In this document: positions 1-64,000 of the stretch, piece by piece | Numbering within the stretch: position 1 is the stretch's first letter | How the letters are laid out: each line of letters starts with the position of its first letter | Source of the DNA: Alphaproteobacteria bacterium | GTDB lineage: Bacteria; Pseudomonadota; Alphaproteobacteria; Micavibrionales; UBA2020 | Length of the DNA stretch: 64,000 bases | Direction of reading: 5' to 3' | Assembly: GCA_021413445.1 (NCBI GenBank) | Contig: JAIOQI010000001.1 | Span: 1 to 64,000 of the forward strand | Translations under genes and position numbers: made by a program | The notes under the pieces: model-generated | Databases searched by the model: none | The model's input: the letters and a program-made list of their open reading frames with translations, nothing else | What the model was told of the DNA's origin: nothing

Positions 1-113
1 CATATTGATAAATAAAGTTATTATTAAATATCTTTCTGCCCTTTTCACGTCCCCAGAGGTGCGTTAAAACAAGAGGATGTTTTTCAGGATTCGCACAAAG
101 GTATAGAATCGCT

Positions 114-1481
114 ATGTTGAACCAGAAAACTAAAATTGCGCCTTCAACCTTCGCCAATATTGATGAACTTTGCGCAAAATTCGTCAACCGCCAGGCAAAG
201 ATCGGCGTGATCGGCCTTGGTTATGTGGGTCTGCCGCTCGCCTGCGCCATTTGCGGCAAGGATTTCGAGGTCACCGGCTTTGATATAGACTCCGGCAAAA
301 TTGAAAAATTGAACCGTGGCGAATCTTACATCGGAAATATCCATAACGACAAAATAAGCGGTTTTGTCAAAAGTAAAAAGTTTTTGCCGACCAGCGAGTT
401 TGACCTGCTGGCCGGGATGGATGCCATTATCATGTGCGTGCCCACGCCTCTGGATAAGAACCGTGAGCCGGATATGAGCTATATCGTGGCAACCGCCCAG
501 TCGGTTGCGACGCGGCTGCGGCGCGGCCAGCTGGTGGTGCTGGTATCGACGACCTATCCCGGCACCACCCGGGATCTGGTGCGGCCCATTCTTGAAGAGG
601 CCTCCGGCCTGAAGTCCGGCATTGATTTCTTCCTCGCCTTTTCCCCGGAGCGCGAAGATCCCGGCAACGCCCAGTATCATACTTCAAATACGCCGAAAGT
701 GGTCGGCGGCATCGGCGCGGAGGCGCTGCAGCTGGCGCAGACCATGTATAACCAGTTTCTGGCCCAGACGGTGGCGGTGTCTTCCGCCGAGACGGCGGAG
801 GCGGTGAAGCTGACGGAAAATATTTTCCGCTCGGTCAATATCGCTCTCGTTAATGAGTTGAAGGTCATTTATGACGCGATGGGCATTGATATTTGGGAAG
901 TGATCGAGGCGGCAAAAACCAAGCCGTTCGGTTATATGCCGTTTTATCCGGGCCCCGGCTTAGGGGGGCATTGTATTCCGATCGACCCTTTTTATCTTAC
1001 CTGGAAAGCGCGCGAATTCAACATCACCACGCGTTTTATCGAGCTGGCCGGCGAGATCAACATCGCCATGCCGTCTTATGTCGTGAATAAATTGTCTGAA
1101 GCGCTGGACGAACGGTTTGCCAAATCGCTGAACGGGGCGCGTATTCTGGTCATCGGCATGGCCTATAAGAAAAATGTCGCTGATATCCGCGAAAGCCCGG
1201 CCTTTGCGGTGATGAAGCTGTTGAAGCACCGCCGGGCCGAGGTGGTTTTTCATGATCCTCATGTCGCGGTCATCCCGCCGACCCGCGAACACGCGGAGTT
1301 TACCGGAATGGCCTCTGCGGCGCTGACGCCGGAGCTGCTGCAGGCGCAGGACGCGGTGATGATCGTCACCAATCACGACAGCATCGATTATGGCATGATC
1401 GCAAAGCATGCGCGGCTGGTCGTCGATACGCGGAATGCCCTCTCTGGAATATCCTCCCGCGGGAATATTGTTAAGGCCTGA
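114..1481 (+). CDS. UDP-glucose/GDP-mannose dehydrogenase family protein (nucleotide-sugar 6-dehydrogenase)
   Basis: Oxidises C6 of a UDP- or GDP-sugar to the uronic acid with two NAD+, feeding surface polysaccharide synthesis in the cytoplasm. The 455 residues show the N-terminal Rossmann motif GLGYVGLPL (residues 34-42), the substrate-binding segment with FSPERE near residue 180, and the catalytic cysteine in GHCIPIDP (Cys287). The C-terminal UDP-binding domain starts near residue 330. The extended N-terminus and the EREDPGN stretch resemble the WbpA/WbpO (UDP-HexNAc dehydrogenase) branch rather than plain UDP-glucose dehydrogenase; the substrate is an inference. No sugar gene follows in this window, so its polysaccharide locus, if any, lies to the left. 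Confidence 0.93.
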   Translation: MLNQKTKIAPSTFANIDELCAKFVNRQAKIGVIGLGYVGLPLACAICGKDFEVTGFDIDSGKIEKLNRGESYIGNIHNDKISGFVKSKKFLPTSEFDLLAGMDAIIMCVPTPLDKNREPDMSYIVATAQSVATRLRRGQLVVLVSTTYPGTTRDLVRPILEEASGLKSGIDFFLAFSPEREDPGNAQYHTSNTPKVVGGIGAEALQLAQTMYNQFLAQTVAVSSAETAEAVKLTENIFRSVNIALVNELKVIYDAMGIDIWEVIEAAKTKPFGYMPFYPGPGLGGHCIPIDPFYLTWKAREFNITTRFIELAGEINIAMPSYVVNKLSEALDERFAKSLNGARILVIGMAYKKNVADIRESPAFAVMKLLKHRRAEVVFHDPHVAVIPPTREHAEFTGMASAALTPELLQAQDAVMIVTNHDSIDYGMIAKHARLVVDTRNALSGISSRGNIVKA

Positions 1482-1558
1482 GCTTTTATATTGTTCCAGG
1501 CTTTCATTTTTCTTCCGGCTTGGTTAAACTGGTTTTCGGGGAAACAGGCGGGGGTGTC

Positions 1559-2026
1559 ATGTCCTGGGATAGGAACGAACCAGCGGAATTTATCGGCGCT
1601 TCGGCAAAACTTGCAGCGGCGGCAAGGATGCGGCAAGCCGCCCTTGCGGAGGAAGGCGCTGTTCAACCCGGGCAGGCCAGCCAGCTGATCCCCGTCACGA
1701 TTATTTTTGTTTTTGCGGCAGGGCTTGCGATGCTGCTGCCGGACGGGTTTTTATCAAAGTTTTTCGGCGGCGCCACCGGGATCGGCATCCTGGATCAGGC
1801 TTTAACCGGGGGGGCCGCCCCGAAAATAGCCGGCGATGCGGACTTGGGCCGCTTGATTTCCATTCTTGTCCGGGGGCTGATGTTGTTTTTGGCGGCGGGC
1901 GCGGCGCCCTTTTTGGCCTCGGTGGCGGTCCGGGCGGCGGGAAAAAACCGCGTGAATCCTTTTGTGGCCTGCTGGGCGATGCTGATCGCCCTGCCGTTAT
2001 TCTATTTACTGTGGGGTAGTTTTTAA
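1559..2026 (+). CDS. Small membrane protein coupled to TerC
   Basis: I do not recognise this 155-residue protein. It has a polar, alanine-rich N-terminus of about 45 residues followed by three hydrophobic segments (about residues 48-68, 98-123 and 130-153), so it is probably an inner-membrane protein. The ATG at 1559 is preferred over an upstream GTG/ATG at 1520 because a purine-rich GGCGGGGG stretch lies just before it. Its stop overlaps the start of the next gene as TAATG, implying translational coupling with the TerC protein and possibly a shared role in metal or membrane homeostasis. Confidence 0.7.
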   Translation: MSWDRNEPAEFIGASAKLAAAARMRQAALAEEGAVQPGQASQLIPVTIIFVFAAGLAMLLPDGFLSKFFGGATGIGILDQALTGGAAPKIAGDADLGRLISILVRGLMLFLAAGAAPFLASVAVRAAGKNRVNPFVACWAMLIALPLFYLLWGSF

Positions 2027-2967
2027 TGGATAAGCCGTTATGGATGTGGGCTGTTTTCCTGGGCGTCGTCGCCGCCCTGCTGATCCTGGACCTGGGGGTG
2101 CTCCACAAAAAGGATCATGCCATCGGCATCCGCGAAAGCCTGAAATATAGCGCCTGGTACGTTTTCATCGGGCTGTCGTTCGGGGGGTGGGTCTGGTACA
2201 CGCTGGGCCAGGCCAGCGCCCAGCTGTACTGGACGGGATATATCGTCGAAAAAACCCTGTCGATCGATAATATTTTCGTGATTTCCCTGGTGTTTATATT
2301 TTTTGCCGTGCCGCGCATCTATCAGCATCGCGTGTTGTTCTGGGGTATTCTCGGCGTCATCGTGCTGCGCGGGCTGATGATCGGCATCGGCGCCGAGCTG
2401 GTCTCGCGTTTCCACTGGGTGCTGTATCTTTTTGCGGCTTTCCTTATTTTTACCGGCATCAAAATGCTGTTTTCCTCGGATGAGGACCATCCGGATATCG
2501 CAAAAAACCCGGTGGTGCGGCTTGCGAAAAGGCACATGCCCATCACCACAGAGCTGCACGGGCATAAGTTTGCGCTCATCATGAATAACAAGATATGGTT
2601 TACGCCGCTGCTGCTGACGCTGATGGTTGTCGAATGCGTCGATATTGTTTTTGCCGTCGATAGCGTTCCCGCCATCCTGGCGCTGACGACCGACACCTAT
2701 ATTGTCTATACCAGCAATATTTTTGCGATCTTGGGCTTAAGGGCGCTTTATTTTGCGCTGGACGCCATATTGCACCGCTTTAAGTATCTCAAATATGCGC
2801 TGGCCGTCGTCCTGGTCTTTATCGGCAGCAAGATCTTTATTATCGATATCCTGGATCTTGAAAAATTCCCGCCCGCCTTGTCGCTGGGCATCGTTGTGGC
2901 GATTCTGGCTTCCGGGATTTTGTACTCCCTCCGCAAGACTCACGGCCATGTCGTCGCCGATAAGTAG
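2026..2967 (+). CDS. TerC/Alx family integral membrane protein
   Basis: Multi-spanning membrane protein of the TerC family, members of which export manganese (Alx, MeeF/Y type) or are linked to tellurite resistance. The 313 residues carry the family signatures EKTLSIDNIFVISLVF (about residues 75-90) and VFAVDSVPAILALTTD (about 206-221), with acidic residues inside membrane segments that are expected to bind metal. About eight to nine hydrophobic helices are visible. It is translationally coupled to the preceding small membrane protein. No yybP-ykoY-like manganese riboswitch is apparent upstream. Family assignment is firm; the transported ion is inferred from the family. Confidence 0.92.
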   Translation: MDKPLWMWAVFLGVVAALLILDLGVLHKKDHAIGIRESLKYSAWYVFIGLSFGGWVWYTLGQASAQLYWTGYIVEKTLSIDNIFVISLVFIFFAVPRIYQHRVLFWGILGVIVLRGLMIGIGAELVSRFHWVLYLFAAFLIFTGIKMLFSSDEDHPDIAKNPVVRLAKRHMPITTELHGHKFALIMNNKIWFTPLLLTLMVVECVDIVFAVDSVPAILALTTDTYIVYTSNIFAILGLRALYFALDAILHRFKYLKYALAVVLVFIGSKIFIIDILDLEKFPPALSLGIVVAILASGILYSLRKTHGHVVADK

Positions 2968-3147
2968 AGGGTTTATTCATAAACATTGAAATTAAAAAAC
3001 AAGGATATGGAAAAACACAAAACGTAACACATTGTTTTATAGGTGAATTTTTATCAAACAGGTATTATGTTTTTTAACTTTACGTCTTTGCCGCCTTCGG
3101 TTATGCTCAGCGCACCATCAATATAACCCCCAAGAGCGAGGCCAATT

Positions 3148-4311
3148 ATGACCGAATCCAAGAAAGTTGTTATTGCAGGATATGTGCGTTCCCCCTTCAC
3201 CCCTGCCGGCAAAGGCGAACTGAAGGACGTCCGTGCCGACGAACTGGTCGCGCAGACGGTCAACGGCCTTTTGAAACAGACCGGCGTCAACCCGGCACTG
3301 ATTGAAGATTTGAAGCTGGGCTGCGCTTTCCCGGAAGGCGAACAGGGGCTCAATATGGCGCGCCATGCCGTGCTTCTGGCCGGCTTGCCGCAGGACATCC
3401 CCGCCATCACCATTAACCGTTTCTGCGGTTCCTCGATGCAGGCCATCCATGATGCGGCGGGGACGATTGCCGCGGGCATGGCGGACGCGATTATCGCCGC
3501 TGGCGTTGAATCGATGAGCCGTGTGCCGATGGGCGGCTTCAACGCCCAGCCAAACCCCCAGCTGTATAAAGATTACCCCGCCGCTTACATGGGCATGGGC
3601 GAAACCGCAGAGAACGTCGCTGACCGCTTTAAGGTCAGCCGCGAGGAGCAGGACAAGTTTGCCCTCTCCTCCCAATTCAAGGCGGCGGCCGCCAAGAAAG
3701 ACGGCAAGTTCAAAGAAGAGATTGTGCCGATCGTTAAAAACAACGGCAAGGTCGTTTCGGAAGACGGCTGCCTGCGCGAAGATACCACGCTTGATGGCCT
3801 GGCTAAGCTGAAACCGGCTTTCAAGAGCGGCGGTTCTGTAACGGCAGGCACATCTTCTCCGGTGACGGACGGCGCTTCGGCGGTTCTCGTCTGCTCCGAA
3901 GAATTCGCCCTCAAGAACGGCCTCACGATCCTGGCCGAGATCAAATCCTTCGCGGTTTCCGGCCTCGACCCCGAAATCATGGGCATGGGCCCCGTCAGCG
4001 CAACCAAGAAGGCGCTGGATAAGGCCGGCCTGAAAATCGAGGACATCTCGATTGCCGAACTGAACGAGGCTTTCGCCTCGCAGTCGGTTGCCTGCATGAA
4101 AGAGCTGGGTCTCGATCCGGAAAAAGTGAACCTGCAGGGCGGCGCGATCGCGCTTGGCCACCCACTCGGCGCTTCCGGCGCCCGCATCACCGGCGAAGCG
4201 GCCAAGCTGCTGCACGACAAGGGCGGCGAATACGCGCTGGCCACGATGTGCATCGGCGGCGGCCAGGGCATCGCGACCATCCTGAAAAAACACACTTCTC
4301 CGAAACCTTAA
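3148..4311 (+). CDS. fadA: Acetyl-CoA C-acyltransferase (thiolase)
   Basis: Catalyses thiolytic cleavage of 3-ketoacyl-CoA, the last step of beta-oxidation. The 387 residues hold the acyl-accepting cysteine in NRFCGSS (Cys93), the GHPLGASGAR histidine motif near residue 335, and the C-terminal CIGGGQG with the second catalytic cysteine near 373. It lies 19 bases upstream of a fused 3-hydroxyacyl-CoA dehydrogenase/enoyl-CoA hydratase, the usual thiolase-multienzyme pair, so the role is fatty-acid degradation rather than biosynthetic acetoacetyl-CoA formation. No FadR-like site was recognised in the 180-base upstream region. Confidence 0.94.
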   Translation: MTESKKVVIAGYVRSPFTPAGKGELKDVRADELVAQTVNGLLKQTGVNPALIEDLKLGCAFPEGEQGLNMARHAVLLAGLPQDIPAITINRFCGSSMQAIHDAAGTIAAGMADAIIAAGVESMSRVPMGGFNAQPNPQLYKDYPAAYMGMGETAENVADRFKVSREEQDKFALSSQFKAAAAKKDGKFKEEIVPIVKNNGKVVSEDGCLREDTTLDGLAKLKPAFKSGGSVTAGTSSPVTDGASAVLVCSEEFALKNGLTILAEIKSFAVSGLDPEIMGMGPVSATKKALDKAGLKIEDISIAELNEAFASQSVACMKELGLDPEKVNLQGGAIALGHPLGASGARITGEAAKLLHDKGGEYALATMCIGGGQGIATILKKHTSPKP

Positions 4312-4330
4312 TTCTCAAGGAGCCCAGATC

Positions 4331-6913
4331 ATGGCGATTAAAAAAGTAGCAGTCATCGGCGCAGGCGTGATGGGGGCGGGCATTGCCGCCCAATTGGCGA
4401 ACGCCGGCCTTGAAGTCGAACTTCTCGACCGCATCGACCCCAAAAACCCCGAAGACCGCACCAGCATTGCCAAGGGCGCCATCGAAAAGCTGGTCAAGAC
4501 CAACCCGGCGCCGCTGATGCACAAGAAGAACGCCAGGAAAATACGTCCCGGCAACACCGACGACGATATGGGGCGCATCAAGGACTGCGACCTTATCATC
4601 GAGGTGGTCTTCGAGAATCCTAAAGTAAAGTCCGACATCTTCAAGAAGATCGACGCCAACCGCAAGCCGGGCGCGATCGTCGCTTCCAATACCTCCACCA
4701 TCCCGCTCAAGGACCTGATCGCGGATCAGTCCGATGCGCTGAAGAAGGACTTTGTCATTACCCACTTCTTCAACCCGCCGCGCTATATGCAGCTGCTGGA
4801 GCTGATTACATCGGAGCACAACAGCCCCGAGACAGTCGCCGAGCTCACCCGTTTCATGGACGAGAAGATGGGCAAGACCGTGATCCGCTGCAACGATACG
4901 CCGGGCTTCATCGGCAACCGCATCGGCACCTATTGGCTGCAGACTGCCGTTAACGAGGCCTTTTCCCGCAATCTCACCGTGGAAGAAGTGGACGCCGTTT
5001 ACGGCAAGCCGATGGGCGTGCCCAAGTCCGGCATTTTCGACCTGATCGATGTTGTCGGCGTCAACCTGATGCCCGACATCAGCAAAAGCCTGGTGGCCAA
5101 GCTGCCTGCGGACGACGCTTACGTCCTGGGCAACAAGAACTACCCCCTGATCGATAAAATGATTGTCGATGGCTACACCGGCCGCAAGGGCAAGGGCGGC
5201 TTCTACCGCCTGAATGACAAGCGCGAGAAGCTGGCTATCGACCTCAACACCGGCGCCGAGCGCCCGGCCGTGAAGGTCAAGCCCGCCGGATCCCTGATCA
5301 GCAAGATCACTGGCCTGTTCAAAAAGAAAAAGAACGGTGCGGCCGTGCTCGAACTCGGCATCCTTAATGCCGCCAAGAAGGACGGCCTGCGCGGCGTCTT
5401 CGATTACGGCGACAAGTACGGCGATTACGCCTGGACCGTTTTCAAGAAGACGGTTTGCTACGCCGCCGAGCACGCCCATGAAATCTCCGCTGACGCCAGC
5501 GCTGTCGATGCGGCGATGAAACTGGGTTACAAGTGGGAAAAAGGCCCGTTTGAAATGCTGGATGCCATCGGCGTTGATTATTTCATCAAGCGCCTGAAGG
5601 CTGACGGCGACAAGGTTCCCGCCTTTATCGAAAGGGCGTCCGGCAAGACCTTCTATGCCGCGAAAGACGGCAAGCCCCATTTCCTGCAGCAGGACGGCAC
5701 TTACGCCGAGATCAAGCGCGCCGAAGGCGTGCTGCTGCTTTCCGACGTCAAGCTGGCCTCAAAGCCGGTTCTCAAGAGCAAGGCGGCCTCGGTCTGGGAC
5801 ATCGGCGATGGCATCCTCTGCCTGGAATTCACCAGCAAGGGCAATTCGCTGGACAACCACACCATGAAGATCATCAACAAGACCTGCGACCTGATCGAGG
5901 CGAGCCGCGGGCAGTACAAGGCTCTCGTCTTCCACAACGAGAACCCCAATATCTTTTCGGGCGGCGCTAATCTCAAAAAAGCCGCCGTGGCGATGACCGC
6001 CAAGCAATACTGGCTGATCGACAAGCTGGTGAAAGACGGCCAGGATACCTACAAGCGCCTCAAGTACGCGCCGTTCCCGGTTGTTTCCGCTCCTTCGGGC
6101 GTCGCTGTCGGCGGCGGCTGCGAGATTCTCCTGCATTCAAGCTATGTGCAGGCGCATGCTGAGCTTTATGTCGGCCTCGTCGAAGTCGGCGTCGGCCTGC
6201 TCCCCGCGTGGGGCGGCTCGACGGAACTGATGACGCGCGCCGGCCAGAACAAGAAAATACCGAACGGCCCGATGCCGCCGCTGGCCACTGTTTTTGAAAC
6301 GATCAGCACGGCAAAAATGGCCTTTTCGGCGCAGGAAGCCAAGGAGCTTATGTACCTGCGTGAAACCGACGGCATCACGATGAACAAGTCCCGCCTGCTG
6401 GCCGATGCCAAGAATAAAGCGCTGGAGCTGGCGAAAGACTACAAGCCGGAACAGCCGATGGACCTGAAACTCGCCGGCCCCTCCGGCCGCGCGGCGCTGA
6501 GCCTGGCCGTTGACGGGTTCTATCTCAAGGGAGCCGCGACGCCTTATGACGTCGTCGTTTCGGACAAAGTGGCCACCGTCCTCACCGGCGGTGATGCCGC
6601 AGGCCCCGGCGTTGTTGTGACGCAGGATTACGTCCGTGACCTTGAGCGCAAACATTTCATGGAGCTCATTCGCGACAGCAGAACTCTGGCGCGGATCAAG
6701 TTTATGGGCGGCACAGGCAAGCCTCTCCGCGAGAAACCGATTGAAGGCAAGAAATCCGCCGCGCTGCGCGACGAAGCGGAGCGGCCGGGCTTCCTGTCCC
6801 GCCTTTTCAGCGGCAAGAAATCCGCCAAGATCGATTTTAAAGCGGCCTGCGCCAATGATAACAAAGGGTTAACCAAGGACACCAAGCCGAAGGTCAACTG
6901 GCCGAAACCTTAA
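4331..6913 (+). CDS. Fused 3-hydroxyacyl-CoA dehydrogenase / enoyl-CoA hydratase (FadN-like)
   Basis: Bifunctional beta-oxidation enzyme. The domain order is dehydrogenase first, hydratase last: the NAD-binding motif GAGVMGAGIAAQLA is at residues 11-24, the dehydrogenase C-terminal domains occupy about 190-430, and a crotonase domain spans about 480-700 with the oxyanion stretch SGGANL and both acid residues in GGGCE and VEVGVGLLPAWGG. This order matches Bacillus FadN and is the reverse of E. coli FadB/FadJ. At 860 residues it is longer than FadN because of a lysine-rich linker near residue 320 and a lysine-rich tail. It lies 19 bases after the thiolase and is surely in its operon. Confidence 0.93.
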   Translation: MAIKKVAVIGAGVMGAGIAAQLANAGLEVELLDRIDPKNPEDRTSIAKGAIEKLVKTNPAPLMHKKNARKIRPGNTDDDMGRIKDCDLIIEVVFENPKVKSDIFKKIDANRKPGAIVASNTSTIPLKDLIADQSDALKKDFVITHFFNPPRYMQLLELITSEHNSPETVAELTRFMDEKMGKTVIRCNDTPGFIGNRIGTYWLQTAVNEAFSRNLTVEEVDAVYGKPMGVPKSGIFDLIDVVGVNLMPDISKSLVAKLPADDAYVLGNKNYPLIDKMIVDGYTGRKGKGGFYRLNDKREKLAIDLNTGAERPAVKVKPAGSLISKITGLFKKKKNGAAVLELGILNAAKKDGLRGVFDYGDKYGDYAWTVFKKTVCYAAEHAHEISADASAVDAAMKLGYKWEKGPFEMLDAIGVDYFIKRLKADGDKVPAFIERASGKTFYAAKDGKPHFLQQDGTYAEIKRAEGVLLLSDVKLASKPVLKSKAASVWDIGDGILCLEFTSKGNSLDNHTMKIINKTCDLIEASRGQYKALVFHNENPNIFSGGANLKKAAVAMTAKQYWLIDKLVKDGQDTYKRLKYAPFPVVSAPSGVAVGGGCEILLHSSYVQAHAELYVGLVEVGVGLLPAWGGSTELMTRAGQNKKIPNGPMPPLATVFETISTAKMAFSAQEAKELMYLRETDGITMNKSRLLADAKNKALELAKDYKPEQPMDLKLAGPSGRAALSLAVDGFYLKGAATPYDVVVSDKVATVLTGGDAAGPGVVVTQDYVRDLERKHFMELIRDSRTLARIKFMGGTGKPLREKPIEGKKSAALRDEAERPGFLSRLFSGKKSAKIDFKAACANDNKGLTKDTKPKVNWPKP

Positions 6914-6957
6914 GGTTAAGGCCGGTTCCTTATCTTCGGCCGGACTTGCCAAAAGTC

Positions 6958-6986
6958 TTGACTCTCGGGAGAGGGTGCCTTAAAAA
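6958..6986 (+). promoter_or_regulatory. Sigma-70-type promoter of tRNA-Gly
   Basis: TTGACT at 6958-6963 and TAAAAA at 6981-6986 are separated by exactly 17 bases, and the predicted start lies 6-8 bases before the mature tRNA 5' end. Confidence 0.7.
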
Positions 6987-6999
6987 CTTCAGGATGCAG

Positions 7000-7074
<75 letters not shown>

Positions 7075-7086
7075 ATTTATCCTCAT

Positions 7087-7124
7087 AAAAAAAATCCCGC
7101 CCTCATCCGGCGGGATTTTTTATT
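7087..7124. terminator. Bidirectional intrinsic terminator
   Basis: ATCCCGCC (7094-7101) pairs with GGCGGGAT (7109-7116), flanked by an A run on the left and a T run on the right. It therefore serves both the tRNA from the left and the sensor kinase gene from the right. Confidence 0.9.
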
Positions 7125-7138
7125 TTATAACTTTGCCG

Positions 7139-9151
7139 TTACGCGGTGCGTTTTGATTCTGCGGCGGCGCCCGGATCGCCGTTCTCCTGAGCGGGTTGTT
7201 TAAGGGGGATATGCACATGGAACACCACCCCGTCCGGGCAGTTTTCCGCCCAGATTTTCCCGTGATGGGCCTGGATGATCTGGCGGCAGATGGACAGGCC
7301 CAGCCCGGTGCCGCCGGCGCCGGTTTTTGTCGTGCTGCTTTGGGTGAAGGCGTCGAAGATCGCCTCCAGCTCCCTTTCTGGAATGGTTGTGCCGCGATTG
7401 GTGACGCTGCAAACCAGGGCGGAACCGGTGTGCGTGTAGTGAATATCGATGACGTTTTCCGGAGGTGAAAACTTGATGGCGTTTGACAGCAGGTTGATGA
7501 ACACCTGTATCAGGAGGCCTTTGTCGTGGGGAATGACGGTGGCGTCAGCCGCCTCCGCGCCGGTTATTTTTACCTGCAGCTTTTTCCCGCCGATGAGGGA
7601 GTTCAGTTCCGTCAGGCTGTGGTCCATCGCCTGATGCAGGTTGCCGGGCTGTATCTCCAGGTCGATTTTCCCCGCTTCCAGCTTGGAGAGGTCGAGCAGG
7701 TTGTTGAGCAGGGATAAAAGCCGGTTGCCGCTGATGCGGATGTTGCCGAGGAATTTCTTCAGGTTTTCATCGCCGCTGGCTTCCAGCTTTTTCAGCGCCA
7801 TCTGCGAGTAGCTTAAAATCGCGTGCATCGGCGTGCGCAGTTCGTGGCTCATGTTGGCAAGGAATTCCGACTTGGCCTTGTTGGAGGCTTCGGCCCGCTC
7901 CCGGGCCAGCCGGTCGTTTTCAGCCTGACGGCGATCGGAGATGTCGCGGATGCTGCCCACAAACATCTTTTCGCCGCCGATCTGCGTGTCGTTCACCTCC
8001 AGGTCGATCGGGAAGGTGTCGCCGTTCTTGCGCAGCGCCGTCAGCTCGCGGCGCCGGCCGATCACTTTGGCGTGACCGGTGGTTAAATAGTCCCGCACAT
8101 ACCCGTCATGATGGCTGGCATAGGGCTCCGGCATCAGCACGCTGATATTTTTGCCGATGACTTCTTCCGCCTTGTAGCCAAACAGGTTTTCCGCGGAATG
8201 ATTGAAGCTCCGGATGCACCCATGGCTGTCGATAGAGACGATCGATTCCACCACGGTGTTCATGATCGTGGTCAGGTATTGTTCATTGTCCTCCAGGATT
8301 TTTTTTGCCTGTTTGCTCTGGCTGACGTTTTTTTTCAATTCAATAACGGCGCGCCACAGGCGGGGGATTTCACCGTCGCCGATGGCGTCTTCATCCTTGA
8401 TTTTTATGTCGTTATTTCCTTCAGAGAGTGAAACAATCGTCTCTGTCACCGATTTCAGCGGGCGGGCAATGAAGTATATCAGGGCCCACGCCCCCATAAA
8501 GATCAGCAGGGTTGAAAGAATGAGGATCATATAAGCGGACACCACGTAGGCGTGAATTTTTGTGTTGGATATTTCTTCCTCGTGTTTCAAGCCCGAAGAG
8601 GAAACCTCATCCAGACGCTTGATGGCGTTTTGGTGTGTTTTATATTGGGATTCCACCCTTGCCAGGGCGGCATGAATTTTATCCAGGTTTCCATTCTCAA
8701 GGGCGGGCAGGAAGCGGCCGTGAATCGCTTCCAGCATTTTTTCGCCTTCTGCGACAACCTCATCATCTAGAATTTTTATGATGTTGGGGGGGAGGGCTTG
8801 TTTTTTCCAGTAAGCGCGGGCCGCCTCGAAGTTTTCTTCTAACTGAAGAAGCTCTTTTTTTAAAACCTGTTTTTCTTTTTCGGTGGCGTTTTCGTGCATC
8901 AGCTCGATAATCAGCAGCGCTTCGGTCAGGTTCAGCTTCGGCGGCAGGGTATCTGCCGTTATACCCCATAAGTTTTTGCTTTGCGTATAGAGCGGGCCGC
9001 CCGCGCGCAGATAATTTAACCCGCTCAGGAAAAATACGGTTCTGCTGAACAGGCAAATAAGAAAAACGGCAGTGACGGCGATAACGATGGTGCCGACCCG
9101 CGCCTGTCTTAAGCTAAACACACCCGCTTTTTTTTCTTCGCGACCTGGCAT
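7139..9151 (-). CDS. Membrane sensor histidine kinase with HAMP and PAS domains
   Basis: Two-component sensor of about 670 residues. A first transmembrane helix (about residues 18-40) and a second (about 212-236) enclose a roughly 170-residue periplasmic helical sensor domain. A HAMP domain follows, then a PAS/PAC domain (about 290-400), a HisKA domain with the phosphorylated histidine in SHELRTP (about residue 435), and a HATPase domain with the G boxes SNAIKFSP and GAGGTGLGLSI. No receiver domain is fused. The start at 9151 (MPGREEKK) is chosen; an in-frame ATG at 9214 would add a charged 21-residue leader. No response regulator is adjacent, so the partner may be the CheY-like protein at 10,855-11,298, two genes away; this is only an inference. 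Confidence 0.9.
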   Translation of the reverse strand: MPGREEKKAGVFSLRQARVGTIVIAVTAVFLICLFSRTVFFLSGLNYLRAGGPLYTQSKNLWGITADTLPPKLNLTEALLIIELMHENATEKEKQVLKKELLQLEENFEAARAYWKKQALPPNIIKILDDEVVAEGEKMLEAIHGRFLPALENGNLDKIHAALARVESQYKTHQNAIKRLDEVSSSGLKHEEEISNTKIHAYVVSAYMILILSTLLIFMGAWALIYFIARPLKSVTETIVSLSEGNNDIKIKDEDAIGDGEIPRLWRAVIELKKNVSQSKQAKKILEDNEQYLTTIMNTVVESIVSIDSHGCIRSFNHSAENLFGYKAEEVIGKNISVLMPEPYASHHDGYVRDYLTTGHAKVIGRRRELTALRKNGDTFPIDLEVNDTQIGGEKMFVGSIRDISDRRQAENDRLARERAEASNKAKSEFLANMSHELRTPMHAILSYSQMALKKLEASGDENLKKFLGNIRISGNRLLSLLNNLLDLSKLEAGKIDLEIQPGNLHQAMDHSLTELNSLIGGKKLQVKITGAEAADATVIPHDKGLLIQVFINLLSNAIKFSPPENVIDIHYTHTGSALVCSVTNRGTTIPERELEAIFDAFTQSSTTKTGAGGTGLGLSICRQIIQAHHGKIWAENCPDGVVFHVHIPLKQPAQENGDPGAAAESKRTA

Positions 9152-9416
9152 TTTTTTTGTTTTTCTTGGCACACAGCTGTATTTCGGCAGAGGGCGTCTG
9201 CAAATTCCATTCATAATGGCTTAATTCATCCGGCTTTGTACAGGGCCAAAAACCTATATTATCTTTGTAATACAATAGCATGCAGTCCATCCTTTGTCGC
9301 GGAGCGACCGCTCTTTGGGGCGGTGGAGATTATAGAAAAACTATCGAGAAAAATCTGTCGGCAATCTTTTTTAGATAAGATACAATCGTCCGATTAAAAT
9401 CAGGAAAGAGCGGGCG

Positions 9417-10952
<1,536 letters not shown>

Positions 10953-11298
10953 CAAGCTCCTCCCCTTCGTAGGGTTTGGTCAGGTAGCCGTAAGTTCCTT
11001 CCAGGCTGATGACGGAGATCTGTTCGTAATCGGAGGCGGCGGTCTGCATGATAACGGGTATATTGTTTAGGGCGGGATTTTCTTTTATTCTTTCCAGCAC
11101 CGCCATGCCGTCCAGGCGCGGCATCCGGCGGTCAAGAATGATGACCGCGATACCTGCCTCGGAAGCCAGCTTCTGCAGCGCCACGACCCCGTCCTCCGCC
11201 TGCACAACCTCGAAACCGGCCCCCTCAAGGTGGTAAGCCATAATATCCAGGTTGAAAACTTCATCATCGACGACCAGTACTTTCATGTTCGTTTTCAT

Positions 11299-11817
11299 GA
11301 ACGCTCCTTTTGTAAATTTATTTCCCGGCGGGTTTTTTTTGTTTCTGGCATTTGCGCGGGCCTTGTGCTGTTAAGCTGAAAAAATAACCTGAATATTTAA
11401 AACTCCGTTGCGTGATCCGCAGTCTTACTACCAGATGTTGCATGATCTTGGTTAAGAATGGCTTACCGTATTGACGCCGATGGGTTTTTTTAACAATCAT
11501 TTCAAGCGGATAAATTATTTTGTCTTTTTTTGGATTTTCAACGATAACGCCAGACCGCCGATGTTGAGGCATAATCTTTCCGAATCAATCGGCACATGAA
11601 AGAACTTGGGCAATCACCTGAGTTGTGCGGGCTTTTGCAAGAATTGTTTTCATGGTTTTGGTAAATCCGCCGCAATCTGCAATTGTTTTTGTTTCAAAAA
11701 ACAGGCTTGGCGCGCTATTCACTAATCTTTGACGGCCGCTGCCTATTCTTTTCTTGCCTGGCGTTGCCCAAAGGGGAAATTTTGTTGTATTCTGGCGGCT
11801 GGGTTTGGAGGTGCCGA
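11299..11817. other. Gene-poor intergenic region
   Basis: 519 bases between the divergent response regulator and first ankyrin gene. It is AT-richer than its surroundings and presumably holds both promoters. An 84-codon open frame on the minus strand (11,318-11,572) has no ribosome-binding site and an unnatural basic composition, so I do not call it. No repeat or RNA fold stood out. Confidence 0.5.
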
Positions 11818-12342
11818 ATGCGGTTTAGGTTGGACGGTCTTTTTAACAAGTTATCGGGACGCGCTAACAAAAAAGAAGATCGCGGCAATACGCCCCTGTA
11901 TAAAGCCGTGAAAGAAGGCAACATCAGCAAGGTCAAGCGCCTTCTGGAGCATGGCGCCGACCCGAATATTTATAACGATCATCATTTGACCCCTCTGCAT
12001 CAGGCGGCGTATTGGGGCGAAACAGAGATTGTCAGGCTGTTGCTGAAACACGGCGCCAAGATTGATCTTGATAACGGCAGGGGATGGACGGCGCTGCATT
12101 CCGCCGCCGTTTCCGGCGGCCTGAAAAGCCGGAAGGAGATTATCGACCTGTTGTTCGCTCACGGCGCCGATCTCGAAAAGCAGGATAAGAACGGCTGGAC
12201 ACCCAAGGATTACATGATGATCTGGGAGATGAATGCCGAGGCGGCTGAAAAGCTGAAGCAGTACCTGGCGCAGTCGGATGAATTAAAACCGGCCGTCAGC
12301 ACGCCTAAAAAACCTTCCAATATCAAAACCCCCAAGCATTGA
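11818..12342 (+). CDS. Ankyrin-repeat protein (small, about four repeats)
   Basis: A 174-residue cytoplasmic-type protein built of ankyrin repeats (TPLYKAVKEGNISKVKRLLEHGADPN; TPLHQAAYWGETEIVRLLLKHGA; TALHSAAVSGG...IIDLLFAHGADLE), ending in a lysine/proline-rich tail. The ATG at 11,818 is chosen because GGAGG lies 6-7 bases upstream; an upstream in-frame ATG at 11,683 would add hydrophobic, non-repeat sequence. No signal peptide or catalytic domain is seen. It is the first of four consecutive ankyrin genes on this strand. Ankyrins bind proteins; the partner is unknown. Confidence 0.88.
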   Translation: MRFRLDGLFNKLSGRANKKEDRGNTPLYKAVKEGNISKVKRLLEHGADPNIYNDHHLTPLHQAAYWGETEIVRLLLKHGAKIDLDNGRGWTALHSAAVSGGLKSRKEIIDLLFAHGADLEKQDKNGWTPKDYMMIWEMNAEAAEKLKQYLAQSDELKPAVSTPKKPSNIKTPKH

Positions 12343-12553
12343 TTCTGTGCGTCGTGAGAGACGGCCCCCGGCGCGGCGGGGCTGAAGATACAATTACCCT
12401 TAAAAAACAAATACTTATATAGGTAAAAATTTTTTCATAAGAGCTTTTCAGAAGCGCTGTCGGCGTGCTATACATTTAAACGAGAATGCAATAACGTCCC
12501 CATCAGCCGCCGATTTGATAGACATAATTTTTTAAGGTTTTAATCGTTTAAAA

Positions 12554-13942
12554 ATGGCCAACACTCCCCAAAAACCGGATGATGACAAAGAGGACGACAG
12601 GGACGGCCTCAGCAAGGCCATGGACCGTCTGTCGGAGGGCTTCAGCAAGCTGACCAAAACGGACAAAACCTCAAGAACATTGGCGCAGAGCGATTTTTTC
12701 CGCGCCGTAAAAAACAATGACGTCAAGGCGGTGTCAAAAGCGCTCGATTCCGGGGCCAATCCGGATGCTTATAACGGCAGCGGGCAGACGGCGCTGCACA
12801 TTGCGGCGCTCAATAATGCCGTGGATGCGGCGCGTCTGCTGATCGGCCGCGGCGCCAATCCGCTCCTGGGAAAGCAGGACGATCCCGACCACATCCCGCT
12901 CGAAGACGCCGTCAGCTTTAATAAGCCGGAGATGGTGGATTTGCTGGCGCGGCACGGCGGGTATGTGCCGGGCGCGGCGATCAACGGCTGGTCGCTGCTT
13001 CATCGCGCCTGTGAAAAGGGCAGGGCCCGCACGGTCGAAGTGCTGCTGAACGCGGGCGCCAATTGCAATGAAACGACCGAGAACGGCTCGACGCCGCTGC
13101 TGATCGCGGTTGTGCGCGGCCATACCGAGGTGGTGAAGGTCCTGCTGCAGTTTCAGGCGGCGCTTGAAACGATGAACGAGCATTTTGTCAAGACCGATGC
13201 AAAAAAACGCACCGCCTTCCAGCTGGCCGTCGATCGCGGGCAGGCGGAGCTGATTGAAGCCATGATTGAAAAAGGCGCCGATGTCAACCGCAAGGACGCG
13301 GAGCAGAAAACGCCGCTGTTGTGCGCCATTGAAAACGGCAATCTGGATTTGGCGCGTTTGCTGGTGAAGGCGGGGGCCGATCTCAACAAGCCCTGCGACA
13401 CCTATGGCACGCCGCTGGTTTATGCCTGCGCAGCGGACACCCTTGATGATAAGGTGCGGGCGGAGATGATAGATCTTCTGATCCGGCTGGGGGCGGATGC
13501 AGATGTTCCCTCGCCGACAGGCATGCTGCCAATTCATTTGGCAATGACCTCTCTGTACGCGCAGGAGGTGCTGGCGGCGCTGCTCCGTTATCCGGTCTCC
13601 AAAGACACTGATGGCCCTTTTGGCACGCCGTTAATGATTGCCACAGTGGCTTCTTCAAAAGAAAAGTATATGCAGCTGCTTCTGGCGGCGGGGGCCAATC
13701 CCAACGGCCGAAGCCTTGAGGATGCAAGAACGCCGCTTATTCAGGCGGTCATTCAGAATAACATAAAGGGTGTCAGCCTTCTTTTGCAGGCGGGCGCCAA
13801 TCCAAGGCTTTATGACGGTCGCGGAAAATCCGCTTTATCTTATGCCCGCGAAAAGGGGCTCAATGATATTGTCGAGATTCTGGAACGGGCGTTGACAGAA
13901 AATATCTCGCAGCGAAAACCCGGTACATCTCCCGGTCTTTAG
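12554..13942 (+). CDS. Ankyrin-repeat protein (about eleven repeats)
   Basis: The 462 residues start with a charged, probably disordered 45-residue region rich in Asp/Lys, then consist almost wholly of ankyrin repeats of about 33 residues (examples TALHIAALNNAVDAARLLIGRGA, TPLLCAIENGNLDLARLLVKAGADLN, TPLIQAVIQNNIKGVSLLLQAGANP). The tail is short and basic. There is no signal peptide or membrane helix. A 211-base spacer from the previous gene suggests it may have its own promoter. Protein scaffold or inhibitor roles are typical for the fold; nothing here identifies the target. Confidence 0.9.
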   Translation: MANTPQKPDDDKEDDRDGLSKAMDRLSEGFSKLTKTDKTSRTLAQSDFFRAVKNNDVKAVSKALDSGANPDAYNGSGQTALHIAALNNAVDAARLLIGRGANPLLGKQDDPDHIPLEDAVSFNKPEMVDLLARHGGYVPGAAINGWSLLHRACEKGRARTVEVLLNAGANCNETTENGSTPLLIAVVRGHTEVVKVLLQFQAALETMNEHFVKTDAKKRTAFQLAVDRGQAELIEAMIEKGADVNRKDAEQKTPLLCAIENGNLDLARLLVKAGADLNKPCDTYGTPLVYACAADTLDDKVRAEMIDLLIRLGADADVPSPTGMLPIHLAMTSLYAQEVLAALLRYPVSKDTDGPFGTPLMIATVASSKEKYMQLLLAAGANPNGRSLEDARTPLIQAVIQNNIKGVSLLLQAGANPRLYDGRGKSALSYAREKGLNDIVEILERALTENISQRKPGTSPGL

Positions 13943-13984
13943 CGTCAAAAAATAATCTTCAAAAGCACAGTGAAATAATGGATA

Positions 13985-15049
13985 ATGCTCTTTGTCGATG
14001 AAGAGGAATCTTTCCATAAAGGAAAAGCTGTGCAGCGCGAATTTCCCTTCCGGGGGCTGACAAAACCCGATGCCAAGACGATTGATCTGCCGCAGAACGC
14101 GGAAGGCAATACCTATTTGCATGAGCTCTGTTTCAACAGGGCCTCTGTCGAGCTGGTGCGTGAAGCTGTGGTTTCCCTGGGCGCCAATGTTCAGGCGCTG
14201 AACAGGAAGGGGGTGCCGCCCCTGGGATTGGCGATCATCGACGGCAACCTTGAAATCATCCAGTGCCTGATTGATTGCGGGGCCGAGCTTTATTTTCCTG
14301 TCGGCAACGGGGAGTTTTTTAACGCTACCGCAACGGCTGTTTTCTGGGGGCGCGAAGACGTGCTGGCGTTGATCCTGAAAAACGGCGGCGGCCTGCATGT
14401 CAATCAATCCGGGTCTGATTTGTCCTGTCTCTCTCTCGCGGTAGAAAAAAACCGCCTGCAGCTGATTGAGCCGCTGGCGGCCGCCGGCGCTTTCGTCGAT
14501 CAGGAAAGCGGCACGGCGGGCCGCACGGCTTTGCAGCGGGCGGCTTTGAGCGGTTCGCCGGACGCCGTGGAAAAATTGGTCAAGCTGGGCGCCAAGATAG
14601 ACAAGCCGCAATCCTCAAACGGCATGACGGCGCTGCATTACGCGGTCTCGGACGGAAACCGCCGGGCTGTCGAGCGCCTTCTTAAGCTGGGCGCCAATCC
14701 CAATGCGCTGACAGCAGAGGGTTTGACCCCGTTGATGCTGGGTGTCAGCGGAGGGAATGCCGATATTATCGCGCTTCTGGCGGCGGCGCGGGCGGACGTG
14801 AATTACAGGTGCGCTGCCGAGCCTAAGGAAACGGCGCTGCACCGGGCGGCGCTCAAGGGCGATTATGATGTGGTTTCCGCGCTGTTGAAAAATGGCGCCG
14901 ATCCGCTTCTTGCCGACGCATTCAACCGGACGGCGGCGCGCCGGGCGCGTGAGTCCGGCAACTTGAATGTTGCGGCAAAGCTGGAGGAAGCGGAACGCAA
15001 GGCGGAACAGGAGCTGTTTGAAAAAGCCTATAATAGGCTCCGGCGGTGA
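13985..15049 (+). CDS. Ankyrin-repeat protein (about eight to nine repeats)
   Basis: A 354-residue repeat protein that follows the previous gene by 42 bases and is probably cotranscribed. The first 30 residues (FVDEEESFHKG...) are not repeat. Ankyrin units then run to residue 340, for example PPLGLAIIDGNLEIIQCLIDCGAEL, TALHYAVSDGNRRAVERLLKLGANPN and TALHRAALKGDYDVVSALLKNGADP. The C-terminus is a Glu/Lys/Arg helix (AAKLEEAERKAEQELFEKAYNRL). The start at 13,985 lacks a strong ribosome-binding site, so the exact N-terminus is uncertain. Confidence 0.88.
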   Translation: MLFVDEEESFHKGKAVQREFPFRGLTKPDAKTIDLPQNAEGNTYLHELCFNRASVELVREAVVSLGANVQALNRKGVPPLGLAIIDGNLEIIQCLIDCGAELYFPVGNGEFFNATATAVFWGREDVLALILKNGGGLHVNQSGSDLSCLSLAVEKNRLQLIEPLAAAGAFVDQESGTAGRTALQRAALSGSPDAVEKLVKLGAKIDKPQSSNGMTALHYAVSDGNRRAVERLLKLGANPNALTAEGLTPLMLGVSGGNADIIALLAAARADVNYRCAAEPKETALHRAALKGDYDVVSALLKNGADPLLADAFNRTAARRARESGNLNVAAKLEEAERKAEQELFEKAYNRLRR

Positions 15050-15079
15050 GGTAATTTCAGTTTGAAATGCGGGTGATCC

Positions 15080-16555
15080 ATGACGGATAAAAATCCTCTG
15101 AAAAAGAAGCCTTCTGACGGGCCGAAGCCGCCGCCGAAATCCGTGCGTCCGGTATTTACAGGCGCTGTTTACCGCCAACCCGACAGGATTGTCGATGCGG
15201 CCAGCGGACGCACGATGTTGATCGACGCTATTCTGAAGAAAGATAAAAAGCGCATTGAACGATTGCTGGCTTCCGGCGCCAGCCCCAACAAAACCGACAA
15301 GGCCGGAAAATCGCCGCTGCATTATGCGGCGCGGCTCGGCCAGGTGGAAGCGGCCAATCTGCTGCTGAAATCGGGGGCCGCGGCCAATCCCCGCGATAAA
15401 GCCCTGGCAACGCCGCTGTTCGAGGCACTGGATGCCCCCTTTCCGCTGGAGATGCTGGAGTGCCTCCTGAAAGGGGGGGCTGACGCGAACATCGCTGACA
15501 AGAACAACCGGGTTCCGTTGCATGACGCCGCGCAAAAATCCGGCAAGGCGGCGATTCAGTGCCTGGCGCGCGTGACGGAGAATCCCGGCCGGCCCGACAA
15601 GGCCGGCATGACGCCGCTGCACGAGGCCTGCCATAAAAACGGGCTGGAGGCGGTGCAGGCATTATTGCTGGAGCGCGGGCGTCTTTCGGTATTCAGCGCC
15701 ACTAATGAAGGCGATACTCCGCTCCATTTCGCCGCGCTCCGCGCCGAGTCTGATATTGCAAAGTATCTTCTGACGACAGAAGCCGCACAGCTGGCTAATG
15801 CGGTCAATTTAAACGGCCAGACGCCGCTGCATCTGGCCGTCAGGGAGAACAGAATCGACCTGGTGCAGTATTTGCTGCAGGTTGGCGCCGATGTTAATCT
15901 GGCCGACAGGCACGGTTTAGCTTCCCTGCATCATGCGGCCAGGACCGGAAGCGAGGCTATGGTGCTCCTCCTGATCCGGAACGGCGCCGACGTCAGCAAA
16001 GTGTCCCCCTCAGCGCCGACCACGCCTTTGTTGCAGGCGCTCGGCAAGGATAACCTGGCTGTCGCGCGTATTTTGCTCAACCACGACGCAGACCCTAATG
16101 CTGCCGGAAAAGGGGACACTTCACCCCTGCTGATGGCGGTGCATTCACGCAATGGCGAGGCTGTTGCTTTGCTGCTGCAGGCGGGCGCCAACCCGAACCT
16201 GGTTAATCAAAGGGGCCAGTCGGCGCTTTTTTTCGCCTGCAGTTACGGCCTTGAGGGCATCGTCAGGCTGCTGCTCGCCAATAAGGCGGATCCTAACCAG
16301 GCCAATGCCCTGGGACGCACGCCGCTGCATTTGCTGGCGGAGGGCGGGCCGGCAAGTCTTTCCCTGACGGGTTTGCTGCTGGGGGCCGGCGCCAATCCCG
16401 TGTTAAAGGATCAATATGGCGTAACGCCGTTCGACATGGCGCATGATCGGGGCAAACAGGCCATTCTGGAACTGTTCAGGAAAAACCTTGCAGATAAAGG
16501 CGTTTCCTACACGCCCAAGAACCCCTCCAGGCCGCCGCCGGGGTGGGAATATTAG
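15080..16555 (+). CDS. Ankyrin-repeat protein (about thirteen repeats)
   Basis: The largest of the cluster at 491 residues. After a basic, proline-rich N-terminus (DKNPLKKKPSDGPKPPPK) come about thirteen ankyrin repeats with the usual TPLHxAA...LLLxxGAxxN pattern, nearly without interruption until about residue 470, then a short PSRPPPGWEY tail. It starts 30 bases after the previous gene. Repeat sequences of the neighbouring genes are alike but not identical, which suggests old duplication of whole genes and units rather than a recent copy. No enzyme domain, signal peptide or secretion motif was recognised. Confidence 0.9.
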   Translation: MTDKNPLKKKPSDGPKPPPKSVRPVFTGAVYRQPDRIVDAASGRTMLIDAILKKDKKRIERLLASGASPNKTDKAGKSPLHYAARLGQVEAANLLLKSGAAANPRDKALATPLFEALDAPFPLEMLECLLKGGADANIADKNNRVPLHDAAQKSGKAAIQCLARVTENPGRPDKAGMTPLHEACHKNGLEAVQALLLERGRLSVFSATNEGDTPLHFAALRAESDIAKYLLTTEAAQLANAVNLNGQTPLHLAVRENRIDLVQYLLQVGADVNLADRHGLASLHHAARTGSEAMVLLLIRNGADVSKVSPSAPTTPLLQALGKDNLAVARILLNHDADPNAAGKGDTSPLLMAVHSRNGEAVALLLQAGANPNLVNQRGQSALFFACSYGLEGIVRLLLANKADPNQANALGRTPLHLLAEGGPASLSLTGLLLGAGANPVLKDQYGVTPFDMAHDRGKQAILELFRKNLADKGVSYTPKNPSRPPPGWEY

Positions 16556-16581
16556 TTCATCAGCCACAGAAGATTTAAGTC

Positions 16582-17076
16582 ATGAAGGACATGAGTAAGC
16601 ATTCATTGTTATTTTTGTTGCTTGTTGCGGGAATGATTCGCCTGGCAGTTCCGGCGGCGGCGCAGGAAAATTATTATAACTCGTCCCAACAGGAAGAAAA
16701 CCGCCCGCCTGCCGATAAAAACCCTGAGACCCGGAAAGATGCGGCGGCTGTAAAAACACCCGCCGCAGAGCAGGAGTCCGCGCCGGTGAACAGCTTTACT
16801 GTAACATCAATCCAGAAATGCTATGCGCAACTCAGCCATGAAGATGCGCTGGAGATACAGCAAAACTACAGCAAGCCTTATGATGAGTGTCAGCGGCGTC
16901 TGGCGCTGAAATTAAAAAACGAACAAGAAAAAAAACCAGGCAGTGCCGACGGGCCGGTTAAAAAACCCAGCAAGTTTTACAGCCTTTTTCAACGGAAAGA
17001 AAATTCCGAGAAAGATACGGATAAAGAGGAAAGCAAGAAGAGGTCTTTTTATCAAGAGCAGGTACCGCTGAACTGA
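16582..17076 (+). CDS. Small exported protein of unknown function
   Basis: 164 residues. A lysine-containing N-terminus, a hydrophobic core (SLLFLLLVAGMIRLAV) and AAA-QE form a clear signal peptide, with cleavage near residue 28. The mature part is polar, rich in Glu, Lys, Asn and Gln, with an acidic-basic alternating C-terminus and a conserved-looking core (SIQKCYAQLSHEDALEIQQN) with two cysteines about 30 residues apart. It lies 26 bases after the ankyrin gene and likely shares its transcript. I do not recognise the family. Confidence 0.7.
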   Translation: MKDMSKHSLLFLLLVAGMIRLAVPAAAQENYYNSSQQEENRPPADKNPETRKDAAAVKTPAAEQESAPVNSFTVTSIQKCYAQLSHEDALEIQQNYSKPYDECQRRLALKLKNEQEKKPGSADGPVKKPSKFYSLFQRKENSEKDTDKEESKKRSFYQEQVPLN

Positions 17077-17267
17077 TGTTGCCGCCTTGATGTTAAGTGC
17101 GTGATTAAGGATATAACGGTTAATGATATTGTGTCAGCGACAGACGGGTGTGGGTTTAGCGTCTGGCTGGATATTTTAGCAATAGTGGGGATGCCAGTTT
17201 TAAGTAGCGACCAACCGAATGCGAATATAACAGCAAGTCGATTGTCCGCTTGAAGCCTACGTTTATT

Positions 17268-17930
17268 TTATTCTGATTGCACAGAGGCAGGTGCTTTCGG
17301 AGGGGGCCCGAGGTTTGATGTGCTGAGCGGTTTCCACTCCGCCGCTTCTTTGTCTGCTTTAGTGATGGCTTCCGCCGACAGTTTTTTCTTGGCGATGGCG
17401 GCAGCCAGTTCCGCTGCGGCCTGCTGGTATTTAGGGTCTTGCGTCCCTTTGGCGCAAATCCTGAACCATTTGTAGGAATTGTAAAAATCGGGCTTGATGT
17501 CGTCCGTTGCGCTTTTGTTGCCGCGGAAAAGGATAGTGGCGTAGAAGTAAGCCCCCGCCTGGTCGCCCAGTTGCGCGGCGCGTAAAAACCATTGCCCTGC
17601 CGTATGGAGGTTCTGGTCCACGCCCGTGGCGCTGGTGTACATAGCAGCAACGGCAAGCATGGCGTCCGGGTTGTTTTTTTCAATGGCGGCGCGCCAATAG
17701 AGGGACAAGGCCTCTTGATAATCTTGGACGACGCCGTAGCCGTAGTAATACATGTTACCGATCAGCAGCATGGCGCGGTCGTCGCCGGTTTCGGCCAAAG
17801 GGCGCAGCTCAAGGATTGTTTTCTCCCAGTCTTTGCGGTTATAGGCATCCCGGCCTTCTTCAAAGCCGGCGTATGCGGGGGCCGCAAAAACGGATAAAAA
17901 AGCCAGAACAAGGAGGGTGGGTCGCAACAT
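17268..17930 (-). CDS. Exported Sel1-like repeat protein
   Basis: 220 residues with a signal peptide (LVLAFLSVFAAPAYA-GF, cleavage near residue 21) followed by Sel1-type TPR units: AMLLIGNMYYYGYGVVQDYQEALSLYWRAA, AMLAVAAMYTSATGVDQNLHTAGQWFLRAA and AGAYFYATILFRGN...SYKWFRICA. Such periplasmic Sel1 proteins serve as protein-binding scaffolds, for example in envelope maintenance. It is convergent with the small exported protein to its left. Function beyond scaffold is not visible. Confidence 0.85.
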   Translation of the reverse strand: MLRPTLLVLAFLSVFAAPAYAGFEEGRDAYNRKDWEKTILELRPLAETGDDRAMLLIGNMYYYGYGVVQDYQEALSLYWRAAIEKNNPDAMLAVAAMYTSATGVDQNLHTAGQWFLRAAQLGDQAGAYFYATILFRGNKSATDDIKPDFYNSYKWFRICAKGTQDPKYQQAAAELAAAIAKKKLSAEAITKADKEAAEWKPLSTSNLGPPPKAPASVQSE

Positions 17931-18308
17931 GGCTAAAGATTTCCTAAAGGTGCAGGATAAATTGTTTTTTCAGGGTAAAGCCTTTTTAGTTTTTTTTCAA
18001 ATGTTTCTGAGAAATAAAAATGTCTGCAGATATTGTCTGGGACTTGCAAATCGGTATTTATAACCACTTGACTGGAAACACGGGTTTGACGGCTCATCAT
18101 CGCTGATGGCGCGGGTCATGTCCCTTCGGGGATAACTTTTCCTCATGCGGTGATTGGTGAAAGCAGCGCCTGAATAATGGACAGTCAGGTTTGTTTCTAG
18201 GCCTATTCTATTTTTATGAAATGATTAGATAAATTAAGTATTAAGAATTTGTAAATCTTTTTCATGCTAGAATGAACAGACATAAGACATTAATGGTGAG
18301 AAAAAAAG
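17931..18308. other. Non-coding interval
   Basis: 378 bases between divergent genes. AT-rich stretches at both ends presumably carry promoters. A TAGAAT at 18,268-18,273 lies 36 bases before the next start codon and could be a -10 box, but no good -35 is at the right spacing. The middle contains a small GTCCC-TTCG-GGGAT hairpin. I see no gene or known RNA family. Confidence 0.4.
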
Positions 18309-18563
18309 ATGACCGATATCAAGACGCAATTCAATTCCGCGCATGATCAAAGCTCCGGTTATCTGCGGGCATCCCTTAGTTTCATGGCGGCGGATACACG
18401 CTATGGCCTGGGGGATGAAGCTAATGCCGACTTTGCTGTTATTAAAAAATATGCAGCATCGCATCCGGAGAGGCAGGATATTGTGAATTATGTTTCAAAG
18501 GTAGAATCTTTGGCTAAAAAAACCCAGTCCCCCACCTTAGCTAAGCCAACAAACAAGATGTAA
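18309..18563 (+). CDS. Small cytoplasmic protein, unknown
   Basis: 84 residues, mainly helical in appearance (SGYLRASLSFMAADTRYGLGDEANADFAVIKKYA), with a basic Lys/Thr/Pro tail. GGTGAG precedes the ATG at an acceptable distance, and a strong terminator follows 40 bases after the stop, both of which support a real gene. There is no signal peptide or known motif. Confidence 0.6.
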   Translation: MTDIKTQFNSAHDQSSGYLRASLSFMAADTRYGLGDEANADFAVIKKYAASHPERQDIVNYVSKVESLAKKTQSPTLAKPTNKM

Positions 18564-18602
18564 CCTTCTTTTTTTTTAAAGTGAATATATAGCCAAAGAA
18601 TT

Positions 18603-18634
18603 GCCCCGATCCTTCAGTGGATCGGGGCTTTTTT
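18603..18634 (+). terminator. Intrinsic terminator
   Basis: GCCCCGATCC (18,603-18,612) and GGATCGGGGC (18,619-18,628) form a perfect 10-bp stem with a 6-base loop followed by six T. It ends the 84-residue gene. The ankyrin gene on the other strand converges on it. Confidence 0.93.
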
Positions 18635-18652
18635 ATGCCTGAAATAATTCGC

Positions 18653-19255
18653 TTAAACCGGATATTTGGCGTGGTGCTCCATGACCTTGAGCAGGGTTTT
18701 CGCCAGATGACCGTGCCGGTGGCGGGCGGCGGTGTCGCGGGCGGTCATGCCCTTTTTATCTTCATGAAAAACATTGATGCCGGCCGAGATCAGGATTCCC
18801 GCCATCAGCACGTCGCCCTTGGCGGCGGCGATGTGCAGCAGGCCGGCGCCCAGCAGCTTGTCCTCAACGCTCAGCTTGGCGCCGCGCTGGATCAGGTACC
18901 TGACCACCTCATAGCGGCTTTGCTGGACCGCCAGGTAAAGCGCGGTGTGGCCGAAGGGGTGAATCGGCGCATCGAGGACCGCGCCGTTCTCCAGGAAAAA
19001 CCGCACCAGGTCGAGGTGGCCGTAAAAAGCCGCCTCGTGCAGCGGCCGTCTGCCGATTTCATCGGGCAGGTCCAGCCCGTTTCCCGCATCAAAGATGACT
19101 TCCGCGCTCAGCAGGTCGCCTTCCCGGGCCAGATCGTGCATGAAGCTCTGGCGCACGAGGTTGAACGGCGTGGGATTGTTGATCTGGCGGACAAAGTCTG
19201 TCGTGTTCAGATTAAAGTTATAGGCCTGAAGGTCTGTCATAACTGATGGGGTCAT
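18653..19255 (-). CDS. Ankyrin-repeat protein (minus-strand member)
   Basis: 200 residues. A 40-residue N-terminus (LQAYNFNLNTTDFVRQINNP) is followed by about four ankyrin repeats: RPLHEAAFYGHLDLVRFFLENGAVLD, TALYLAVQQSRYEVVRYLIQRGAKL, GLLHIAAAKGDVLMAGILISAGIN and a partial last unit ending in KTLLKVMEHHAK. GGAG lies 8 bases before the ATG at 19,255; a second ATG is at 19,240. It is separated from the plus-strand ankyrin cluster by three unrelated genes. Confidence 0.88.
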   Translation of the reverse strand: MTPSVMTDLQAYNFNLNTTDFVRQINNPTPFNLVRQSFMHDLAREGDLLSAEVIFDAGNGLDLPDEIGRRPLHEAAFYGHLDLVRFFLENGAVLDAPIHPFGHTALYLAVQQSRYEVVRYLIQRGAKLSVEDKLLGAGLLHIAAAKGDVLMAGILISAGINVFHEDKKGMTARDTAARHRHGHLAKTLLKVMEHHAKYPV

Positions 19256-19347
19256 TTTGAATGCTCCATGAACAGGAATGAAATTGACGGCGGTATGCTG
19301 TGTATGAACCTATTATACACCACAAAATAGTTAAGAAACGGTTAACT

Positions 19348-19356
19348 TGTGGATAA
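19348..19356 (-). promoter_or_regulatory. Perfect DnaA-box sequence
   Basis: TGTGGATAA on the plus strand is the exact complement of the consensus DnaA box TTATCCACA. It lies in the promoter region of the minus-strand ankyrin gene, next to GTTAAGAAACGGTTAAC. A single box can regulate a promoter or arise by chance. Confidence 0.35.
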
Positions 19357-19385
19357 CTTTTTCACCCACATTTTTTTATTCATAA

Positions 19386-19631
19386 CTATGGGTGTTGCCC
19401 ATGCAGGTACCGTTGCAGGCACAGCAGGCGCAATTGCGGTTTTTTGAGCAAGTCCTTTTCCTCCAGGTGCGCCTGTTTCATCGCACGGAAAAGGTCTGCC
19501 GCCCTGTCGTTGATGAGCCACTCGATCAGGTGGTGATCGGGTTTCTCCTGTTGCAGCTCCTGGGCAAGTTCGGCGGTTTCTGAGGAAATCGTATCGGGGA
19601 GGGTAGCGGGGGAAGGGTCGAGTTTTGCCAT
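19386..19631 (-). CDS. Small protein, unknown
   Basis: 81 residues, acidic N-terminal half and a Leu/Gln/Arg-rich C-terminal half, with no recognised motif. AGGAACC precedes the start. The start codon overlaps the stop of the upstream tiny membrane gene as TAATG, so the two are translationally coupled. It contains one cysteine and a histidine-containing tail (CLQRYLHGQHP). Confidence 0.6.
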   Translation of the reverse strand: MAKLDPSPATLPDTISSETAELAQELQQEKPDHHLIEWLINDRAADLFRAMKQAHLEEKDLLKKPQLRLLCLQRYLHGQHP

Positions 19632-19780
19632 TAAAGGTTCCTTTTACGCGTGTTTACTTTTACTGCTTGTTTTTGAAGCTTTTTTTCCCGCAGGCGCCCG
19701 AGCAGGAAAAAAACCGGCAGCGTGGCCATCACGACAATCAAAAGGATATCTAAAAGAGGGAAAGATGGGAGGGTGCTCAT
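19631..19780 (-). CDS. Tiny single-span membrane protein
   Basis: 49 residues from the ATG at 19,780 (STLPSFPLLDILLIVVM). One hydrophobic helix (about residues 8-26) is followed by a strongly basic cytoplasmic tail (LREKKLQKQAVKVNTRKR). In-frame ATG at 19,801 and TTG at 19,813 are other possible starts. Coupled to the 81-residue gene. The N-out/C-in arrangement is predicted by the positive-inside rule. Confidence 0.55.
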   Translation of the reverse strand: MSTLPSFPLLDILLIVVMATLPVFFLLGRLREKKLQKQAVKVNTRKRNL

Positions 19781-19907
19781 TTTTTCGTTCAATCCTGACA
19801 TCGTTAAGATCAAGGCGCATAACCAAGCTATACCTTGATCGTAACGCTAATTTATGAACGTTTGGTTAATTTGCCCCGGAGGGGCGGTCTTGAGACCCGA
19901 AAGAAAT

Positions 19908-20441
19908 TCAGGGTTTGAACCTGAAGGGCCGTATCTGCCGTTTCAGTTGGTCCCGCCTCATTTCACTCAGGAGCTGCTGCAGGCGTTCATGCGGGGCTTC
20001 CGCCTGGGCCTGCCGGAGAAAAGTCAGGGGGTCTTCTCCATCCTTCAGGACATCCTGAAGCAGGGGGGCGAATTTTTTTTCAAGAATATGAGTTAAAACG
20101 AGCGCTCTTTCCTTTAGCGGCATCCCCGCCCGGGCCAGTTGTTTTATCAGCACCCTGCTATCGGAGAATGCATCGTCAATGAGCGTTTTGACGTCCCTAA
20201 AGGTGACATGCTCCGCCGTCAGGCCGAGGTCGATCAGCAGCAGCGCCATTTTTGCGTCGTCGGTGCGCCGCAGCGTGAAGGCCAAAGTGTCGTCGAAATC
20301 GATGCGCGCCCCGGCTTTGAGCAGGTCGGCGGCCTGTTCGTAGCACAGGTTATCGATGCTGATGAACAGGTTGGTGTCTTTTTCTTCCTGCGTCATGGCG
20401 GCAACGGCTTGCAGCCATTTTTCCTGCGGATTGTCGGTCAC
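19908..20441 (-). CDS. Diverged ankyrin-like protein
   Basis: 177 residues beginning at a GTG (20,441) with AGGGA nine bases upstream. Helical pairs of ankyrin type can be seen (LFISIDNLCYEQAADLLKAGARIDFDDTLAFTLR, KMALLLIDLGLTAEHVTFRD, LIKQLARAGMPLKERALVLTHILEKKFAPLLQDVL), but the TPLHxAA signatures are absent. The C-terminus is basic (RRDQLKRQIRPFRFKP). It may be a degenerate relative of the neighbouring ankyrin genes; the fold assignment is tentative. Confidence 0.65.
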   Translation of the reverse strand: MTDNPQEKWLQAVAAMTQEEKDTNLFISIDNLCYEQAADLLKAGARIDFDDTLAFTLRRTDDAKMALLLIDLGLTAEHVTFRDVKTLIDDAFSDSRVLIKQLARAGMPLKERALVLTHILEKKFAPLLQDVLKDGEDPLTFLRQAQAEAPHERLQQLLSEMRRDQLKRQIRPFRFKP

Positions 20442-20579
20442 GGCTTTAGTCCCTGGTGTGAAATTTTATTGAGCATAATGTAGCGATTGTTTTTCGATAG
20501 GTCAAGGCGGTGTAGCAGAGCTTTCTCATTCCCCCGGCGCTGCCGATATGGTTAAATGAACGGTAAAGGAGGCCTAAAA

Positions 20580-20810
20580 ATGAGCAATAGTTTCAGCAAA
20601 ATCGAAATCACCCGGCTGCAAAAATACCTGCAGCAGAAATTTTCCAATCCGAAAATATCCCTGGTGGAACGGAAAGAAGCGAAAGATTCCGTTGAAGTCA
20701 CCCTGGCCGGTGAATTCATCGGCACGATTTACCGGGACGAGGAGGAGGGCGAGGTGTCTTACGACTTCAACATGGCGATCCTTGAAATGGATCTGCCGGT
20801 TGCCGCGTAG
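20580..20810 (+). CDS. DUF3126 family protein
   Basis: 76-residue cytoplasmic protein typical of alphaproteobacteria. It matches the family pattern IEITRLQKYLQQKF, then a basic/charged beta region with a VxLxGEFIGTIYRDEEEGEVSYDFNMAILEMDL ending. AAAGGAGG lies just before the ATG at 20,580, which fixes the start and excludes the upstream ATG at 20,556. Family function is not known. It is a useful lineage marker. Confidence 0.88.
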   Translation: MSNSFSKIEITRLQKYLQQKFSNPKISLVERKEAKDSVEVTLAGEFIGTIYRDEEEGEVSYDFNMAILEMDLPVAA

Positions 20811-20822
20811 CATTTCCACCAC

Positions 20823-22040
20823 GTGAAAATATACGGACAAAATCTCCGCGACATTTTCATGCAGCTACCGTGGCAATATAAAATTGTCGTGGCGGTGGGG
20901 TTGGTTTTTATCCTTTTTACCCTTATCTATATTCCCAAGCAGCTTCTGAGCGCGGGACTGAAGCCGCCGACGGTCGAGCCCCTGCGGATTACGTCTGTGT
21001 ATCCGGCCGCCGGGATTTTTGACCCGGCGCTGGCTGACAATCCGAAAACAAGCGCCGTCTGGATGGCCTATGCCGCCGAGGAGAAGTCGCAAAAAGACCC
21101 CAGCGGGAAGCTGCCGAACGTGCGCCTCGCCGGTTCCAAGGGCGGCGACGGGAAGTGCAAAAACTGGTCGCAGATCAGGGGCGGTTTCGAGGCCAAGCCG
21201 GATGAACTTCTGGCGCCGGACGGGCAGACAGTCTTCAGGTCCGGCGCGTGGCGCGTGGAAACGCCGGCGCTCGTCTATGACCCGGACGATCCGGGACGGG
21301 AATGGAAGCTTTATGCCTACCGCTATTTCTGGGCGCCGAATCCCGCCGAACAGACGCTGGGCATCGCCCAGCATTACGGGATGATCGTCTATAAATACGC
21401 CAGCGACCCCGCGAAGGAGTGGTCGGCGGAACAGTGGCTGTTCTCCCCCGCCCCCGATTATCCGCCCCCGCCTTACGAGCAGGTGGTCCTGCTGCATCTC
21501 AATCAACTGGACCCCAGCCTGCAGGACGTGGTGGCGTATTCCCGCCCCAGCGTGATTTATAAAGACGGCGCGCTGGTGATGACGCTCTCGGCGTTTACGG
21601 GGGGAGGAACGCCGGACCGCACCATCATGATTATCTCCCGCGATCACGGCAACAGCTGGCTCTATGCCGGGTCGCCGCTGAGGCAGTCGGACCTGGCCGG
21701 AATCGGCGACTATACCAAGCTGGCCGGGGCGTCGCTGATCGAGGATAAGGGCCGGATTTTTCTGGCGGCGGTGCTGGGCGACAAGACCCAGACCGGCCGC
21801 GGCACGTTTATTTTCGGCTTCGATGATGTCGCCAGGGGACTCCTGCACCGCGATTCAAAAACCGGCGCGCCGGTTATACTGCGCCAGCTGCCGCTGAACA
21901 GCAAGGTAATGGGGGCGATAGGCGGCGGCTTTGCCGCCTATACGGAGGCCTGCCCATTCGGCCTGCTGACGGCGGAACAGACGCCCGGCGCCGCAAGTTT
22001 CCAGATTTTTAAAACTTATAAACTTCCGGTCGCAAAGTAA
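20823..22040 (+). CDS. Membrane-anchored sialidase-like / beta-propeller protein, unknown
   Basis: 405 residues. An N-terminal transmembrane helix (VVAVGLVFILFTLIYIP, about 22-38) anchors a large periplasmic domain. That domain has the pattern of a five-bladed propeller of the sialidase/GH43 sort: repeated YDPDD-, RPSVIYKDGALVMTLSA- and AGASLIEDKGRIFLAAVLG-type strands, and one Asp-box SRDHGNSW (about residue 278). I cannot identify catalytic residues with certainty. The start is GTG at 20,823, 12 bases after DUF3126, with a weak ribosome site; ATG at 20,859 is an alternative. Confidence 0.65.
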   Translation: MKIYGQNLRDIFMQLPWQYKIVVAVGLVFILFTLIYIPKQLLSAGLKPPTVEPLRITSVYPAAGIFDPALADNPKTSAVWMAYAAEEKSQKDPSGKLPNVRLAGSKGGDGKCKNWSQIRGGFEAKPDELLAPDGQTVFRSGAWRVETPALVYDPDDPGREWKLYAYRYFWAPNPAEQTLGIAQHYGMIVYKYASDPAKEWSAEQWLFSPAPDYPPPPYEQVVLLHLNQLDPSLQDVVAYSRPSVIYKDGALVMTLSAFTGGGTPDRTIMIISRDHGNSWLYAGSPLRQSDLAGIGDYTKLAGASLIEDKGRIFLAAVLGDKTQTGRGTFIFGFDDVARGLLHRDSKTGAPVILRQLPLNSKVMGAIGGGFAAYTEACPFGLLTAEQTPGAASFQIFKTYKLPVAK

Positions 22041-22127
22041 CAGTCCCGCCGCCATTCTTCGCTTCGCGCGGAAGGGCAGGGCGTGTTATATTTTTTTTAT
22101 CATTAAAAAATTCAAGGGGGATCGAAC

Positions 22128-22745
22128 ATGGCTTCGCTTTATTTCAAGTATGCGGCGATGAACTCCGGCAAATCCACGCAGCTGCTGCAGGCACATTATA
22201 ACTACACCGAGCGCGGCATGAACCCGGCGGCCCTGACGGCGCAGCTGGACAACCGCTACGGCGAGGGGAAAATCACCGCGCGCATCGGCATCGACCTGCC
22301 GGCGCACACCTTCGGCAAAACCACCGATATCTTCGCCTTCATCCGGCAGCTGCATGACGCCAAGGCGCTGGACGCGGTGCTGGTCGATGAGGCGCAGTTC
22401 CTCAGCGAGGAGCAGGTTTTCCAGTGCGCAAAGATCGTCGATGAGCTGGAGATACCGGTCATGTGCTACGGGCTGAAAACGGATTTCCTCGGCAAGCTGT
22501 TCACCGGCTCCGAGGCGCTGCTGCGCCTGGCTGATAACATCGAGGAAATCAAGACCATCTGCTGGTGCGGCAAAAAAGCCACCCAGACGGCGCGCATCTC
22601 CCCGGAGGGAGCCGTCGTCCGCGCCGGCGCGCAGGTCGCCATCGGCGGCAACGACATGTATGTCTCCCTCTGCCGCAAGCATTTTGTGAACGGCGAGGCG
22701 AAGGCGATGCTGCCGGTGGTCAAAAAGGCGCAAAGCGCGGCTTAA
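22128..22745 (+). CDS. tdk: Thymidine kinase (type II)
   Basis: Salvage enzyme that phosphorylates thymidine with ATP. The 205 residues show the P-loop MNSGKST (residues 11-17), the Walker-B/catalytic DEAQF (near residue 88), the lasso region near 160-180, and a zinc site formed by CWCGKKA together with CRKHF near the C-terminus. Length and order match bacterial Tdk. A ribosome site AAGGGGG lies before the ATG. It is followed 13 bases later by the CYTH-domain gene. Confidence 0.96.
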   Translation: MASLYFKYAAMNSGKSTQLLQAHYNYTERGMNPAALTAQLDNRYGEGKITARIGIDLPAHTFGKTTDIFAFIRQLHDAKALDAVLVDEAQFLSEEQVFQCAKIVDELEIPVMCYGLKTDFLGKLFTGSEALLRLADNIEEIKTICWCGKKATQTARISPEGAVVRAGAQVAIGGNDMYVSLCRKHFVNGEAKAMLPVVKKAQSAA

Positions 22746-22758
22746 AAAGGAAACCGAG

Positions 22759-25730
<2,972 letters not shown>

Positions 25731-26015
25731 TCATTTCTGTTGAAAAAACATAGCATATTTTGACCCGCATCGGGAGTCTTTAAAATCGTTAAAAGTCTTT
25801 TTAAATCAAACAGTTATTGTTTTTCATAATTTAATTATCCCCAGCAGGCAAAGGGGTCATTTTCGGGTCGAATCCTGAAGCGCGGGAGCCTGCGGTTTTA
25901 TTTAAAAAAATTTTGGAGATCGCGCCGCGCATCTCGGATATTTCAGGCAGGAGTTCGTCGAGCGCCGCCGTGGCTGGTGGTGGCGCTGGGCGGCGCCCTG
26001 ATGACAGGCTCCTGA

Positions 26016-27194
26016 TTATTTTCCCGCGGCCTGGCGCAACACCGGCCGGGCCGTGACGTGTCCCTGGTCGATCTGGAAAAATTTTGCGCACTCGCGCAGG
26101 GAGGAAAAAATGCTGTCGTCCGTTCCCGTCAGCCAGATCTGGCCTTTCAGGGCGCGCAGCTGGGCGAACAGCTGTAGCCGCCGCGCTTCGTCGAGGTGCG
26201 CCGCCACTTCGTCGAGCAGGATCAGCGGGACATGCCCTTTTTCCGCCTGCATCATCAGCGCGTGGGCAAGGATGACCGACACCAGCAGCGCCTTCTGCTC
26301 GCCGGTCGAGCATTGCGCGGCGGGCATGTTTTTTTCCGCATAGGTCACCAGCAGGTCGCTGCGGTGGATGCCGTCATGGGTGCGTCCGGCGTCGCGGTCG
26401 ATGGTGCGGGCGGCTGCGAATTTGCTTTTCAATTCATCTTCGACATCGATGGCCGGCCGTGCGGCGACCGCCTGTTCCACTCCTCCCGACATTTCCAGCA
26501 GCGGCCGGGGAAACAGCGGCGCGGCAAGCCTAAGCGCGGCCACGTGCTGCTGCAAATGCAGCAATAGCGCCAGGCGGCTGGCGGCAATCGATACGGCATC
26601 GGCGGCCATCTGCGCTTCCAGGCCGTCGAGCCATTTGGGGTCGGCGGCGTGGGGCTGTTGCAGGAGCTTCATGCGCTCGCGCATGTTCTTGTCGTAGCGG
26701 TTCAGCCGCGTGGCATGGTCCGGCTCGAAGGAGAACACCAGCCGGTCGAGGAATTTGCGCCGCGCCGACGGCCCGTCCACGAAGAGCCGGTCCATCTGCG
26801 GCGTCAGCCACACGGCGGAAATGAAGCCCGACAGCTCGTTCTGGCTTTTGGCGTCCTTGCCGTTGATGCGCACGATGCGGCGCTTGACGTCGCGGCCGAG
26901 GCCGGTGCCGATCCGCGCCGTCAGCCCCGAGGCCGTTTCCACTTCCGCCGCGATCGCCCAGAGATCCTGCGGCGCTGCGGCGCGGTTTTTCATCTCCAGG
27001 ATGTCGGCGCTGCGCAGGCCCTTGCCGGGCACCAGCAGGCTGACCGCTTCCAGGATATTGGTCTTGCCGCTGCCGTTCGGCCCGGTCAGCACGATGATTC
27101 CGGCAGCCCGAGAATCGGGGCCGGTCAGGTCGAGGCGGAGCGTCTCGTAACAGCGGAACTGGCTGATATTTATTTTATGCAGGGCCAGGGACAC
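26016..27194 (-). CDS. recF: DNA replication and repair protein RecF
   Basis: SMC-like ATPase that loads RecA at gaps with RecO and RecR. The 392 residues have the Walker A GPNGSGKTN (about residue 38-46), the signature region CSTGEQKALLVSVILAHA, and the Walker B LILLDEVAAHLD near residue 325. Length is usual (E. coli 357 residues) with small insertions. It precedes gyrB on the same strand with a 309-base spacer that may hold a fragmentary frame. The ATG at 27,194 begins SLALHKINISQFRCYE. Confidence 0.96.
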   Translation of the reverse strand: MSLALHKINISQFRCYETLRLDLTGPDSRAAGIIVLTGPNGSGKTNILEAVSLLVPGKGLRSADILEMKNRAAAPQDLWAIAAEVETASGLTARIGTGLGRDVKRRIVRINGKDAKSQNELSGFISAVWLTPQMDRLFVDGPSARRKFLDRLVFSFEPDHATRLNRYDKNMRERMKLLQQPHAADPKWLDGLEAQMAADAVSIAASRLALLLHLQQHVAALRLAAPLFPRPLLEMSGGVEQAVAARPAIDVEDELKSKFAAARTIDRDAGRTHDGIHRSDLLVTYAEKNMPAAQCSTGEQKALLVSVILAHALMMQAEKGHVPLILLDEVAAHLDEARRLQLFAQLRALKGQIWLTGTDDSIFSSLRECAKFFQIDQGHVTARPVLRQAAGK

Positions 27195-27286
27195 GATAAA
27201 AATATCCTCTTCTTTCCCTTTGATTTATAGGCCAAAAACCGGACAAAACCAAAACTTAATGCCGTCCACATATTTTACAGAAAGAC

Positions 27287-27315
27287 TTGACCTGCGTCAT
27301 AAAATTGTTTATAAA
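27287..27315 (+). promoter_or_regulatory. Sigma-70-type promoter
   Basis: TTGACC (27,287-27,292) and TATAAA (27,310-27,315) are separated by 17 bases, 57 bases before the start of the unknown 191-residue gene. It is among the best promoter matches in the window. Confidence 0.75.
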
Positions 27316-27371
27316 CAGTACTTATCAGTATAAACTTCATCTTTCACGGACAAAAAAGAAAGAGATTTCAA

Positions 27372-27947
27372 ATGGCGATCGAAAACAATCCAGAAAAGAA
27401 GCCTTTGGGCGACAAAATCCGCGACCTGATTAATCCGGCGCTGGAAGACGAGCGCAAGAACGCCATTCAGCTGAAAATTCTGGACGAGATTTTCGAGGAA
27501 ATCACCCAGGTTTTCCCAAAAATCATGGAGCAGAACTACAGCGACATTTTCAACAAGGCTGCGCAGATTAACAATCCGGCCGATAAAAACAACTTTATCA
27601 TTAAAACCATCACCCTGCAGGGATCCAAGGGGCGCAAGGAATATTCACCCACCCTCCCCCTGGGTCTGCCGATTGTGACGGCTTTCACCAGCTTCTCGGC
27701 TGAGGACATCAAGACCCTGCCCGGCTACGTCAAGCTTCACCTGGCGGCGCGCACGCATAACGTCGCCCTCAAGATCACCGGCCTGACGGCGGATGAATCC
27801 AAAGGCGGCGGCGGCGCGGCGCTGATTATCGACGGCATGAAAACCTACGAGCAGGGCGCCATGGAGAACTACAATCTCTATCCCAACCTGCCCGAGAAGC
27901 CCCCTGTGCCTTTTGACGCCCAGGGGCCGGGAAAATTCCGCCTCTAA
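27372..27947 (+). CDS. Conserved-looking cytoplasmic protein, unknown
   Basis: 191 residues without signal peptide or membrane segment. The N-terminal third is helical and charged (LKILDEIFEEITQVFPKIMEQN). The middle has a beta-rich globular look (FIIKTITLQGSKGRKEY; LPIVTAFTSFSAEDIKTLPGYVKLHLAART). A Gly run SKGGGGAALIIDGMK and a Pro-rich tail follow. A strong promoter precedes it. The last base of its stop codon is the first base of a 195-bp palindromic element, so the 3' end may have been shaped by that insertion. No family recognised. Confidence 0.75.
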   Translation: MAIENNPEKKPLGDKIRDLINPALEDERKNAIQLKILDEIFEEITQVFPKIMEQNYSDIFNKAAQINNPADKNNFIIKTITLQGSKGRKEYSPTLPLGLPIVTAFTSFSAEDIKTLPGYVKLHLAARTHNVALKITGLTADESKGGGGAALIIDGMKTYEQGAMENYNLYPNLPEKPPVPFDAQGPGKFRL

Positions 27948-28141
27948 GAGCGTTTCTGCTTTCATCGTACGCGTCGTTATCCTTCCGCCTACGCCCTAAC
28001 GGGCTTCGACGGACTGAGCGCTCAGACCGCCGAAGCTGCTTGCAGCGTAGGCTGGTCAGTCTCGGCGTGCTCACGTACCGAGTGTACGTTCCGCGCGCCT
28101 CGCTTCGGCTGCCTAGCGTACAATGAAAGCAGAAACGCTCT
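27947..28141. repeat. 195-bp nested palindromic element (MITE-like)
   Basis: The ends are 26-base inverted repeats (27,947-27,972 and 28,116-28,141; outer end AGAGCGTTTCTGCTTTCAT) that match at 25 of 26 positions. Inside lies a second hierarchy: GCCTACGC (27,987-27,994) against GCGTAGGC (28,045-28,052), GCTTCGACGG (28,003-28,012) against CCGCCGAAGC (28,027-28,036, one mismatch), and at the centre the perfect palindrome CTGAGCGCTCAG (28,014-28,025). No reading frame of note is inside. It separates two convergent genes and could act as a terminator-like structure, but it has no T tract; a non-autonomous mobile element or dispersed palindromic repeat is more likely. No second copy was seen in the window. 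Confidence 0.85.
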
Positions 28142-28149
28142 AAATTGAA

Positions 28150-28632
28150 TTAATCTTTCGTGTGCTTTTCTGCCGGGCCGTTGCGGCGGCGCTGGTCGAT
28201 TTCGCCCTCCAGGGCGCGCAGCTCCGCGCAGTCGGTCAGGCCGCAGGTCATGCGGATGACCTGCAGTTGTTCCAGCGCCCGCGCCACGTCTCCCGCCTCC
28301 AGGTACATGTCGCCGAGATATTTGTTGGCGCCCAGATGCGCCGGGTTGAGGAGCAGGGCCGTGCGGAAGCTTTTGGCGGCGTTGCCGACATCGCCGAGGC
28401 GGTAATAGGCATAGCCGCGGTAAGTATAGGCGTCGGCATTCTGGGGGTGGCGTTCCAGCACTTCGCCCACGGTATCCAGCGCGGCGCTGAATTTCCCCGC
28501 CGATAAAAAATACTCCGCCTTGGTAAGGCCGGAGTCTTCCCGGAAGGGGATTTCCTGCCCGGCGGCCCGCGCCGGGAGGGCCGCTGACAGCATCAGGCCG
28601 GCAAGCAAAACGGCGGTACGCGGTGAAAACAT
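28150..28632 (-). CDS. Exported TPR-repeat protein
   Basis: 160 residues from the ATG at 28,632. A signal peptide (TAVLLAGLMLSAALPARA-AG) precedes three TPR units: AEYFLSAGKFSAALDTVGEVLERHPQN, ADAYTYRGYAYYRLGDVGNAAKSFRTALLLNP and LGANKYLGDMYLEAGDVARALEQLQVI. A cysteine pair (CGLTDC) follows and the tail is charged. The start overlaps the carboxypeptidase stop as TGATG, so it is translationally coupled to dacC-like and presumably works in the same periplasmic cell-wall context. Confidence 0.87.
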   Translation of the reverse strand: MFSPRTAVLLAGLMLSAALPARAAGQEIPFREDSGLTKAEYFLSAGKFSAALDTVGEVLERHPQNADAYTYRGYAYYRLGDVGNAAKSFRTALLLNPAHLGANKYLGDMYLEAGDVARALEQLQVIRMTCGLTDCAELRALEGEIDQRRRNGPAEKHTKD

Positions 28633-29996
28633 CACTCGACGGCCAGCACCAGGCAACCGCCTTTTAAGATGCGGCAGGCCTGCGCGGCGTCATTGCGGGC
28701 AAGACCCAGCAGCTTGGCGCGGTAAATCATGCCCCGGTTGGTCATGAGCGGGGCGATGGTATCCACGCCGTTGACGACGCCCTGCAGGGAGGTCTTGGCG
28801 ATTTTAAGGGCGTGGATTCCCGCATCGCGGCTTGAAAACGTGCCGATCTGGATCGCCCAGCTGCCTTTTGCCTGCGGGCTGGCGGAGGCTGTCTGCAAGG
28901 CGCCGCTGCGGTCAACGGGAGGCTTGCCGTAGATGATCCGCGCGGTCTTGCCGTCTTCGTTGATGGCGGCATCGCCCTGGTCCATGACCAGGTCTGCCGC
29001 GTTAAACGTCGCCCCGGCCCCGGCCCCTGCATTGTCCACCGAGACTTCCACGGCTTTTTGGAAGGCGGCCGGCTTGCGCACCGGCAGGGTTTTGTTTTCA
29101 CCGGTTTCGCCCAGCGAGGCGACGCGGATGTTGCTGATGCGCGCAAAACTGTTGTCGAGAAGTTTTTTCATGACCTGGTTGCGGACCCGTGCCGTCTTGC
29201 CGCCGAAAACAACGCCGATCAGCCGCGTGCCGTCGCGGACGGCGGAAGAGGCGAGGTTGAAGCCGGAGGCATAGACATAGCCGGTCTTCAGGCCGTCCAT
29301 GCCCTGGTAGCTGCTCATCAGTTTGTTGTGATTGAAGTAGGTGTTTCCTTCATAGGTGAAGGAGGCGGTGCTGAAATAACGGTAATAGCGGGGATAATCG
29401 CGGATGAGCGCCTGGGACAGGGTGGCCATGTCGCGGGCGGAGCTGAACTGGGAGCGGTTATGCAGGCCGGAGGCGTTGACGAAGTGGGTGTTGTTCATGC
29501 CCAGCTGGCGCGCCTTGGCCGTCATGGCACGCGCGAAACGGTCCTCGGAACCGCCGATGGCTTCGGCGAGCGTAACGGCGCAATCGTTGGCGGATTTGGT
29601 GGCGATGCCCAGGATGGCGTTTTCGACGCGAATGGAGTCGCCCGGCTTCAGGCCCAGCGAGGAAGGTTCCTGCGACGCCGCCCTTCTTGAAACGGGTATA
29701 TACTGGTTTTTATTCAGGGTGCCCTGCGACATCGCTTCAAAAGCCAGGTACAGCGTCATCATCTTGGTCAGCGAGGCCGGGAACAGCCTTTTGTCGGGAT
29801 TTTTTTCGCTGATGACGTATCCGGTGGAAGCGTCAATCACGATGGCGGCAAAACGGTCGGGCTGCGGCTGATAAGTATGTTTTTTCTTGCGGGCGGCTTC
29901 AGCAGGATTTATGCCGAGGGCAAGCACCAGCGCCGCGATCGCCAGGATCGTTAAAAAACCTTGCAAATTCAGGTCTATTGTCTTTTTCCCAGGCAA
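28632..29996 (-). CDS. D-alanyl-D-alanine carboxypeptidase (PBP5/6 family) with SPOR domain
   Basis: Low-molecular-mass penicillin-binding protein that trims the terminal D-Ala from peptidoglycan stem peptides in the periplasm. Active-site motifs are S75-LT-K78, S135-A-N137 and K237-T-G239. An N-terminal hydrophobic segment (LTILAIAALVLALGINPAEA) is the signal or anchor. The C-terminus (about 375-454, WAIQIGTFSSRDAGIHALKIAK...) is a SPOR domain, which binds denuded glycan at division sites; this replaces the amphipathic anchor of E. coli PBP5. It is cotranscribed with the exported TPR protein. Confidence 0.95.
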   Translation of the reverse strand: MPGKKTIDLNLQGFLTILAIAALVLALGINPAEAARKKKHTYQPQPDRFAAIVIDASTGYVISEKNPDKRLFPASLTKMMTLYLAFEAMSQGTLNKNQYIPVSRRAASQEPSSLGLKPGDSIRVENAILGIATKSANDCAVTLAEAIGGSEDRFARAMTAKARQLGMNNTHFVNASGLHNRSQFSSARDMATLSQALIRDYPRYYRYFSTASFTYEGNTYFNHNKLMSSYQGMDGLKTGYVYASGFNLASSAVRDGTRLIGVVFGGKTARVRNQVMKKLLDNSFARISNIRVASLGETGENKTLPVRKPAAFQKAVEVSVDNAGAGAGATFNAADLVMDQGDAAINEDGKTARIIYGKPPVDRSGALQTASASPQAKGSWAIQIGTFSSRDAGIHALKIAKTSLQGVVNGVDTIAPLMTNRGMIYRAKLLGLARNDAAQACRILKGGCLVLAVE

Positions 29997-30123
29997 TATG
30001 AACTCCCAATGACAACGGTCGGTTTATACACGGTGACCCCATCGAATATGGTATTCTGATATATATTGAATGTCTAGCGCGCTTTTTTAAAATTTTCCTA
30101 AAAATAGAAATAATTCCAGCTTC

Positions 30124-30137
30124 TTAACCCGGGTTAA
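30124..30137. promoter_or_regulatory. Perfect 14-bp palindrome upstream of clpS
   Basis: TTAACCCGGGTTAA is a perfect palindrome 65 bases before the clpS start. It is a candidate operator for a dimeric regulator; it has no T tract and so is not a terminator. Confidence 0.4.
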
Positions 30138-30201
30138 AAAGGGGAAAAATTTGTGTTAAGATGGATCCATAGCGTGAGATCACGGGAGACGGTGTTGTTT
30201 T

Positions 30202-30564
30202 ATGCGGCTTTTGGCTATTAAAAAACCTGTTTTATCGGCGGCGGACAATGACCCCGGGCGGCCGGGCCGGAGCGATGTCGGGGTCCTGACCCGCACCCGC
30301 GCCGTTTCCCAGAAACCGTCCCTGTACCGGGTTCTGCTGCTGAATGACGATTTTACGCCGATGGACTTCGTTGTTCATGTTTTAGAAAGGTTTTTCAGTA
30401 AGAATAAGCAGGAGGCGACGGAAATCATGCTGCAGGTTCACCGTCGCGGAGTGGGGGTTTGCGGGGTTTATACGTATGAAGTCGCCGAAACAAAAGTAAA
30501 TCTGGTGATCGACTACGCCCGTAAAAACGAACACCCGCTGCAATGCACGATGGAAAAGGAATAG
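30202..30564 (+). CDS. clpS: ATP-dependent Clp protease adaptor ClpS
   Basis: Adaptor that delivers N-end-rule substrates to ClpAP. 120 residues: a variable 35-residue N-terminus with a basic and proline-rich stretch, then the fold with [24 protein letters not shown], in which NDD-TPM-V forms the N-degron pocket, followed by [20 protein letters not shown], which contacts the ClpA N-domain. It sits 3 bases before clpA in an operon, the common arrangement. Confidence 0.97.
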
Positions 30565-30567
30565 CCC

Positions 30568-32877
30568 ATGCTCTCACGCCATCTGGAACAGACGCTGCAC
30601 CGCGCCCTTGCCTACGCCAATGCCCGCCGCCATGAATTCGCGACGCTGGAGCATTTGCTGCTGGCGCTCACCGAGGACCAGGACGCGGTGGCGGTGATGC
30701 GCGCCTGCGGGATCGATCTCGAGCGCCTGCGCCAGAACCTGGTCCAGTATATTGACGAGGAACTGCAAAACCTGGTGCATCCGTCGTCCGACGAAGCCAA
30801 GCCGACCTCCAGTTTCCAGCGGGTGCTGCAGCGCGCGGCGATTCATGTGCAGTCGTCGGGGCGCGAGGAAGTGACCGGGGCGAACGTGCTGGTGGCGCTG
30901 TTTTCCGAACGCGAGAGCAATGCGGTGTTCTTGCTGCAGGAACAGGAAATGACCCGCTTCGACGCGGTGAATTACATCTCCCACGGCATCGCCAAGGTGC
31001 CGGGCCAGGCCGAGACCCGCACCGTGCACGGCGCGGAGGAAGCCACAGCCGAAGAGAACATCATCAAGAAGGGCCGCGAGGCGCTGGACGCCTATTGCGT
31101 CAACCTCAACAACAAGGCGATCAAGGGCAAGATCGACCCGCTGATCGGGCGCGAGGCGGAGGTGGAGCGCACCATCCAGGTGCTCTGCCGCCGCACCAAG
31201 AACAACCCGCTCTACGTCGGCGATCCCGGCGTCGGCAAGACGGCGATCGCCGAGGGCCTTGCCCGCCGGATCACCGAGGGCGACGTGCCGGAAGTCCTCA
31301 AGGATTGCACGATTTACGCGCTGGACATGGGCTCGCTGCTGGCCGGCACGCGCTACCGCGGCGATTTCGAGGAGCGCATCAAGGCGGTCATCACCGAGCT
31401 GCAGGCGATCGAGGGCTCGATCCTGTTTATCGACGAGATCCACACCGTGATCGGCGCCGGCGCGACCTCGGGCGGCGCGATGGACGCCTCCAACCTGCTG
31501 AAACCGAGCTTGTCCAGCGGCACGCTGCGCTGCATCGGCTCCACCACCTACAAGGAATACCGCAACCACTTCGAGAAAGACCGCGCGCTGGTGCGCCGCT
31601 TCCAGAAAATCGATGTGCATGAGCCGTCGCAGGAAGACGCGTTCCGCATCCTCAAGGGGCTCAAGCCCTATTACGAGGAGCATCACAAGGTGCATTATTC
31701 TGACGAGGTCCTGCGTTCCGCAGTGGAGCTGTCGGCGCGCTATATCGGCGACCGCAAGCTGCCCGACAAGGCAATCGACGTGATCGACGAGGCGGGCGCC
31801 TCGCAGATGCTGCTGCCGGCGGCCAAACGCAAAAAGAATATCACCGTCAAGGATGTTGAATCGATTATCGCCATGATCGCCCGCATCCCGCCGAAAACCA
31901 TCACCAAGGACGACAAGGATGTGCTGGCCAATCTCGAGCGCGACCTCAAGACCATGGTCTTCGGCCAGGATCCGGCGGTGATGGCGCTCTCCGCCGCGAT
32001 CAAGCTGTCCCGAGCGGGCCTGCGCGATGCCGAAAAGCCGATCGGCAGCTACCTGTTCTCCGGCCCCACCGGCGTTGGCAAGACCGAAATGGCGCGGCAG
32101 CTGGCGAAAACGCTGGGGCTCGAGCTGATTCGTTTTGATATGTCGGAATATATGGAGCGTCATTCGGTGTCGCGCCTGATCGGCGCGCCGCCCGGTTATG
32201 TCGGGTTCGACCAGGGCGGGCTGATGACGGACAAGATCGACCAGCATCCGTATTCCGTCCTGCTGCTGGATGAAATCGAAAAGGCGCATCCCGACATTTA
32301 TAATATTTTGCTGCAGGTGATGGACTACGGCAAGCTGACCGACAACAACGGCAAGACCATCGATTTCCGCCATGTCATCCTCATCATGACCACCAATGCC
32401 GGCGCTTCCGAAATGGCCAAGGCCACCATGGGCTTCGAGCGCGGCCTCCGCGAGGGCGACGACGAGGAGGCGATCAACCGCGCCTTTACGCCGGAATTCC
32501 GCAACCGCCTCGACGCGATCATCTCCTTCAAGGCGCTGACGCCGGAAATGATCGGCCGCGTGGTGGACAAATTCATCATGCAGCTGGAGGCGCAGCTCGG
32601 CGACCGCGGCGTGACCATCGAGCTGACCGACGCGGCGCGGCAATGGCTGGGCCGGAAGGGCTACGACCCGGCGATGGGCGCGCGCCCCCTCGCCCGCGTG
32701 ATCCAGGAACATGTCAAAAAGCCCCTTTCCGAAGAGCTGCTGTTCGGCCGCCTGACCAAGGGCGGCGCGGTCGGAATCGGCGTTGCCGACGACAAGCTGA
32801 CTTTCGAATATCACGCCCTCAAGCCCGGGCAGGAGAAAAAAACCGAATCCCGTCCCGAACATGAGACGGTAAAATAA
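30568..32877 (+). CDS. clpA: ATP-dependent Clp protease ATP-binding subunit ClpA
   Basis: AAA+ unfoldase that feeds proteins to ClpP. 769 residues: Clp N-domain repeats (1-140), first AAA module with Walker A GDPGVGKT (about residue 215) and [12 protein letters not shown], and the pore-related [12 protein letters not shown] second AAA module has Walker [10 protein letters not shown] (about residue 496) and [12 protein letters not shown], plus a C-terminal D2-small domain. Lack of a coiled-coil middle domain separates it from ClpB. clpP is not in this window. The next gene starts directly after the stop. Confidence 0.97.
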
Positions 32878-33354
32878 ATGCCGCACCAGCCGGAAAAATT
32901 CATGCGCCGGGCGATCGAGCTCTCGCGCCAGAAGATGGAAGAGAACCACGGCGGGCCTTTCGGCGCGGTGATCGTTAAAAATGGGAGCATTATCGGCGAA
33001 GGCTGGAACATGGTGACCTCCAGCGCCGACCCGACGGCCCATGCCGAAGTGACCGCCATCCGCGCCGCCTGCAAGAGTCTCGGCGATTTCAAGCTGGAAG
33101 GCTGCGAGATCTACACCAGCTGCGAGCCCTGCCCGATGTGCCTGGCAGCGATCTACTGGGCGCGGCTGGATAAAATTTACTACGCCAATACGCGCAAAGA
33201 CGCCGCCGCGATCGGGTTTGACGACGATTTCCTCTACCACGAAATCACCTTGCCGGAAGCCGAGAGGAAATTGCCCATACAGCGGATGCTGGCCGGGGAA
33301 GCCAAAACCGTTTTCGACAGCTGGACGAAAAAAACGGATAAGACGCTTTATTAG
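32878..33354 (+). CDS. Guanine deaminase-like CMP/dCMP-type deaminase
   Basis: Zinc-dependent deaminase of the cytidine-deaminase fold, 158 residues. Zinc and catalytic residues are visible in THAEVTAI-type sequence (HAEV, about residues 55-58) and SCEPCPMCLAAIYWARL (about 80-96). The overall sequence, including GGPFGAVIV and the C-terminal tail, resembles Bacillus GuaD, which converts guanine to xanthine, more than tRNA adenosine deaminase TadA. It starts immediately after the clpA stop codon, so it is probably in the clpSA operon. Substrate specificity is inferred. Confidence 0.87.
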   Translation: MPHQPEKFMRRAIELSRQKMEENHGGPFGAVIVKNGSIIGEGWNMVTSSADPTAHAEVTAIRAACKSLGDFKLEGCEIYTSCEPCPMCLAAIYWARLDKIYYANTRKDAAAIGFDDDFLYHEITLPEAERKLPIQRMLAGEAKTVFDSWTKKTDKTLY

Positions 33355-33369
33355 AAAGGGAGATCAATC

Positions 33370-34062
33370 ATGAAATGGGAAATTACCGGCGGGTCGGCTT
33401 TTCCGCTGCTGAAATTCGCGCTGGAAAAAGGCGAGGGCGTCAAATCACAATCCGGGTCGATGGTGGCGATCAGCGACGGCCTGAAGCTGGAGGGCAAGGT
33501 CGATGGCGGCATCGGCAAGGCGATCGGCCGGATGTTCTCCGGCGAGTCCTTTTTCATGCAGCATATCGTGGCGGAAGCGCGCCCGGGCTGGGTGTTGCTG
33601 GCCTCTCCCGTCCCGGGCGGCATCACCGACATCGAGATCAAGCCGGGGCAGGAGCTGACCGTGCAGAAGAACGGCTTCCTGGCCGGCACGCCGGGGATAG
33701 AGGTTTCCTCCAAAGTGCAGAGCTTGGCGCGGGGATTCTTGAGCGGGGAAGGTTTCTTCGTCGTGAAGCTGACCGGCGCCGGCACCGCTTTTTTGAGCAC
33801 TTATGGCGCGATCCAGGCGATTGATATTCCGGCGGGGGAGCAGGTGATGATCGACAACGGCCACCTGATCGCCTGGGATTCCAGCATGAAATACGAGATC
33901 ACCAAGGCGACCTCGAGCTGGTTCGCGTCACTGACCACCGGCTCCGGCTTCGTCTGCCGCTTCGCCGGTCCCGGGCGCGTGCTGGTGCAGACCCGCAACC
34001 CGTGGGGCCTGGGCGGCTGGATTTATCAGTTCCTGCCTATCCCGCAGACGACCCGCCGCTAG
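33370..34062 (+). CDS. AIM24 / TIGR00266 family protein
   Basis: 230-residue beta-rich protein of the AIM24-like family: repeated strands such as FFMQHIVAEARPGWVLLA, FFVVKLTGAGTAFLSTYGAI and FVCRFAGPGRVLVQTRNPWGLGGW, the last close to the C-terminal family signature. The fold is a tryptophan-attenuator (TRAP)-like double beta-helix. Function in bacteria is not established. AAGGGAG lies 6-7 bases before the ATG, 15 bases after the deaminase gene. Confidence 0.9.
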   Translation: MKWEITGGSAFPLLKFALEKGEGVKSQSGSMVAISDGLKLEGKVDGGIGKAIGRMFSGESFFMQHIVAEARPGWVLLASPVPGGITDIEIKPGQELTVQKNGFLAGTPGIEVSSKVQSLARGFLSGEGFFVVKLTGAGTAFLSTYGAIQAIDIPAGEQVMIDNGHLIAWDSSMKYEITKATSSWFASLTTGSGFVCRFAGPGRVLVQTRNPWGLGGWIYQFLPIPQTTRR

Positions 34063-34076
34063 AGCAGGATTTTTAT

Positions 34077-34709
34077 TTATGCTTTGGCCATCAGGCGCGA
34101 CGGCAGGCCGTCTTCCGGATCCTGGACGCCGGCGTCCTCGCGCTCGATGAATTCCGACAGATCCACCAGATCGACGAAGTGGTCGGCCTGGCGGCGCAAT
34201 TCGTCGGCCACCATCGGCGGATGGGTGCGGACGGTCGAGATGACCGTCAGGCGCACGCCCTTGCGCTGCACGGATTCGACCAGGCGCCGGAAATCCCCGT
34301 CGCCGGAGAAGAGCACGATATGATCGACATGTTCAGCCATATCCAGCATGTCGATGGCCAGCTCGATGTCCATGTTGCCCTTGACCTTGCGCCGTCCGGC
34401 GGAGTCGGTGAATTCCTTGGCCGGTTTTGTGACCATGGTGTAGCCGTTGTAATCCAGCCAGTCGATCAGGGGGCGGATCGGCGAAAACTCCTGGTCTTCG
34501 ACCAGCGCCGTGTAATAGAAGGCGCGCACCAGCCGGCTTTGCGCTGAAATCCAGCTCAGCAGCCGCTTGTAGTCAATGTCAAATTCGAGGCTTTTGGTGG
34601 CGGCGTAAAGGTTGGCGCCATCGATGAATACGGCCAGTTTCTCTTCGGGGTAGAAGAAGTTAGAGCTACGGGATTCGTTATTATTGTTGTTTTTCAAGGG
34701 AATCTCCAC
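34077..34709 (-). CDS. NYN-domain (LabA/DUF88-like) protein
   Basis: 210 residues of the NYN/PIN-like nuclease fold. The acidic metal-binding residues are in VFIDGANLYAATKSL (about 28-42), MDIELAIDMLDMAEHVDHIVLFSGDGDFRRLVE and the basic strand KGVRLTVIS. Proteins of this group are predicted RNases acting on structured or processed RNA; the activity here is inferred. It lies between the AIM24 gene (convergent) and rpoZ (divergent). Confidence 0.9.
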   Translation of the reverse strand: MEIPLKNNNNNESRSSNFFYPEEKLAVFIDGANLYAATKSLEFDIDYKRLLSWISAQSRLVRAFYYTALVEDQEFSPIRPLIDWLDYNGYTMVTKPAKEFTDSAGRRKVKGNMDIELAIDMLDMAEHVDHIVLFSGDGDFRRLVESVQRKGVRLTVISTVRTHPPMVADELRRQADHFVDLVDLSEFIEREDAGVQDPEDGLPSRLMAKA

Positions 34710-34802
34710 GTTTTGAGGGAATGAATTTATAGAGGGTGAGGCGGCGCGCTGTCAAGAAAAAGGTTAGGGGTGTCACCCGAAATATTTTGGAAACGAATCT
34801 TC

Positions 34803-34831
34803 TGGACAAAGGCGGCATAAGACCTTATAAA
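34803..34831 (+). promoter_or_regulatory. Likely promoter of rpoZ
   Basis: TGGACA (34,803-34,808) and TATAAA (34,826-34,831) have 17-base spacing and lie 38 bases before the rpoZ start. Confidence 0.55.
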
Positions 34832-34868
34832 AGCTGCTGATTTTAAAATGTTCTGGAGGTAAGCGGAT

Positions 34869-35294
34869 ATGGCACGGGTCACAGTAGAAGATTGCATCAT
34901 CAAAATCCCCAACCGGTTTGAACTGGTGATGGTGGCCTCCCAGCGGGCGCGCGAGATTGGTTCCGGCGCGGCGCTGATGGTGGAGCGGGATAACGATAAA
35001 AACCCGGTGGTCTCGCTGCGCGAGATTGCCGATACGGACATTTCCCTGATCGCCCTGCGCGAGTCGCTGATTAAAAACCACCAGAAAGTGATCGAAATCG
35101 AAGAAGACGAAGACGAGATCATTGACGTCATGGACGGCGAAAATGAATGGGCGGCGGTCGCCGGCGCGGCTGTGGAGTCGGAAGTGGCGGACGCCGGGAT
35201 GCAGGAAGAAGAGCTGGCCGAAGACGAAGAAAGCGATATTGCGGCGGAAGTCAGCAATGCTGACGCCGACCATGCCGATGAAGAGGGTGTCTGA
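34869..35294 (+). CDS. rpoZ: DNA-directed RNA polymerase omega subunit
   Basis: Assembles with the beta-prime subunit of RNA polymerase. The N-terminus ARVTVEDCIIKIPNRFELVMVASQRAREI with the later NPVVSLREIAD is diagnostic. At 141 residues it is longer than E. coli omega (91) because of a strongly acidic tail (IEIEEDEDEIIDVMDGENE and EEELAEDEESD) common among alphaproteobacteria. GGAGGT lies well placed upstream. spoT/relA, which often follows rpoZ, is not next to it; the next gene on this strand is a regulator after a convergent gene. Confidence 0.96.
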   Translation: MARVTVEDCIIKIPNRFELVMVASQRAREIGSGAALMVERDNDKNPVVSLREIADTDISLIALRESLIKNHQKVIEIEEDEDEIIDVMDGENEWAAVAGAAVESEVADAGMQEEELAEDEESDIAAEVSNADADHADEEGV

Positions 35295-35320
35295 TCTCTC
35301 CAGGGCATCGGGCTCTCCGG

Positions 35321-35629
35321 CTATTGTTTTTTCTGATAATTGCAAAGCGTGCTGCGGACGATTTCATCGTCCTTCATTTCATAGAACATGATGAAACCGC
35401 GTGAGACCGCGGCATCGAGATGGTCTTTTTTCATCCCCTTCAGCACCACGGGTTTGTTGTTGGCGTTGATGATGATGTCGCGCGGGTTTTCCGGACTGAT
35501 GTCAAAGCTGATCGGTTTTTCCGCGCTACCGTCAAAAGCGCTCACCACCGGCACCATCACGGTCACCCCGGTCCGGGCGCCAAATAAAACTTCATATTCG
35601 GTAATGATCTCATGCGCTTGAATGGCCAT
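35321..35629 (-). CDS. Small protein, unknown
   Basis: 102 residues from the ATG at 35,629 (AIQAHEIITEYEVLFG), chosen because GGGAGAG lies upstream; a longer frame begins at 35,677. The sequence looks globular alpha/beta (TVMVPVVSAFDGS, RDIIINANNKPVVLKGMKKDHLDAAVSRGFIMFYEM) without known motif or signal peptide. It is convergent with rpoZ and divergent from the OmpR-like gene. Confidence 0.65.
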   Translation of the reverse strand: MAIQAHEIITEYEVLFGARTGVTVMVPVVSAFDGSAEKPISFDISPENPRDIIINANNKPVVLKGMKKDHLDAAVSRGFIMFYEMKDDEIVRSTLCNYQKKQ

Positions 35630-35700
35630 GCCTGGTTCTCTCCCCTGATTGCATTTTAGCAGAATCTGTCTTAACAAATCGTTGTTGATGTACTAACCTC

Positions 35701-36282
35701 ATGAAACAAATGAAAAAAATTCTCCTGATCCAGATTCCCCCCGCCGTGGAGCGGGCCCTGACCGAGCAGCTGCAGACCGGCGTGGACTGGGAGATCGCTG
35801 TCCTGACGGAGGCGCCGCCGGTTTTTAGCCGCAGGCCCGACCTGGTGGTGACCGGCGGCGGCGGGGCGGCGGTATTTTCAGGCTGTCCGGTGCTGGCCTT
35901 GTCGTGGGCAAAACCGCGGCGTCTGGGCGCGGTGCTGCGGCAGATCGGGCAGATGCTGGCGCAGCCGGTTTTATATACGGGCGACATCGCCATCGGCCCT
36001 TATACCTTCAAGCCGCAGGAAAAATCCCTGACGCGGCCGGATGGGGAGGACATTGCCCTGACCGACCGCGAAGTGGATATTCTGGCCTATCTGGCCCGTT
36101 CTCCGGGCCAGCCGGTCAGCCGCGACGAACTGCTGAAAAACGTATGGCAGTACCAGGAGGGCATCGATACCCATACGCTGGAGACCCATATTTACCGCCT
36201 GCGGCAAAAAATCGAGGCTTCGGCGGAGGAACCGCGCCTGCTGCTGACCGTCGGGGGCGGGTATTCCCTGCATTTATCCTGA
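35701..36282 (+). CDS. OmpR/PhoB-type winged-helix regulator with degenerate receiver
   Basis: 193 residues. The C-terminal half (about 95-193) is a clear Trans_reg_C winged helix: LTDREVDILAYLARSPGQPVSRDELLKNVW, THTLETHIYRLRQKIE and LLTVGGGYSLHL. The N-terminal 90 residues have a receiver-like pattern (KKILLIQIPPAVERAL...DLVVTGGG) but are too short and lack the acidic pair and the phospho-acceptor Asp. Hence it is probably a phosphorylation-independent regulator. ATG at 35,710 is a possible alternative start. No sensor kinase is adjacent. Confidence 0.87.
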   Translation: MKQMKKILLIQIPPAVERALTEQLQTGVDWEIAVLTEAPPVFSRRPDLVVTGGGGAAVFSGCPVLALSWAKPRRLGAVLRQIGQMLAQPVLYTGDIAIGPYTFKPQEKSLTRPDGEDIALTDREVDILAYLARSPGQPVSRDELLKNVWQYQEGIDTHTLETHIYRLRQKIEASAEEPRLLLTVGGGYSLHLS

Positions 36283-36297
36283 AGAATGCCGGCGGCG

Positions 36298-37029
36298 TTA
36301 TTTGCGCAGGTTCAATAGTTCCAGGTGTTTTGCATCTTCGGCTTTGGTGTTGTCCGACGACCACAGCTGGTCGGTGGAATCGGGGGGATAGAGCACCATT
36401 CTTTTGATTTCCACGGCGATCAGCCAGTAATTCTGTTCCGCCATCACCACCGGCGCAGCGCTGTCCGCATATTTCGGTATGAGCATCAGCTGCATCGTGA
36501 GCGGCTTGCCTCCCTTGTTCAGGGCGGCGTCCTCAATCATCTTTCCCACGGCGGGATCCGGCACGGTCAGCCATTGCTTGTCCATGATTCCCTGGGGGAT
36601 AATCGCATAAGACTGGCTGTTGTAGTCAACGGGGAAGAAAGTCTCCTCTTTAAAGTTTTCGATAAAAAACCCCTTATTGACGGTGCTGTAAGGCGACAGT
36701 TTCACCGGCACCTCGATGATAAAAGGTTCTTGCAGCGTGAGCAGGCTATAGGTGCTTTTCAGGCCCACGACCAGCTGATCGAGAACCGTCGGACGATCGG
36801 CGACCGAGGCATCCTGGTAGTCCAGGGTGTTGTGCGCCATCGCTTCGAAATCCGGCGTCCTGCCGCTGAGCTTGGAAAAAATCATATAGACGTAGTCGGG
36901 GGTCGATGGTTCCGGCTTTCTGGCCTGCAAAGTGTAGCTCGCGGCCTCTTCCGCTGCCGCCGTCGGCGCCGGCAGGGCATAGAGGCAGAAAAGCGCGGCG
37001 AGTATTCCAAGATAAACTGTTTTTTTCAT
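36298..37029 (-). CDS. Exported protein, unknown
   Basis: 243 residues from ATG at 37,029. A signal peptide (KKTVYLGILAALFCLYALPAPTAAA) precedes a mature domain with mixed beta content (FIIEVPVKLSPYSTVNKGFFIENF; PLTMQLMLIPKYADSAAPVVMAEQNYWLIAVEIKRMVLYPP). The TPDYVYMIFSKLSGRTPDFEAMA region near its start looks conserved. I could not place it in a family with confidence. It is divergent from the Smr gene. Confidence 0.75.
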   Translation of the reverse strand: MKKTVYLGILAALFCLYALPAPTAAAEEAASYTLQARKPEPSTPDYVYMIFSKLSGRTPDFEAMAHNTLDYQDASVADRPTVLDQLVVGLKSTYSLLTLQEPFIIEVPVKLSPYSTVNKGFFIENFKEETFFPVDYNSQSYAIIPQGIMDKQWLTVPDPAVGKMIEDAALNKGGKPLTMQLMLIPKYADSAAPVVMAEQNYWLIAVEIKRMVLYPPDSTDQLWSSDNTKAEDAKHLELLNLRK

Positions 37030-37107
37030 GCTGTTATCCGCTTCAGACTCCCATCTATAATAGTATATCATAAATCTGAGCAATATATTAACGGGGCGGG
37101 CAACCGT

Positions 37108-37617
37108 ATGAAAAAAGGCCGGAATTCAGCGGGAAAAGACGAAGAGGGGCGGCGGCTGTGGCAGGGGGTGACGCGCAGCGTCAAGGCCTATGCGCCCGCC
37201 AAGGACCCGTCCCCCAAGGCGGCCGCCGCCCCCGCTAAAACGCACCCTGTGACTAAAACCCCGGCGGAGCCTGCCGCCCCTTCCCCTTCCTCCCGCGGTT
37301 TTGACCGTTCGACCGCCACCAAACTCAAGCGCGGCCAGTTGCCGCTGGAGGGCCGGCTGGACCTGCACGGCATGACGCAGCAGGAGGCCTTCGACGCCTT
37401 GCAGGGTTTTTTGCGCGCGGCGGCGGCGCACCAAAAAAGGACGGTGCTGGTCATTACCGGCAAGGGGCAGCGGTCGGAAGGGGTGTTGCGGCGCCTGCTG
37501 CCGCTGTGGCTGGAGGAGCCGTCGTTGAAAAAATACATTCTTGCCGTCACCGGCGCCGCCGCGAAAGACGGCGGGTCGGGCGCTTTTTATATCCGCCTGC
37601 GGAAACCTAAAAATTAG
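37108..37617 (+). CDS. Smr/MutS2-type domain protein
   Basis: 169 residues. A basic, Pro/Ala-rich disordered N-terminus (about 1-80) leads to an Smr domain: LDLHGMTQQEAFDALQGFL (the LDxHG motif), TVLVITGKGQRSEGVLRRLLPLWL (the TGxG motif) and FYIRLRK. Free-standing Smr proteins are thought to be nicking endonucleases or ribosome-associated nucleases. The ATG at 37,108 is chosen because the upstream frame is only the shadow of the opposite gene. Confidence 0.92.
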   Translation: MKKGRNSAGKDEEGRRLWQGVTRSVKAYAPAKDPSPKAAAAPAKTHPVTKTPAEPAAPSPSSRGFDRSTATKLKRGQLPLEGRLDLHGMTQQEAFDALQGFLRAAAAHQKRTVLVITGKGQRSEGVLRRLLPLWLEEPSLKKYILAVTGAAAKDGGSGAFYIRLRKPKN

Positions 37618-37625
37618 AAGGAAAG

Positions 37626-38555
37626 CTAGCTTTTCGCCTGATCGGGGCCCAGCGGCCGGATGGAAATTTTCTTGCCGGGGAGGATGCCCGTATCCGGCGA
37701 CGGATTCCCGCCGAGCTCGGTCAGTTTTTTCCGCGCGCTTTCTATGGCGGCCTGCCCGTAGTTTTCAAAGTTGAACTCGTGCAGGACCGGCGGGAATGCC
37801 TTGTTGCTGAATTCGTAAATCTCGCTGACGCGCTGCGTCGCAAAGTTGAAAATGACCTTCAATGTCGGGTTGTTCGCATCATCAATGTTTTTCTTTTCCA
37901 CCAGTGTCTCGTGGTCGGCGGCGGTATAGCGACCGTACTCCCAGTAGAGTTCACGGAGATCTTTGTACAGGAGCGGCTTGTTGTAAGCCTGGGCGTTCTG
38001 CATCTGGGCGGGGATGATGCTGCCGGAAAGCCCGGTGCGGGCGAAGAGCCTGCCCATCTCGATCCCGCAGTCCTCGACGGCGCGCGAAAAATATCTGCCG
38101 CTGTCATAGGCCGGGTCTGCCCCCAGCTTGAACAGTTCCCCAGTCGTCTCCAGGCTGCCGGAGGTTTGCAGGTCGGGACAGAAAACGATGGCGCGGCTTG
38201 ACCAGTTTAGCGCATCGTTGAGTTGGAGGGAGACTCCCTGTTTGCGGGCGGTCAGGTAAATTTTCTGCAGGTCTTCCGTCGGGCCGAAACAGGCTTTGGC
38301 ATTCAAAGCGGTCTGCCAGTCCAGGTGCCTGCCGGTACAGGCCGCAATCAGGCCCTTAGTGTCCAGCCGGGAGAGCGTGTAAACGAGGCGGTGGGAGCTC
38401 CATTTGTTGCTGGAGATCCGGCTGGCGGCGGTGCGCATTTTTTCTTGCGCGGCGGGGGACAGCTGCTCTCCTGCGGTGTCGCGCAGGACGTCGTTCAGGT
38501 AATCCGCCGTCTGCTGCCATTGCTTGAGATCGCTGCTGTTATTAAAAAAATCCAT
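37626..38555 (-). CDS. Protein of unknown function
   Basis: 309 residues, largely helical, no signal peptide. The middle contains ankyrin-like pieces (KLGADPAYDSGRYFSRAVEDCGIEMGRLFARTGLSG), which suggests a distant solenoid fold. The C-terminal quarter is distinct (FNFATQRVSEIYEFSNKAFPPVLHEFNFENYGQAAIESARKKL) and ends in a short basic tail. Convergent with the Smr gene. Ankyrin relationship is only a suspicion. Confidence 0.65.
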   Translation of the reverse strand: MDFFNNSSDLKQWQQTADYLNDVLRDTAGEQLSPAAQEKMRTAASRISSNKWSSHRLVYTLSRLDTKGLIAACTGRHLDWQTALNAKACFGPTEDLQKIYLTARKQGVSLQLNDALNWSSRAIVFCPDLQTSGSLETTGELFKLGADPAYDSGRYFSRAVEDCGIEMGRLFARTGLSGSIIPAQMQNAQAYNKPLLYKDLRELYWEYGRYTAADHETLVEKKNIDDANNPTLKVIFNFATQRVSEIYEFSNKAFPPVLHEFNFENYGQAAIESARKKLTELGGNPSPDTGILPGKKISIRPLGPDQAKS

Positions 38556-38720
38556 CGTGGCGCTTTTCTTCCCGGGAGCGGGACCAGAGTTGATGACCCC
38601 GTTTTTTTAGGACAAAAATGGCAATATGTCAATAGACATACATTTACATATCTTTATAAGGAGAATTCTTCTATAAAAATATCCCGTCTTTGGCTACTAT
38701 TCCCCTGATTTGACGGCAGA

Positions 38721-39878
38721 ATGAGGCTCTCTATGCACCGACTCCATCATTGTATCCGGATTTTGCTGGCCAGCGCTGTTTTGGCCATGGCCGCGGCTTG
38801 GCCGGCCGCCGCCGCCCCGGCGCCTGAGCCGGCCGCAGTGTCCGCTGCCGTAAAAGAATCGCTGCCGGCTCCCAAGGTCAAGGCGGCGGTCATGAAACCG
38901 GTCCGCCGCCCGGTCCGGATGGGTTCTGACGAGGCCCTGCCGGCGACAGATATAGACGAGACCCTCCCGTTGCCGAAGTATCCGGAAGGCGCCCGCACGG
39001 CGACGGGGAAGATGCAAACCTATGCGATGGGCGAGGAAGATACGCTGATCGATGTGGCGCGTTATTACCATCTGGGTTATATCGAGGCGCGCGCCGCCAA
39101 CCTAAGGATGGACCCGTGGACGCCGGTGCCGGGCGAAGAGGCGGTCATCCCCGCCTTCAGGCTGCTGCCGCGCGCGCCGCAAAAAGGCATCGTGGTCAAT
39201 CTGGCGCAGATGCGCATGTATTATTTCAAGGACCCGAAAAAAGAACCGCTGACCTTCCCGATCGGCATCGGCCGCGAAGGCCTTCAGACGCCGACCGGGG
39301 AGACCAGGATCGTCCGCAAGGCGGCGGGCCCCACATGGTTTCCGACCGAGCGGATGCGTGAGGAAAAACCCTATCTTCCCGTCGCTGTCCCCGCCGGCCC
39401 CTCCAACCCGCTCGGCACTCACGCGCTGTATCTGGGCTGGCCGACCTTCCTGATCCACGGCTCCAACAAGCCCTGGGCAATCGGCCGCCGCGTCAGCTCC
39501 GGCTGTATGCGGATGTATCCTGAAGACATTGCCGAGCTTTATAAAATGGCGCCCGTCGGCACCAAGGTCACGGTGGTCGATCAGCCGATACTGGTGGGCT
39601 GGGTGGAGGGTGAGCTTTATCTGGAGGCAAACCCTTCGAAAACCCAGGGCAATGACATCGAAATCGACGGCGAATATACCGTCAAGGAATTTGACGCCGC
39701 GCTCAGGCAAATAATTATCAATGCCGCCGACGTGAAGGCCGAAATGATTGACTGGGACATCGTCAAAAAGGTTGTCGAAGAGCGCGCCGGATATCCGGTG
39801 CCCATCGCCAACGCGAAAAACCCGCCGCCGCCGAAAAAGAAATCTGTCCGTGTCGAGCGCAGGTTCAATTACAATTGA
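38721..39878 (+). CDS. L,D-transpeptidase (YkuD family)
   Basis: Periplasmic enzyme that cross-links peptidoglycan at 3-3 bonds or attaches proteins to it. 385 residues: signal peptide (IRILLASAVLAMAAAWPAAAA), a proline/lysine linker, a LysM-like region (TYAMGEEDTLIDVARYYHLGYIEARAANLRMDPWTPVPGEEAVIP) and the YkuD domain with HGSNKPWAIGRRVSSGCMRM; the catalytic cysteine is about residue 262. The tail is basic. ATG at 38,733 is an alternative start. A bidirectional terminator follows 22 bases after the stop. Confidence 0.95.
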   Translation: MRLSMHRLHHCIRILLASAVLAMAAAWPAAAAPAPEPAAVSAAVKESLPAPKVKAAVMKPVRRPVRMGSDEALPATDIDETLPLPKYPEGARTATGKMQTYAMGEEDTLIDVARYYHLGYIEARAANLRMDPWTPVPGEEAVIPAFRLLPRAPQKGIVVNLAQMRMYYFKDPKKEPLTFPIGIGREGLQTPTGETRIVRKAAGPTWFPTERMREEKPYLPVAVPAGPSNPLGTHALYLGWPTFLIHGSNKPWAIGRRVSSGCMRMYPEDIAELYKMAPVGTKVTVVDQPILVGWVEGELYLEANPSKTQGNDIEIDGEYTVKEFDAALRQIIINAADVKAEMIDWDIVKKVVEERAGYPVPIANAKNPPPPKKKSVRVERRFNYN

Positions 39879-39900
39879 TATTGCCGGCGCATCTTACAAC

Positions 39901-39938
39901 AAAACCGCACCGTGAATATTTCACGGTGCGGTTTTTGC
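39901..39938. terminator. Bidirectional intrinsic terminator
   Basis: CCGCACCGTGA (39,905-39,915) pairs perfectly with TCACGGTGCGG (39,921-39,931), with A and T runs on either side. It ends the L,D-transpeptidase from the left and the lipoprotein from the right. Confidence 0.94.
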
Positions 39939-39960
39939 TTACCCCGGAAGGGGCAGAAGA

Positions 39961-40089
39961 TTATTTGTGCGATGCTTTGCTGAAAGCTTTGTCAGCTTTG
40001 TAGCTTGTATCAGCGTTTTTATCAGCGGTTGAGCATGCGGCGAGAGCCAGAACCGCGAGCACCGAAAGTGCCATTGTAAAACGTTTCAT
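39961..40089 (-). CDS. 42-residue lipoprotein
   Basis: A complete short gene starting at ATG 40,089 with AGGGGAAA upstream. KRFTMALSVLAVLALAAC is a lipoprotein signal with lipobox LAAC (Cys19 lipidated). The mature part is only about 24 residues and Lys/Asp/Ala-rich (STADKNADTSYKADKAFSK), resembling entericidin- or Lpp-like short lipoproteins in size but not in sequence. Its terminator is shared with the L,D-transpeptidase, and the position beside a transpeptidase gene makes a cell-wall-linked lipoprotein plausible; this is an inference. Confidence 0.8.
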   Translation of the reverse strand: MKRFTMALSVLAVLALAACSTADKNADTSYKADKAFSKASHK

Positions 40090-40177
40090 TGTTATTTCCC
40101 CTTTTGGTAGGCGTCCCCGGGCGGAGACAAGTTGTACGACATTGTAACCATAAACTGTTGACTGTAGGATTTGCAGC

Positions 40178-40191
40178 AAGTCTATAGACTT
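40178..40191. promoter_or_regulatory. Perfect 14-bp palindrome upstream of the lipoprotein gene
   Basis: AAGTCTATAGACTT lies 89 bases before the lipoprotein start and 45 bases after the end of the amidase gene. Possible operator. Confidence 0.35.
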
Positions 40192-40235
40192 ACCCTGCCT
40201 AAGATAGTCACATGGCGCGCAAGACACAAGGACAT

Positions 40236-41507
40236 TTAGCGCGCCTGGAGCGACTGTATTTTTCGGAAATAAGCATCGACGCCGTCGAGCATGGAGGAAG
40301 CGATTTTGCTCTGGAACTGGCTTGAACCAAGGAGTTTGGCCTCTTCGGGGTTGGAAAGAAACCCGATTTCAACCAGCACGGAAGGAACGTCCGGCGCCTT
40401 GAGGACGGCGAATCCTGCCGACCTGTGTGATTTTGGCAACAGTCGGACGTCTTTTTGCAGGAGCGCATAGCGGAGCATTTTGGCGAACATGTTCGACTCG
40501 TTCATCTTCTCCCGCATGGCAAGGTCCAGCAGGATATCCGCCACGTCCTGGCTTTCCTGGCCGAGATCGACCCCGGCCACGAAGCCGGAATTGTTTTCAT
40601 CCTCGGCCAGGCGCGCGGTTTCGGCGTCCGAGGCCGTCTCGGACAGGGTGTATATGGACACCCCGCGCACCCCTTTGCGGCCGATCTTGTCAGCATGGAT
40701 GGAAATAAACAGGTCGCCATCGACGCGCCGCGAGATATCGACGCGCTCGTGCAGCTTGATATAGACATCCTTGTCACGCGTCAGCACGACCCTGTAACGG
40801 CCGGTTTCCTCCATCTGGCGCTTCAGTTCTGCGGCGACCCGCAGCGTAATGTCTTTTTCCTTGACCCCGTAATCCATGGCGCCCGGATCTCCGCCGCCGT
40901 GCCCGGCATCAATCACGACCGTGTATTGTTTTGGCGGCCGGCGCAGGGGGGTCAGGGCCGGAACGGCTGTCAGGGAGGCAACCTTGACAAGATTGTTTTG
41001 CACGGCGACATAGCCGGAACCCTGGGGCGTCTTGACGGCACCAACCCCTTTTAAGCCGCTGTTGCCGGAGATATCGCCCTTCCTGGCGTTGAACAGGCTG
41101 AGGGATGCCGGCTGCAGGTCGATCACCAGGCGGTCTTTGCTGAAATCATCCTTGGCGAGCGGAAAAACATTGGCGATGAGGGCCGGATTTTTAATGTCGA
41201 AAATGACGCGGGTCAGCCCGTCGTCGAGGACGCCGCTGCGATAGGCCTTGACGATATTGTTGGTGATGAACTTCGATTGATAGGTTTTCCACTCCGTGGC
41301 GGGCAGGTCGAGCACGATGCGGTAGGGCTGGTCGAGCGCAAAGGCGCGGAAATCGGTTTTCTGGTTGAGGTCGAGCACAATGCGCGCGCCCTCGCCGGAG
41401 GTGACCCCGGTGCGGATGTTTTCGACGCTCAGCTTTTCCCCGGCGGCAAGGGCGGCGGAAGAAATGATTAAACTAAAAAATATGAAAAATAATAAACACC
41501 AGCGCAT
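40236..41507 (-). CDS. N-acetylmuramoyl-L-alanine amidase (AmiC-like, AMIN domain)
   Basis: Zinc amidase that cleaves the stem peptide from MurNAc, used in daughter-cell separation. 423 residues: signal peptide (LLFFIFFSLIISSAALA), AMIN domain (about 25-135, ARIVLDLNQKTDFRAFALDQPYRIVLDLP), linker, and Amidase_3 domain with VIDAGHGGGDPGA, TRDKDVYIKLHERVDI, ISIHADK and VLVEIGFLSNPEEAKLL (the catalytic glutamate). The AMIN domain targets septal peptidoglycan. The gene ends near a small lipoprotein gene on the same strand. Confidence 0.96.
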   Translation of the reverse strand: MRWCLLFFIFFSLIISSAALAAGEKLSVENIRTGVTSGEGARIVLDLNQKTDFRAFALDQPYRIVLDLPATEWKTYQSKFITNNIVKAYRSGVLDDGLTRVIFDIKNPALIANVFPLAKDDFSKDRLVIDLQPASLSLFNARKGDISGNSGLKGVGAVKTPQGSGYVAVQNNLVKVASLTAVPALTPLRRPPKQYTVVIDAGHGGGDPGAMDYGVKEKDITLRVAAELKRQMEETGRYRVVLTRDKDVYIKLHERVDISRRVDGDLFISIHADKIGRKGVRGVSIYTLSETASDAETARLAEDENNSGFVAGVDLGQESQDVADILLDLAMREKMNESNMFAKMLRYALLQKDVRLLPKSHRSAGFAVLKAPDVPSVLVEIGFLSNPEEAKLLGSSQFQSKIASSMLDGVDAYFRKIQSLQAR

Positions 41508-41554
41508 GAGTCAGTATAGCCCCGAATGGCTGTCGGCATCAAGTTTCGCAGCGG

Positions 41555-41905
41555 CTAACGATTCATTAGCCAAGCCCATCTGGAAGGCCTACCCGACCAG
41601 ACGGCAACCTGTTCCCGAGAATCCCGGTAGCCGTTGTAGTCGATCGGTTTTGCAGAGGCTTGATTGAAGGCTTTGCACAGGCTCTCCGGCGTTTCGCCGC
41701 CGGCGCCGATATGGAGCGCGGTGACGTTGCCGGGGTCTTTTCCCAGCGCCTTGGCGAAGGCCATGGCCAGTTTTTCCCATTGCTTCGGCTTGACCCGGTC
41801 GCCGAGGGTTTCGAGGGAGTCGAAGACCAGCTCGCCTTTTTTGCCGCGCCAATCAAGATCCTTCGCTGCGCTCAGGATGACAGCGGAGAAGAGGTGTCCC
41901 CCCAT
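41555..41905 (-). CDS. Possible gene or gene fragment, unknown
   Basis: A 116-codon frame whose central part reads like a real protein (GELVFDSLETLGDRVKPKQWEKLAMAFAKALGKDPGNVTALHIGAGGETPESLCKAFNQA). Its first residues (VILSAAKDL) are the translation of a short dispersed repeat, so the true gene may be a fragment whose 5' end was replaced by that repeat. There is no signal peptide and no clear ribosome site. Three overlapping frames compete here; this one has the most natural composition. Confidence 0.45.
   Translation of the reverse strand: MGGHLFSAVILSAAKDLDWRGKKGELVFDSLETLGDRVKPKQWEKLAMAFAKALGKDPGNVTALHIGAGGETPESLCKAFNQASAKPIDYNGYRDSREQVAVWSGRPSRWAWLMNR
41857..41881 (-). repeat. Short REP-like dispersed palindromic motif
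   Basis: On the plus strand the motif begins GATCCTTCGCTGCG and ends CTCAGGATGAC; the outer ATCCT/AGGAT arms are inverted. I recognise it as a motif found scattered in many bacterial genomes, where it yields the translation VILSAAKDL. One copy only was noticed in this window. Confidence 0.6.
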
Positions 41906-42035
41906 GGGGAATGTATAAAAGACAATAAAAAAAACATAAGATTATGAAAAATAATTAACCATTGCACAGAATCGGTGAACATCGTTATGATGTCCCTGCG
42001 ACAAAAGGCGCTCTTTCCACATGTTATGTGTAACG
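41906..42035. other. Promoter-containing spacer before the structured leader
   Basis: Begins with the palindrome CCCCATGGGG (41,898-41,907) and is then AT-rich. It contains the promoter at 41,962-41,990 and, in the presumed transcript, a small hairpin CACAT-GTT-ATGTG (42,018-42,030). Confidence 0.5.
41962..41990 (+). promoter_or_regulatory. Sigma-70-type promoter for the structured RNA and rne
   Basis: TTGCAC (41,962-41,967) and TTATGA (41,985-41,990) at 17-base spacing. A start near 41,997 would give rne a leader of about 296 bases. Confidence 0.65.
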
Positions 42036-42235
42036 AGAGGGCGCTGTGGTCAACAAGTTTTGAGGTTGGTCTGTTTTGATACCTCCTGCACCTTTGCAGT
42101 AGAACAGGCCCGGTGATGAGATAGGCTGATATGAAGCAGCGTCGGTTCCTTATATTGACGCTCCCGATAACGGTAGTATAGACGGAAGCCTGTTTTAAAA
42201 CCGCCCACCTTGAGAAGAACAGAGATGCGCCGCCC
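42036..42235 (+). ncRNA. Structured RNA: 6S RNA candidate or rne 5' leader
   Basis: The sequence folds as a long interrupted rod. The closing helix pairs GGCGC plus TGT (42,040-42,047) with ACA (42,219-42,221) and GCGCC (42,227-42,231). A CTGCA/TGCAG hairpin (42,086-42,099) lies in the 5' side. AACAGGC (42,103-42,109) pairs with GCCTGTT (42,188-42,194), with an inner AGCGTC/GACGCT hairpin (42,138-42,162). The 3' side GAAGCC...TTTTAAAACCGCCCACCTTGAG resembles the GAAGCC-UUAAAAC-CACCUUGA region of E. coli 6S RNA, and about 195 nucleotides with a large internal bubble suits 6S, a regulator that binds sigma-70 RNA polymerase. Because it lies between a good promoter and rne, an autoregulatory RNase E leader is the main alternative. 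Confidence 0.5.
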
Positions 42236-42265
42236 GCTCCCCATGTCGCTACGGGACGGGCTCAG
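42232..42265 (+). promoter_or_regulatory. Strong hairpin in the rne leader
   Basis: GCCCG and TCCC on the 5' side pair with GGGA and CGGGC on the 3' side, around the loop CATGTCGCTAC, about 30 bases before the rne start. There is no T tract, so it is a leader structure rather than a terminator. It may control RNase E entry or translation. Confidence 0.5.
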
Positions 42266-42292
42266 GGCCTGCATCGAAAAAGGATTGATACC

Positions 42293-44728
42293 ATGACGAA
42301 ACGGATGCTGATTGACGCAACCCATCCCGAAGAAACACGGGTGGCGGTTATCTCCGGCAACAAGCTTGAAGAATACGATTTTGAAACGGTCGTCCGCAAG
42401 CAGCTCAAAAGCAATATTTACCTGGTCAAGGTCTCGCGGGTAGAACCCTCCCTGCAGGCGGCCTTCGTCGATTTCGGCGGCAACCGCCACGGCTTCCTAC
42501 CGTTCCCTGAAATTCACCACGATTACTACCGTATTCCGATCGCCGACCGCGAGGCTTTGCTGGCCGAGGAGCTGGCCCTGTCCGCCGCCCAGGCCGCCCG
42601 CGAGGACGCCGAGGACGCCGCCGAGCTCGCCGCTGCCGGCGAAACCCTGGAAGATGCGGAAGCGGGCGGGGAGGGGGAAGAGCTTTCCTCCGCGCCTGAC
42701 GAAGCTGAAGAGATGAAAGAAGCGCCTTATGTTCCCCAGCATACCGGTTCGTTTGCAGCGGAGATCGAACAGGACTCCGTCACAGATTCTTCTGCCCTAG
42801 AGGAAGAAGAGGCGCAAAAAGAGGAATCAGGGGAAGAAGACGAAGGCAACAGCCTTCCTGAAACCGAAACGGAGACCGGCGACGACCAGCCGGAGGCAGA
42901 GGGCGAAGAAGAGACCGATGTCGAGATGATCGGCGGCGATGTCGTCGATTCCCCGGTGTACCGTTCCAGCATCAAGCGCCGCTATAAAATCCAGGAAGTC
43001 ATCAAGCGCAACCAGATCATGCTGATCCAGATCAGCAAGGAAGAGCGCGGCAACAAAGGCGCCGCCGTCACCACCTATATCTCCCTGCCCGGCCGCTATT
43101 GCGTGCTGATGCCCAATTCCCCCCGCGGCGGCGGCGTCAGCCGCAAGGTGTCGAACGCCAAGGACCGCCAGCGGCTGAAGAAAATCCTCCAGGAGCTGAA
43201 CGTGCCGGAAGGCATGTCGGTCATCCTGCGCACCGCCGGCGTGGCGCGCGGCGCGGAAGAGATCAAGCGCGACCTCGATTACCTGATGCGCCTGTGGGAC
43301 CAGATCCGCGAGTTTACCCTGAAATCCAGCGCCCCGGCCCTGATTTACGAGGAAGGCAACCTGATTAAGCGCGCCATCCGCGACCTCTACAAGCGCGATA
43401 TCGACGAAGTGCATGTGGCGGGCGAAGAGGCTTACAAGAGCGCGCGGGATTTCATGCGCATGCTGATGCCGAGCCACGTTGACCGCGTCCAGTTCTACAA
43501 CGACGAGACCATGCCGCTGTTTTTCCGCTACAAGGTGGAAAACCAGATTGATGAAATCCACAATTCGACCGTCCATCTCAGATCCGGCGGTTATATCGTC
43601 ATCAACCCGACCGAGGCGCTGGTGTCGATCGACGTCAACTCCGGCCGCGCCACCAAGGGCCGTCATATCGAGGAAACCGCGCTCAAGACCAACCTCGAAG
43701 CCGCGGAAGAAATCGCGCGCCAGCTGCGCCTGCGCGACCAGGGCGGCCTGATCGTCATCGACTTCATCGACATGGAAGACAACCGCAACAACCGCATCGT
43801 CGAGCGCAAGATGCGCGACGCCATGCAGCACGACCGCGCCCGCATCCAGCTGGGGCGCATCTCGGCCTTCGGCCTGATGGAGCTTTCCCGCCAGCGCCTG
43901 CACCCGAGCCTGGTCGAAACCAATTTCGAGACCTGTACGCATTGCAACGGCTCCGGCCTGGTGCGGACGGTCGAGACCACCGGCGTCATCGTCCTGCGCG
44001 CGATCGAAGAAGAGGGCATGCGCGGACGCGCGGCCGAAATCAAGGTCAGCGTTCCGACCGAGGTCGCCCTGTATATTTTCAACAACAAGCGGGACATGCT
44101 GACTGCCATCGAGAAACGCCACGGCATCCGCGTCAATCTCCAGGCCAATGACACCCTGATAAAGCCCAACTACACCATTGAGACCGTGCGCGCGACGGGA
44201 GCCCCGGCCGAACGCCAATCACAGCGCCCGGCGCCGGTGAAAACCGTCGATATTTCCGATCTGCCGGAATTATCCGAGGCGGAAATGGGCGACAGCGCCG
44301 AAGCGGACCAGGATTTTTCCGCCGATGAGGAAATCGGCGCTGAGGGCAGGGGGGAAAGCGCGGGCGGCGAACGCCATGTGCGCCATGCCCGTAGCGGCAA
44401 CACCGATGAGCGCGAGGGCGGGCAGCGCCGGCGCGGCCGGCGCGGCGGGCGCAATCGCGGCAAGAATCGCGGCGGGCGCGGCGGCCGTGACGGCAACCGC
44501 CAGCCCGGCGGCGAACAGAAAACCCAAAGCGGCGAATCCTCGTCTGAAGACAAGCCTGCGCCTGACTATTCCTTTTCGTCGGGAGGCGGGCAGGATAACC
44601 GCAGGCCGAAAGCGGAGACCTATGAGGGAAGACCTCCCTCGGCCGCGCCGGAAAATTCTTCTCCGGGTGGCGACGGCCATCTTTCCGGGCAGCAACGCAA
44701 AGGCTGGTGGAAACGCCTCACCGAGTAA
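42293..44728 (+). CDS. rne: Ribonuclease E/G
   Basis: Endoribonuclease for mRNA decay and rRNA/tRNA maturation. 811 residues: S1 domain starts at about 38 (NIYLVKVSRVEPSLQAAFVDFGGNRHGFLP) and is split by a Glu/Asp/Ala-rich insertion (about 80-220) before resuming (IKRRYKIQEVIKRNQIMLIQISKEERGNKGA). The DNase-I-like catalytic domain has SIDVNSGRA and IVIDFIDM with metal-binding Asp residues. The Zn-link is CTHCNGSG (about residue 548). The C-terminus is disordered with an Arg/Gly-rich block (about 715-745), the usual RNA/degradosome scaffold. GGA lies 8 bases before the ATG. The leader is long and structured. Confidence 0.96.
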   Translation: MTKRMLIDATHPEETRVAVISGNKLEEYDFETVVRKQLKSNIYLVKVSRVEPSLQAAFVDFGGNRHGFLPFPEIHHDYYRIPIADREALLAEELALSAAQAAREDAEDAAELAAAGETLEDAEAGGEGEELSSAPDEAEEMKEAPYVPQHTGSFAAEIEQDSVTDSSALEEEEAQKEESGEEDEGNSLPETETETGDDQPEAEGEEETDVEMIGGDVVDSPVYRSSIKRRYKIQEVIKRNQIMLIQISKEERGNKGAAVTTYISLPGRYCVLMPNSPRGGGVSRKVSNAKDRQRLKKILQELNVPEGMSVILRTAGVARGAEEIKRDLDYLMRLWDQIREFTLKSSAPALIYEEGNLIKRAIRDLYKRDIDEVHVAGEEAYKSARDFMRMLMPSHVDRVQFYNDETMPLFFRYKVENQIDEIHNSTVHLRSGGYIVINPTEALVSIDVNSGRATKGRHIEETALKTNLEAAEEIARQLRLRDQGGLIVIDFIDMEDNRNNRIVERKMRDAMQHDRARIQLGRISAFGLMELSRQRLHPSLVETNFETCTHCNGSGLVRTVETTGVIVLRAIEEEGMRGRAAEIKVSVPTEVALYIFNNKRDMLTAIEKRHGIRVNLQANDTLIKPNYTIETVRATGAPAERQSQRPAPVKTVDISDLPELSEAEMGDSAEADQDFSADEEIGAEGRGESAGGERHVRHARSGNTDEREGGQRRRGRRGGRNRGKNRGGRGGRDGNRQPGGEQKTQSGESSSEDKPAPDYSFSSGGGQDNRRPKAETYEGRPPSAAPENSSPGGDGHLSGQQRKGWWKRLTE

Positions 44729-44757
44729 AGTGCTTCTGTTTTGACAAACAGGAAAAA

Positions 44758-45204
44758 ATGACCGAAATCCGATTCTATCATCTGCAGCAGAAAAAGCTGG
44801 AGCAGGCTTTGCCGGAGATTCTGGCCAAGGCGCTGGAGCGCGGGCACCGCGTGGCGGTGAAGGCGGACAGCGCGGAGCGCCTCGAGGCGCTGAACGGCAT
44901 TCTCTGGACTTATGATCCGGAAAGTTTTTTGCCGCACGGCATGGCCCGGGACGGGCATGAAGCGGAACAGCCGGTCTGGCTCACGACGGAAGATGATAAC
45001 CCCAACCAGGCAAGCGTGCTGGTCCTGGTCGATGGCGCGCCTTCGGCGGCGGTGGAAAAATTCGAGCTGTGCTGTGAAATATTCGACGGTAACGACGCCG
45101 CAGCGGTCGGGGCGGCGCGGCAGCGCTGGAAAACCTATAAGGACAAGGGTTTTTCCCTGACCTACTTCCAGCAGGATGATGCCGGCAAGTGGCAGAAGAA
45201 ATAG
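44758..45204 (+). CDS. holC: DNA polymerase III subunit chi
   Basis: Links the clamp loader to SSB. The 148 residues have the family pattern: TEIRFYHLQQKKLEQALPEILAKALERGHRVAVKADSAERLEALNGILWTYDPESFLPHG, then PVWLTTEDDNPNQASVLVLVDG and the SSB-contact C-terminal part RWKTYKDKGFSLTYFQQDDAGKW. It begins 29 bases after the rne stop and is probably cotranscribed. The ATG at 44,758 is chosen by match to family N-termini. Confidence 0.93.
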   Translation: MTEIRFYHLQQKKLEQALPEILAKALERGHRVAVKADSAERLEALNGILWTYDPESFLPHGMARDGHEAEQPVWLTTEDDNPNQASVLVLVDGAPSAAVEKFELCCEIFDGNDAAAVGAARQRWKTYKDKGFSLTYFQQDDAGKWQKK

Positions 45205-45214
45205 TTTTCAACTT

Positions 45215-46720
45215 TTAATTATGAGCGACTTTTTCGGGCTTGTGGGCCGGCCGGTCGTTTTGCGCGACGGCCGTGACATGGCCGAAGTCTTCAAATTCGC
45301 CCTGGGTTTCCGCCACGATGTTTTGGAACAATTTCAGCTCTTTGCCTTTCAGGGCCTTGCCGGTCGGGAGCTTGACCGAGGCGGGGTTGACCTGGGTGTT
45401 GTTCACCATGACCTCATAATGCAGGTGCGGCCCGGTGGAGCGGCCGGTGGTGCCGATGTAGCCGATGACCTGGCCCTGTTTCACGCGGCTGCCGCTGTGC
45501 AGTCCGGCCTTGAATTTGCTCATGTGGGCGTAGGCGGTTTCCAGCCCGGCCCGGTGGCGGATGCGGATATAATTGCCGTAGCTGCTGAAGGGGCCGAGCC
45601 TGGCGATGACGCCGTCGCCGGCCGCATAAATCGGGGTGCCGCGCGGGGCGGCGAAATCGACGCCCTTGTGCATTTTGCTGTAGCCGAGCACCGGATGCTT
45701 GCGCATGCCGAAGCCGGAAGACAGTCGGGCGCCATCGACCGGCGTTTTCATCAGCGGTTTCTTGGCCGAGCGGCCGCCGTTATCATAGTAGTCGGCATCG
45801 CCGCGCGCGTCCTCGAAACGGTAGAAGGGCATGGCATTGTCGCCCAGCGTCAGCTTGGCATAGACAATGTTGCCCTTGCCGCGGACGGTTTTCCCGTCTT
45901 CGGTCTTGTATTCTTCATACATCACCTCGAAGGCGTCGCCGGAATGGATCTCGCGCTGGAAATCGACGTTCCAGGAATACATCTTAATCAGGTCAAGGAT
46001 GACGCCGTCCGGAACGCCGGCGGCCTTGGCATCGACATAGAGGGAGCTGTCGATGGTGCCCCTGTAGCCGTTCAGGGTGCGGTGGACGGATTTCTCTTCC
46101 TTGTTCACCGTGTAGCGCCCGTCATCGTCACGGTTGACCGTGACGGTGTTGATGATGTCCTTTTCGATGCGCACGCCCTTGAATTTCGGGTCGGCAATCG
46201 ACGGGTCCTTGTGGAAAAAGACGGTGATTTCATGGCCGGGGTTGATGTCGCGCGGGTTATAAACCTTGCTCAGCGCCTGGACGGCCCGGTAGGCGTCCTC
46301 GCGGGGAACGAAGGCTTTTTTGACCAGAAGGTCCATCAGCGTGTCGCCTTTGCCGACGACGACTTTCTTTTCAGAGACCAGCAGGTCGTTGCTGGCCTCC
46401 AGCATGTTGCTGATGCCGGTCTGGATGGAGGAAAGATGATCGGCGAGCGGCGAGCTCATGGCCGGGCGCGCAAACGGCTTGAGGGGAAAGTCGGTCCCGG
46501 GGCCGTTGAGGGTTTCATCCGCGTGCTGTTCAGCCAGGCCGGGCCGGGGGGCGACAAAAGCCGCTGTTTGCCGCGGCGCGGCGGCGGCATCGGTTTCAGG
46601 CTTGTTAAAAGACAGGACGCCATAGACGGCCGCGCAAGCGGCAACGATGGCCGTCACCTGACGCAGGCCGGCAACGTGGCGGCGAAAGAACTGTTTCCGA
46701 TAGAGGCTGTATTGAATCAA
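45215..46720 (-). CDS. M23 family murein endopeptidase
   Basis: Zinc endopeptidase that cuts peptidoglycan cross-links. 501 residues: an N-terminal anchor helix (VTAIVAACAAVYGVLSF), a LysM/OapA-like domain (VGKGDTLMDLLVKKAFVPREDAYRAVQALSKVYNPRDINPGHEITVFF), a linker beta domain, and the LytM domain with MHKGVDFAAPRGTPIYAAGDGVI and GPHLHYEVMVNN carrying the HxxxD and HxH zinc residues. The first codon is TTG at 46,720 with AAAGG upstream; no ATG lies close. It is convergent with holC. Confidence 0.94.
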   Translation of the reverse strand: MIQYSLYRKQFFRRHVAGLRQVTAIVAACAAVYGVLSFNKPETDAAAAPRQTAAFVAPRPGLAEQHADETLNGPGTDFPLKPFARPAMSSPLADHLSSIQTGISNMLEASNDLLVSEKKVVVGKGDTLMDLLVKKAFVPREDAYRAVQALSKVYNPRDINPGHEITVFFHKDPSIADPKFKGVRIEKDIINTVTVNRDDDGRYTVNKEEKSVHRTLNGYRGTIDSSLYVDAKAAGVPDGVILDLIKMYSWNVDFQREIHSGDAFEVMYEEYKTEDGKTVRGKGNIVYAKLTLGDNAMPFYRFEDARGDADYYDNGGRSAKKPLMKTPVDGARLSSGFGMRKHPVLGYSKMHKGVDFAAPRGTPIYAAGDGVIARLGPFSSYGNYIRIRHRAGLETAYAHMSKFKAGLHSGSRVKQGQVIGYIGTTGRSTGPHLHYEVMVNNTQVNPASVKLPTGKALKGKELKLFQNIVAETQGEFEDFGHVTAVAQNDRPAHKPEKVAHN

Positions 46721-46953
46721 TATATTGAAACCTTTTTATGCGTGCGTTCCGGGAGTAAACGTAAAACGAAGGATGAAGAACAAGCCCGGGAAGTTACTGA
46801 AGGACAGCAACAACTTGCGTAACAGCTGGATAATACCTTTAAAAATGTTACTCGCGCAAATAAAAATGACCCGTTATATTTCATAAGGCCTTAGATTCAC
46901 CCCGGATGAATTACATAAAATAAAAACCGCATAAAGAAGCAGGTGCTATTTTG

Positions 46954-47469
46954 CTAGCGCAGTCTCAGGCGCAGCTGGCAGGTGAAAACCAGCGGCGTCA
47001 GGTCCGGCACCGGCGGTAGCATGTCGATCTTTGCATTCAGCCGGCCGTTTCTCGAGCCGAGGCGCAGATAAGGCATGGCGGCGGGGATGATGGATTCATT
47101 GTACCCCGTGATGATGCCCGCTTCAGCGCCGAAGCCGATGCGCTTTTTCCCGCTGGTTTCAATGCCCGCCAGCGCATAAACGGAAGGCACTTCCATGCTG
47201 TTGCGATAGATCCCGGCGCCGACATGGAAGCGGTCGCGCAGGCGGTATTCAAAGCCGATGCCGGGGTTGATGTTGTTATAGCCGCCGCCGATGTGGTAGG
47301 AGACCGTTTCAAAAACCAGCGAGACTTTGCCCGCCGAAATATCCTGCGCGATCTTTCCCTTATGCGGGCTCACCGCCGCAATTTGTTGCTGGGCGTTGCC
47401 TTGCGTGGCAAACAGGCTTTGCAATGTCAGCAGCGCCGTTAAAAAAAACTTTTTCACGCCCGAATCCAT
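46954..47469 (-). CDS. Small outer-membrane or exported beta protein
   Basis: 171 residues with a signal peptide (VKKFFLTALLTLQSLFATQGNA-QQ). The mature part has alternating amphipathic strands (FETVSYHIGGGYNNINPGIGFEYRLRDRFHVGAGIYRNSMEVPSVYALAGIET) typical of a small eight-strand barrel seen in several bacterial exported proteins. The GTG at 47,457 within VKKFF is a possible start. A catalytic or binding role is not visible. Confidence 0.7.
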   Translation of the reverse strand: MDSGVKKFFLTALLTLQSLFATQGNAQQQIAAVSPHKGKIAQDISAGKVSLVFETVSYHIGGGYNNINPGIGFEYRLRDRFHVGAGIYRNSMEVPSVYALAGIETSGKKRIGFGAEAGIITGYNESIIPAAMPYLRLGSRNGRLNAKIDMLPPVPDLTPLVFTCQLRLRLR

Positions 47470-47550
47470 TTTTCAGAATTTATACATATTTCGGGGCATG
47501 CTACCAGTCAGGGTGGATATGTCAATATGCTGTTTAACAGCCCCGTTTTG

Positions 47551-48516
47551 CTAGAAACTCAAAGCAGCGCCCAGAGTTACCGCCGCCGCAGGGTTGCCGG
47601 TGTCGCCGGTATGGGCGCTGAGGCGGCTTTGCAGCTGCACACCCTCGACGACGCGCCAGTTCGCGCCAATCGCAGCCTCCGCCCAATCCCTTTTGCCGGC
47701 ATCCAGGCCGATGTCCTGAATCAAGTTGCCTGCGCTATCGAAGAATTTATTTTTGCCATCATCAAGGCGATGGCCCCAGGCGATGCGTCCGCTCAGGATG
47801 ACCTCATCGCTGAGGCTGAATTTATCCTGCAGCCCGAGACGGACTTCAGACGAGGCTATATTCCGGCCGCGGTAATCCGCCGGCGCGCTGCCGTCTGGTT
47901 CGCGGAAAGCATGGGCCCGCGCCATCGACCAGCGGTAATCCGCATAGGGCATCAGCCTGTGGCGCGGAGGACCCTGAAACTCCCACCCCGCTTGCGCCGC
48001 AAGACCATAGGCGACGGCGCCGGTCTCGCCGTGCGATGCCTCAAGCCCGCCGCCATTGTCGTAGTAATGTGTTTCGCGCAGGTCGAGATCGGCGACCTGT
48101 CCTGTGGCGAAAAGGCGCAGGCCTGACGCGGAGGGCGTATAAGCCGCCAGCAGGGAAGCGCCGCGTGACGTCATTCCGCTGACGCTGCCGCCGGGATCCA
48201 GCCCCTCGTGTGACTTCGCGCCGCTCAGGGCCAGGCCCAGCATGATATCGTCGGTGATCTTGTTGCTGAAGCCCAGCATGCCGCTGCCCAGATTGCTGTC
48301 CATGTCCCCGCTTTGGCCCCCGCCGAAACTGCCGGCGGCGAAATACGCCCGGCGTCGGCAGGGCGCCGGTTTTTCAACGGTCTCCGCCGCCTCACGATGA
48401 CATGAAGCCGTGGTGTCGAAGGCGCCCATGTTTTCGGCCATGAAAAGAGAGTCGCCCAGTTGCGCGGTTAAAATTGAAAAATACAGGTGCAGAAAGAAAA
48501 GAGTACCGCCGAGCAT
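47551..48516 (-). CDS. Autotransporter-type outer-membrane beta-barrel protein
   Basis: 321 residues with a hydrophobic N-terminus (LFFLHLYFSILTAQLG) and then a 12-strand autotransporter beta-domain pattern: SGMLGFSNKITDDIMLGLALSGAK, GASLLAAYTPSASGLRLFATGQVADL, AVAYGLAAQAGWEF, LMPYADYRWSMA, WAEAAIGANWRVVEGVQLQSRLSAHTGDTG and the terminal aromatic LGAALSF. Almost no passenger region is present (about 60 residues with two cysteines). AGGGGGT precedes the ATG. It may be the remnant barrel of an autotransporter or a porin-like protein in its own right. Confidence 0.8.
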   Translation of the reverse strand: MLGGTLFFLHLYFSILTAQLGDSLFMAENMGAFDTTASCHREAAETVEKPAPCRRRAYFAAGSFGGGQSGDMDSNLGSGMLGFSNKITDDIMLGLALSGAKSHEGLDPGGSVSGMTSRGASLLAAYTPSASGLRLFATGQVADLDLRETHYYDNGGGLEASHGETGAVAYGLAAQAGWEFQGPPRHRLMPYADYRWSMARAHAFREPDGSAPADYRGRNIASSEVRLGLQDKFSLSDEVILSGRIAWGHRLDDGKNKFFDSAGNLIQDIGLDAGKRDWAEAAIGANWRVVEGVQLQSRLSAHTGDTGNPAAAVTLGAALSF

Positions 48517-48684
48517 GTTGACCCCCTGTTAAAATTATGGCTAATTCAAGCCGGTCACCCTGAAAATATTTTAGGCAAACCTTCTTCAAATTGCCATTAA
48601 CTTTACAGCCGCGGCATTTTTACGTGCATCCTCTGGACGCATATGTATATTTGTGTAGGATGCAGGATTAACCAAGAGGGTCAT

Positions 48685-49518
48685 ATGACAGCCACCAGTT
48701 CTATCATGAAGGGAAAGCGCGGCCTGATTATGGGCGTTGCGAACGATCGGTCGATTGCCTGGGGCATTGCCGAGACGGTCCACCGCCACGGCGCGGAGCT
48801 GGCCTTCACCTTTCAGGGCGAAGCGCTGGAGAAGCGCGTCCGCCCGCTGGCCGATTCGGTGGGCTCCAAGATCGTCGTCCCCTGCGACGTCACCGACCCG
48901 AAAAGCATTGACGCCACGTTTGCCGCGATCGAGAAAGAATGGGGCGGGCTCGATTTCCTCGTGCACGCAATCGCCTATTCCGACAAGAACGAACTGGACG
49001 GGATGTACCTCGACACCAGCCGCGACAATTTTCTCAAGACCATGGACATCTCCGTCTATTCCTTCACCGCCGTGGCGCAGCGAGCGGTGCCGCTGATGAA
49101 AAACGGCGGCAGCCTGGTCACCATGACCTATCACGGCGCCGAGCGCGTGATGCCGCATTATAATGTGATGGGCGTCGCCAAGGCGGCGCTGGAAGCCTCG
49201 GTGCGCTACCTGGCGAGCGACGTGGGCAAGAACAATATCCGCGTCAACGCCATTAGCGCCGGCCCGATCAAGACCCTCGCCGCCAGCGGCATCGGCGATT
49301 TCCGCTATATCCTGAAATGGAACGAATTGAACTCGCCGCTCCGCCGCAACATCACCACCCAGGAAGTTGGCGGGGCGGGATTGTTCCTGCTCAGCGACCT
49401 CGGCTCCGGCGTGACCGGTGAAATCCTCTATGTCGATTCAGGTTACAACACCATCGGCATGGTCGCCGTCGATTCCGCCAAGCAGACGGCGGAGCTGCTC
49501 AACGGCCTCAGCCAATAA
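48685..49518 (+). CDS. fabI: Enoyl-[acyl-carrier-protein] reductase [NADH]
   Basis: Last reduction step of fatty-acid elongation and target of triclosan-type inhibitors. 277 residues from the ATG at 48,685, preceded by AGAGGG. Motifs: KGKRGLIMGVANDRSIAWGIAE (NADH site), AIAYSDKNELDGMYLDTSRDNFLKTMDIS, and the catalytic Tyr-Lys pair of the FabI type in YHGAERVMPHYNVMGVAKAALE, in which HYNVMGVAK supplies Tyr-x6-Lys. It overlaps the end of hrcA by 11 bases on the other strand. Confidence 0.97.
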   Translation: MTATSSIMKGKRGLIMGVANDRSIAWGIAETVHRHGAELAFTFQGEALEKRVRPLADSVGSKIVVPCDVTDPKSIDATFAAIEKEWGGLDFLVHAIAYSDKNELDGMYLDTSRDNFLKTMDISVYSFTAVAQRAVPLMKNGGSLVTMTYHGAERVMPHYNVMGVAKAALEASVRYLASDVGKNNIRVNAISAGPIKTLAASGIGDFRYILKWNELNSPLRRNITTQEVGGAGLFLLSDLGSGVTGEILYVDSGYNTIGMVAVDSAKQTAELLNGLSQ

Positions 49519-50545
49519 TCTTGCCGATCATCTGCGAGGTATAGTTCACCACCGGGATGATGCGCCCGTAGTTGAGGCGCGTGGGGCCGATGACGCCGAT
49601 GGCGCCGATCACTTTCGCTTCCTGGTTCTTGTAGGGCGCGACGATCATGGTGCAGCCGGAGTGGCTGAACAGCTTGTTTTCCGCACCGATGAAGATTTTC
49701 ACCCCATCGGCCAGGGTGGCCGCCTGCAGGAGCTTGAGCAGGGTTTCCTTGGCCTCCAGCGCGCCGAACAGGCTGCGGATGCGCTCGAGGTCCTCGAGGG
49801 CGGTGATGTCGTCGAGCAGGTTGGACTGCCCGCGGATGAAAAGATGCCCGCCGCTTTCCCGCGACGAGAAACTGGCGATCCCCGAGGCCACGACCTTGGC
49901 GGTCAGGGCATCCAGCTGCGTGCGGTGGCTTTGCAATTCCATTTTGATCTGCTCGACGGCCTGCGGCAGGGTCTTGTGGGCGATATGCGCGTTGAGGTAA
50001 TTGGAGGCCTGCTGCAGCGACGTCGCTGTCACCTCCAGCGGCACTTCCATCATGCGGTTTTCCACGCCGCCCAAATGGCTGACGAGGATGGCCAGCGCCC
50101 GGCCTGGCGCCAGCAGCACAAATTCAACCTGGCGGATGGGGTTTTCGGCCTTGGGCGCGAACACCAGCCCGGCGCAGGACGACAGCCCCGACAGAAAGCT
50201 GCTGGTCTGTTCGAGGATGTCGGGCAGCGCCTGCCCCCGGACGTCCTGGATTTCCTGTTCTATTTTCTGGCGGTCGGCCGCGGGCAGGTCGTTGACCTCC
50301 AGCAGGCCCTCGACAAAGACGGTCATCCCCGTGTCCGTCGGCAGGCGCCCGGCGGAGGTGTGCGGCGAATAGAGCAGGCCCAGTTCCTCCAGCTCCACCA
50401 TGGCATGGCGGATGGTGGCGGGCGACAGGTTGATGCCCGGCTTCTGCGAGATCAGCTTGGAGCCGACCGGTTCTCCGGTTTCGACGTAAGCGTCGATCAC
50501 CAGCCGGAGAATCTGCCGCGTGCGTTCATTCAATTCATCGATCAT
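49508..50545 (-). CDS. hrcA: Heat-inducible transcription repressor HrcA
   Basis: Repressor of heat-shock chaperone genes at CIRCE operators. The 345 residues start with the winged helix (LNERTRQILRLVIDAYVETGEPVGSKLISQKPGINLSPATIRHAMVELEELGLL) and contain the later inserted dimerising domains and the C-terminal GVIGPTRLNYGRIIPVVNYTSQMI signature. No complete CIRCE is seen in the window, but a half-site lies in the divergent intergenic region. It shares that region with the J-domain/rph operon. Confidence 0.96.
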   Translation of the reverse strand: MIDELNERTRQILRLVIDAYVETGEPVGSKLISQKPGINLSPATIRHAMVELEELGLLYSPHTSAGRLPTDTGMTVFVEGLLEVNDLPAADRQKIEQEIQDVRGQALPDILEQTSSFLSGLSSCAGLVFAPKAENPIRQVEFVLLAPGRALAILVSHLGGVENRMMEVPLEVTATSLQQASNYLNAHIAHKTLPQAVEQIKMELQSHRTQLDALTAKVVASGIASFSSRESGGHLFIRGQSNLLDDITALEDLERIRSLFGALEAKETLLKLLQAATLADGVKIFIGAENKLFSHSGCTMIVAPYKNQEAKVIGAIGVIGPTRLNYGRIIPVVNYTSQMIGKIIG

Positions 50546-50604
50546 GGCTTTTAATATAAGTAAGAAGGGATTGAAATATCAACAGATTCTGGCTAATTTA
50601 ATTA

Positions 50605-50633
50605 TTGACATAATCAGAAGAATTGTTTATATT
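50605..50633 (+). promoter_or_regulatory. Strong sigma-70 promoter of the J-domain/rph operon
   Basis: TTGACA (50,605-50,610), 17-base spacer, TATATT (50,628-50,633). The -35 is a perfect consensus. The start is expected near 50,640. Confidence 0.85.
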
Positions 50634-50645
50634 ACGAATCTCTTT

Positions 50646-50654
50646 TAGTGCTAA
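50646..50654 (+). promoter_or_regulatory. CIRCE-like half-site
   Basis: TAGTGCTAA matches 8 of 9 bases of the right half of CIRCE (GAGTGCTAA). No left half (TTAGCACTC) is present nine bases upstream. It lies just downstream of the promoter beside hrcA, where HrcA control would make sense. Confidence 0.3.
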
Positions 50655-50691
50655 AGAATAACGAGCAATAACATAACCTTGAGTGGAATCG

Positions 50692-51342
50692 ATGGCTGAA
50701 AAACCGGATTATTACACAGTATTGGGAGTTCCTAAAACGGCTTCGCTGGAAGAGATCAAGAAGGCGTTCAAGAGTATTACCATGAAGTACCATCCGGATA
50801 TGGTGCGTAATAAATCCGAAGCTGATCAAAAAAAGGCGGCGGAAATATTCCAGCCGGCCAAGGAAGCCAGCGAAGTCCTGACCGATGCGACCAAGCGCGC
50901 CACCTACGACAAGTTCGGCCACCAGGGGCTGGAGAACGTCAAGAACGGTAGCGGCAACAGCCAAAGCTACACGGATGCCGCCGGGCCGGTAAAATTAAAA
51001 ACCTGGTCCGAAACGGACACCTTCAGCTTCTTTGAAAAAAAGAGCAGCGGTAACGGCAACAACTCATCGGTGGGTTCTGACGGGCTGACCGCCGACGAGC
51101 GCCGCCAGAAGAACGCGGAGGAGCGGAGAAAAAACCGCGGAACGGCGAACGGCAATACCCCGTCCACCAAAGAAACTTTTAACGAGACGGCGGAAAAACT
51201 TGGCGATGCGGCAGAGCAGCTGAAAGACGCCAATTTGTCCGTTGACGATCTCCAGCGGATCCGCGACAAGGCCGCGGACCTGATCAGGGAAGTCGATGCG
51301 GCGATTGTCCGCGCCCGCAAAAACAACGGGCCTAAACCTTAA
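50692..51342 (+). CDS. J-domain protein
   Basis: 216 residues: an N-terminal J domain ([35 protein letters not shown]..., with the HPD motif at about residues 33-35) and then a low-complexity Ser/Asn/Lys-rich linker. The helical C-terminus ([47 protein letters not shown]) differs from both classic DnaJ and DjlA. It stimulates an Hsp70, probably DnaK, for a particular client. It is the first gene of an operon with rph, 33 bases on. In many relatives grpE or nothing lies here. Confidence 0.88.
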
Positions 51343-51374
51343 AACAACGACACTTTAGAAAAAGGATAAATACC

Positions 51375-52097
51375 ATGCGCCCCTCAGGCCGCGCCGTCGA
51401 TCAGTTACGGGAGATCATTCTGGAGCCCGGTTTTTCCCGCCATGCCGAAGGCTCGTGCATGGCGCGCTTCGGCAATACCCACGTGCTTTGCACCGCCACG
51501 GTGGAAGCGAAGGTGCCGTCCTGGCTGAAGAACAAGGGGCGCGGCTGGGTGACGGCCGAATACGGCATGCTGCCGCGCGCGACCGGCACCCGCACCGACC
51601 GCGAAGCCGCCCGCGGCAAGCAGTCGGGGCGCACCCAGGAAATCCAGCGCCTGATCGGCCGCGCCATGCGCGCGGTGGTCGATCTGCCTTTGCTGGGCGA
51701 AACCCAGATCACCATTGACTGCGACGTGATCCAGGCCGACGGCGGCACCCGCACCGCGGCGATCACCGGCTCTTACGTCGCCCTGCACCAGGCCTGCGCG
51801 CACCTGCAAAAAATCGGCGCCCTCAAGCAAAACCCGCTGATCGATGAAGTGGCGGCGGTTTCCTGCGGGCTTTATAAGGGCGTGCCCGTCCTCGATCTTG
51901 ATTACGCCGAGGATTCGACGGCCGAAGCGGATGCCAATTTCGTCATGACCGGCAAGGGCGGGTTGGTGGAAATCCAGGGCACCGCCGAACAGCGCGCCTT
52001 CAGCGAAGAGCAGTTCATGGAACTGATGCAGCTGGCGCGCGCCGGCATCAACGGCCTGATCGAACACCAGCGCCGCGCCCTGTCCAGCCTAAAATGA
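51375..52097 (+). CDS. rph: Ribonuclease PH
   Basis: Phosphorolytic 3' exoribonuclease for tRNA and rRNA 3' ends. 240 residues with the family start [40 protein letters not shown], the [27 protein letters not shown] block and [24 protein letters not shown], which provides the phosphate and metal sites. AAAGGATAAA precedes the ATG. Its stop overlaps the rdgB start as ATGA. Confidence 0.98.
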
Positions 52098-52696
52098 CGC
52101 GGAAGTTTTCAGGCCCCGAGCTGGTGGTCGCCACCCACAACCAGGGCAAGCTGGCTGAAATTTCAGAGATGTTGCGCGGGCGGAATATAAAGCTGTATGC
52201 CGCGTCCGATTTCGGCCTTGAATCCCCGCCGGAGACCGGCACGACGTTCATTGAAAATTCACTCCTGAAGGCGCGGTTTGTCGCTTCGGCGACGGGAAAA
52301 ATCGCCCTGGCGGACGACAGCGGCATCTGCGTCGATGCGCTGGGCGGCGCCCCCGGCGTCTATACCGCAGACTGGGCGGAAGAACCGGGCGCGCGCGATT
52401 TCAATTATGCCATGAAAAAAATCCACGACGGCATCGGCAATGATCCGGACCGCCGGGCGCATTTCGTCAGCGTGCTGACGCTGTGCTGGCCGGACGGCCA
52501 CTGTGAAACGGTCGAGGGCTTCGCGCACGGGAAGATCATCTGGCCGCCGCGCGGGCAGCACGGCCACGGCTGCGACCCGGTTTTCATGCCGGACGGCTAC
52601 GATATCACCTATGCGGAAATGGCCGCTGCCGAAAAAAACCGGATCAGCCACCGCGCGGAGGCATTCCGCAAGATGATCGACAAATGCTTCCGTTAG
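52094..52696 (+). CDS. rdgB: dITP/XTP pyrophosphatase
   Basis: House-cleaning hydrolase of non-canonical purine nucleoside triphosphates (dITP, XTP) to monophosphates. The 200 residues carry the HAM1 motifs [54 protein letters not shown] and [22 protein letters not shown]. It overlaps rph by 4 bases and hemW by 13 bases, so the three are translated from one message. Confidence 0.97.
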
Positions 52697-53835
52697 CCGT
52701 CTATATCCACTGGCCGTTCTGCAAGTTCAAGTGCCCTTACTGCGACTTCAACAGCCATGTGCGGGAAAAGATCAACCATCCTGAATGGCAGCGCGGCTAT
52801 CTGGACGAGCTGCGCTATTACCGTGAGCAGACCGGTCCGCGCTTGATTAAATCCATTTTTTTCGGCGGCGGCACGCCATCGCTGATGGAGCCCGCCACCG
52901 TCGCGGCGGTGATTTCGGAAGTGGATAAATTGTGGGGGTTGCCCGCGGGAACGGAAGTGACGCTGGAAGCCAACCCGACCTCGGTTGAAGTGGACAAGCT
53001 GCGCGGATTCAAGGCGGCGGGGGTGAATCGCGTCTCGCTCGGCGTGCAGTCGCTGCGCGACGCGGCGTTAAGAAAATTGGGGCGGCAGCATTCCGCCGCC
53101 GAGGCCCTGGCAGCGGTGAAGACCGCCGCGTCGGTTTTTGAGCGCTATTCCTTCGACCTGATTTATGCGCGGCCGGAGCAGAGCCTCGCCGGGTGGAAGC
53201 AGGAACTGGAGGAGGCGCTGGAATATTCCGCCGACCATATGTCGCTCTATCAGCTGACCATCGAGGAAGGCACCGCCTACCACACCCTGCACCAAAGGGG
53301 GGAGCTGAAAATCCCCGATGAAAATGCGGCGGCGGATATGTACGAGCTGACGCAGGAGATGATGGATCGCCGCGGCCTGCCCGCTTACGAAATTTCCAAC
53401 CATGCCCGCCCCGGCGCCGAGTCGCAGCATAACCTCGTTTATTGGCGCTACGGCGATTACGCGGGTGTCGGGCCCGGTGCGCACGGGCGCCTGACGATCA
53501 AGGCGGAAAAGCTGGCGACGCGCGCCCATAAAGCGCCCGAAGTGTGGCTGGAGCGGGTAAGAAAGGAACGTCATGGTTCCCACCCCTTTGAAGTTATTGA
53601 TTTTTTCAAGCGCGGCCAGGAAATGCTGATGATGGGGCTGCGTCTGCGCGATGGGGTTTTGCTTGACGATTTTCTGAAAGAAACGCACACTCCCCTTTCG
53701 CGGTTCATCCATGCGCAGCGCCTGCAAGCGCTGCTGGATGAGGGGTTCATGGAGCTGACGGAACAGCATCTGCGGGCCACCGCGGCAGGGCGTCAGCGGT
53801 TGAATGCGGTCCTTTCCCATTTGGTGTCACAATAA
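52684..53835 (+). CDS. hemW: Radical SAM protein HemW (heme chaperone)
   Basis: Radical-SAM protein related to coproporphyrinogen III dehydrogenase HemN but acting in heme insertion. The iron-sulfur motif CKFKCPYCDF (Cys about 13, 17 and 20) stands within VYIHWPFC; FFGGGTPSLM and EANPTSVEVDKLRGFKAAGVNRVSLGVQSL follow; and the HemW C-terminal domain ends in LLDEGFMELTEQHLRATAAGRQRLNAVLSHL. Length of 383 residues is usual. It overlaps rdgB by 13 bases. Confidence 0.96.
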   Translation: MLPLAVYIHWPFCKFKCPYCDFNSHVREKINHPEWQRGYLDELRYYREQTGPRLIKSIFFGGGTPSLMEPATVAAVISEVDKLWGLPAGTEVTLEANPTSVEVDKLRGFKAAGVNRVSLGVQSLRDAALRKLGRQHSAAEALAAVKTAASVFERYSFDLIYARPEQSLAGWKQELEEALEYSADHMSLYQLTIEEGTAYHTLHQRGELKIPDENAAADMYELTQEMMDRRGLPAYEISNHARPGAESQHNLVYWRYGDYAGVGPGAHGRLTIKAEKLATRAHKAPEVWLERVRKERHGSHPFEVIDFFKRGQEMLMMGLRLRDGVLLDDFLKETHTPLSRFIHAQRLQALLDEGFMELTEQHLRATAAGRQRLNAVLSHLVSQ

Positions 53836-53845
53836 GAGTGTTTTT

Positions 53846-54703
53846 ATGATGCAAGTCGCCTTCCAGAACAGCCCGCGCGAATTTCTCGACAAGTGCGGCC
53901 CTTATCTCGAACGGAACGAGGCGGAGCACAACCTGATCCTGACCCTGTGCCAGGGTGCCGAGCAGAAACTGCAGCGGGGGGAGAAGGTCGATATCCGCTT
54001 CGGCGTCCTTTCCAATGAAGAGGGTCTTGTCCTGGTCGCCGCGCAGACGCCGCCGAATAATCTGGTCCTCAGCAAAGCCAGCGGGCCGGACATCGAGAAA
54101 TTCGCGGAAACGCTGGCCGAACATCAATTCAGTTTTCCCGGCATCGTCGGGCCGAGCGACGTCGCCAGCGTTTTTTCCAACAAATGGACCCAGCTTACCG
54201 GGCAGAAGCCGGTTGAATACATGGACCAGATCATCTATATGCTGAAAAAAGTCACTTTCCCCCCGCCGGTGGAGGGCAAGCTGCGTCTGGCCCGGCCGGA
54301 AGAGGCGGCGCTCATCGCCGAATGGTTTTCGGCTTTCACCAAGGATGCCATGCCCAAGGCGGAACATGTCAACAGCCAGGACGCGCTGAAAAAAAGCGCC
54401 GAGATGATTAAGGCCGGGCGCGTCGTGGTCTGGGATGTCAACGGCGTCCCCGTGGCGCAGGCGGGCATCTCCGGCACGTCCACGGCGGCGCGGATCAGCA
54501 TGGTCTATACCCCGGCCGAACAGCGCGGCCGCGGTTACGCCAGCGCGGTGGTGGCGCATCTGAGCCAGATGCTGCTCGATCAGGGCAAGAAGATGTGCTG
54601 CCTGTACGCCGACGCGCGCAACCCGGTGTCCAATTCCATCTATCGCAAGATCGGCTATGAATTTGTCGGACGCTCCAGCCTCTATGTGCTGGAAAAAATT
54701 TAG
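53846..54703 (+). CDS. GNAT-family N-acetyltransferase
   Basis: 285 residues. The N-terminal half (about 1-135) is a GNAT-like but diverged lobe (YLERNEAEHNLILTLCQGAEQK). The C-terminal half is a proper GNAT domain with the acetyl-CoA motif ISMVYTPAEQRGRGYASAVVAHLSQMLLDQGKK and CCLYADARNPVSNSIYRKIGYEFVGRS. The substrate is unknown. It follows hemW by 10 bases as the last gene of the operon and is convergent with the next gene. Confidence 0.87.
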   Translation: MMQVAFQNSPREFLDKCGPYLERNEAEHNLILTLCQGAEQKLQRGEKVDIRFGVLSNEEGLVLVAAQTPPNNLVLSKASGPDIEKFAETLAEHQFSFPGIVGPSDVASVFSNKWTQLTGQKPVEYMDQIIYMLKKVTFPPPVEGKLRLARPEEAALIAEWFSAFTKDAMPKAEHVNSQDALKKSAEMIKAGRVVVWDVNGVPVAQAGISGTSTAARISMVYTPAEQRGRGYASAVVAHLSQMLLDQGKKMCCLYADARNPVSNSIYRKIGYEFVGRSSLYVLEKI

Positions 54704-54706
54704 GCG

Positions 54707-55339
54707 CTAGATCGACAGATTCCGTCCGGAGGATTTCGGCGCCGGCGGCGGCGTGAACCCTTCCAGCGCGGCCTTGAATTCCCGGCAGGCATGCTCATAA
54801 GTTTCGGCCAGCACGTTGAACGAAAACGCCATTTGTTTTTTCAGCGCCTCGATGTCGTTTTCACCGGTCGCCGCGCCGAAAGCGCCGGCCGGTTTTTCCG
54901 TCATTATTTTCTGGCCGATGATTTGCCGGCTCTTGGACAGGTCGCCTTTCGCCGCTTCGACCAGGCGGAGGCAGAAGAACAGCGCCGCCTCCCGTCCGGT
55001 CGTGTAACCAACGCTGAAATACATCTGCTCGAACTGCGGCGGCTTGACGCCCAGCGCGGCGGCAAGGGAGCTGGAACGCAGGCTCATCCGCGACAGGGCT
55101 TCGGTCATCGATCCCGGCTGGCTGCCGGGCGCGCCGTTTTTCAGGTGCCGGATGGCGTTGAGGAACAGCGACCAGGTTTCTTTTTCCGCGCTGGAACGCA
55201 TGGAATCTGCGGACATCTCGTCGAAGCGGAGCAGGAGGGCGGGCGTGGCGGCCTTCACCCGCGCGTCAATCAGCGCGATCACCATGTCGAATGTTTCGCT
55301 GCGGCTCTGCTGGAAAGTCTTGTCGTGACCGTCTGACAT
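54707..55339 (-). CDS. Cytoplasmic protein, unknown
   Basis: 210 residues, mostly helical, no signal peptide. SETFDMVIALIDARVKAATPALLLRFDEMSADSMRSSAEKETWSLFLNAIRHL reads like a bundle of amphipathic helices, and a second helical region (EAALFFCLRLVEAAKGDLSKSRQIIGQKI) follows; the tail is Pro/Ser/Lys-rich. It ends 3 bases from the convergent acetyltransferase gene. No family recognised. Confidence 0.75.
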   Translation of the reverse strand: MSDGHDKTFQQSRSETFDMVIALIDARVKAATPALLLRFDEMSADSMRSSAEKETWSLFLNAIRHLKNGAPGSQPGSMTEALSRMSLRSSSLAAALGVKPPQFEQMYFSVGYTTGREAALFFCLRLVEAAKGDLSKSRQIIGQKIMTEKPAGAFGAATGENDIEALKKQMAFSFNVLAETYEHACREFKAALEGFTPPPAPKSSGRNLSI

Positions 55340-55405
55340 CGCTCATGACCCCCTACCTCCTATTGTAACAAACAATGGGGGAAATGGGCAAGGAAGTTAC
55401 ATAAT

Positions 55406-57010
55406 TTAAGGCGCGGGAGCGGCGGTCGGGGGAAGGGGCGTCGCCTGCGGGGCGCCACCGCCGGGCAGCATCTTGATGCCGTCGAACAGTGTTTTGGTGT
55501 CGCTCTTGATTTCAAAGGGGTAGCTGTAAACGGCGGGGCCGCCGGCCGGCTTTTCGGATTGCCCCATCATCATCATGAGGGTCAGCCCGTTGATGTAGCC
55601 GTTCAGCTCCGGGTCCGCGCCGGGTTTTGCCGCCGCCGTCTTCAGCTTGAGGAGGGATTCTTCCAGGCCTTTGAGCGACAAGGTTATTTTTCCGGTCATG
55701 CCCAGGGCGGCGGCGGGGTTCGCCTCGACCCTGCCGGTGATGCCGGTCTCCAGATCCTGGCTTTTCAGGAAAGTGTCTTGTATCGAAAGCGAGGTTCCCG
55801 CGGTTTGCAGGATTTGCATCGATGTGCTGAAGATGGCCCGGAGCTGCTCTTGCGCCGCGCCGTTCGCGGCGGGAGAGGAGGTTTTGGCGGTGTTGAGCAT
55901 TTCTATCGATTTTTTCAGGTTGTCGAACAGCATCCCGGTGATTTTCTGGATCGGCAGGTTGTCGATGTTGAGCCCGATACTGAGGGCCTGGGGGACCATG
56001 CCCGTCAACTCATCGGCGACGGGAGGCAGTTTTACGCCGTTAAAACCGCCCTTGAAGCTGACGGTGGCTTTTTCCTGGCGCCCCCCCTGCAGGCTGCCGT
56101 CAAAGGCCATTTTGTCGAGCGTGTATTCGCTGGGGGGCAGGTTTTTTGCCGGATCGCCGCTGATGCTGAGGCTGATGTTCTCGGCGGTCAGTGAATTATT
56201 GAAGTTATCGACCATCCCCTGCGTGGCGGAGATCAGGCCGTTGATGAAAGCCAGGTCCTTTTGTTCGGCAGGCATCTGACCGGCGGCGGCGAGATCCTGG
56301 ATTTTTTTCTTGATTTGCTGTCCCTTGATAATGTCCAGGCCGTCATAAACGTTTGTGGCGTTGATTTTTTTGACGGTGAGCTGCACCGGGCTTTTGCCCG
56401 AGGTGCTGAGTTTGACGTCACCCGCCTCCATGTTGCCCTGGCCGCTCCAGGTGCTGTCGTGGCTGTCCTTGAGGTTCATCACGGCCTTCAGCGTGCCGAT
56501 GGCGATTTCGGTGTTGTCCGCGTCCGACAGCTTGATGAGGATGTCCTGATAAAGGGCGTCGAATCTCGGGTAGATGCCCTTGGCCGGTATCCAGGCGCCG
56601 GCGAAGTGCTGGCTCCCGATCGTGATGCTGGCGAGCGGGGCCTGAGCCCCGTTGGTGATGGTCATGACGGCGGGCAGGGCGACGCTGGTCATCCATTCCC
56701 CGTCCTTGCCCGGCACGGCATTGATCGTGACGGTGCCGATGTTCAGCTTCTCTTGTGCGCCGAAAGTCACGGACAGGTCGGGAATTTTGACTTCATAAAA
56801 AGCCGGTTTCGGGGTCACCGTGACGGCGCCGCCGATGTTGAGGCCGTTGCCGGTGATTTTGGCGAGGTCGGCGCGCCAGAGCAATTCGTTTTCAACGCTC
56901 TTTTTGAGCTCGGCGGCGCCCTGGTCGTTGATGATGACAGCGGCAGCCGCTGAACCGGCCAGCATGCTCCACAGGGAAAAGACAAAGAATAAAATGAATA
57001 TTTTTTTCAT
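55406..57010 (-). CDS. Exported AsmA/DUF945-like beta protein, unknown
   Basis: 534 residues with a signal peptide (FILFFVFSLWSMLAGSAAAA-VI). The long mature region is built of beta strands with helical breaks (ELLWRADLAKITGNGLNIGGAVTVTPKPAFYEVKIPDLSVTFGAQEKLNIGTVTINAVPG; ATVSFKGGFNGVKLPPVADELTGMVPQALSIGLNIDNLPIQKITGMLFDNLKKSIEML), a pattern reminiscent of DUF945/YdgA or DUF2125-type periplasmic proteins. The C-terminus is proline-rich (PLPPTAAPAP). Family placement is tentative. Confidence 0.7.
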   Translation of the reverse strand: MKKIFILFFVFSLWSMLAGSAAAAVIINDQGAAELKKSVENELLWRADLAKITGNGLNIGGAVTVTPKPAFYEVKIPDLSVTFGAQEKLNIGTVTINAVPGKDGEWMTSVALPAVMTITNGAQAPLASITIGSQHFAGAWIPAKGIYPRFDALYQDILIKLSDADNTEIAIGTLKAVMNLKDSHDSTWSGQGNMEAGDVKLSTSGKSPVQLTVKKINATNVYDGLDIIKGQQIKKKIQDLAAAGQMPAEQKDLAFINGLISATQGMVDNFNNSLTAENISLSISGDPAKNLPPSEYTLDKMAFDGSLQGGRQEKATVSFKGGFNGVKLPPVADELTGMVPQALSIGLNIDNLPIQKITGMLFDNLKKSIEMLNTAKTSSPAANGAAQEQLRAIFSTSMQILQTAGTSLSIQDTFLKSQDLETGITGRVEANPAAALGMTGKITLSLKGLEESLLKLKTAAAKPGADPELNGYINGLTLMMMMGQSEKPAGGPAVYSYPFEIKSDTKTLFDGIKMLPGGGAPQATPLPPTAAPAP

Positions 57011-57033
57011 AGGCCATCATCCCAAAAAAACAC

Positions 57034-57049
57034 GGCTGTTGCAACAGCC
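57034..57049. promoter_or_regulatory. Perfect 16-bp palindrome between divergent genes
   Basis: GGCTGTTGCAACAGCC has no loop and no T tract. It lies 24 bases upstream of one gene and 26 bases before the other, a good position for an operator. Confidence 0.4.
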
Positions 57050-57074
57050 ATAAAAGAGTTTTAGAAAGGGTTTC

Positions 57075-57457
57075 ATGAAAAAAGAACGCTATTTTTTGCT
57101 GGCCGGCCTATTCCTGTGCTTGGGGCTCCCGGGCCGCCCGGCGGCGGCGGCTTATGTCACCGGGGACGACCTGGCCAGAACCTGCCGGGGCGGCGAATCC
57201 GTGAACATTTTCAGCTGCCTGAATTATATCGCGGGCGTGATCGACTACCATGTGATGATGCAATCCCTGGGCACGGCGCCGACCATCGATTTTTGCCTGC
57301 CGGACGGCCTGCCGCTCGAGAAGGCGGCGGTGGCCGTCATGCTGTACCTGAAAAAAGCGCCGCAGCATGATTCCTTCATCGCGGCGCCCACGGTGGCCAT
57401 GGCGTTGCATGAAAAATATCCCTGCGCGCCGATCCGGCCGGCCAAGAAGAAAAAATA

Positions 57458-57458
<1 letters not shown>
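57075..57458 (+). CDS. Rap1a/Tai-type immunity-family exported protein
   Basis: 127 residues with a signal peptide ([22 protein letters not shown]). The mature part has the pattern of the Rap1a/Tai family: [78 protein letters not shown], with two disulfide-type cysteine pairs. Named members are immunity proteins against type VI amidase effectors, but many family members stand alone in genomes without effectors. The stop TAA overlaps the uvrB start as TAATG. No effector gene is near. Confidence 0.8.
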
Positions 57459-59479
<2,021 letters not shown>

Positions 59480-59480
59480 A

Positions 59481-60269
59481 TTACGGCTGCGGCGGCTTTT
59501 TGGCCGTCACGGTGCGGACCAGTTTTTCCCGGGTCGGGACGGGGGTGCAGATGTCCGCGGCGTTGGCCTTGATGTCGATGAGCGTCAGGTAAAAATCATG
59601 GGTATTTTTTTTATTGAGCTGCTTGAAAACGGCGCCGGTATCGATGAAAAAACAGTTGCCGAGAGACTTGGGGCCCCCGTCAACAGATGTGTGGCCGAAG
59701 AAAACGCGCAACACGCCGTCGATGCCGCTGTTGTTGCCCGTTTCGATGCGCTCGCGGTTCCACAGGGCGGTCTGCAGCGTGTCCGCGTCGCCCGCGTCGA
59801 GTTTTTTCAGGAAGGTTTTCCAGTCCATGCCGTCCGGTATGTTGGCGTGGACAAAGCCGACCGGGCCCTCCGCGGTTTCGACTTCGATGGCGACGGGAAG
59901 TTTTTCAAAAACGCGGCAGATGATCTCCCGCGCCGCCTCGGTTTCCTTCAGGGCCCAGGCAAAGTCCGGGGAAATTTTGGCGATGACCTTGGGGTCGTTG
60001 AGTTTCCCCGTCCGGTGCGCCCGGATGAAAATTTCCTCATGATTGCCGCGCACGGAATAAAACCACGGCTGCGCGAGGTAATGCAGGCAGTCGGGGGAGC
60101 GGGCGCCGCGGTTAATCAGGTCGCCGACGCAGATCAGGCGGTCCTTGGCCGGGTCGAAGCTGACGGCCAGCAGCGCCTTGTCCAGCAGGTCGAAACAGCC
60201 GTGAATGTCGCCGACGACGAAATCGCGGCCTTGCGTGTTTTGCGGCAGGGTCAGCGTCCGGGAAGCCAT
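59481..60269 (-). CDS. Serine/threonine-type metallophosphoesterase (PrpA/ApaH-like)
   Basis: 262 residues with the calcineurin-like phosphoesterase motifs GDIHGCFDLL (about 18-27), CVGDLINRGARSPD, and SVRGNHEE, plus later HxGH-type residues (FGHTSVDGG) that complete the dimetal site. Such proteins are protein phosphatases or diadenosine tetraphosphatases; the C-terminal half resembles PrpA-like serine/threonine phosphatases more. It begins just after the upstream gene stops (overlap-free, about one base apart) and probably shares its operon. Confidence 0.92.
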   Translation of the reverse strand: MASRTLTLPQNTQGRDFVVGDIHGCFDLLDKALLAVSFDPAKDRLICVGDLINRGARSPDCLHYLAQPWFYSVRGNHEEIFIRAHRTGKLNDPKVIAKISPDFAWALKETEAAREIICRVFEKLPVAIEVETAEGPVGFVHANIPDGMDWKTFLKKLDAGDADTLQTALWNRERIETGNNSGIDGVLRVFFGHTSVDGGPKSLGNCFFIDTGAVFKQLNKKNTHDFYLTLIDIKANAADICTPVPTREKLVRTVTAKKPPQP

Positions 60270-60270
60270 A

Positions 60271-60858
60271 TCAGTTCTTGGGGCCTTTGCTTTTCGGACC
60301 TTTGCTTTTCGGCGGCTCTTTTTGCGCCGGCTGCTCCTTGGCCTTTTTCAGGAATTCCTGCAGGCGTGAAAACTCCTGGCCGATGCGCTGGGCGCCCTGC
60401 TGCAGGCTCTTGCCCATGCCGAGGAAGTCGGTCAGCCCGCGTGGCTTTTCGATCTCGATCAGGTCCGCTTTCAGGATCTCCTGGATTTCGGGCTGGGAGA
60501 AGAAATCGCGCGTCCACTCCAGCGTGTTTTTTATTTCCGCCGCCGCCTTGCTGTTGCGCGCCTCGGTTTTCTGGATGATTTCCTCCAGCACGGCGCTGGT
60601 GGATTTGCCGCTGCTGTCGATGTCCAGTTTTTTGGAGACGGCCATGGTCAGGATCTTGACCTCGGCGATGATCGGCAGGGCTTCGTAGGAGGTTTCCAAT
60701 GCGCTCAGGTCGGGATCCAGGATAATTTTTTTCTGGCGGCGCAGGGCATCGCCCAGGTCCTTGGTCAGCAGGTCAATATCGCCGCCATGCAGGATCTTGC
60801 CGCCGTGTTTTTTGGCCAGGTTGGCAAAGATCAGGGCAAGTTTGAAATTGGGGAGCAT
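60271..60858 (-). CDS. Helical cytoplasmic protein, unknown
   Basis: 195 residues from ATG at 60,858 (LPNFKLALIFANLAKKHGGKILHGGDIDLLTKDLGDALRRQKK) with AAGGATC upstream. It is rich in amphipathic helices (SALETSYEALPIIAEVKILTMAVSKKLDIDSSGKSTSAVLEEIIQK) and ends in a Lys/Gly/Pro/Ser repeat (SKGPKSKGPKN). It is cotranscribed with the phosphoesterase. I do not recognise it. Confidence 0.75.
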   Translation of the reverse strand: MLPNFKLALIFANLAKKHGGKILHGGDIDLLTKDLGDALRRQKKIILDPDLSALETSYEALPIIAEVKILTMAVSKKLDIDSSGKSTSAVLEEIIQKTEARNSKAAAEIKNTLEWTRDFFSQPEIQEILKADLIEIEKPRGLTDFLGMGKSLQQGAQRIGQEFSRLQEFLKKAKEQPAQKEPPKSKGPKSKGPKN

Positions 60859-61271
60859 TGTTTTTTGATCCTTATGATGTGAAGAGGGATAATTATTAAC
60901 ATAAACACGCACTGAGTGTCAACACCAGGGTGCATGTTAGTCGGAAAAGCGTCCCTAATCCATTGATTTAACTGATTCATTAAAAATTTAAAAAATGAAA
61001 GTTATCAGCTATTGACTCGCAAATTTAATGACAGGTCTTTCGGTTTAAAAAGAAAACCACCAATGCTATAAATATTTAATTATATCAATGAGTTAATAAC
61101 TGCCTCTTTTTTAAGCATTTTAAGGAAAGCCCAGAGCTGCAGCCATAAAGCAAGGAACGCGCCGGATTCTCCCACAGAGTTATCCACAGGAATCGGGGAT
61201 GGAGTTAGGGCCTGTTCAGCGACTCGGTTTTGACTTATGCTCGGAGGTGCACTGGGGGAGGACGTTTGGGG
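60859..61271. other. AT-rich non-coding interval with a DnaA box and GANTC sites
   Basis: About 410 bases between divergent genes. The part from about 60,955 to 61,130 is very AT-rich. A perfect DnaA box TTATCCACA is at 61,180-61,188, and GANTC sites (the CcrM methylation target of alphaproteobacteria) are at 60,974, 61,014, 61,165 and 61,221. It is also the promoter region of the PAS kinase gene. See the finding for an origin-like reading. Confidence 0.5.
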
Positions 61272-63263
<1,992 letters not shown>

Positions 63264-63272
63264 CGCTGTTGA

Positions 63273-63803
63273 TTAGACCCGCAGTTCCGCGCGGGGGCGG
63301 AAGGGGATGACGGTTCCCCAGGTTTCTTTTTTCAGGACGTTTTTGACATGGACGGGGACGCCCTTGAAGTGCGGGTATTCGTCGATCACGGGATTGAGGA
63401 TGTCCTGCTTGTTGAAGGTCTGCTCGACCATGAGGATGCTGATCTCCAGCGCGCGGGCGTGGAAGATGCTGAGGCCCAGTTCGATGATGGATTTTTGCGG
63501 CTGGGAATATTCTTCGCCGTCGAAGGCGACTTTCGTCACCTTGTAGCGGTCGCCGGTTTTTTCCGCATGCAGATAAAAGCTCTCGGTGTAGGCGGGATGG
63601 ACGGTGCCGGCGTCGTCTTCGTAATTGTGGCGGAGGCGTTGCAGTTCCGCGATCAGGCAGTGGCCGCCGTCGATCAGGCGGATCTCCGCAAAGCCGGCGA
63701 TTTCCTGGGCCACCTTGTCAAAGTAGTGCCAGCACATCCGGCCTTTTTCCCCGGCTTCCGGAGCGCCCATTTTGACCAGCAGATCGTTCAAGGTATATAT
63801 CAT
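63273..63803 (-). CDS. Cytoplasmic protein, unknown
   Basis: 176 residues, no signal peptide. It seems globular alpha/beta (MCWHYFDKVAQEIAGFAEIRLIDGGHCLIAELQRLRHNYEDD; ESFYLHAEKTGDRYKVTKVAFDGEEYSQPQKSIIELGLSIFHARALEISILMVEQTF). The basic C-terminus (TWGTVIPFRPRAELRV) is notable. It is convergent with the PAS kinase gene, with 9 bases between them. No family recognised. Confidence 0.7.
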   Translation of the reverse strand: MIYTLNDLLVKMGAPEAGEKGRMCWHYFDKVAQEIAGFAEIRLIDGGHCLIAELQRLRHNYEDDAGTVHPAYTESFYLHAEKTGDRYKVTKVAFDGEEYSQPQKSIIELGLSIFHARALEISILMVEQTFNKQDILNPVIDEYPHFKGVPVHVKNVLKKETWGTVIPFRPRAELRV

Positions 63804-63883
63804 GTTGTTTTCTCCTGTCTGTTACCACCCAGAGTAAGAGATAAAGGTTGATAAAGTGTTGACGGCTTTTTCCGTAAACATGA

Positions 63884-63922
63884 AAAAACATGCCCGAACC
63901 CCGGGGGAGGGGATTCGGGCAT
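63884..63922 (-). terminator. Intrinsic terminator on the minus strand
   Basis: ATGCCCGAACCCC (63,890-63,902) pairs with GGGG-TTCGGGCAT (63,909-63,922, one bulge). Read on the minus strand the hairpin is followed by TGTTTTTTC. It would end the gene at the right edge. Confidence 0.8.
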
Positions 63923-63961
63923 TCGGGAGAAATTTCGATGTTAGCGCCCGGCGGGCGGCGG

Positions 63962-64000
63962 TCAGCTGGAGAGGTGCTGCTGCGACAGGTTTTTTTTGCC
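63962..64000 (-). CDS. Partial CDS, C-terminal end of an unidentified protein
   Basis: Reading from the right edge on the minus strand gives the frame GKKNLSQQHLSS and a TGA stop at 63,962-63,964. The terminator 40 bases downstream supports a real gene. Only 12 residues are visible, so the identity cannot be determined. Confidence 0.45.
   Translation of the reverse strand, partial: GKKNLSQQHLSS

Follow-up and report, generated by a model that had tools for sequence, protein, structure and literature searches.

A 195-bp palindromic unit in an alphaproteobacterial genome as a small hairpin element, probably of ERIC/Correia type, invaded by a second palindrome

The window analyzed here, a 64,000-nucleotide stretch of an alphaproteobacterial genome, carries between two convergent genes a 195-bp unit with terminal inverted repeats (TIRs) and a palindromic interior, and the locus raises the question of what kind of repeat this is and how it came to be placed there. 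A preliminary description found that the unit would fit either a MITE or a bacterial interspersed mosaic element (BIME), with a nested layout that was not recognized. In our reading, it is very probably a MITE-like element of an ERIC/Correia-type superfamily that carries a nested insertion.

Layout of the unit and of its short relative

An inverted-repeat search returns the pair of 26-bp ends that had been described, identical at 25 of 26 positions (Table 1), and no gene lies within the 195-bp unit or its 124-bp base. The potential for a very large hairpin is likewise borne out, as a 231-nt stretch folds at −106.3 kcal/mol compared with −70.6 ± 4.3 for shuffled sequences (z = −8.4, reached by 0 of 200 shuffles). 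The interior had been viewed as pairs nested around a perfect center; the center, CTGAGCGCTCAG, is indeed perfect, but the unit is not a single concentric palindrome, because CTGAGCGCTCAG centers a separate 66-bp repeat that lies off-center in the unit, and a distinct apex, at 28073–28089, belongs to the host element. The predicted fold is a three-way junction in which an outer stem leads to the apical hairpin of the host element and the inner hairpin branches off to the side.

Table 1. Features of the window element and its surroundings, with related palindromes at tRNA ends
Feature	Position	Strand	Remark
Upstream gene	27372..27947	+	191 aa, no Pfam match
TAA stop of co-oriented upstream gene	27945..27947	+	at left junction
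Left terminal inverted repeat	27947..27972	+	25/26 vs right end
Base element (124 bp), left arm	27947..27985	+	query 1–39, 95% to short copy G000:C42
Nested insertion, ~70 bp	27986..28055	+	missing from C42 copy; edges ± 1–3 bases
Inner 66-bp palindrome	27987..28052	+	inverted repeat within nested insertion; center CTGAGCGCTCAG 28014–28025
Base element, apex and right arm	28056..28141	+	query 110–195, 91% to C42
Apical hairpin GGCGTGC-TC-ACGTAC-loop-GTACGT-TCC-GCGCGCC	28064..28099	+	conserved part common to several phyla
Right terminal inverted repeat	28116..28141	+	25/26 vs left end
Downstream convergent gene	28150..28656	−	TPR protein
Inner-insert-type palindromes at tRNA ends	G000:C26:54372–54434 (L012/L261); G029:C1 ~672050 (L019, L250)

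The composition of the unit is revealed by a second copy in the same genome (G000; 2.11 Mb in 87 contigs, 87% complete). This copy (C42:75213–75336) is 124 bp long, complete with both TIRs, and aligns with positions 1–39 and 110–195 of the window unit without 40–109, the missing part being the segment with the inner palindrome. Since it is exactly this segment that is absent, the window unit resolves into a 124-bp TIR element plus a palindrome of ~70 bp in its left arm. The 195-bp palindrome is thus a composite, a small mobile hairpin element invaded by a second palindrome, and the unfamiliar layout is accounted for by such an insertion into an ERIC/Correia-like host. Given that nearly all copies of the long family retrieved lack an insert at this point, a gain by the window copy is a simpler reading than a loss from the C42 copy.

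That the unit is instead a BIME or REP cluster built by local duplication is highly improbable. Although the inner palindrome resembles REP sequences and has counterparts next to tRNA genes, the complete 124-bp copy without it contradicts this reading, and the host element consists of one long hairpin rather than a REP array. The insert resembles REP and CGTC-tagged palindromes, a class described mainly from Alphaproteobacteria (PMC3733652), in being a short palindrome; it differs in lacking a recognized CGTC tag and AT-starting stem, and its host element is far larger.

Independent inserts of other palindromes lie in the left-arm loop entered in the window copy (CGTTATC^CTTCGG), or close to it, in G120:C7 and G122:C17, both with a 62-bp GCAAAGCAA-type palindrome, and in G133:C70, with a REP-like one of ~30 bp; in G029:C4 a palindrome occupies the opposite arm, and Nitrospirota copies (L154, L129, L140, L141) carry REP-like inserts in the left arm. 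Such recurrent entry at one loop illustrates the origin of composite repeats. A second type of palindrome, of ~62–77 bp (GCAAAGCAA...TTGTTTGCTT..TCGAACAA), lies in either arm within the elements L243 (G120:C7), L244 (G122:C17), and L017 (G029:C4). In addition, a palindrome resembling the inner insert adjoins a tRNA-Leu gene in contig C26 of G000, and palindromes of this type (CCGCCTACGC / CCGCCTTCGC) abut the CCA ends of tRNA-Leu and tRNA-His (Table 1), as if tRNA 3′ ends were a favored target.

Insertion sites and the search for a mobilizer

The unit starts on the last base of a stop codon and ends 8 bases short of the convergent gene's stop, as had been noted. TAA occurs again at 28141–28143, and the TAA pair flanking the window copy is compatible with duplication of a TA(A) target. 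Across 68 copies, TA stands directly before the left end in 34 (p = 1e-23) and directly after the right end in 18 (p = 8e-8), compared with 6% in flanks; of the target duplication that had been proposed as a check, a clean form is limited to a minority of copies, with TA enriched at each junction but present at both at once in only 13 of 68.

The left end lies on a co-oriented stop codon in 24 of 71 unique copies, defined as a long same-direction frame whose stop starts 3 to 0 bases before the end, compared with 2 at the mirror junction, or 5 if +1 is counted; the 24 include a few orthologous positions, and two of them rest on frames of 91–94 codons. The stop is usually at −2, with the first base of the element (A or G) completing TAA or TAG. 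Such copies are often found at rpsI, rplQ, groEL, or gyrB, and the protein ends (RpsI, RplQ, GroEL, GyrB, cytochrome oxidase subunit III, and AhpC), as judged from their sequences, appear native. Insertion into a stop codon that the element itself restores would explain how the 3′ ends of essential genes are loaded harmlessly. Many other copies sit upstream of genes or antisense to them.

At rpsI, the element is present in 4 of 30 genomes inspected, and within one genus it is found in G035 and not in G044. Where rpsI lacks the element, most relatives with downstream sequence examined show an intrinsic terminator after the stop codon; in G035, the element sits between the two. No intrinsic terminator or promoter was found at the window element. 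Its downstream neighbor is not common to the genus relatives, and hence no alignable empty site for the window copy exists among them.

Short, non-coding, bounded by TIRs, dispersed in several copies, and variably present between relatives, the element has the features of a MITE, and that part of the preliminary description holds in view of the second copy in G000, the many copies in relatives, TA at the junctions, and the variable occupancy of rpsI. Most probably, a non-autonomous element of ~124 bp, with TIRs and a TA-rich target, inserted at the TA of the stop codon and restored that codon with its first base, and a second palindromic repeat later entered an internal loop of the left arm, the fold surviving. 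The element would move as DNA, mobilized in trans by a TA-specific transposase that may have been lost from the genome or escaped recognition. Lying in a 3′ UTR, it would be transcribed as a long bulged hairpin and may act on mRNA processing or stability.

A transposase with matching ends, proposed earlier as a check, was sought in three incomplete assemblies (G000, G122, and G120), and none was found. The TIRs occur in G000 only in the two copies, with no pair around a gene, while close TIR matches in G122 and G120 are element-sized pairs or single pieces, with no long pair enclosing a gene. To our knowledge, many accepted MITEs, ERIC and Correia included, have no known autonomous partner. 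Two candidates were rejected: IS630/Tc1 mobilization, as the DDE_3 (IS630-type) transposase is absent from seven of eight carriers tested and IS630-type transposases are absent from G000, and REP/BIME mobilization by RAYT, as no Y1_Tnp is present in the 87% complete G000 assembly. The pneumococcal RUP, associated with IS630-Spn1, is comparable as a TA-target MITE of ~107 bp and as a model for mobilization in trans (PMC2229807), but differs in this association, given the carriers without an IS630-type transposase. By blastn, plasmids gave no match to the element and phages none to the short copy; at the gathering score, Rfam recognizes only a tRNA in the window.

Distribution in the order and compensatory change

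A covariance model built from four copies (R1), applied to 142 genomes of the same order, has matches in 58 of them, at most ~20 per genome (20 in G035 and 19 in G122), although some low-scoring matches close to the threshold may be unrelated hairpins. The same search finds no element in seven other species of the genus. The copy count that had been called for thus comes to two in G000 and many in relatives. A single copy at a fixed position, which the preliminary description regarded as an argument against mobility, is not what is found, as there are multiple copies and both presence and absence at rpsI.

The fold itself was assessed in a MAFFT alignment of 47 copies (A4), from which a second model, R2, was derived; without inserts, the units are ~101–124 bp long. 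Two-sided changes are seen in 31 of 36 pairs, and 92.5% of cells are paired compared with 72.8% in shuffles. Covariation reaches 0.536, compared with 0.187 ± 0.009 in shuffled alignments (0 of 500) and at most 0.157 in slid controls; kinship among the copies can raise such counts, but the excess is large. Stems are swapped wholesale between copies with complementarity kept, and the stem beside the apex switches as a block from GGCGTGC/GCGCGCC to ATAAAAT/ATTTTAT. U–G pairs (in 46 of 47 copies at columns 31/97) and asymmetric internal loops are kept, which together indicate that one strand is the constrained one.

These patterns could also be expected of a vertically inherited structured RNA, kept for a host function in 3′ UTR processing or stability and rarely moving. 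In line with this are the two-sided changes across the whole fold, the U–G pairs that fix one strand, the placement at native stops of mostly highly expressed genes, the occurrence of the rpsI copy in several genera, and a small RNA, TTCGGTGCTCACGTACTTTTAG, reported from two loci of Thalassospira by small-RNA sequencing (PMC6413936). The latter matches the apical arm, and such hairpins are therefore probably transcribed, at least in Thalassospira. Nevertheless, we consider an RNA of this kind quite improbable, given the absence from all seven genus relatives, the presence and absence at rpsI within one genus, the ~20 copies each in G035 and G122, and the many copies upstream of or antisense to genes.

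For a mobile element, the arms are informative in another respect. Many copies in G122 have arms of identical type, and since arms are common to copies within one genome, the compensatory change predates amplification, which seems to point to selection on propagation. Terminal repeats that change together could reflect transposase binding. However, this would hardly account for an internal stem and loops that co-vary ~47 nt from the ends, and the fold itself appears important for the element.

Relationship to Correia and ERIC

Correia (1988) and ERIC (1991) repeats have been used in strain typing and affect neighboring genes. The resemblance of the window family to both was seen first and tested afterwards, with models and an alignment (R1, R2, and A4) that had neither in training. 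R1 matches a gonococcal Correia element and an E. coli ERIC, one of each, over their entire length, and scores much lower on the other strand. The A4 profile scores 20.7 for Correia (null −19.6 ± 6.6) and 13.5 for ERIC (null −13.5 ± 6.2), in each case reached by 0 of 200 pair-preserving shuffles and far above the score of the reverse complement. In a complete 2.17-Mb N. gonorrhoeae chromosome, R1 has a single match, a Correia element, whereas R2 has 24 (best E 1.7e-8, with 20 of 24 below 4e-5), every one a Correia element by sequence and every one oriented the same way. R2 also matches E. coli ERIC at E 7e-7 and 2e-6 and K-12 ERIC at E 2.6e-5, the top match of 45 kb with filters off; all R2 E-values are approximate, the calibration having been short. 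The K-12 stretch (L294) was used in place of a 50-kb O157 stretch (L293), which contains type III effector genes. Correia elements are prominent palindromes of the gonococcal genome, so pairing alone favors them as matches, but the fixed orientation and the shuffle test demonstrate shared sequence beyond pairing, and loop sequences are indeed common to the window family, ERIC, and Correia.

Correia (CREE or NEMIS) is ~104 bp long, with TATAGT...ACTATA ends, and shares with the window family the TA target, a long bulged hairpin, and a conserved CGTT...GCCTTG core, but its terminal arms and apex-adjacent stem differ, and the link is made by covariance model and profile rather than plain identity. 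ERIC (RU-1 or IRU), at ~127 bp, likewise has a TA target, a single long hairpin with an apical internal loop TCA/CTCC, and the same orientation-specific core; it differs in its arms, its gammaproteobacterial distribution, and the lack of the nested insert of the window copy. Plain nucleotide identity to ERIC proper was not found by blastn against plasmids, and here too the link consists of covariance model and profile. A same-orientation core of sequence plus structure, a TA target, and a unit size comparable to ~105–127 bp are therefore common to all three. In the open-access literature searched, the two named repeats figure in the same lists as distinct MITEs, with no paper found that unites them, and a connection between the two seems not to have been made previously. 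As precedents for an action on RNA, NEMIS is cleaved by RNase III, and ERIC is reported to affect mRNA stability in Yersinia (PMC2229807, PMC10969869). In a relaxed Rfam scan, an E. coli ERIC (L231:359–482) has one sole, sub-threshold match, to V_AS5 (Vibrio RNA AS5), which raises the possibility that V_AS5 is an ERIC-type element too.

Beyond these families, at least 114 genome-contig stretches contain the apical motif GTGCTCACGTAN{3,9}TACGYTSCGCGC, the taxa among the matches listed including Nitrospirota, Nitrospinota, Alphaproteobacteria, Myxococcota, Bacillota, and Coriobacteriia. These copies are set within long inverted repeats, and most are aligned at full length by R1 and R2; single contigs may reflect MAG contamination. 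The same contigs hold a few further model matches away from the exact motif (L203, L180, L123, L108, L132). Among named contigs, those with the best scores (L156, L181, L117) indicate an alphaproteobacterial origin of the window. Outside the motif, 91% score higher in the right orientation than when swapped, with a median z of only ~1, and in view of this weak similarity, superfamily membership of the other phyla is claimed only with caution.

This weakness, along with arms that differ wholly between families, is what convergence would predict, with ERIC and Correia being no relatives and unrelated elements being driven to one hairpin by the mechanics of palindromes of ~100 bp or by a common host factor such as RNase III or IHF. 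We regard convergence as unlikely, because the ERIC and Correia matches are orientation-specific and exceed pair-preserving shuffles, with a single orientation in N. gonorrhoeae, and loop sequences are shared as well as pairing. We infer common descent of ERIC, Correia, and the window family. A wider reading, which we hold tentatively and short of even confidence, is that ERIC, Correia/NEMIS, and unnamed families in at least Nitrospirota, Nitrospinota, Myxococcota, Bacillota, and Alphaproteobacteria form one ancient superfamily whose propagation requires the whole bulged hairpin, which might be recognized, for example, as folded single-stranded DNA or RNA by unknown machinery. With a fold found across phyla and maintained by compensatory change, a covariance model is available for mapping the superfamily and seeking an autonomous partner or host factor.

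Several observations concern individual groups of copies. Thirteen viral contigs (L217–L229) carry the apical motif in alphaproteobacterial-type hairpins, and near-identical copies among them suggest related prophages. Copies in Nitrospirota and Nitrospinota (L104, L106, L120, L146, and others), of which there are many per genome, have A6 at their left border and T6 at their right border (GTTGAAAAAA...TTTTTTGAAC), as in a bidirectional terminator. In a Mogibacterium MAG, two model matches lie in tandem (L132:5501–5743).
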